From contig SVUB01000008.1 in assembly GCA_015063495.1 (NCBI GenBank), positions 1 to 32,519 on the forward strand: a DNA stretch of 32,519 nucleotides. Reading direction: 5' to 3'. The DNA is from Oscillospiraceae bacterium (GTDB lineage: Bacteria > Bacillota > Clostridia > Oscillospirales > CAG-272). Below the pieces are notes generated by a model. It searched no databases and was not told where the DNA came from. It saw only the letters and a program-made list of their open reading frames with translations. A program made the translations under genes and the position numbers. Within the stretch, counting starts at the first letter, position 1. Each line of letters begins with the position of its first letter. Positions 1-32,519 of this stretch are shown here, in pieces.

Positions 1-821
1 AGTGGGGTGCGAAGATCGTGCGAAACGTTTGCTATAAGCTCTTTTTTGAGTGCATCATTCTTTGAAAGCTCGTCCGAAGCGTAATTAAGCGCATCTGAAA
101 GCTCTCTTATTTCTTTGTAGCCGTTACCGTCAAAGACCTCATCATATTTTCCTTTGGCGAATCTTCCTACAGATCTGCTGAGTCTTATTATAGGAGCTCC
201 GACCACTCTCGACATAAAGAAGGATAATATAAGTGCGCCGATGAGAAGTATCAGGGATATCCATCTGAATTGCATCGTATAAGTTTTTATTGCAGCACTC
301 ACGGGTGCAAGGTCGGCGTTGAGAAAAAGAACGTAATTTTTACCATCATCATTTATAGTTTTGACGTACACAGTACTTGAGAGGGCATCAAGAGAATAAG
401 TTTTCATATATTCTCCGTCAGATGCGAGCGCCTTGTTATAAAGACCGCCAAAATTTCTTGCGTCTATATTATGAATAACGCAACCGCTTGATATGTGACT
501 GCTTACAAGCTCTTTTGCATGCCCCTTATCAATATCATATAGGATAGCGCATATTGAATAATCACCGGACAGAGTATATATGGTTTTCTTTAACTCATCG
601 CTTTTGATATTCGCTTCTATTACCGAAGCGGTCAGTTTCAGCTCATTTTTCTTCTCGTTTTCATAAAAGGGGGCGAGCAGCAACACTTGAAATATATATA
701 CAACGAGTAAAACAAAAACCGTAAAAAGCGCAAGAAAGGCAAACAGGTTCCACCTGATGCCCATTCCGCGATATTTTGTGGTTTCTCTTTTGCTATCTTC
801 TTTGCAAAAGCTTTCCTTCAT
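1..821 (-). CDS. Sensor histidine kinase, N-terminal part (runs off the left edge just after the H-box)
   Basis: My reverse-strand translation starts MKESFCKEDSKRETTKYRGMGIRWNLFAFLALFTVFVLLVVYIFQ..., has a second TM segment (WISLILLIGALILSFFMSRVVGAPI) followed by a HAMP-like region, and ends ...ELIANVSHDLRTP at the window edge (classic H-box). It lies directly downstream of a response regulator. Confidence 0.9.
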   Translation of the reverse strand, partial: MKESFCKEDSKRETTKYRGMGIRWNLFAFLALFTVFVLLVVYIFQVLLLAPFYENEKKNELKLTASVIEANIKSDELKKTIYTLSGDYSICAILYDIDKGHAKELVSSHISSGCVIHNIDARNFGGLYNKALASDGEYMKTYSLDALSSTVYVKTINDDGKNYVLFLNADLAPVSAAIKTYTMQFRWISLILLIGALILSFFMSRVVGAPIIRLSRSVGRFAKGKYDEVFDGNGYKEIRELSDALNYASDELSKNDALKKELIANVSHDLRTP

Positions 822-839
822 TTTTTAAAATCCTTTCGC

Positions 840-1529
840 TTATGCTTCAAAACGGTATCCTACACCTCTGAGAGTCACTATGTATTTGCTGTACTCTCCG
901 AGACTTTTTCGCAGAAGCTTTACATGCGTATCAAGTGTTCTTGCATCTCCGTAAAAATCGTAACCCCATACTTCATTCAGAAGCTTTTCGCGGGAGAGGG
1001 CAATATTTTTGTTGCGAAGCATGTAGAAGAAAAGGTCATATTCCTTTGGTGACATTTCAACTCTTTTTCCGTCAACGTATACGAGCCTTGCCGTTATATC
1101 CGCACGGAGCCCACCGCCGTCAAATTCGATAATTTCATTCTCGGGACGAAGTGAATCACCTGGAGCTGAGAGAACTCTTTTCATTATTGCCTCAATACGA
1201 AGCATAAGCTCCTTTGGTGAAAAGGGCTTAACTACGTAATCGTCGATACCCAGCTCAAATCCATTTATCTTATCGTATTCCTCGCCTCGTGCACTGAGCA
1301 TTATGATAGGCGTTTTTGATATCTTTCTTATTTCTCTGCAGGCAGAAAAACCGTCAAGCTCGGGCATCATAATATCCATTATGATGATATCGAATTTTTC
1401 ACGGCGGCAGAGAAGCACAGCTTCCATTCCGTCAGCGGCTTCGGTCACCGTGTGCCCCTCAAAAACGGCGTATTTTGTTATAAGCTCTCTAATGCGAGCC
1501 TCGTCGTCAACTACAAGAATGTTGTACAT
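840..1529 (-). CDS. OmpR/PhoB-family DNA-binding response regulator
   Basis: Receiver domain (ILVVDDEARIRELI, DIIIMDIMMPELDG, KPFSPKEL) plus winged-helix C-terminus (RTLDTHVKLLRKSLGEY...TLRGVGYRF). AAGGAG RBS upstream. Confidence 0.96.
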   Translation of the reverse strand: MYNILVVDDEARIRELITKYAVFEGHTVTEAADGMEAVLLCRREKFDIIIMDIMMPELDGFSACREIRKISKTPIIMLSARGEEYDKINGFELGIDDYVVKPFSPKELMLRIEAIMKRVLSAPGDSLRPENEIIEFDGGGLRADITARLVYVDGKRVEMSPKEYDLFFYMLRNKNIALSREKLLNEVWGYDFYGDARTLDTHVKLLRKSLGEYSKYIVTLRGVGYRFEA

Positions 1530-1550
1530 CGTTTCTCCTTATTGAAAAAT

Positions 1551-1604
1551 AGGGGGCGCAGGCGGTCAAGGACCTTGTGGGCTGACCGCAAGGTTCGCCC
1601 CCAC
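1551..1604. repeat. Palindromic intergenic element (nested inverted repeats)
   Basis: GGGGGCG (1552-1558) pairs with CGCCCCC (1596-1602). Inner GCGGTCA (1562-1568) pairs with TGACCGC (1583-1589). Alternative pairings are CAAGG-A-CCTTG (1567-1577) and ACCTTG/CAAGGT. GC-rich island between AT-rich flanks. Confidence 0.6.
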
Positions 1605-1615
1605 GATTTTGGATT

Positions 1616-3013
1616 TTATTCAAAAGATACGTTTTCGGAGTTTTCCGGGACAAGCTCTTTTAGCGTCAGCTTTACGTCGGTGAATCTTCCGCCGCGAACG
1701 ACCGTTACGTTAACGGTGTCGCCTACCTTACAGCCCGAAAGAGCTTCCTTTACACCGGCAGAGGTTGAGACCTCATGACCGTTTATAGACGCTATTTTGT
1801 CTCCGTTCTTTATTTCCTCGGTATACTTTGATTCAAGAACGTAAACACCGAGTGAGCTTACTCTGTAGGATGTGGCAGTAAAGAGGTCGTTTATATCGAG
1901 AAGCTCAAGACCGTGGTCAACTCTACCCCTTACGTAACCGTAGTCCATAAGCTGAAGAACAATATCGTAGGCTGTATCTATCGGGATAGCGAATCCGAGA
2001 CCTTCAATATCGCTTCCGCTTGATTTTGCGTTAACGACGCCAACAAGCTCGCCGTAAAGGTTAAACATTCCTCCGCCGGAGTTACCCGGGTTTACAGCGG
2101 CGTTTGTCTGAATGAGCGTCATATTCTCACCGTCGATATTTATTTCACGTGCGAGTGCACTGACTATGCCGTTTGTGACTGTTCCGCCAAGCTCACCGAG
2201 AGGATTGCCGATAACTATTACCTCTTCTGCAATTGAGAGCTTGGATGAGGCACCAAGGGTTGCTACCGTAAGCTTTTCGTCGGGGTTTATCTTGATAACC
2301 GCTATATCCGAGCTTGCATCTGTTCCGATAAGCTTTGCTTCATATTCATTTCCGTTCGTGAGACGTACGGTTATTTTGCTTGCACCGCTTATAACGTGGT
2401 TGTTGGTTATAACATAGCCTTCAGCTGCGATTATAACGCCACTTCCTGCGCCACTCTGAACGTATTGGTGAAAGCTGTTGCCCTTGACTACCTGCTCGGT
2501 GGTTATCTCAACTACGGAGTCCTTAACGAGTGCTGTAGCCTGAGCCTTTGTCATCAGCTCGCCGACCTTGCCGTACTCTACCTTGACAGAGCCGCCCTCG
2601 GTCTTATTTATTGTTGCAAGATGTGTTTCACTTGCCCTATCGGTATCGACAGATGCAGAATCAATGCTGTCCGACGTATCGGCGGGGCCTGTTGCAAGTT
2701 CTTCACGGACAGGTGTATCAACACCGCTCAATATTTGGTTCGTTTTCGCTATTGTGAAGCCTATCATAGAGAAGCATACGGCGACTACAATAAATCCACA
2801 CACGATGAGAGCTATAAATCCTGCGCGAGAGGACTTTCTCTGCGCCGCAGGGGCATTTGAGAAGCCGTTGCCTGAGGTATGATAGGAAGAATATGTGCCT
2901 TCATACTGTCTCGTATTATCCGGGGCGTATGTGCTTCTGTATGTCTGCTCTGAGCTATTCTTTATTTCATTGTCATTTGAATTATTCACATTGTTATCAA
3001 ATTCATTCATCAT
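1616..3013 (-). CDS. HtrA/DegP-type membrane-anchored trypsin-like serine protease with C-terminal PDZ domain
   Basis: One N-terminal TM segment; catalytic triad motifs ITNNHVI, SSDIAVIKI and NPGNSGGGMFN; C-terminal PDZ. The track start (3091) is probably too early: AGGAGG lies just upstream of ATG 3013 (MMNEFDNN...). Confidence 0.95.
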   Translation of the reverse strand: MMNEFDNNVNNSNDNEIKNSSEQTYRSTYAPDNTRQYEGTYSSYHTSGNGFSNAPAAQRKSSRAGFIALIVCGFIVVAVCFSMIGFTIAKTNQILSGVDTPVREELATGPADTSDSIDSASVDTDRASETHLATINKTEGGSVKVEYGKVGELMTKAQATALVKDSVVEITTEQVVKGNSFHQYVQSGAGSGVIIAAEGYVITNNHVISGASKITVRLTNGNEYEAKLIGTDASSDIAVIKINPDEKLTVATLGASSKLSIAEEVIVIGNPLGELGGTVTNGIVSALAREINIDGENMTLIQTNAAVNPGNSGGGMFNLYGELVGVVNAKSSGSDIEGLGFAIPIDTAYDIVLQLMDYGYVRGRVDHGLELLDINDLFTATSYRVSSLGVYVLESKYTEEIKNGDKIASINGHEVSTSAGVKEALSGCKVGDTVNVTVVRGGRFTDVKLTLKELVPENSENVSFE

Positions 3014-3109
3014 CAAATCCTCCTTGATGTTTTTTGCTTTTATAAGAGTATTATAAGCTACTATTGTGACAGTTTTTTGATGATGTTTCAAAAACGCACT
3101 GAATTTATA

Positions 3110-3589
3110 TTAAGCTTTTTTGTTTTTTGATATTATGTAGAGCACAAGACGTACTGCAAGGAATATTATGAGTGATGCGATAAAAGCTATAGCTGCTACT
3201 ATCGCTGTCATCATTCCGAGCAGATACGTATATATCGATTCAATGGCAGTTATACCGAGAGCATTCGTGCTCATGACCGTTGATACCATCATAAGCAGAG
3301 CCCCAACGGCAAAGGCTATGAAGCTATCGGCCATTAAGGTGATAAATACCGAGCAGAGAAGCCCAAACCGCTTTTTGAATACGAGAAATATAAAAACAGT
3401 AAAGAAGAGTGCAAGGAATATAAAAGAAATATTTCGCAAGGTAGAGAAGAGATATTCATAAGACGTGGGAGTCAGAGTCATTTCCGGAAAATTTTTTCTT
3501 AATGCCTCAAGCAGAATGCTTAGGATAACGAATATGAGTGCTCCAACCCCAAATACTCTTTTCAGTTTTTCTTCGTTTATCTTTTTCAT
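3110..3589 (-). CDS. Small hypothetical membrane protein (about 4 TM)
   Basis: 159-aa ORF with several hydrophobic segments; RBS AAGAGGTAAAA-ATG; packed directly against the flanking genes. No family recognised. Confidence 0.8.
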   Translation of the reverse strand: MKKINEEKLKRVFGVGALIFVILSILLEALRKNFPEMTLTPTSYEYLFSTLRNISFIFLALFFTVFIFLVFKKRFGLLCSVFITLMADSFIAFAVGALLMMVSTVMSTNALGITAIESIYTYLLGMMTAIVAAIAFIASLIIFLAVRLVLYIISKNKKA

Positions 3590-3591
3590 TT

Positions 3592-5496
3592 TTACCTCTT
3601 AAGAATAACGGCAGAATACGGCGGGAGAGGAGAGTCTTCTGTAAATACCGCATCTGAGAGAAGGTCAAACCCGCTGATGTCAGTTGCAAAAGGCCTGTCT
3701 CCGGCATTTATCGCAACTGTTATTTTGTTTTCACCGTCATATCTTTCGTATTCTATATAAGAGCCCTCGTATTTATTTACCCTAAAGAGTCCGGCACTGA
3801 AAACACCGTTTTCTTTTCTTATTTGTCCAAGCAGGCGGTAATGTGAGAGAAGTTCACCGTTTTCATGTCCCCAAGGGAATGGCATACGGCAGAACGGATC
3901 TCTGTAACCCTCAAGTCCGGCTTCATCTCCGTAAAATACCGACGGAATTCCGTATACAGTATACTGGACAACACTTCCGAGTTTTAAGAGCTTTACTGCA
4001 CGTTCTTTTGCCGTATCACTCATTTTTACCTTTGCAAGCTCGCAGTTAGGCAGATCATATTTATCCTCACCGCCGAGTACAGTCAGTATTCTTTCTGTGT
4101 CATGAGTGCCGAGGATGTTCATAAGAGAATCCGAAACGCACTTCGGGTAAGAAGCGTATATCTCAGTCAGAGCACGGGCAAGCAGTGCGGAGTCACCCGA
4201 GAGAAGATAATCAAGCGTAGCCGAGCGGAAGGGATAATTCATAACGCTGTCAAGCTGTGCTCCCCGCAGATATTTTCTGCGTTTGCCGTAGGCTATCTTA
4301 TCTGCCGCATTCTCCCAGACCTCGCCGATTATAACGGCATTATTATCCGAAAGATCCTTTGCGGTCAATCGAAGCTTGTCAAGGAAAGCATCGGAGAGCT
4401 CGTCTGCAACGTCAAGTCTTATGCCACCGATGCCCATTTTCGTATATTTACCTACTACCGAATCCTCACCCATGACGAAATAATCAAGACATTTCTCATA
4501 AGAGTGGTTAAGTCTCGGAAGGATAGGGATACCCCACCAGCTCTCGTATTCATCGGGGTGATTCTTAAAGTTATACCAATTATAATATTCAGATTCTCTT
4601 GACTCGTAAGCGCCGAGAGAATCGTATTTTCCGTATTTATTAAAGTATAGGCTATCGTCGCCCGTGTGGTTAAAAACTCCGTCAAGAATTATTTTTATAT
4701 CTTTTCGGGAGGCTTCCGTTATGAGTTCTTTGAGCGCTTTATCTCCGCCGAACATTTCGTCGACCGTCATATAGTCGCCCGTATCGTATTTGTGATTGGA
4801 ATATGCTTTGAATATAGGGCTGAGATATATAACGCTGACACCGAGAGAAACAAGATAATCAAGCTTTTCTCTTACGCCGATAAGATTACCGCCGAAAAAA
4901 ACGTTGTTTTTTACGAATGCACCGGGATACTCGCCATATTGCGGCACGCCGTTCTCCCAGTCGTGATTCATTTCGGCATCGGGACGGCATACAGGCTCAA
5001 ACGAACCCTTTGCAAAGCGGTCAACGAATATATGATACATAGTTCCGCCATGGAACCATGTGGGAGTGTTAAATCCGTCCTCGTAAACGAGCAAACGGAA
5101 TTTTGAACCCTCCTTTGAGGAGAGATCAAGGTGGAGATTATCCTCTGTCGAGGAAAAGAGGGAGCCGTTTTCGGTTGGGAAAATAAAATCATAATAGAAG
5201 AGACCGGATTTTTCTTCGTGACAAATGTCAGAGAGCTTTATTTCAATCTCGAAAATGTCACTTTCGTTTTCCGTTCCGTTATAGGATAGGGGAAATTCAA
5301 AATATCCGTGTCCGTCGGCGTCAATACGCAGGGTAGGATAGGTTATGCCGAACCTTCTCGGTATAGTAAGGGAAAAAATCAGTTGCGTGCCAAATGAGAA
5401 CGCTCCGAAAATCGAAGCGTCCTCACCGCATATAATTTTTTTGAAAATTATTCCATCGTTCTCTGCCATAGCACAGCCTGTGAATTTTTCAAACAT
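3592..5496 (-). CDS. Cytosolic GH13 alpha-glycosidase (neopullulanase / alpha-amylase-like)
   Basis: GH13 motifs all present: ILDGVFNHTG, GIRLDVADEL (nucleophile), VIIGEVWENA (acid/base), LMNILGTHDTERI. No signal peptide. AGGA RBS. Confidence 0.93.
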   Translation of the reverse strand: MFEKFTGCAMAENDGIIFKKIICGEDASIFGAFSFGTQLIFSLTIPRRFGITYPTLRIDADGHGYFEFPLSYNGTENESDIFEIEIKLSDICHEEKSGLFYYDFIFPTENGSLFSSTEDNLHLDLSSKEGSKFRLLVYEDGFNTPTWFHGGTMYHIFVDRFAKGSFEPVCRPDAEMNHDWENGVPQYGEYPGAFVKNNVFFGGNLIGVREKLDYLVSLGVSVIYLSPIFKAYSNHKYDTGDYMTVDEMFGGDKALKELITEASRKDIKIILDGVFNHTGDDSLYFNKYGKYDSLGAYESRESEYYNWYNFKNHPDEYESWWGIPILPRLNHSYEKCLDYFVMGEDSVVGKYTKMGIGGIRLDVADELSDAFLDKLRLTAKDLSDNNAVIIGEVWENAADKIAYGKRRKYLRGAQLDSVMNYPFRSATLDYLLSGDSALLARALTEIYASYPKCVSDSLMNILGTHDTERILTVLGGEDKYDLPNCELAKVKMSDTAKERAVKLLKLGSVVQYTVYGIPSVFYGDEAGLEGYRDPFCRMPFPWGHENGELLSHYRLLGQIRKENGVFSAGLFRVNKYEGSYIEYERYDGENKITVAINAGDRPFATDISGFDLLSDAVFTEDSPLPPYSAVILKR

Positions 5497-5510
5497 AGAA
5501 AATCCTTTTA

Positions 5511-7937
5511 TTACTTATCAAGTCTCTTAAGATTCCAGATCTTCTCTGCGTAGTCGTTTATAGCACGGTCTGCGGCAAAATAACCCGCAGAGGCAATATT
5601 CATAAGTGACATTCTGTTCCAACGGTCTCTGTCTCCGTAGATCTCGATAGCTTTTTCGTGAGTCATACGGTATGATTCAAAGTCTGCAAGGCACATATAC
5701 GGATCTGCGATACCGTGACCAGAGAGCAGATAAGAGCCAATGCCGGCAAAGGACTGACCTGCAAAGCCGATATTCAGGCGGTCTATTATTCTCTGGAGTC
5801 TGGGGTTGTTTGCATAATATTCAGCTGAACGATAGCCCTTAAGCCAAAGATCCTCGACCTCGTTCTTATTAAGACCGAAGATAAACATATTGTCATCACC
5901 TGCCGCCGCAAGCATCTCGACGTTTGCGCCGTCAAGAGTGCCGATGGTAAGAGCACCGTTTATCATAAGCTTCATACAGCCTGTTCCGCTCGCTTCCTTA
6001 CCTGCAAGCGATATCTGTTCGGATATCTCAGCGGCGGGAATGAGAGCTTCAGCCATGCTTACGTTATAATCCTCAAGGAATACTACCTGAAGCTTTTCAC
6101 GAAGTTTGGGATCGCTCTCAATATCTCTGCCAATGAAGCAGAGAAGCTTGATTATCTCCTTTGCCATTGCGTATCCGGGAGCAGCCTTTGCTCCGAATAT
6201 GAAGGTCTGAGGTCTTATATCAAGATTCGGGTTTTCTTTCAGCGCACAGTAAAGGTCGATAATGTTAAGAGCATTAAGAAGCTGTCTCTTGTATTCATGC
6301 AGACGCTTTATCTGAACGTCAAATACAGAATCAGGGTCGATGCACTTGCCCGTTTTCTTCATAAGAAGATTTGAGAAAGCGACCTTGTTCTGATGCTTTA
6401 TCTCACCAAGCTCGGAAAGTGCGTTTTTATCGTCCGCAAGCTTTTTAAGCTCGGAAAGCTGCATTGGGTCATGGCGGTAACCGTCACCTATATGGCTTTC
6501 GATAAATGATGCAAGTGCAGGATTAGCATAGCAAAGCCAGCGTCGATGCGCAATACCGTTAGTTACGTTTGTAAAGCGCTCGGGATACATACGGTAGAAG
6601 TCCTTGAATACGGAGTCTACAAGAATATCCGAATGGAGCTTTGAAACGCCGTTGATATGATGCGAACCGATTACAGAGAGGTTTGCCATACGAACCTGGG
6701 AATAAGCTATAATAGACATTCCGGATATGCGGTTCCAATTTCCGGGGAAGTGCTTCCAGGCCTCGGCACAGAAGCGCTCGTTTATCTCTCTTATTATTGT
6801 GTAGATTCTCGGAAGCTTGAGTCGGAAGAGGTCCTCGTTCCAGGTCTCGAGTGCTTCCGGCATTACCGTGTGGTTTGTATAGGATACAGTTCTCTTTACA
6901 AGGTCCCAAGCCTTATCCCAGTCGAAGTAATACTGGTCTATAAATATTCTCATAAGCTCGGGGATGCAGAGAGCGGGGTGAGTATCGTTTATATGAATAG
7001 CTACCTTTTCAGGCAAATTATCAAGTGTTCCGTAAACTGCCATATGGTCACGCACGATGCTCTGGCAGGAAGCGGAAACAAGGAAATACTGCTGACTGAG
7101 GCGCAGAAGCTTACCCTCGGTGTGGTTGTCGGAGGGGTAGAGCACCTTTGAGATTATTTCTGCATTTGTGCTTTCCTCGAGGGCCTTAGTATACTGTCCT
7201 TGCGTAAAGAGTCCCATATTGAAATTATGGATATCTCTTGCCTTCCAGAGTCTGAGTTGGCTTACAGCCTTGCTGTCAGCTCCCGATATCATCATATCAT
7301 ATGGAACAGCCTCGATCTCCTCGCAGTCCTCATAGAGCACCTCGCATCTGCCGTTTACCCACTGCTCCTTGACTCTTCCGCCAAATCGCACGTGAAAAGT
7401 TCTGTCTGTTCTCGGGACGAGCCATACCTCGCCGCCGGGAAGCCATACGTCGGGAAGCTCTATTTGCATACCGTCAACTATCATCTGCTTAAAAAGACCG
7501 TACTCATAGCAGATAGAAAATCCGGTTGCAGGGTAATCGAGGGACGAAAGTGAGTCCATAAAGCAGGCTGCAAGACGACCAAGACCGCCGTTTCCAAGAC
7601 CTGCATCAGGCTCACAGTCGTAAAGCTCATCAAGCTCGAATCCGAGGTCGCTAAGAGCCTTTGCATACTCGTCGGTCAGACCGAGATTGCAGAGATTCGT
7701 GCGCATAGATCTTCCGAGGAGGAACTCCATGCACATATAGTAAACTCGCTTTGCGCCCTTTTCGTTTACTTCGTTCTTAAAGCCCTTGCGTTTTTCGGTC
7801 AGTATGTCCTTGAGAGTCAGCGCTACGGATTTGTATACCTGATCCTTTGTAGCGTCTGCGGGAGAAGCGCCGAAATAACGTGAAAGCTTACTTTCAATAT
7901 TTTCTTTGATTTCGTTTGCCTTTGGGGTGAAGTTCAT
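5511..7937 (-). CDS. glgP: Glycogen phosphorylase
   Basis: 808 aa; YYMCMEFLLGRSMRTNL, NDTHPALCIPELMR, VFDVQIKRLHEYKRQLLN, and PLP-site region EASGTGCMKLMINGALTIGTLDGANVEM. Confidence 0.98.
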   Translation of the reverse strand: MNFTPKANEIKENIESKLSRYFGASPADATKDQVYKSVALTLKDILTEKRKGFKNEVNEKGAKRVYYMCMEFLLGRSMRTNLCNLGLTDEYAKALSDLGFELDELYDCEPDAGLGNGGLGRLAACFMDSLSSLDYPATGFSICYEYGLFKQMIVDGMQIELPDVWLPGGEVWLVPRTDRTFHVRFGGRVKEQWVNGRCEVLYEDCEEIEAVPYDMMISGADSKAVSQLRLWKARDIHNFNMGLFTQGQYTKALEESTNAEIISKVLYPSDNHTEGKLLRLSQQYFLVSASCQSIVRDHMAVYGTLDNLPEKVAIHINDTHPALCIPELMRIFIDQYYFDWDKAWDLVKRTVSYTNHTVMPEALETWNEDLFRLKLPRIYTIIREINERFCAEAWKHFPGNWNRISGMSIIAYSQVRMANLSVIGSHHINGVSKLHSDILVDSVFKDFYRMYPERFTNVTNGIAHRRWLCYANPALASFIESHIGDGYRHDPMQLSELKKLADDKNALSELGEIKHQNKVAFSNLLMKKTGKCIDPDSVFDVQIKRLHEYKRQLLNALNIIDLYCALKENPNLDIRPQTFIFGAKAAPGYAMAKEIIKLLCFIGRDIESDPKLREKLQVVFLEDYNVSMAEALIPAAEISEQISLAGKEASGTGCMKLMINGALTIGTLDGANVEMLAAAGDDNMFIFGLNKNEVEDLWLKGYRSAEYYANNPRLQRIIDRLNIGFAGQSFAGIGSYLLSGHGIADPYMCLADFESYRMTHEKAIEIYGDRDRWNRMSLMNIASAGYFAADRAINDYAEKIWNLKRLDK

Positions 7938-7970
7938 AGGTGGGGGTTATCCTTTCGTTATTGGTTTGCT

Positions 7971-9413
7971 TTAGAGAAGGGAGCTGTACATATCAAGATA
8001 TTTTTCAGCAGATACCTTCCATGAGAAATCCGTATTCATTATTTTCTTTATGAGAGCATCTCTCTTGTCTCTTTCGTGGTAAAGTGTAAGAGACGCGTAA
8101 ATTCTGTCAAGCAGCTCTCCGCTGTTATAGCCTGCAAATGTAAATCCGTTGCCCTTAACGGTTTCACCGTCGAGCCAATAGCCCTTTATTGAATCGTAAA
8201 GACCGCCCGTTTCTCTTGTTACGGGAATAGCGCCGTATCTTGAGGCTATCATCTGCGAGAGACCGCAGGGCTCGCTCTTTGAGGGCATAAGGAAGATGTC
8301 GCAGGCAGCGTAGATGCGCTTTGAGAGGTCTCTATCATACATTATCATCGCTCTTACGGAGTTCGGGAATGCATTTTCCAGCCCTCTGAAGAATGCTTCA
8401 TATTCTCCCTCACCCTTTCCGAGTATGATGAGCTGAACGTCTCCCTCGGAAACGACCTTGTAGATTATCTCTGATATTATATCGATACCCTTATGTGCCG
8501 CAAGACGGGAGATTATCGCTATCATCGGCACGTTTTCTCTTTCTGGCAGTGCAAGCTCACGCTGAATGGCGAGCTTATTCTGCACCTTGTTAAGAGGCTT
8601 ATCTGCAGAATAGTTTTCAGAGATAACGGGGTCTGTTTCGGGATCGTAGTAGGTATAGTCTATACCGTTCAGAATTCCTCTCAGTTTATATGAGTTTTCT
8701 CTGAGGATAGGGTCAAGACCGTGAGAATACTCGGGTGACTTTATTTCCTCCGCATATCTCGGGCTGACGGTTGAAACGATATCAGCGCAAACTATAGCGC
8801 CTTTCATAAGATTTATGCATCCGTCGTATTCAACTATTGAATGCTGCCAATCGGTAAGAGCAAAAACGTCTCCGAGAATAGCAAAATCGTATTTTCCCTG
8901 ATATTCAATGTTGTGAATTGTAAATATTGCACGCATAGAAGAGTATCTTGGGTCAGTCGAAAAGAGTGTTTTCAGATATATGACCGAAAGAGCGCTCTGC
9001 CAATCGTGAGCGTGGAGAATATCGGGGAAGAAACCGATGCAGGGAAGCATCGAGAGTGCCGCCATAGAGAAAAATGCAAATCTTTCTCCGTCGTCAAAGT
9101 TGCCGTAGAGGGTAGGGCGCTTAAAATAGAATTCATTGTCTATGAAGTAGTAGATAACGCCCTCACGCTCAAGACTCATAACTCGGCAGTATTGCTCACG
9201 CCAGGAAAGTCTTACCGTGAAAACGTATTCCTCCTTCATCATCTGTCTGAATTCGTCCTTTACCTGACCGTAAAGCGGCATTACCACTCTTACGTCGGTG
9301 CCCTCGGGATCTGCGCTCTTGATTGCGGCAGGGAGAGAGCCAAGAACGTCGCCAAGACCGCCCGTTGCGGCAAACGGCATAGCTTCAGAGCCAACAAAAA
9401 GTATTTTTTTCAT
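7971..9413 (-). CDS. glgA: Glycogen synthase (ADP-glucose, GT5)
   Basis: MKKILFVGSEAMPFAATGGLGDVLGSLP N-terminus (KxGGL-type site), DILHAHDWQSA, MPSKSEPCGLSQMIASRYG. GGAG RBS supports start 9413 rather than 9428. Confidence 0.98.
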   Translation of the reverse strand: MKKILFVGSEAMPFAATGGLGDVLGSLPAAIKSADPEGTDVRVVMPLYGQVKDEFRQMMKEEYVFTVRLSWREQYCRVMSLEREGVIYYFIDNEFYFKRPTLYGNFDDGERFAFFSMAALSMLPCIGFFPDILHAHDWQSALSVIYLKTLFSTDPRYSSMRAIFTIHNIEYQGKYDFAILGDVFALTDWQHSIVEYDGCINLMKGAIVCADIVSTVSPRYAEEIKSPEYSHGLDPILRENSYKLRGILNGIDYTYYDPETDPVISENYSADKPLNKVQNKLAIQRELALPERENVPMIAIISRLAAHKGIDIISEIIYKVVSEGDVQLIILGKGEGEYEAFFRGLENAFPNSVRAMIMYDRDLSKRIYAACDIFLMPSKSEPCGLSQMIASRYGAIPVTRETGGLYDSIKGYWLDGETVKGNGFTFAGYNSGELLDRIYASLTLYHERDKRDALIKKIMNTDFSWKVSAEKYLDMYSSLL

Positions 9414-9432
9414 ATTTATTATCTCCAAAAAA

Positions 9433-10569
9433 TCAGATCATTGTGCCTTTTCCTATAAAGAATGGAAGCGTGCTGTGTCCCGAAAGATTTCTGCCGTCCT
9501 TTATAAGAACGTTTTTATCCGAGACAACGCATCCGAGAGAAACGTCGTTACCGACTACGGTATCCTGCATAAGGATGCAGTTCTTTACAACAGAGCCTTT
9601 GCCGACCTTTACACCTCTGAATATGATGGAGTTTTCAACAACACCCTCTATCACGCATCCGTCGGCAATAAGGGAATTTGTGACCTTAGCGCCATCAGCA
9701 TAGCGTGTGGGGGCGGAATTGCGTACCTTTGTGAGAATGGGTCTGTTGCGCTCTCCGAAAAGGGAAGCACGAACGTTGTTCTCAAGTAGCTTCATATTGC
9801 AAGCGTAGTATCCTGCAAGGGAGGTTATCTGAGCAAAGAATCCGTCATAATGGTATACGAAATAGTTTGCACGGAGAAGATTGCGGTCAATAACGTCGCT
9901 GTAAAAGCTTGTGTATCCGTGAGATGAAGCATCAGCGACCGCAGACTGAAGATAAGATCTCGTTGCAACGATAATATTCGTGCTTATCTCTCTCATGCCG
10001 TGCAGACGGTGGTTGAAATGTACAACGTCGGATATTCTGTTGTTTTCATCCGACGTTATAACTGCGCTTCCGCTTGATATCTCGAAATTGTCGGTATCGA
10101 CAGTGGTAGTAACCACAGTTATATCAGCTCCTGTCTCCTTGTGCTGACGAATAACGTCGGAAAGATCGATGTTGCTTATTGCGTCGCAGTCAGAGAGAAC
10201 TACGTAATCCTCGTTGCATCTGGATATGAAATCCATAGCTCCCATCATGGCTTCAAGTCTTGTGGAGTAGAGCTTATTTGCTCCCGCACCGCTGAAGCTG
10301 GTGATAAACGGGGGAAGAAGCTTTATTCCGCCAGAGCGACGTGCAAGATCCCAGTCCTTTCCTGTTCCTATGTGATCAAGAAGGGACTGATAATTGTTGT
10401 GAGTTATAACTCCTACCTTTGTTATGCCCGAATTTACCATATTTGAGAGGGTAAAGTCGATAAGGCGGTAGCGGCAGCCGAAGGGAACGGATGCCATAGT
10501 GCGTTTTCTTGTGAGATCGGGTATGTTTTGATCGTGAATATTAGAAAATACAAGTCCTACTGCGCTCAT
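9433..10569 (-). CDS. glgD: GlgD, ADP-glucose pyrophosphorylase-like regulatory subunit
   Basis: MSAVGLVFSNIHDQNIPDLTRKRTMASVPFGCRYRLIDFTLSNMVNSGI is the GlgD-type variant of the GlgC N-terminus (no GGxGxRL loop). Directly downstream of glgC. Confidence 0.95.
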   Translation of the reverse strand: MSAVGLVFSNIHDQNIPDLTRKRTMASVPFGCRYRLIDFTLSNMVNSGITKVGVITHNNYQSLLDHIGTGKDWDLARRSGGIKLLPPFITSFSGAGANKLYSTRLEAMMGAMDFISRCNEDYVVLSDCDAISNIDLSDVIRQHKETGADITVVTTTVDTDNFEISSGSAVITSDENNRISDVVHFNHRLHGMREISTNIIVATRSYLQSAVADASSHGYTSFYSDVIDRNLLRANYFVYHYDGFFAQITSLAGYYACNMKLLENNVRASLFGERNRPILTKVRNSAPTRYADGAKVTNSLIADGCVIEGVVENSIIFRGVKVGKGSVVKNCILMQDTVVGNDVSLGCVVSDKNVLIKDGRNLSGHSTLPFFIGKGTMI

Positions 10570-10583
10570 TCTCTGCTGCCTCC

Positions 10584-11768
10584 TTATATTTCGGAAATCA
10601 TTTCGTCGTCGCCTATTGTATATCCGTCGGGGACGTTTACGTCAGCGCCGATAACTGTGATTCCCTTTGATTTTTCTTTCGGTGCACCGACAGAAGCGTT
10701 CTTTCCTATCTTTACGCCTCCGTCAAGAATAGAATATTCTACGTGTGCGCCTGCTTCAATTATTGTGCCGCTCATAATTACACTGTCACGTACGACCGCA
10801 CCCTCCATGACCTTTGCGCCTGTGTAGATAACGCTGTTTTCAACAGTTCCGTATATCTCGCAACCCTCGGTTATTATGCTGTTGTTTATAACCGCATTTT
10901 CACCGATATACTGAGGCGCGGAAGAGAAGTGACGTGCGAATATTCTCCAGCTCTCGTCGCTGAGAGTAAATGCGGGCTTTTCGCCGAGAAGGTCCATATT
11001 TGCCTCCCAAAGGCTCTGTATGGTTCCGACGTCCTTCCAGTATCCTTCAAATTGATATGCGAACATCTTTTCGCCTGCCGCAAGCATATTAGGAATGATA
11101 TTCTTACCGAAGTCGTTTGCGGAATTCTGGTCTGCATTGTCTTCGATGAGATATTTTTGGAGCTTATCCTTGCCAAAAATGTAGATACCCATGGAAGCGA
11201 GAGTGCTATCGGGATTCTTCGGCTTTTCCGAGAACTTGAATATAGAGTTATCCTCTCTTGTGCTCATTATACCGAAGCGACTTGCCTCCTCAAGCGGAAC
11301 GTCAAGGACCGCTATCGTGCAGTCTGCACCCTTTTCGATGTGGTAATCGAGCATTGCGGCATAGTCCATTTTGTATATATGGTCGCCCGAGAGTATAAGG
11401 ACGTATTCTGCGTCATAGCGATTTATGAATTCAAGATTCTGATATATCGCATTAGCTGTTCCCTTATACCAGTCTGCAGTTTTGTTCCCTTGGTAAGGGG
11501 GGAGGATCTTTACACCGCCAAAGGCGCGGTCGAGATCCCATGGCAGACCGTTACCGATATAATCGTTAAGGACGAGGGGCTGGTACTGTGTAAGTACACC
11601 GACTGTATCTATTCCTGAATTGATACAGTTGGACAGGGGAAAATCAATGATGCGGTATTTACCGCCGAAGGGTACTGCGGGTTTTGCGGTTTTTTGGGTA
11701 AGTGCGTAGAGTCTGCTGCCTTGTCCTCCTGCGAGAAGCATGGCAATACATTTTTTCTTCTTGAACAT
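10584..11768 (-). CDS. glgC: Glucose-1-phosphate adenylyltransferase
   Basis: [71 protein letters not shown] supports start 11768. Confidence 0.98.
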
Positions 11769-11837
11769 GAGCTTTCCTCCCAAATTTATATAAATTGTAA
11801 TTTGTGCAATTTTATTTTTTTGCCGTTCTTCATGCGG

Positions 11838-12767
11838 TCATTCTTCACATGTGACTATTATGATTTCTGAAAATTCCGAGCTAATGTGAGAGTGGAGCTT
11901 TTTCATAAAATCATTCTTTTCGTCGGTGCCACATATACAGATCCCGTCTACGTGATATTTTTTTATCCAAAAATCCGCGCATGAAATAAGAAAGTTGCAA
12001 TTTATTTCATTCTGCAGATCAATAACCGCATTGCCGTTTGAACCTACAGTCTCATAAAGCTTTTCACCGTCAAAAAGCAGAAGTCCTTGTTCCTCATGTG
12101 AGAGGTGAGAGATTGGAATATCAAGCAGTACTCCAACACCGGATCTGTGAAGCTCGTTTATAAGATTCATAAAGTCCTTCGGTGAGCCGAGCCTTGATGA
12201 TGGTGCAAAGTAGCCGTATATGCCGTAATCCTTTTCGGACAAATTGCTTCTCTCCATTATGGGGGAGAGGCGAATGTGAGAATATCCCATTCTTTTTGCG
12301 GATGACGCAAGCTTTATCGGAAGCGATGCTGTTTTCAGCTCACCGCCCTCTATCTGACGTAATAGATCTACGGGGTAAGCTTTTATATCTGTCTTTTTTT
12401 CTCTTTTTTTCAGCCATCCGCCGTCCTGCCACTCAAAGCCCTCGATATCATAGAATCTTGAAGCAGTCGCAGGATGAAGCTCAAAATGAAAGGCATAAGG
12501 GTCGGATTTATATAAAAACTTGCCGTCCTTTTCAATTCTGTATTTGTAGTTGGAAAATTCCCCGAATCCATTGTCCACGGGAACGTAGCGTTCCCATATT
12601 CCACCGCCTATCATCTTCATGGGCAGTCCTTTTCCCCATCCGCAAAAATCACCTACAAGAAATACCTCATCTGCATGAGGGGCGAGGACACGAAAAACGA
12701 ACCCGTCACCGTTTTTGTGCGAGCCGAAAAAATCATACTGAAGATAATTTTCGTTATGAGAGTTCAT
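11838..12767 (-). CDS. GlgB-like protein: CBM48 plus truncated GH13 half-barrel with degenerate active site
   Basis: N-terminus FRVLAPHADEVFLVGDFCGWGKGLPMKMIGGGIWERYVP...YKYRIEKDGKFLYKSDPYAF matches CBM48 of branching enzymes. AKRMGYSHIRLSPIMERSN...GYFAPSSRLGSPKDFMNLINELHRSGVGVLLD matches the GlgB barrel start. The nucleophile motif is DGICICGT and the protein ends at IIIVTCEE. Confidence 0.88.
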   Translation of the reverse strand: MNSHNENYLQYDFFGSHKNGDGFVFRVLAPHADEVFLVGDFCGWGKGLPMKMIGGGIWERYVPVDNGFGEFSNYKYRIEKDGKFLYKSDPYAFHFELHPATASRFYDIEGFEWQDGGWLKKREKKTDIKAYPVDLLRQIEGGELKTASLPIKLASSAKRMGYSHIRLSPIMERSNLSEKDYGIYGYFAPSSRLGSPKDFMNLINELHRSGVGVLLDIPISHLSHEEQGLLLFDGEKLYETVGSNGNAVIDLQNEINCNFLISCADFWIKKYHVDGICICGTDEKNDFMKKLHSHISSEFSEIIIVTCEE

Positions 12768-12802
12768 GTCGGGGTAAGCTCCGTAATCTTATACTCATAT
12801 AC

Positions 12803-12831
12803 ATTATACACCATTTTCAATATAATTTCAA
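12803..12831 (-). promoter_or_regulatory. Putative sigma-A promoter for the glg operon
   Basis: TTGAAA-N17-TATAAT on the minus strand (-35 at 12826-12831, -10 at 12803-12808). Confidence 0.6.
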
Positions 12832-12883
12832 TAGTCAAATGTTCTTTAGTCAAAAAATATTTTATCTTCTCTCAAATAAATTC

Positions 12884-12912
12884 TTGAAAAAAAGGAATGC
12901 GTGTGTTATAAT
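12884..12912 (+). promoter_or_regulatory. Putative sigma-A promoter (extended -10) for the DUF3006-plsY-MTase-folC operon
   Basis: TTGAAA (12884-12889)-N17-TATAAT (12907-12912), with TGT just before the -10. Confidence 0.65.
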
Positions 12913-12959
12913 GGCTGTATTATAAATGTTTTTATCGCTTGAAAGGATCGAAAGAGCTT

Positions 12960-13199
12960 ATGATAATCAAGCTGACTGTTGACAGAATAGAGAGCGGCAT
13001 CGCAGTATGTATTGACGATAAAGAAAGAAAATATGAATGTCATATAAATGCCGCAGAGGGGGATATTTTCGAGGCCGATATATCCGATAAAGGGGAAGTC
13101 ACATTCATTCGTAAGCTCGAAAATGAAACCCTTGAAAAGAAAACGAATAATGCTTCGAGACTGAATGCACTTTTTATGAGAGGTGGTAATAAAAAATGA
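12960..13199 (+). CDS. DUF3006-like small protein
   Basis: MIIKLTVDRIESGIAVCIDDKERKYECHINAAEGDIFEADI resembles the DUF3006 pattern. AAAGGA RBS before ATG 12960; stop overlaps the next start. Confidence 0.75.
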   Translation: MIIKLTVDRIESGIAVCIDDKERKYECHINAAEGDIFEADISDKGEVTFIRKLENETLEKKTNNASRLNALFMRGGNKK

Positions 13200-13918
13200 T
13201 TTTTAACGGTTTTATGGCAAGAGGACTTTATCAGACTCTGGTCGGAGAGGGAAGCTCTCCCGTCCTTTTTATTTTATTCATACTTGCTTGTATAGCAGTA
13301 CCTTATCTTCTCGGCTCGCTCAATTTTGCTGTCATTATCTCAAAGGTGAAGTATCACGATGATATAAGAAAGCACGGCAGCGGCAACGGCGGTATGACAA
13401 ATATGCTCCGTACGTACGGTAAGGGCGCGGCAATATGCACTCTTCTTGGAGACATGCTCAAGGCTGTGGCCTCGGTCACTGTCGGATGTGCGCTTCTCGG
13501 CCTTACTCTCGGCGGTTATATGGCGGGATTTTTCTGTATGCTTGGTCATATGTTCCCTGTGTATTATCACTTCAAGGGCGGAAAGGGCGTTGCGGTAACG
13601 GCGGCAATGGCTCTTATGCTCAACCCTGTCGTATTCGGAATACTTTTGCTTGTTTTCGTCATAGTAGTCGGTGGAACAAAATACGTCTCCCTCGGCTCTG
13701 TCATGTGCGTGCTTATTTATCCCGTTATACTCCACAGAATTGATAAAATAACTACCCCTTGGTTTATAGCAAACGGCACTATGTGGGGCTTTGACGTTCT
13801 TTTTGCATTTCTTGTTGCCGTAATGGTCGTCTTTATGCACAGAAGCAATATCAAGCGTCTTATGAGCGGTACCGAGTCAAAAATTTCTCTTGGAAAGAAA
13901 AAGGATGATAAAAAATGA
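13196..13918 (+). CDS. plsY: Glycerol-3-phosphate acyltransferase PlsY
   Basis: YLLGSLNFAVIISKVKYHDDIRKHGSGNGGMTNMLRTYGKGAAICTLLGDMLK and HMFPVYYHFKGGKGVAV are diagnostic PlsY motifs; multipass. Confidence 0.95.
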   Translation: MIFNGFMARGLYQTLVGEGSSPVLFILFILACIAVPYLLGSLNFAVIISKVKYHDDIRKHGSGNGGMTNMLRTYGKGAAICTLLGDMLKAVASVTVGCALLGLTLGGYMAGFFCMLGHMFPVYYHFKGGKGVAVTAAMALMLNPVVFGILLLVFVIVVGGTKYVSLGSVMCVLIYPVILHRIDKITTPWFIANGTMWGFDVLFAFLVAVMVVFMHRSNIKRLMSGTESKISLGKKKDDKK

Positions 13919-15093
13919 CGGAGGGAAACGTTGTGAGAGTTCATTCCGAACATCTCCTTAAGATTTGCACTGTAATAAAGGACTGCGCTGAGGCGGGAGT
14001 ACTGAAAAAGGCCGTTCTTTCGAAGCCTGAATCAAAGAGTATAAAGCGTGCACAGATTCAGCTTAAGCACATCGGTGGCAAGGACGTGCTTCAAACAGAA
14101 ACCTTCAGTACTGACAACAAGGCGCTTCATAAAAACATTTCTCCGGATGATATTTTTGCACTTGCCGATATTCTGTCGGGATTTATGCAGATAAACGTGT
14201 TAACCGGTGTCGGTGACTGTGAATATAAGCGCTCAAAGTCCGGGAAGGAAACAGTTATCGGAGCAGGTAAGCTCACAAAAGAAAAGCTTGATGGAGCAGA
14301 ATCCACGGTAGTACAGGGAAATGATAAAGAGAAAAATTATATTCTCCGTGAGGACGAGCCGTTCTTAAAGCTTCTCGGGGTAAGCGACGAGCGGGGAAGA
14401 GTACACGATAAAAAACGCCCGAAATTCAGACAGATAAACAGATTTCTTGAGCATATAAGAGACATCGAGAGATATCTTCCTACCGATGGAGTTTTACGCA
14501 TTTGTGACCTCTGCTGTGGGAAGAGCTATCTTTCATTTGCGGTATATCACTACTTTTCAAACGTTCTCGGCAGAAGCGTTCGTATGACGGGGGTTGACCT
14601 TAAGTCGGACGTTATCGAGTATTGCTCCTCGGTAGCAAAACAGCTTAATTTTGACGGACTTGAATTTATATGCGGCGACATCACGAAATATGAGACCGAC
14701 ACACCGCCGTCTCTCGTTATTTCACTCCACGCCTGCGACACGGCGACCGATATAGTGCTCGAAAAAGCATCCGAGTGGCGTGCACCTGTTATTCTGTCCA
14801 CTCCTTGCTGTCATCATGAACTCAATCATACGCTTAATTGCAGTGCTCTTTCATTTATAGCGGAGCATTCTATGCTTCGCCAGAAGTTCTGTGATGCGGC
14901 GACAGATGCGCTTCGCTTAAAGCTCCTTGAAGCAAAGGGATATTCAACTGTTGCACTTGAGCTTATAGACCCCGAGGAGACACCAAAGAACATAATGCTC
15001 CGTGCAATTCTTAAAAAGAATCCCTCGGAGCGCATTTTGGCAGAAGCGAGAGCAGAATATGAGGCGGCAAGACGCTTTTTGTTAGGAGAATAA
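13915..15093 (+). CDS. SAM-dependent methyltransferase (methyltransferase_25/GSTCD-like core) with N-terminal extension
   Basis: ICDLCCGKSYLSFAVYHYF (SAM motif I), MTGVDLKSDVIEYC, LVISLHACDTATDIVL, STPCCHHELNHTL. ATGA overlap with plsY. Confidence 0.88.
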   Translation: MTEGNVVRVHSEHLLKICTVIKDCAEAGVLKKAVLSKPESKSIKRAQIQLKHIGGKDVLQTETFSTDNKALHKNISPDDIFALADILSGFMQINVLTGVGDCEYKRSKSGKETVIGAGKLTKEKLDGAESTVVQGNDKEKNYILREDEPFLKLLGVSDERGRVHDKKRPKFRQINRFLEHIRDIERYLPTDGVLRICDLCCGKSYLSFAVYHYFSNVLGRSVRMTGVDLKSDVIEYCSSVAKQLNFDGLEFICGDITKYETDTPPSLVISLHACDTATDIVLEKASEWRAPVILSTPCCHHELNHTLNCSALSFIAEHSMLRQKFCDAATDALRLKLLEAKGYSTVALELIDPEETPKNIMLRAILKKNPSERILAEARAEYEAARRFLLGE

Positions 15094-15094
15094 A

Positions 15095-16504
15095 TTGACA
15101 TACGTTAACGCACTGAAAAAAATACACTCTTTTCCGAGAACGTCGGGAGCCCCCACTCTTGAAAGAATGAGATTGCTCTGCAAATATCTCGGAGAACCGC
15201 AGAAAAGGCTTAAATTTGTTCATATAGCAGGTACAAACGGCAAGGGTTCTTCTGCTGCAATGCTTGATTCTGTGCTGCGGAGCGCAGGATATCGCACGGG
15301 ACGTTACATCTCTCCCTATATTCTTGATTTCAGAGAAAGAATGACGGTAGACGGGGAGATGATAAGCCACGCAGAGCTATGCGAGCATACCGAAGCCGTT
15401 CTTTCTGCCGTTCGTAAGATGCAAAACGATATAGAAGAAGCGAAGAGCGGTGAGCTTGTTTCTCATAATATACCGAAGGTGCTTCTCGATGGCTCGTTTT
15501 CATCAACGCCTGTGCAGTTTGAGATAGTAACCGCTATAGGATTTCTTTATTTTGCCGCACACAGATGTGATGCGGTCGTTCTTGAGTGTGGCCTTGGCGG
15601 ACGGTTTGACGCAACAAACGTAATTGACCCTCCGATGGTAGCGCTTATCATGAGCATAGGACTTGACCATACCGAGCTTTTGGGTGACACTGAGGAGAAG
15701 ATAGCCGCAGAAAAGTGCGGAATTATAAAAAGAGGAACGACAGAGGTCATAAGCTATCCGCAGTCGCCTGACGTTATGCGTGTCATTTCAGAATCATGTA
15801 TAAATTCGGGATGTAGGATCAGCGTTCCGCAAAGAAGTGAGATAAGGCTGAATAAAGCCTCTCTCGGCGGCCTTGATTTTTCATATAAGGGTAAGGATTA
15901 CAAAACAGCTCTTGCGGCGTCCTACCAGCTCTTAAACGCTTCTACCGTAATAGAAACGGTCGAGGCACTTAACAGAGTGGGTATGGATATAAGCTATGAA
16001 GCCCTGAAGAGCGGTCTTGCGAGGACGGTCTTTCCCGCAAGATTCGAGGTGCTCGGTGCATCTCCTGCGGTGATTGTTGACGGTGCACATAACGAGAGCG
16101 GAATATCTGCTCTTTGCGATAGCCTCAGCATAGTATCAAGATATCTTTCGGGACGTATAGTGTTCTTTGTAGGAATGCTTACCGATAAGGCTCCCGAAAA
16201 GGCGCTCGCACCCTTTGTTTCCTTTCTTGGGACGCAGTCGGCAGATCTGTGCAGTATAGTAACTTTAACCCCCGACAACCCCAGAGCTATGGATGCGGAT
16301 GAGCTTAAAAATCTGCTAACCGATATGACGGGCGGAAGAATAAAAATAAAGTCTTGCGATACCACGGAAAAAAAGAAGCTTTCGCACCTGAGACCGTTCC
16401 TTGAGGACGTAGGAGAAGAGGATGCGGTGGTTTCCTTTGGTTCACTTTATCTTGCCGCAGAGATGCGAGTTCTTCTCTCGGATTTTCTTGATTCATATAA
16501 ATAA
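15095..16504 (+). CDS. folC: Folylpolyglutamate synthase / dihydrofolate synthase
   Basis: VHIAGTNGKGSSAAMLDSVLRSAGYRTGRYISPYILDFRERM, LECGLGGRFDATNVI, IVDGAHNESGI. TTG start with upstream GGAG. Confidence 0.96.
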   Translation: MTYVNALKKIHSFPRTSGAPTLERMRLLCKYLGEPQKRLKFVHIAGTNGKGSSAAMLDSVLRSAGYRTGRYISPYILDFRERMTVDGEMISHAELCEHTEAVLSAVRKMQNDIEEAKSGELVSHNIPKVLLDGSFSSTPVQFEIVTAIGFLYFAAHRCDAVVLECGLGGRFDATNVIDPPMVALIMSIGLDHTELLGDTEEKIAAEKCGIIKRGTTEVISYPQSPDVMRVISESCINSGCRISVPQRSEIRLNKASLGGLDFSYKGKDYKTALAASYQLLNASTVIETVEALNRVGMDISYEALKSGLARTVFPARFEVLGASPAVIVDGAHNESGISALCDSLSIVSRYLSGRIVFFVGMLTDKAPEKALAPFVSFLGTQSADLCSIVTLTPDNPRAMDADELKNLLTDMTGGRIKIKSCDTTEKKKLSHLRPFLEDVGEEDAVVSFGSLYLAAEMRVLLSDFLDSYK

Positions 16505-16532
16505 AAATCGGCTCACGGAAGTGAGCCGATTT
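16505..16532. terminator. Bidirectional intrinsic terminator between folC and pyk
   Basis: Perfect 12-bp stem AAATCGGCTCAC-GGAA-GTGAGCCGATTT between convergent stops. Confidence 0.88.
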
Positions 16533-16535
16533 GCT

Positions 16536-17948
16536 TTATATCGTTTCTATCTTTATAAGACTTGTATTTCCGGATTCTCCGTTTGTGATTCCACCTGTTA
16601 TTATGATGTTATCTCCGTTCTGAAGGTTCATTGCAGAGCGGGCGACTTTTTTAGCGGTGTAGAAGAGCACGTCGGTGGAGTTGAATTCTTCCTCCATCAT
16701 AGGGAGAACGCCCCAGGAGAGTGCAAGCTTTCGCCAGGTTATCTCGTTTGTCGTAAGACCTATTATATCAACGGGAGAGCGGAAGCGGGATACCATTCTT
16801 GCGGTAACTCCGGTTCTTGAGCATGCCACTATAGCCTTTGCACCAAGGTCAATAGACATAGCGCAGGTTGCGTGAGAAAGTGCGTCAACAGAATTTTTTA
16901 TTTTGAATGCGTGACCGTAAAATCTTTTTGCATAATCAATCGATTTTTCGGTCCTCTCGGCTATTTTTGACATAGTCTGAACGGTGAGAACCGGGTATTT
17001 ACCCGCAGCGGTTTCGCCCGAGAGCATTATCGCACTTGTGCCGTCGTAAACTGCGTTCGCAACGTCGGAAATCTCGGCTCTCGTTGGTCTTGGATTGTTT
17101 ATCATGCTTTCAAGCATTTCGGTTGCGGTTATAACTCTCTTGCCGAGCATTCTGCAGGTGGTTATGATGTGTTTCTGAATAGAGGGAACTTCCTCGAATG
17201 GGATCTCAACACCCATATCGCCTCTGCCTATCATTATTCCGTCACATTCACGGCAGATCTCCTCGATATTGTCAACTCCCGACTGATTTTCTATCTTTGC
17301 AATAATATCAGCTTGTGAACCGCCGATCTCCTCGATATATTTCTTGATATCGATAAGATCCTGCGCGCGTGAAACAAAGGAGCAGGCGATAAAGTCGACG
17401 CCGTTCTTAATGCCGAACGCAAGGTCTGCCTTATCCTGTTCACTGAGATATTCCTGGTGGAGAACTTTATTGGGAAAGCTCATACTCTTTCTGTTTGAGA
17501 GCTCACCGCCGATAAGCACCTTACATACCGCTTCGGTTTCCTTAAGCTCTATTACTTCAAAATGAACAAGACCGTTACAGAGAAGTATCTTGTCGCCTAT
17601 TTCAAGGTCGCCTATCATTCCCTTGTAGCTAACGGAGACACGTTGCTCGTTGCCTATAATATCCTCCGTTGTAAAACTGAAAACGTCTCCTTCATTTAGA
17701 GTTATCTTACCATTCTCAAAGGTGCCAATTCGGTATTCGGGGCCTTTGGTGTCAAGGAGAATGGCGATAGGGAGAGACAGCTTTTGTCTTACACTTTTTA
17801 TAATATCTATTTTTTTCTGATGGTCCTCATGTGACCCATGAGAGAAGTTAAGACGGGCAACGTTCATACCCGCAAGACACATCTCGGATATTGTCTTTTC
17901 ATCCTCACAGGAGGGACCTATCGTACAAACTATCTTCGTTTTTCTCAT
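16536..17948 (-). CDS. pyk: Pyruvate kinase (short form)
   Basis: MRKTKIVCTIGPSCEDEKTISEMCLAGMNVARLNFSHGSHEDH, DIIAKIENQSGVDNIEEI, GIMIGRGDMGVEIPFEEVP, ITATEMLESMINNPRPTRAEISDVANAVYDGTSAIMLSGETA. GGAGG RBS supports start 17948. Confidence 0.98.
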   Translation of the reverse strand: MRKTKIVCTIGPSCEDEKTISEMCLAGMNVARLNFSHGSHEDHQKKIDIIKSVRQKLSLPIAILLDTKGPEYRIGTFENGKITLNEGDVFSFTTEDIIGNEQRVSVSYKGMIGDLEIGDKILLCNGLVHFEVIELKETEAVCKVLIGGELSNRKSMSFPNKVLHQEYLSEQDKADLAFGIKNGVDFIACSFVSRAQDLIDIKKYIEEIGGSQADIIAKIENQSGVDNIEEICRECDGIMIGRGDMGVEIPFEEVPSIQKHIITTCRMLGKRVITATEMLESMINNPRPTRAEISDVANAVYDGTSAIMLSGETAAGKYPVLTVQTMSKIAERTEKSIDYAKRFYGHAFKIKNSVDALSHATCAMSIDLGAKAIVACSRTGVTARMVSRFRSPVDIIGLTTNEITWRKLALSWGVLPMMEEEFNSTDVLFYTAKKVARSAMNLQNGDNIIITGGITNGESGNTSLIKIETI

Positions 17949-17995
17949 AAAAAACAAACCTCCGATATATTAAAACAAAAAACATCACATTTCAT

Positions 17996-18023
17996 ATTAT
18001 ATCACAGGATCTGTCCGTGTCAA
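17996..18023 (-). promoter_or_regulatory. Putative sigma-A promoter for pyk
   Basis: TTGACA-N16-TATAAT on the minus strand (18018-18023 and 17996-18001). Confidence 0.7.
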
Positions 18024-18072
18024 GCGACGTTTGGGTTGATTAACCGTTTAAAGTAAATCCCAAGTTGAAAAT

Positions 18073-19497
18073 TTATTGATTCCTATACGATTTTTTTAAC
18101 CTGACGTACATGCTGAGAAGTGCTTTTCCGTTAAATGGTATCAGAGGATAGAGATAAGAACGGCGTCGGTTGACTGTTTTGTTTGTACATATCAGAATGA
18201 AGGTCAGTAAAATTCCCGCGGCGAATCCATAATAATTGAATAATGCAGTCAATATGAGGATAACAACCCGAAGAAATTTGAATGCATATCCAAGCTCGTA
18301 GCTTGTCTGGGTAAATGCCGCAATCGAAACGTAAGCCATATAGAGTATTACCTCGGGTATGAGCCACCCTACGTTTACTGCAAAGTCTCCGAGAATGAGA
18401 CCGCCGACAATAGAAAGAGAATTTGAAAGCATACTCGGGGTGTTCATTGAAGCGAGCTTAAGTCCGTCAAGTATGAATTCAACGAGCAGAAGTTGAGCTA
18501 TAATTGGGATTTTCGCTTCGGACGTCGGAATGGTAAAAAGAAGCCAGGAGGGCACTATTTCCGGATTTTTAATGAAAAGATACCATATGGGAATCAGCAC
18601 AAGAGTTGACCAGAATACAAGGTGCCGTACAATGCGCAGATAGGTGCCGGTGAGCGGAGGGTAGTAAAAATCGTTTGCCTCCTGCATAAAATCGAATATG
18701 GTAGTCGGCAATATCATAGCCTCGGGCGAATTGTCGCATAGAATTATAACACTTCCTTCAAGAAGCTGAGCCACAGCGGTATCGGGGCGCTCAGTGTTGC
18801 GCACCTTCGGAAATGGATTATACCATCTCGTCTTAACAAGACATTCTGTCAGCGACTGATGTCCGAGAGAAAGTGAGCCGGTATCTATATTTTTAAGCTT
18901 TTCTTTAAGATATTCTACGTATTTCGGGTCCGCTTTTCCGTCCATATAGCATATGGCGATATCTGTCTTTGAGTTGTTACCGACAGTCACGTAAGACATA
19001 GTCAAAGCCGTATCCCTTATTCTCCTGCGGATAAGCGCAGTATTTGAAATAAGTGTTTCTACAAAGCCGTCCCTTGCTCCGCGCATAACTCTGTCATTTT
19101 CCGGCTCTGTAGTGTCTCTTGCGGGATAGGAACGGGAATCTATAAGAATAGCTTTGTCTCCAAACGTGCTTCCAATCATCAACGTTGCACCGCTGAGAAC
19201 CATTTGAATCATACATTCTAGGTCTTCTGTTACTTCTGCTTCTACATAGGGAAGGTGTGAAACAAGAAACTCATCGGCAGATTTTTCAGATCCTTTACCA
19301 AGTCCATTCAGTGAAAGAAAATATATCATCAGCTTTCCCATCACGGTGTCCTTGACAAATCCGTCGATATAATACATGGTTATTTCATCATTGCCTATTT
19401 TCATAACCTTTTTGAGCAGGTCAAAGCTCTCGTTTACACGCAGAGTCTTATCGAGAAGTGCTACGTTTTCTCTGTAAAGCTTAGTTAATCTTTTCAT
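18073..19497 (-). CDS. Spore germination protein, GerA/SpoVAF family (A-subunit type)
   Basis: YIDGFVKDTVMGKLM, FGDKAILIDSRSYPARDTTEPENDRVMRGARDGFVETLISNTALIRRRIRD, SLTECLVKTRWYNPFPKVRNTERPDTAVAQLLEGSVIILCDNSPEAMILPTTIFDFMQ, and a C-terminal multipass region: hallmarks of GerA-family proteins. Confidence 0.95.
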   Translation of the reverse strand: MKRLTKLYRENVALLDKTLRVNESFDLLKKVMKIGNDEITMYYIDGFVKDTVMGKLMIYFLSLNGLGKGSEKSADEFLVSHLPYVEAEVTEDLECMIQMVLSGATLMIGSTFGDKAILIDSRSYPARDTTEPENDRVMRGARDGFVETLISNTALIRRRIRDTALTMSYVTVGNNSKTDIAICYMDGKADPKYVEYLKEKLKNIDTGSLSLGHQSLTECLVKTRWYNPFPKVRNTERPDTAVAQLLEGSVIILCDNSPEAMILPTTIFDFMQEANDFYYPPLTGTYLRIVRHLVFWSTLVLIPIWYLFIKNPEIVPSWLLFTIPTSEAKIPIIAQLLLVEFILDGLKLASMNTPSMLSNSLSIVGGLILGDFAVNVGWLIPEVILYMAYVSIAAFTQTSYELGYAFKFLRVVILILTALFNYYGFAAGILLTFILICTNKTVNRRRSYLYPLIPFNGKALLSMYVRLKKSYRNQ

Positions 19498-19635
19498 ATT
19501 TACCTCTTTTTTGATGTTTGCTTTATTTTGACACTTTCTATGGCATTTTATTACTCAAAATAAAGGTATATTTTCACTTTTACGAAAATAAATTGTATTA
19601 GTTACTTCAAAAAAGATACGAAAGGTGGTATAATT

Positions 19636-20931
19636 ATGAAAAAGAGACTCATTTTAGCGATATTTGTACTGATGCTTGCCGCAGTTTTTACAGTGGGTAC
19701 TATTGCGGCATCCGAGAGAGAGCCGGTTTCACCTGCTCTTGCAGTTCTTGCGGCAAACACCGATATGGCAAAGACGGCACTCGTTGGTGATAACATAGCC
19801 TTTTCCGCAGATGATTTCAAGAGAGCTCTTAATGTTTCAAGCGTAGGTTCGGTAAAGCTTGAGAGTATTCCCACAGAGACAGAGGGACGCTTGCTTCTCG
19901 GCTCTGCCGCACTCTCTGCAACACAGAGCATCTCGGAAGAAAACCTTGATATGCTTACGTTTGTTCCTGCTTCAGAGGCGGTGCGGAGCACAAGCTTTGT
20001 TTTCTCTACAGGAGAGGGTTATTCTATAAAATGTAATCTTTATTTCATTGAAAAGATGAACTACAGTCCCACAATAAGCCTTGCTTCGGAAAGCTCGCTT
20101 ACTGTAAATACGCACGATAAAGTTTCAAGAGTCGGAACGCTTGACGCATACGATCCCGACGGAGACAAATTCGTCTACGAGATAGTTTCCTACCCAAAAA
20201 ACGGTTCTCTCGTGCTTCTTGACAGGGAAGAGGGTAGATATGTTTATACTCCGATTGGAAATTTTTCGGGGAATGACAGCTTTTCATACGTTGCCCGAGA
20301 CGTATACGGCAATTATTCTGCAAGTGCGAGCGTTGCCGTTTCTGTAAGAGAGCGCACAAGCGCTGTGACCTTTGGGGATATTGATGATTGTAACGTATAT
20401 AATGCCGCTCTCACAATGGCTGAAAATTCGCTTATGAGCGGAACCGAGATAGATGGGGTAACTTACTTCTCACCGACTCAGAGCATAACGAGAGCAGAAT
20501 TTCTTTCTGTTGCAATGATGTCCGCCGGAATTACCGATCCCGGCAGTGAAACTCAGACCGTTTTTGACGATGATGCGGATATTCCGGGTGAGCTTAAGAG
20601 ATACGTGAGTGCAGCTTACAAGCTCGGTATAATAAACGGAATAGACGTTGACGGAAAGATGTGCTTCCTTCCGAATTCTACGGTAACGAGAGCAGAGGCA
20701 GCTGTTATGCTAAGCGGCATAATAAATTATGAGAAAGAAACTCTCAGACCTATAATTCTGCCGGTGTTTGCCGACAGTAGTGATCTGCCTTCCTGGGCAA
20801 GCGATGCAATATACAGTATGAATTCGATAGGAGTCCTTAAATCTATGGACGGTTATGCCTCCCCCGAGGATATTGTCACAAGGGGAGAAGCGGCTGAAAT
20901 GTTTGAGGCGGTCATAAATTTGTACGACTAA
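19636..20931 (+). CDS. Secreted SLH-domain surface protein with an Ig/cadherin-like repeat
   Basis: Signal peptide MKKRLILAIFVLMLAAVFTVGTIAA; DAYDPDGDKFVYEIVSYPKNGSLV...NDSFSYVARDVYGN (cadherin-like/Big_9-like); three C-terminal SLH-like repeats (TRAEFLSVAMM, TRAEAAVMLSGI, TRGEAAEMFEAV). Confidence 0.9.
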   Translation: MKKRLILAIFVLMLAAVFTVGTIAASEREPVSPALAVLAANTDMAKTALVGDNIAFSADDFKRALNVSSVGSVKLESIPTETEGRLLLGSAALSATQSISEENLDMLTFVPASEAVRSTSFVFSTGEGYSIKCNLYFIEKMNYSPTISLASESSLTVNTHDKVSRVGTLDAYDPDGDKFVYEIVSYPKNGSLVLLDREEGRYVYTPIGNFSGNDSFSYVARDVYGNYSASASVAVSVRERTSAVTFGDIDDCNVYNAALTMAENSLMSGTEIDGVTYFSPTQSITRAEFLSVAMMSAGITDPGSETQTVFDDDADIPGELKRYVSAAYKLGIINGIDVDGKMCFLPNSTVTRAEAAVMLSGIINYEKETLRPIILPVFADSSDLPSWASDAIYSMNSIGVLKSMDGYASPEDIVTRGEAAEMFEAVINLYD

Positions 20932-20942
20932 AGGAGAATAAA

Positions 20943-21446
20943 ATGAGCGACGTTAAAAACACCGAGACAGAAAAGAAATTTCTAATAAAATATCCGAGCG
21001 CAGAGTTACTTTCGTCTATACGGGATGAGTACAGAAGCTTTATTGTACAGACCTATCTTCTTTCAGAAAAAGGAGTAACCTCTCGTGTAAGAAGCAGAAA
21101 ATACGCAGATAAAACGGTATACACAAAGACCGAAAAAAGCCGTGTGAGCGATATGACTTGCTTTGAGGATGAGTGGGAGATAAGTAAGGAAGAATATCTT
21201 ATCGAGCTGAAAAATGCAGACCCCGAGCGTCGCCCGATAGAAAAAGAAAGACTTCTCTTACGCTATGAGGGACACACGTTTGAAATAGATATATATCCTT
21301 TCTGGTCTGATAAGGCAATAATGGAGGTTGAACTCGGAAGCGAGGATGAGAAATTCACAATCCCACAAGGTATAGAAGTAATAAGTGACGTTACGAGCGA
21401 TAAACGCTACAAAAATGCGGCACTTGCAAAATCCATACCGCAATAA
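20943..21446 (+). CDS. CYTH-domain (triphosphate tunnel metalloenzyme) protein
   Basis: N-terminal TETEKKFLI; FIVQTYLLSEKGVTSRVRSRKYADKTVYTKTEK; RPIEKERLLLRYEGHTFEIDIYPFWSDKAIMEVELGSEDE: alternating charged beta-strand signature of CYTH. Confidence 0.88.
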   Translation: MSDVKNTETEKKFLIKYPSAELLSSIRDEYRSFIVQTYLLSEKGVTSRVRSRKYADKTVYTKTEKSRVSDMTCFEDEWEISKEEYLIELKNADPERRPIEKERLLLRYEGHTFEIDIYPFWSDKAIMEVELGSEDEKFTIPQGIEVISDVTSDKRYKNAALAKSIPQ

Positions 21447-21474
21447 AAAAGGACGGCAACTGCCGTCCTTTTTT
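21445..21474. terminator. Bidirectional intrinsic terminator between the CYTH gene and tyrS
   Basis: AAAAAAGGACGGC-AACT-GCCGTCCTTTTTT between convergent stops. Confidence 0.9.
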
Positions 21475-21478
21475 ATTA

Positions 21479-22702
21479 TCAGAATTCTGCAACAACTTTC
21501 TTGTAGCTCTTTTTGCCTCGTCTTACAACGATGCCGTCCTTCATTTCTTCGGGAGCGTAGGTCTTCTTTATGTCGGAGACTTTTTCGCCGTCTACCGAAA
21601 CACCGCCCTGCTCAACGGCACGTCTTGCCTCTGATTTCGAGGGAACGAGACCTGTTTTTACGAGAACAGTAAGAATGTCTATCACGCCGTCCGTGAAATC
21701 ATCGGGAGTGAGAGTAGCAGTGGGCATATCGGCAGAGCTTCCTGCGCTGAAGAGCGCTCTTGCGCTTGCCTGAGCCTTTTCTGCTTCTTCTTCACCGTGA
21801 ACAAGCTTTGTAAGCTCGTATGCGAGTATCTCCTTTGCAGTGTTGAGCTGACTGCCTTCCCAAGCGTCCATCTCGTTTATCTGCTCGATAGGAAGGAAGG
21901 TGAGCATTCGGATGCACTTAAGAACGTCGCTGTCACCTACGTTTCTCCAATACTGGTAGAAATCAAAGGGAGAAGTCTTGTTCGGGTCGAGCCATACTGC
22001 GTTGCCTGCGGTCTTACCCATCTTCTTGCCCTGAGAGTCGGTGAGAAGGGTAATTGTCATAGCGTGAGCATCCTTGCCGAGCTTGCGACGGATAAGCTCC
22101 GTACCACCGAGCATATTGGACCACTGGTCGTCACCGCCGAACTGCATATTACATCCATATGTCTTATAGAGATGATAGAAGTCGTAAGACTGCATTATCA
22201 TATAGTTGAATTCAAGGAATGAAAGGCCCTTTTCCATTCTCTGCTTGTAGCACTCGGCTCTGAGCATGTTGTTTACAGAGAAGCAAGCACCAACCTCACG
22301 GAGAAGATCAACGTAATTAAGGGAAAGAAGCCAATCCGCATTGTTTATCATCATAGCTTTGCCCTCGGAGAAGTCAATGAATTTCTCCATCTGGCGCTTG
22401 AAGCAATCTGCATTGTGCTGTATATCTTCGAGGGTGAGCATCTTTCTCATATCCGTTCTGCCCGAGGGGTCGCCTATCATGGTCGTACCGCCGCCGATAA
22501 GGGCAATAGGCTTGTTACCTGCCATCTGAAGTCTCTTCATAAGCGTGAGCGCCATAAAGTGACCGGCAGTAAGGCTGTCCGCCGTGCAGTCAAATCCGAT
22601 ATAGAAGGTCGCCTTGCCTTCGTTTATCATCGTTCTGATCTCGTCTTCATTCGTAACCTGAGCAATAAGACCTCTGGCTACAAGCTCTTCATAAATCTGC
22701 AT
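21479..22702 (-). CDS. tyrS: Tyrosyl-tRNA synthetase
   Basis: FYIGFDCTADSLTAGHFMALTLMKRLQMAGNKPIALIGGGTTMIGDPSG, MQFGGDDQWSNMLGGTELIRR, KMGKTAGNAVWLD, and C-terminal S4-like domain. Confidence 0.98.
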   Translation of the reverse strand: MQIYEELVARGLIAQVTNEDEIRTMINEGKATFYIGFDCTADSLTAGHFMALTLMKRLQMAGNKPIALIGGGTTMIGDPSGRTDMRKMLTLEDIQHNADCFKRQMEKFIDFSEGKAMMINNADWLLSLNYVDLLREVGACFSVNNMLRAECYKQRMEKGLSFLEFNYMIMQSYDFYHLYKTYGCNMQFGGDDQWSNMLGGTELIRRKLGKDAHAMTITLLTDSQGKKMGKTAGNAVWLDPNKTSPFDFYQYWRNVGDSDVLKCIRMLTFLPIEQINEMDAWEGSQLNTAKEILAYELTKLVHGEEEAEKAQASARALFSAGSSADMPTATLTPDDFTDGVIDILTVLVKTGLVPSKSEARRAVEQGGVSVDGEKVSDIKKTYAPEEMKDGIVVRRGKKSYKKVVAEF

Positions 22703-22740
22703 ATTAGTCTCCTTTGGATGTATACCAACATAATACAGTT

Positions 22741-22769
22741 ATTATAAACCAACTCCAAAGATTTGTCAA
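22741..22769 (-). promoter_or_regulatory. Consensus sigma-A promoter for tyrS
   Basis: TTGACA-N17-TATAAT on the minus strand (22764-22769 and 22741-22746). Confidence 0.8.
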
Positions 22770-22798
22770 TAGTAGGAAGTAAAAAACGGCACATGGGA

Positions 22799-22832
22799 TT
22801 GACAAAATCAGGTACTATGTGCTACAATGTAG
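22799..22832 (+). promoter_or_regulatory. Putative promoter and operator palindrome upstream of padR
   Basis: TTGACA (22799-22804)-N18-TACAAT (22823-22828). The 11-bp palindrome CTACA-A-TGTAG (22822-22832) overlaps the -10. Confidence 0.6.
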
Positions 22833-22861
22833 AGGATATGCAATAAATGGGAGTAATCGTA

Positions 22862-23200
22862 ATGGAATTTGATAGATCACAGCTTATGCGAGGCACGCTT
22901 GAGGGGTGCATTCTCAAGGTTATCGCAAGCAAAACGACGTATGGGTATGAGATACTCGAATATCTTAAGACCCACGGCTTTTCGGAGATCGCCGAAGGGA
23001 CGCTCTATCCGCTTCTACTGCGCCTTGAAAAGCAGGGAAACATCGACAGCGAGCTTTTACCGTCACCCCTCGGGCCTCGCCGCAAATACTTCAGTATAAC
23101 CGAAAAGGGAAGAGAGTATTTAAGGGAGTTTGAGACCTGCTGGGGAGAGATAGTCTCTTCTGTCAGCAGTATAATTTCGGGAGGTGAAGACGTTGAATAA
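22862..23200 (+). CDS. PadR-family transcriptional regulator
   Basis: QLMRGTLEGCILKVIASKTTYGYEILEYLKTHGF...EGTLYPLLLRLEKQGNIDSE...GPRRKYFSITEKGREYL. GGGAG RBS supports start 22862. Confidence 0.95.
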   Translation: MEFDRSQLMRGTLEGCILKVIASKTTYGYEILEYLKTHGFSEIAEGTLYPLLLRLEKQGNIDSELLPSPLGPRRKYFSITEKGREYLREFETCWGEIVSSVSSIISGGEDVE

Positions 23201-23900
23201 GGAATACGGTTCGATTCTAAAGCAGCTTTCAAAGGAAAACCGCAAAACCATCAAAAAAATGCAGCATTATCTTGAGACATGCTACATAAATGAGGTCGTT
23301 TTTGAGGACCTTATGTGCGACATCGCCGGAATGGCTATGGAGTGTCAGGAGAGAGGGGAGAACTTTGCCGATTCTATCGGCACTGATTACAAATCCTTCT
23401 GTCTCTCACTTTCCGAAAACGTCAAAAAACAGTCCTTTCCCGAGAGATTTTTTGAAGTTCTCAAATGGATGGTGTATTTTGTAGGAATAATTATTCCGTT
23501 CCTTTACGTTATGTATGCGTTTTTTGACGCTACAAGACCCAATCTGAGCGGATTCGTCTTGAACGCACCTGCAAGTGAGATATTTATGTATTTTTCCGTG
23601 TCAACACTTGTAGTTATTGGATTTTTTCTTGCAAAAAGGTTTACATACTGTGCTCAGACTCTTGTGATCTTTATATATTTTGCTGCAGTGACAGGAGCTT
23701 TTGTGCTGACTGATTTTCTCGGTGAGGCTATCTTCGGTAATATTACGCTTTCGGTGAATCTTATTACCTGGGGTGTAGTGATCCTAGTCCTTCTTCTTAT
23801 TTGCCAGCTTGCCAGACGTCTTATTGCAACAAATATTGCTTACAAAGCAAAAGAGAGAAGAAAAAACAATTTTGAGTTTATATGGAAAAATAAAAAGTAA
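23193..23900 (+). CDS. DUF1048-like N-terminus plus multipass membrane protein, PadR partner
   Basis: N-terminal helical region KMQHYLETCYINEVVFEDLMCDIAGMAMECQERGENFADSIG resembles DUF1048 proteins that accompany PadR regulators, followed by several TM helices. Overlaps the end of padR. TTG 23193 has GGAGG 8 nt upstream. Confidence 0.8.
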   Translation: MNKEYGSILKQLSKENRKTIKKMQHYLETCYINEVVFEDLMCDIAGMAMECQERGENFADSIGTDYKSFCLSLSENVKKQSFPERFFEVLKWMVYFVGIIIPFLYVMYAFFDATRPNLSGFVLNAPASEIFMYFSVSTLVVIGFFLAKRFTYCAQTLVIFIYFAAVTGAFVLTDFLGEAIFGNITLSVNLITWGVVILVLLLICQLARRLIATNIAYKAKERRKNNFEFIWKNKK

Positions 23901-23978
23901 ACTGATAGGTGATTGCTTTGCTCTTTGTTGTGTGATAAAATTAATAAAAAAGGGGATACCCCCGAAAAAAGGAGATAA

Positions 23979-25811
23979 ATGATGAATTACAGCTATTTGA
24001 AGGACGTTGTCTTTCGCACCGTAAAATTCAGCTACGATGGAGAAATTGAATTTGCTGAAAAGGACGGGGTTTACGCATCTCTTAAGGATGGAAAGGCAGT
24101 AATTGGTGGTGAGAATGAGATATCGGTCTGCCGTGCTTTGACTGAATTTGCAAAGAAGGTTTCGGAAGGCTGTACTGACTTCGAGATCGTTCGCAAAGCT
24201 AATTTTGAATATTGCGGAGCAATGCTCGATATGTCGAGATTTGCGGTTCTTAAGGTTGAATCTGTCAAGGCTTATCTTGATAAGATGGCTTGTCTTGGGT
24301 TGAATATGATCATGCTATATACTGAGGATGTTTTTGAGATGGAAAAATATCCTTATTTCGGTCATAGAAGAGGTAGATACACCATAGAGGAGCTTAAGGA
24401 AATAGACGATTACGCTTATTCTCTTGGCATTGAGGTTATACCTTGCGTACAGACTCTTGGCCACCTTAACGGATACCTTCACTGGGCTGAAGCAGATCCG
24501 TTTAAGGACACAGCGTTTAATGTGCTCCCTTGTGATCCCAACAGTTATGAATTTATCGAAGAGATAGTCAAGACCATGCGTAAAGCATTTCGATCTAACA
24601 ATATACACGTAGGAATGGATGAGGCCGTTGACGTCGGAAGAGGCAAATACTTCAATCAGCACAGAGGAGAGGTGATTGATCAGCATCAGTTGATACTTGA
24701 GCATCTTCGCGGTGTATGTGAAATATGCGATAAATACAATTATAAACCGATGATATGGAGCGACCTTTTCTTCAGCATATCAAACCCCAATGCAGCATCG
24801 ATATACACAAATGATATGTACCTTTCTGAGGAGACAAAGGCACTCATTCCCGACGTAAGACTTGTTTATTGGTATTATTCCTCGCAGTCTCAGACCAGAT
24901 ATGCCAATCTTATCAGACGTCATAAGGAATCCGGTAAACCAATGGCATTTGCAGGTGGTGGATGGAACTGGGAGGGTTATGCTCCTAACCACAGATTTAC
25001 ATTTGATACCGCAACCCCGGCTCTTAAAGCGAGCTTGGATGATAACCCGGGTATGGTTATCAACACTCTTTGGGGAGATTTTGGTGGAGAGTGTTCTTAT
25101 TTCCTTTGCTTCCCTTCGAATAGCTTGTATGCCGAGTATAATTATAAGGGTAGTGATGTAAGTGAGGAAGACGTTTGGAGCATGTGCGAATTTGTAACCG
25201 GTATACCTAAAAATATTTACGATGCAATGGAAACACTCACTTGCGATCAGTACGGCTGTGTAAGAGTTTCAAGACAGCTTGTAAGAAGAGACGTTTTTGA
25301 TACTATTATGGGTTACGTTGAAGATCATTACGTTACGGAAAACTTAGTAGATATATTTGGTGACGGTAAACATATAAAGAATATTCTTGCTGCTGCGGAT
25401 GTTATTGATGAATATGTTGCAAACAATGGGGAGCTAAGTGATAATTTTGCTCTTATTTCAACGGTTATGAAGATTACGGCTGCAAAGGCAGAGCTGTTTA
25501 CTTCTCTCAGAGCTGACTACAAGAGCGGTAACAGGGAAAGACTTATGTATTACAGAGACGAGCTTCTTCCGAGGACAAAAGCTCTTTATAAAGAACTTTA
25601 CAAGAACCATAAGACTCAGTGGATGAATGAAAATAAGGCATTCGGATGGGAATACCATTGCAGAAATATTGGCTTCCAGTTTGCAAGAATTGATTATGCT
25701 ATTGAGACAATCGATGATTATTTAAGTGGCATAATAAGCGTTATTGAGGAGCTTGAGCCTGAATATATGTGTCAAAACATCAAGGAATACGACCAGACAA
25801 TGTTTGACTAA
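23979..25811 (+). CDS. Cytoplasmic GH20-like beta-N-acetylhexosaminidase
   Basis: GAMLDMSRFAVLKVESVKAYLDKMACLGLNMIMLYTEDVFEMEKYPYFGHRRGRYTIEELKEIDDYAYSLGIEVIPCVQTLGHL, and HVGMDEAVDVGRG carrying the catalytic Asp-Glu pair. No signal peptide. Confidence 0.88.
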   Translation: MMNYSYLKDVVFRTVKFSYDGEIEFAEKDGVYASLKDGKAVIGGENEISVCRALTEFAKKVSEGCTDFEIVRKANFEYCGAMLDMSRFAVLKVESVKAYLDKMACLGLNMIMLYTEDVFEMEKYPYFGHRRGRYTIEELKEIDDYAYSLGIEVIPCVQTLGHLNGYLHWAEADPFKDTAFNVLPCDPNSYEFIEEIVKTMRKAFRSNNIHVGMDEAVDVGRGKYFNQHRGEVIDQHQLILEHLRGVCEICDKYNYKPMIWSDLFFSISNPNAASIYTNDMYLSEETKALIPDVRLVYWYYSSQSQTRYANLIRRHKESGKPMAFAGGGWNWEGYAPNHRFTFDTATPALKASLDDNPGMVINTLWGDFGGECSYFLCFPSNSLYAEYNYKGSDVSEEDVWSMCEFVTGIPKNIYDAMETLTCDQYGCVRVSRQLVRRDVFDTIMGYVEDHYVTENLVDIFGDGKHIKNILAAADVIDEYVANNGELSDNFALISTVMKITAAKAELFTSLRADYKSGNRERLMYYRDELLPRTKALYKELYKNHKTQWMNENKAFGWEYHCRNIGFQFARIDYAIETIDDYLSGIISVIEELEPEYMCQNIKEYDQTMFD

Positions 25812-25816
25812 AAAAG

Positions 25817-25845
25817 AAACGGCAGGGAACACCCTGCCGTTTTTA
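25817..25845. terminator. Bidirectional intrinsic terminator
   Basis: AAACGGCAGGG-AACA-CCCTGCCGTTT stem with T/A tracts, between convergent stops. Confidence 0.9.
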
Positions 25846-25846
25846 T

Positions 25847-26941
25847 TTAACCTATATTTTTTGATATTTCATCGAATGCAGCTTTGGTTAATTCTGCATT
25901 TTCGAGACCGATAACGAGCTTTTTATCTCCGGACGTTATGATTATACAAGGGGCGGACGTTGCATAGGAATAGAGCGTATAATTGCCGAATTCTTCATTT
26001 TTGAAGGTTCCAAGCAGCAGTCTTGCGCTTCCGTATCCGTAAATTCTCGTACCTTTATCAAAGTTCTCACGATATTCAACATTGTCGATTTCTTCGTATT
26101 TTACCGTTAGATCCTGATAATAGCTTGCTTCAATTGTGAAATCAGCATCCGTGTACGAGACGTTCACGTCGCCGGTAAACATCAGAATTCCAACGAATAT
26201 AAGAATTGCAGCTACAAATATCAGAGAAACTGTTAAGGCTATTTTGTTTCCCTTGGACTTTACCATAGGAGTTATTGAAGATGGATCCTCTCTTAACTGT
26301 TTCTTATAGAATACATAAGAATATATCATCGGTGCAAAAACGAGAGGGAATACGATAATAAGAAGGGGATAAATAAACAGCTTTTCTGGCAGTAGGGCAC
26401 CAAAGAGCATAACAAATCCGCCGATGAACCATAACTTTCCTGCAAAACGATGCGTTGCGTTCCAGTTCTTTTCGCTTTCAAGAGTCCATTTTACCTTTAT
26501 TCCGAGTGTGAAATTCTGTTTGCATTTCGGCATGTAATTTCCAATAAAGATAAAGAGAAAACCGAACAAAAATGCGGATATCACATTCATATTTATTTCT
26601 TTGCCTTTACCGAGGGCGACAAGGTATAAAACGACGTTCACTACCGTGGTGAGAACAGGAAGGAGCCATATTATCATACTAAGCGCTTTTTTGTTCTGAT
26701 CTTTATTCTTTTTATCGAACGACGATGCGATCACGCAGAGCCAGAACAGAGCGAGAAATATGCAGGGAATACCGAAAACGGCAAAAGCTTTACCTGCGTA
26801 GCCGTCGGGGGTGTTTCCGCTTGAGCCCCAGTGTACAGCCATACTGTCAGGCAGTTCATTCCAGAGAATAAGTCCTGCAAGCACGGGAAGCAGTATTATA
26901 AGTGATGCTATTATGAGTCTCCATTTGTTATTTTTGATCAT
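25847..26941 (-). CDS. SdpI-family membrane protein (DUF1648 plus SdpI core) with C-terminal PH-like domain
   Basis: LPDSMAVHWGSSGNTPDGYAGK (DUF1648 hallmark); IFIGNYMPKCKQNFTLGIKVKWTLESEKNWNATHRFAGKLWFIGG (SdpI hallmark); soluble beta-rich C-terminus after the last TM. Confidence 0.92.
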   Translation of the reverse strand: MIKNNKWRLIIASLIILLPVLAGLILWNELPDSMAVHWGSSGNTPDGYAGKAFAVFGIPCIFLALFWLCVIASSFDKKNKDQNKKALSMIIWLLPVLTTVVNVVLYLVALGKGKEINMNVISAFLFGFLFIFIGNYMPKCKQNFTLGIKVKWTLESEKNWNATHRFAGKLWFIGGFVMLFGALLPEKLFIYPLLIIVFPLVFAPMIYSYVFYKKQLREDPSSITPMVKSKGNKIALTVSLIFVAAILIFVGILMFTGDVNVSYTDADFTIEASYYQDLTVKYEEIDNVEYRENFDKGTRIYGYGSARLLLGTFKNEEFGNYTLYSYATSAPCIIITSGDKKLVIGLENAELTKAAFDEISKNIG

Positions 26942-27209
26942 TGCCGTTTTCTCCTTTCAAATCTGTTATCCAAAGCATTATTTCCTCAAGAACCGAGGTG
27001 TTCACCTCATAGAAAATAAATTTACCCTCTCTGGTGTCCCTGATAAGGTCAGCTTCCTTGAGGACCGAAAGGTGTCTTGATATTGATGCTCCCGTAACAG
27101 GGAAGCGATCGGTGATGTCGCCGGCAGACATTCTTCCGCCTTTGAGCATACTGAGTATTTCTCTCCTTATGGGATCGGAGAGAGCTTTCATTGTTTGTTG
27201 AAGTCCCAT
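26928..27209 (-). CDS. ArsR-family autorepressor, SdpR-like
   Basis: MKALSDPIRREILSMLKGGRMSAGDITDRFPVTGASISRHLSVLKEADLIRDTREGKFIFYEVN. Overlaps the SdpI-like gene by 14 nt. AGGAGG RBS. Confidence 0.93.
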   Translation of the reverse strand: MGLQQTMKALSDPIRREILSMLKGGRMSAGDITDRFPVTGASISRHLSVLKEADLIRDTREGKFIFYEVNTSVLEEIMLWITDLKGENGNDQK

Positions 27210-27224
27210 TTTTACCTCCTTTAA

Positions 27225-27280
27225 TTAACATTTAGCCTAAATGTTAAATGTATTATAGCATACTGATCCTCCGTTGTCAA
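27225..27280 (-). promoter_or_regulatory. Consensus promoter plus perfect 23-nt palindromic operator for the SdpRI-like operon
   Basis: Minus strand TTGACA (27275-27280)-N17-TATAAT (27252-27257). TTAACATTTAG-C-CTAAATGTTAA at 27225-27247 lies 4 bp downstream of the -10. Confidence 0.85.
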
Positions 27281-27289
27281 TAGATTTTT

Positions 27290-27337
27290 TAAAAAAATAA
27301 AACTGCGGAGCAGATTTTACATAATCTGCTCCGCAGT
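27290..27337 (-). terminator. Intrinsic terminator of enolase
   Basis: 15-bp perfect stem ACTGCGGAGCAGATT / AATCTGCTCCGCAGT, followed on the minus strand by TTTTATTTTTTT. Confidence 0.92.
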
Positions 27338-27342
27338 AGTTA

Positions 27343-28767
<1,425 letters not shown>

Positions 28768-30057
28768 TTATTTATTCGCAGGTTGGCTAGCTTTTATGAC
28801 TACAGCCTGCGATCCTATCTGCATAAAACGCTTTTCAAAAAGTTCCATATTTACTGTAACGGGAGATTTTTTAAGCGGGTCAGTGAGAGTTACAGTGCCT
28901 TTTTTCATATCGTAGCCCGTCATAAGAACACAGTGGAGAGGGTATATCCAGTAAAACTCCTTTCCTCCGATATTCCATGGCTTTTTTATGTAAGGCTCCG
29001 CAAAGTCCATAGTTATCCAGACTATCACTGGATGTCCCATAGAGAGCTGATAGTAGATCTCACTTACGTCATAACCTGTATAATCGTATGCCCTGTAATA
29101 GCTCCTCATATCATAAAGATATTTGTTCGCGGTTTTTACAATAACGGGCGAATAACATCCATATGCCTTACCGGCATGGCGGGGATTTCCGACGTTCATT
29201 TCATAAAAGCTCACTTCACCTACTTCGCCCTGTTCGAGATAGTTGTCCGCAAGGTAAGTGTGTTTTACGTCAAATCCAAGGTGATTAAGAAGAATGGCAA
29301 GAGAGGTTACCTCGCATCCTTCGGGAAGCTCAGGCTGCTGAAGAATGTTTTCAACCTCATAATTTACTTTTTCTTTTAGAGCGGCATATTTTTCACCTAT
29401 CGGTATCTTAGCGTCAAGTGTGAGGGTTCTGAATCTTCTGCCCTCGTAGATCTCGTAGTATTCCCATTCGGCGCTTATGTCTATAATCGCTTCTTCGCCA
29501 TATCCGCAAGGAACCTGCAGTGTAACGGGGCAGAGCCATTCACGGGTAAGCTTGTTATATTCGTAATCATAGAACGGTGCCATAAAAACACTTTTATGAC
29601 CGTTTACAGTGAGATGCCCCAGGGAGTTGAGACAGTTCAGCTTCTTGTGCTCTATTGCAACGTTGAGGTCCACCGTGGCATAGCTATTGCCGTCTTTTCT
29701 GGTAGCTTTCCATTCGACCATAAGGTTGAGAGACGTTCCAGTAGCAGTTTTCAGCGTTCCTTCAAGTTCAAAGGCGCATGGGCGTTTTTCGGTATTCTCA
29801 GAAAGACCGTATTCCTTTTCGGGCAAAGGCTCATATAGAAGCGGGTCTGTCGTAAAGTCATAGACAGGCTCCGTATCAGTGACGGCAGGCTCTGTTTCGG
29901 TTGTGATTTGGCTCCCTATAGAGCTATCGGGCGCAGTTTCGGTGAGAGCGTCCGTATCGGTGTCAACGCTCGCTCCCGTGTTCTCACATGAAATAAGGAT
30001 GACTGCCACAATTATTGTAAATAACAGAGAAAGACACCGTAGAATATGCTTTTTCAC
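28768..30057 (-). CDS. Lipoprotein with C39-like cysteine peptidase domain (Peptidase_C39_2 type)
   Basis: Signal plus lipobox LISC-E; Thr/Asp/Glu-rich linker; QQPELPEGCEVTSLAILLNHLGF (Gln/Cys region), GHPVIVWITMDF, HCVLMTGYD, LTDPL. GTG start with GGAG upstream. Confidence 0.88.
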   Translation of the reverse strand: MKKHILRCLSLLFTIIVAVILISCENTGASVDTDTDALTETAPDSSIGSQITTETEPAVTDTEPVYDFTTDPLLYEPLPEKEYGLSENTEKRPCAFELEGTLKTATGTSLNLMVEWKATRKDGNSYATVDLNVAIEHKKLNCLNSLGHLTVNGHKSVFMAPFYDYEYNKLTREWLCPVTLQVPCGYGEEAIIDISAEWEYYEIYEGRRFRTLTLDAKIPIGEKYAALKEKVNYEVENILQQPELPEGCEVTSLAILLNHLGFDVKHTYLADNYLEQGEVGEVSFYEMNVGNPRHAGKAYGCYSPVIVKTANKYLYDMRSYYRAYDYTGYDVSEIYYQLSMGHPVIVWITMDFAEPYIKKPWNIGGKEFYWIYPLHCVLMTGYDMKKGTVTLTDPLKKSPVTVNMELFEKRFMQIGSQAVVIKASQPANK

Positions 30058-30095
30058 TCTTGCGGCTCCTTTACCGTGAATTTAATAACAAAAAA

Positions 30096-30456
30096 GTAAC
30101 CGAGTCTGTAAGCCGGGTTCTGTCTTAAGCGATCATCAATCTTTGCGCTGCGTCACCGCAACGCTCGGATGCTTTCGCATCCTGCCACCCGCAGATATAT
30201 GTCGGGCCAACTAATCTGCATACGGTGTTGCTTCGGATAGGGTTTACATTGCGCCCCTTGTTACCAAGGGGCCGGTGAGCTCTTACCTCGCCTTTCCATC
30301 CTTGCCTGCCATAAGGCATAGGCGGTTTATTTCTGTTGCACTTTCCCTAAGGTCACCCTCGGCTGACGTTATCAGTTATCCTGCCCTGTGAAGCCCGGAC
30401 TTTCCTCACGGTAATACCTTTCGGCACCATACCGCGCGACCGCTCGGCTCGGTTAC
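30096..30456 (-). ncRNA. rnpB: RNase P RNA
   Basis: Minus strand contains GAGGAAAGTCCGGGCTTCACAGGGCAGGATAACTG, the core ...GGGTGACCTTAGGGAAAGTGCAACAGAAA..., and CAGAACCCGGCTTACAGACTCGGTTAC at the 3' end. P1 closes via GTAACCGAG / CTCGGTTAC. Followed by TTTTTT. Confidence 0.97.
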
Positions 30457-30462
30457 TATGCC

Positions 30463-30491
30463 ATTATACTATAAAAAGACAGCAAAGTCAA
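30463..30491 (-). promoter_or_regulatory. Sigma-A promoter for rnpB
   Basis: TTGACT-N17-TATAAT on the minus strand (30486-30491, 30463-30468), placing the start at about 30456. Confidence 0.8.
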
Positions 30492-30548
30492 TCAAAAATA
30501 ACGAAACTCCGAAAAAAAGACAGCATAATAGAAGTTTCATCCATCCTC

Positions 30549-30578
30549 TTGACAGAAAAGGGTATATAATGATATAAT
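30549..30578 (+). promoter_or_regulatory. Putative sigma-A promoter for miaB operon
   Basis: TTGACA (30549-30554)-N18-TATAAT (30573-30578). Confidence 0.7.
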
Positions 30579-30609
30579 ATAGTGTATTTTAATTTTAAGG
30601 AAATTTATA

Positions 30610-32040
30610 ATGTCTGAAAAGAGAATAAACAGTCTGGTTCCGCCCGAAATCATGCGGAACACCTTTGAATTTTCGAATAAAATGAGAACTCTCAACTCTG
30701 AAAGAGCAGAGAAAAAAGGTAGAGCAATGTATGCATTCGTTCTCACCTTCGGTTGTCAGCAAAATGAGGCTGATAGCGAGAAGATAGCGGGAATGGCACG
30801 AGCTATGGGATATGATATGGTATCGACTCCCGAAGAAGCCGATCTTATAATGGTCAATACATGTGCCGTTCGTGAGCACGCCGAGAAAAAGGCACTCTCA
30901 ACTATTGGTCAATTTAAGCATCTGAAAGCTAAAAACCCCGAGCTTATGATAGGCGTCTGCGGATGTATGGTAACGCAGGAGCACCGTCGTGACGAGATAA
31001 AGATGCGTTACCCTTACGTTGATTTTATATTCGGTACGTCAAGTCTTCACCGTTTTCCCGAGCTTCTTTATGAGAAGACTGTAAAGGGAAAGAGACTTTT
31101 CTGCCCCGAGGAGGACGAATATCTCGTTGCCGAAGGACTCGGGATCAACAGAGAAAGCTCTTACCGTGCTTGGGTCAGTATAATGTATGGCTGTAATAAT
31201 TTCTGCTCATACTGCATAGTGCCTTACGTGCGAGGCAGAGAGCGAAGCCGCCTTATGGAGGATATTGTAGGCGAAGTCGAAGCTCTTGCAAAGGATGGAT
31301 ATAAGGATATAACACTCCTTGGTCAAAACGTAAACTCCTATGCAAAGGATAGCGACCAAGGATATGATTTTGCTGATCTTATGGCTCGCCTCTCGATGAT
31401 CGAGGGCGATTTTAAGCTCCACTTCATGACAAGTCACCCAAAGGACGCTTCAAAAAAGCTTATCGATGTTATGGCTGAGAACGATAAGATAGCAAGGCAT
31501 TTTCATCTCCCTGTTCAGTCGGGAAGCGATAAGGTTCTTTCCGAGATGAACCGCCATTATAATAAAGCACAGTATCTTGAAACCGTGCGTTATATAAAGG
31601 AAAAAATGCCCGACATAACGCTTACTACCGATATAATAGTCGGTTTCCCGGGTGAGACGGAGGAGGATTTTGAGCAGACGCTCGAAATTCTGAAAGAAGT
31701 AAGGTTTGATATGATATTCTCGTTTATTTATTCACCGAGAAAGGGAACGCCTGCCGCCGAGAGAATCGAGCAGGTGGATGAGAAGGTGAAGAGCGAACGC
31801 TTCGCAAGACTTCTCGCTACTCAAAACGAAATATCACTTGAGAAGAACCTCCCATTCGTAGGTAAAACGGTGCGTGTACTTTGTGACGGCCCAAGTAAAA
31901 ACAATGACGAACTGCTTTCGGGCAGAACAGAAGGGAATAAGATAGTATTCTTCGCAGGCGAGAAAAGCAACGAGGGAAAATATCTTAACATAAAAATAGA
32001 CCGTGCCGAGGCTTTTGCTCTGTACGGCGAGAAAATTTAA
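30610..32040 (+). CDS. miaB: tRNA-2-methylthio-N6-dimethylallyladenosine synthase
   Basis: Methylthiotransferase N-domain TFGCQQNEADSEKIAGMARAMGY, VNTCAVREHAEKKA, GVCGCM; radical SAM MYGCNNFCSYCIVPYVRGRERSR; HFHLPVQSGSDKVL; C-terminal TRAM-like region. Confidence 0.96.
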   Translation: MSEKRINSLVPPEIMRNTFEFSNKMRTLNSERAEKKGRAMYAFVLTFGCQQNEADSEKIAGMARAMGYDMVSTPEEADLIMVNTCAVREHAEKKALSTIGQFKHLKAKNPELMIGVCGCMVTQEHRRDEIKMRYPYVDFIFGTSSLHRFPELLYEKTVKGKRLFCPEEDEYLVAEGLGINRESSYRAWVSIMYGCNNFCSYCIVPYVRGRERSRLMEDIVGEVEALAKDGYKDITLLGQNVNSYAKDSDQGYDFADLMARLSMIEGDFKLHFMTSHPKDASKKLIDVMAENDKIARHFHLPVQSGSDKVLSEMNRHYNKAQYLETVRYIKEKMPDITLTTDIIVGFPGETEEDFEQTLEILKEVRFDMIFSFIYSPRKGTPAAERIEQVDEKVKSERFARLLATQNEISLEKNLPFVGKTVRVLCDGPSKNNDELLSGRTEGNKIVFFAGEKSNEGKYLNIKIDRAEAFALYGEKI

Positions 32041-32059
32041 GAATACAGGAGAAAAAGAA

Positions 32060-32440
32060 ATGGAAATTATGGAAATTGCCGAAATGCTTGGCGAGGCGAT
32101 AAAGAATGACGAGAGAATGACAAAGCTGAATGAATGCAAGAACGCTTATGACTCCGACGTTGAGCTCGTAAGATATATGATGGAATATGAGGTTCAGCAG
32201 AAGGCTATGTCTAATGAATACGAGAAGCCCGAGAAAAATATGGAGCTTATCGCAGATATTCAGAGAAGAGTGGACGAGCTTTATAAGCTTATAACTGAAA
32301 ATCCAGTTTTCAACGCACTTGACGCCGCACAGGCAGAGGTCAATGCACTTATGAACGAGGTCAATCAGACAATCACCCGTGCTATTACGGGAGAGGAGCC
32401 CTGCACACACGATTGCAGTACCTGCGGTGGCTGTCACTGA
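32060..32440 (+). CDS. YlbF/YmcA-family protein with C-terminal Cys cluster (ymcA/ricA position)
   Basis: All-helical YlbF/YmcA-like sequence between miaB and mutS, the position ymcA occupies relative to miaB (ymcB) in Bacillus. C-terminal CTHDCSTCGGCH. AGGAG RBS supports start 32060. Confidence 0.85.
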   Translation: MEIMEIAEMLGEAIKNDERMTKLNECKNAYDSDVELVRYMMEYEVQQKAMSNEYEKPEKNMELIADIQRRVDELYKLITENPVFNALDAAQAEVNALMNEVNQTITRAITGEEPCTHDCSTCGGCH

Positions 32441-32467
32441 TAATTTTTCAGATAAGGGGTAAATGCT

Positions 32468-32519
32468 ATGACTCCGATGATGGAGCAATATTTTGAGATA
32501 AAAAAGCAGTATAAGGATT
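32468..32519 (+). CDS. mutS: DNA mismatch repair protein MutS, N-terminal start (runs off the right edge)
   Basis: MTPMMEQYFEIKKQYKD matches the canonical MutS N-terminus. Synteny miaB-ymcA-mutS. Confidence 0.88.
   Translation, partial: MTPMMEQYFEIKKQYKD

Follow-up and report, generated by a model that had tools for sequence, protein, structure and literature searches.

Analysis of a 32,519-nucleotide stretch of an Oscillospiraceae draft genome (the whole stretch analysed is called the window below) revealed a glycogen gene cluster on the minus strand, in the order glgB', glgC, glgD, glgA, glgP and a GH13 hydrolase gene. The following features were assigned.

11838..12767, minus strand: glgB', gene 1 of the glycogen operon, encoding a dead, truncated GlgB-like protein of 309 amino acids, GH13_9 (open reading frame and alignment)
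12492..12728, minus strand: CBM48 domain, residues 14 to 92 (Pfam PF02922, 1.3e-14); conserved, pLDDT mostly 88 to 96
11847..12371, minus strand: half GH13 barrel b1-a1-b2-a2-b3-a3-b4-a4-b5, residues 133 to 307 (AlphaFold and Foldseek); fast-evolving
11928..11948, minus strand: former nucleophile motif, DGLRVDA changed to DGICICG, with a loop deletion next to it (alignment)
11841..11864, minus strand: last strand b5, IIIVTCEE, followed by the stop codon; site of the acid/base Glu in active GlgB (alignment and AlphaFold)
12803..12831, minus strand: promoter-like TTGAAA-17-TATAAT, a consensus match only, 36 bp 5' of the start codon
10584..11783, minus strand: glgC (profile match; 87 to 88% identity to sister genomes)
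9433..10569, minus strand: glgD, a glgC paralogue (TIGR02092, over cut-off)
7971..9428, minus strand: glgA (TIGR02095, over cut-off)
5511..7937, minus strand: glgP (TIGR02093, over cut-off)
3592..5496, minus strand: GH13 hydrolase, final gene of the cluster (cyclomaltodextrinase and GlgX-type models, both below cut-off)
13196..13918, plus strand: divergent plsY-like gene, a synteny marker common to the sister glgB loci

The glgB' gene has an unbroken, frameshift-free reading frame of 309 codons with an ATG start. The first-pass annotation had described a CBM48 domain with a half barrel, the motif DGICICGT, loss of the following loop and a stop after IIIVTCEE without a frameshift, and all of this was confirmed by the open reading frame, Pfam and alignment. 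In the alignment, DGLRVDAV of GlgB is changed to DGICICGT, with Cys in place of both the conserved Arg and the nucleophile Asp. The loop that follows b4 is shorter by about 25 residues, and related GlgBs have an N-terminal LAPYLFHQGT element that this protein has lost. The C terminus reads ...SEIIIVTCEE before the stop codon, corresponding to ...DVMMIAEES in active GlgB. An ungapped reading of this final strand places Cys at the acid/base position, and the third Asp is absent. The protein lacks the Asp-Glu-Asp catalytic triad that marks a GlgB, and strands b6 to b8 and the C-terminal beta domain are missing, leaving it short of a complete (beta-alpha)8 barrel. Pfam detected a partial alpha-amylase barrel at residues 158 to 226, and the NCBIfam GlgB models covered the protein only to about model position 307 of 633, with scores below cut-off (200 versus 577 bits for NF008967; 164.5 versus 464 for TIGR01515). 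The CBM48 domain, which also marks a GlgB, is present. Glucan-contact residues and the Asp-Glu-Asp triad have been described for human GBE1 (PMC4581599). Mapping by eye revealed that the window protein retains the GDFxxW Trp, the Tyr-Lys and the Lys of CBM48 and carries Leu at the position equivalent to GBE1 W91, where active copies have W in 96 of 108 cases and F or Y otherwise.

The glgC start lies 69 bp downstream of glgB' if ATG is used and 54 bp downstream if TTG is used, in agreement with the roughly 70 bp of the first-pass annotation. No terminator-like site was seen between the two genes. Because of this and of the promoter-like site upstream, although such sites are no more numerous in the region than in shuffled sequence, glgB' probably forms the first cistron of the glg operon.

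The AlphaFold model of the window protein (mean pLDDT, 85; pTM, 0.87) consists of CBM48 followed by a (βα)4β5 unit that ends exactly at b5, and the helices predicted are those of the half barrel. Since nearly all of the 42 homologues in the input alignment were active-type GlgBs, the model indicates compatibility with the fold and is no independent proof of it. The best Foldseek matches in the PDB were the branching enzymes 8zqa and 6joy (TMq, 0.84 to 0.87). GlgB (GH13_9; E. coli 1M7X, Rhodothermus 6JOY/8ZQA, the latter 31 to 33% identical to the window protein) shares with it the locus, descent, CBM48 and the first half of the barrel but differs in having the triad, b6 to b8, the C-terminal domain and the loop after b4.

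Eight active-site positions, which we take to be Y300, D335, H340, R403, D405, E458, H525 and D526 in E. coli GlgB numbering, were compared among relatives. Three sister genomes of the same genus (G002, G003 and G004) carry at the orthologous locus, next to the same plsY-like gene, a GlgB with all eight residues (646 amino acids in G003 and 651 in G004; the G002 copy runs off the end of its contig). This result indicates that the dead state of glgB' is derived. GlgC of the window is 87 to 88% identical to that of the sisters, whereas the GlgB-like protein reaches just 44 to 46% over its whole length, which together with the active GlgB of the sisters places the loss in the window lineage within the sampled genus. 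Full-length GlgB in sister genomes had been expected to mark glgB' as an isolated pseudogene; such copies exist, but an isolated pseudogene does not follow from them.

The two parts of the protein diverged unequally. Residues 1 to 125 are 55 to 58% identical between window and sisters, compared to 63 to 68% between sisters, and residues 126 to 309 are 36 to 38% identical, compared to 84 to 88%. The corresponding dN values were 0.36 versus 0.20 to 0.27 among sisters for CBM48 and 0.62 to 0.65 versus 0.07 to 0.10 for the barrel. The window protein keeps all 15 CBM48-region positions that are conserved in at least 97% of the active-type GlgBs of the family but only 28 of 55 such positions in the first half of the barrel, where most other motifs are eroded too. 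Neutral drift to the observed identity, simulated roughly from sister sequences with indels ignored, predicted 8 to 9 stop codons, compared to none observed (P of none, ≤0.003). The GC content at the codon positions of glgB' resembles that of the neighboring glg genes. With CBM48 evolving near the sister rate and the barrel diverged without a stop codon, the gene is probably not simply decaying, and we infer that its product is under selection now. No close relative of glgB' was found, and its dS to the sisters is saturated.

A second truncated form was found in another genus. Genome G107 encodes a 335-amino-acid protein upstream of glgC, in the same operon slot, with a similar loop deletion, the same end point (LLITDDE) and DGLRVDAV changed to DGLRVCRP. 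Its CBM48 region is 50% identical to that of the active-type sister G192, compared to 52% between two active-type sisters; for the barrel, the values are 46% and 79%. In the GlgC tree, the window genome (G000) groups with G002 to G004 (100) and G107 with its own genus (98). As each operon lies within its own genus, truncation is best taken to have happened twice, independently. A single origin was considered because the two forms joined on a quick GlgB tree, but their branches are long and the GlgC tree separates the operons, and it was rejected. The first-pass annotation had proposed a search for homologues of 300 to 310 residues at glg operon heads; in about 395 genomes of the family and 394 of the order, no copies of about 300 residues were found beyond the window and G107. 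G107 also contains a second dead GlgB (L277:6762-8624, contig 137), which is full length (621 amino acids; residues YESARERR) and has no glg gene within the fetched flanks.

To place these two cases, the GH13_9 GlgBs fetched from the family were classified residue by residue. In 28 genomes (27 plus G301), one or more of the triad residues D405, E458 and D526 are missing from every GH13_9 copy. The dead copies span 436 to 713 codons apart from two short forms and copies cut by contig ends, their frames are open in essentially all cases, and nearly all are immediate 5' neighbors of glgC, separated from it by short gaps. A GlgC tree of 87 operons called for 18 changes to account for the dead state, at least 11 of them forced by supported branches; GlgB catalysis was lost at least 11 separate times in the family. 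The nucleophile is replaced by C, S, G, R, E, K or N or is deleted, depending on the lineage, and there is no shared new motif. Several further copies were recorded. In G239, an operon-head remnant of 466 amino acids (L262:3037-4434) retains the C-terminal domain but no longer has CBM48, the opposite of what is seen in the window protein, and the dead GlgB of G291 has lost most CBM48 residues. L114 (486 amino acids), G285 and short contig-end reading frames were rejected as truncations, being explained by N gaps, an internal stop or contig ends.

The window genome contains a second branching enzyme on another contig, a full-length GH13_8 protein of 663 amino acids (for the meaning of the subfamily, see PMC6339891). 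It can be aligned over its entire length to human GBE1 (4bzy, 4e-210) but just partly to GlgB structures, and it retains the DGFRFD, AED and SHD motifs. No third locus was found in this genome with the GH13_8 query. Among the 395 family genomes, 83 carry GH13_8. It is present in 27 of the 28 genomes with dead GlgB, compared to 18 of the 132 with active-type GlgB (Fisher, 1.4e-17), leaving 114 active-type genomes (84 + 30) without it, although absence from draft genomes is never certain. The first GH13_8-negative set had been picked by similarity to the window protein, and 32 low-scoring GH13_8-negative genomes were added as a correction. In the seven genera with both kinds of GlgB, all 18 dead genomes carry GH13_8 (within-genus permutation, 5e-5); for independent pairs on the GlgC tree, agreement averaged 5.6 versus 0.1 (median sign-test P, 0.03). 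The sole exception is G301 (87% complete), which has a dead operon GlgB (L310:1988-3976; residues GGWHPEHT) and no detected GH13_8. With its position at the head of a glgC operon, the lost triad, the open frame and GH13_8 elsewhere in the genome, glgB' fits the dead group.

Selection was assessed between dead copies; the first-pass annotation had named a dN/dS near 1 as a sign of relaxed selection on glgB'. The pair G339/G352, with the same residues altered in both copies (third Asp, H340, D335, R403 and Y300 changed; nucleophile and acid/base retained), gave 0.105. The pair G279/G326 gave 0.149, and values of 0.142 were obtained both for G011/G101, where the nucleophile segment is deleted in both and dS is saturated at 2.5, and for G173/G271, possibly separate losses. 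Active-type pairs gave 0.04 to 0.15. Summed over the 26 dead proteins in which the domain is present, about 95% of the conserved residues are kept in CBM48 and about 70% in the first half of the barrel. These results indicate that selection still acts on several of the dead copies, which probably have a non-enzymatic role; for glgB' itself, the saturated dS gave no corresponding ratio. In G339/G352 (L271 versus L270), the dS of the dead glgB was 1.08 against 0.17 for the glgC next to it, a roughly sixfold difference to which recombination or codon bias may contribute.

These comparisons make it fairly probable that, after GH13_8 took over branching, the operon GlgB became a non-catalytic accessory protein, most likely one that binds glucan. 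The earlier proposal of a retained, non-catalytic GlgB derivative without recent decay is thereby supported by the regional constraint, the open frame, the predicted fold and the parallel cases under purifying selection, whereas the scaffold or glycogen-binding role that it proposed, with GlgA, GlgC and GlgD as partners, is a candidate function. The GH13_8 branching enzyme and the recurrence across genera go beyond what that annotation could see. In the accessory-protein reading, the old GH13_9 gene of the operon would have lost catalysis while an intact GH13_8 enzyme elsewhere in the genome could supply branching, and the operon GlgB, freed from catalysis, would have been trimmed to CBM48 and half a barrel. 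The protein would bind glucan through CBM48, to which the retention of this domain points, and the surface of the half barrel may dock on the GH13_8 enzyme, on GlgA or on GlgC/GlgD, in the manner of ISA2 with ISA1 or of PTST with starch synthases. Counting against this reading are the Leu at the position of GBE1 W91, the loss of CBM48 in G239 and of most of its residues in G291, and the GH13_8 genomes in which no GH13_9 was detected. The order favored, GH13_8 gain, catalytic loss and then trimming, is undated and is suggested by the association of dead GlgB with GH13_8. A broader proposal, which we consider rather doubtful, is that a displaced core enzyme repeatedly becomes the non-catalytic partner of its replacement: dead GH13_9 and active GH13_8 would form a complex resembling ISA1/ISA2, and the window protein would be the minimal form, CBM48 with a stable half barrel.

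A glgB made redundant by GH13_8 might instead be a decaying pseudogene that has not yet acquired a stop codon. This is unlikely, though a somewhat nearer contender than the explanations that follow. It would account for the active-type GlgB at the same locus in the sisters, the strongly accelerated barrel and the very divergent dead remnants in G348 (436 amino acids) and G305 (483 amino acids). Detectable GH13_9 is also absent from some GH13_8 genomes (G034, G234, G237, G263 and G315), so the dead protein is dispensable in some backgrounds. Against decay stand the near-normal constraint on CBM48 with its 15 of 15 conserved residues, the lack of the expected stop codons, the open frames across essentially all dead cases and the dN/dS of 0.10 to 0.15 between dead orthologues. 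The position of nearly all dead copies directly 5' of glgC would also suit a frame kept open only to let transcription and translation run on into glgC and avoid polar termination, with an idle protein as product. Such a role predicts neutrality at the amino acid level, yet CBM48 residues are selectively kept and the dN/dS between dead pairs is low; moreover, the operon could simply begin at glgC, and we regard this explanation as improbable. A new catalytic function of a Cys-bearing site is brought to mind by the Cys at the nucleophile position in the window protein, G107 and G173, but it is very improbable, given substitutes that differ by lineage without a common new motif and the loss of half the barrel. 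The window genome is a metagenome-assembled draft of 95 contigs and 73% completeness, but an assembly or binning artefact can practically be dismissed, because the gene sits inside a 32.5-kb contig whose synteny is conserved, its codon usage is that of its neighbors, the contig falls in its genus by GlgC and there is a parallel case.

Relatives of alpha-glucan enzymes without catalytic activity are already known. The plant isoamylase subunit ISA2 is non-catalytic, evolves faster than its active paralogues, is under selection and forms complexes (PMC12510319, PMC3787081). Like the window protein, it combines GH13 with CBM48, has lost catalysis and acts in alpha-glucan synthesis, and by this analogy it is the nearest working analogue. 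It differs in being a full-length GH13_11 debranching-type protein of ancient single origin with a known partner, whereas the window protein is a truncated GH13_9 form of a kind that arose recurrently. PTST1/2/3 and FLO6 are non-catalytic CBM48 glucan-binding proteins that target or prime alpha-glucan enzymes (PMC6243121), but they are plant proteins with coiled coils and not degraded branching enzymes. GlgD, which has been described in some bacteria as a subunit that regulates catalytic GlgC (PMC10395257), is likewise a non-catalytic relative and is encoded in the same operon as glgB'; it differs in its nucleotidyltransferase fold and as a duplicated subunit, compared to conversion of the operon's only GlgB copy. 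No report of a GlgB-derived non-catalytic protein was found in the open-access literature. What the present cases add to ISA2, PTST and GlgD is derivation from GlgB with many origins in one bacterial family. Because these origins go together with the presence of a second branching enzyme, the retention of dead enzymes becomes directly testable in replicated natural cases.

Further unusual GlgBs were recorded. Three GlgBs of 'Ruminococcus' metagenome-assembled genomes of the RUG series (L105:782-2854, L110:5875-7941 and L112:2501-4519) retain the nucleophile and acid/base residues but carry N or S in place of D526 and N in place of H340; their genomes have another GH13 branching-enzyme-like match, and GH13_8 was not seen. 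G015, in which GH13_8 was not seen either, encodes a very divergent extra GlgB of 621 amino acids with R403 changed to Cys (L278:5396-7258) in addition to an active-type GlgB. Two GlgBs without active-site residues, L270:2264-4168 (615 bits) and the G301 copy (605 bits), score over the NF008967 cut-off of 577 bits. Standard annotation would label such copies as active branching enzymes, which would mislead metabolic models of gut Clostridia.
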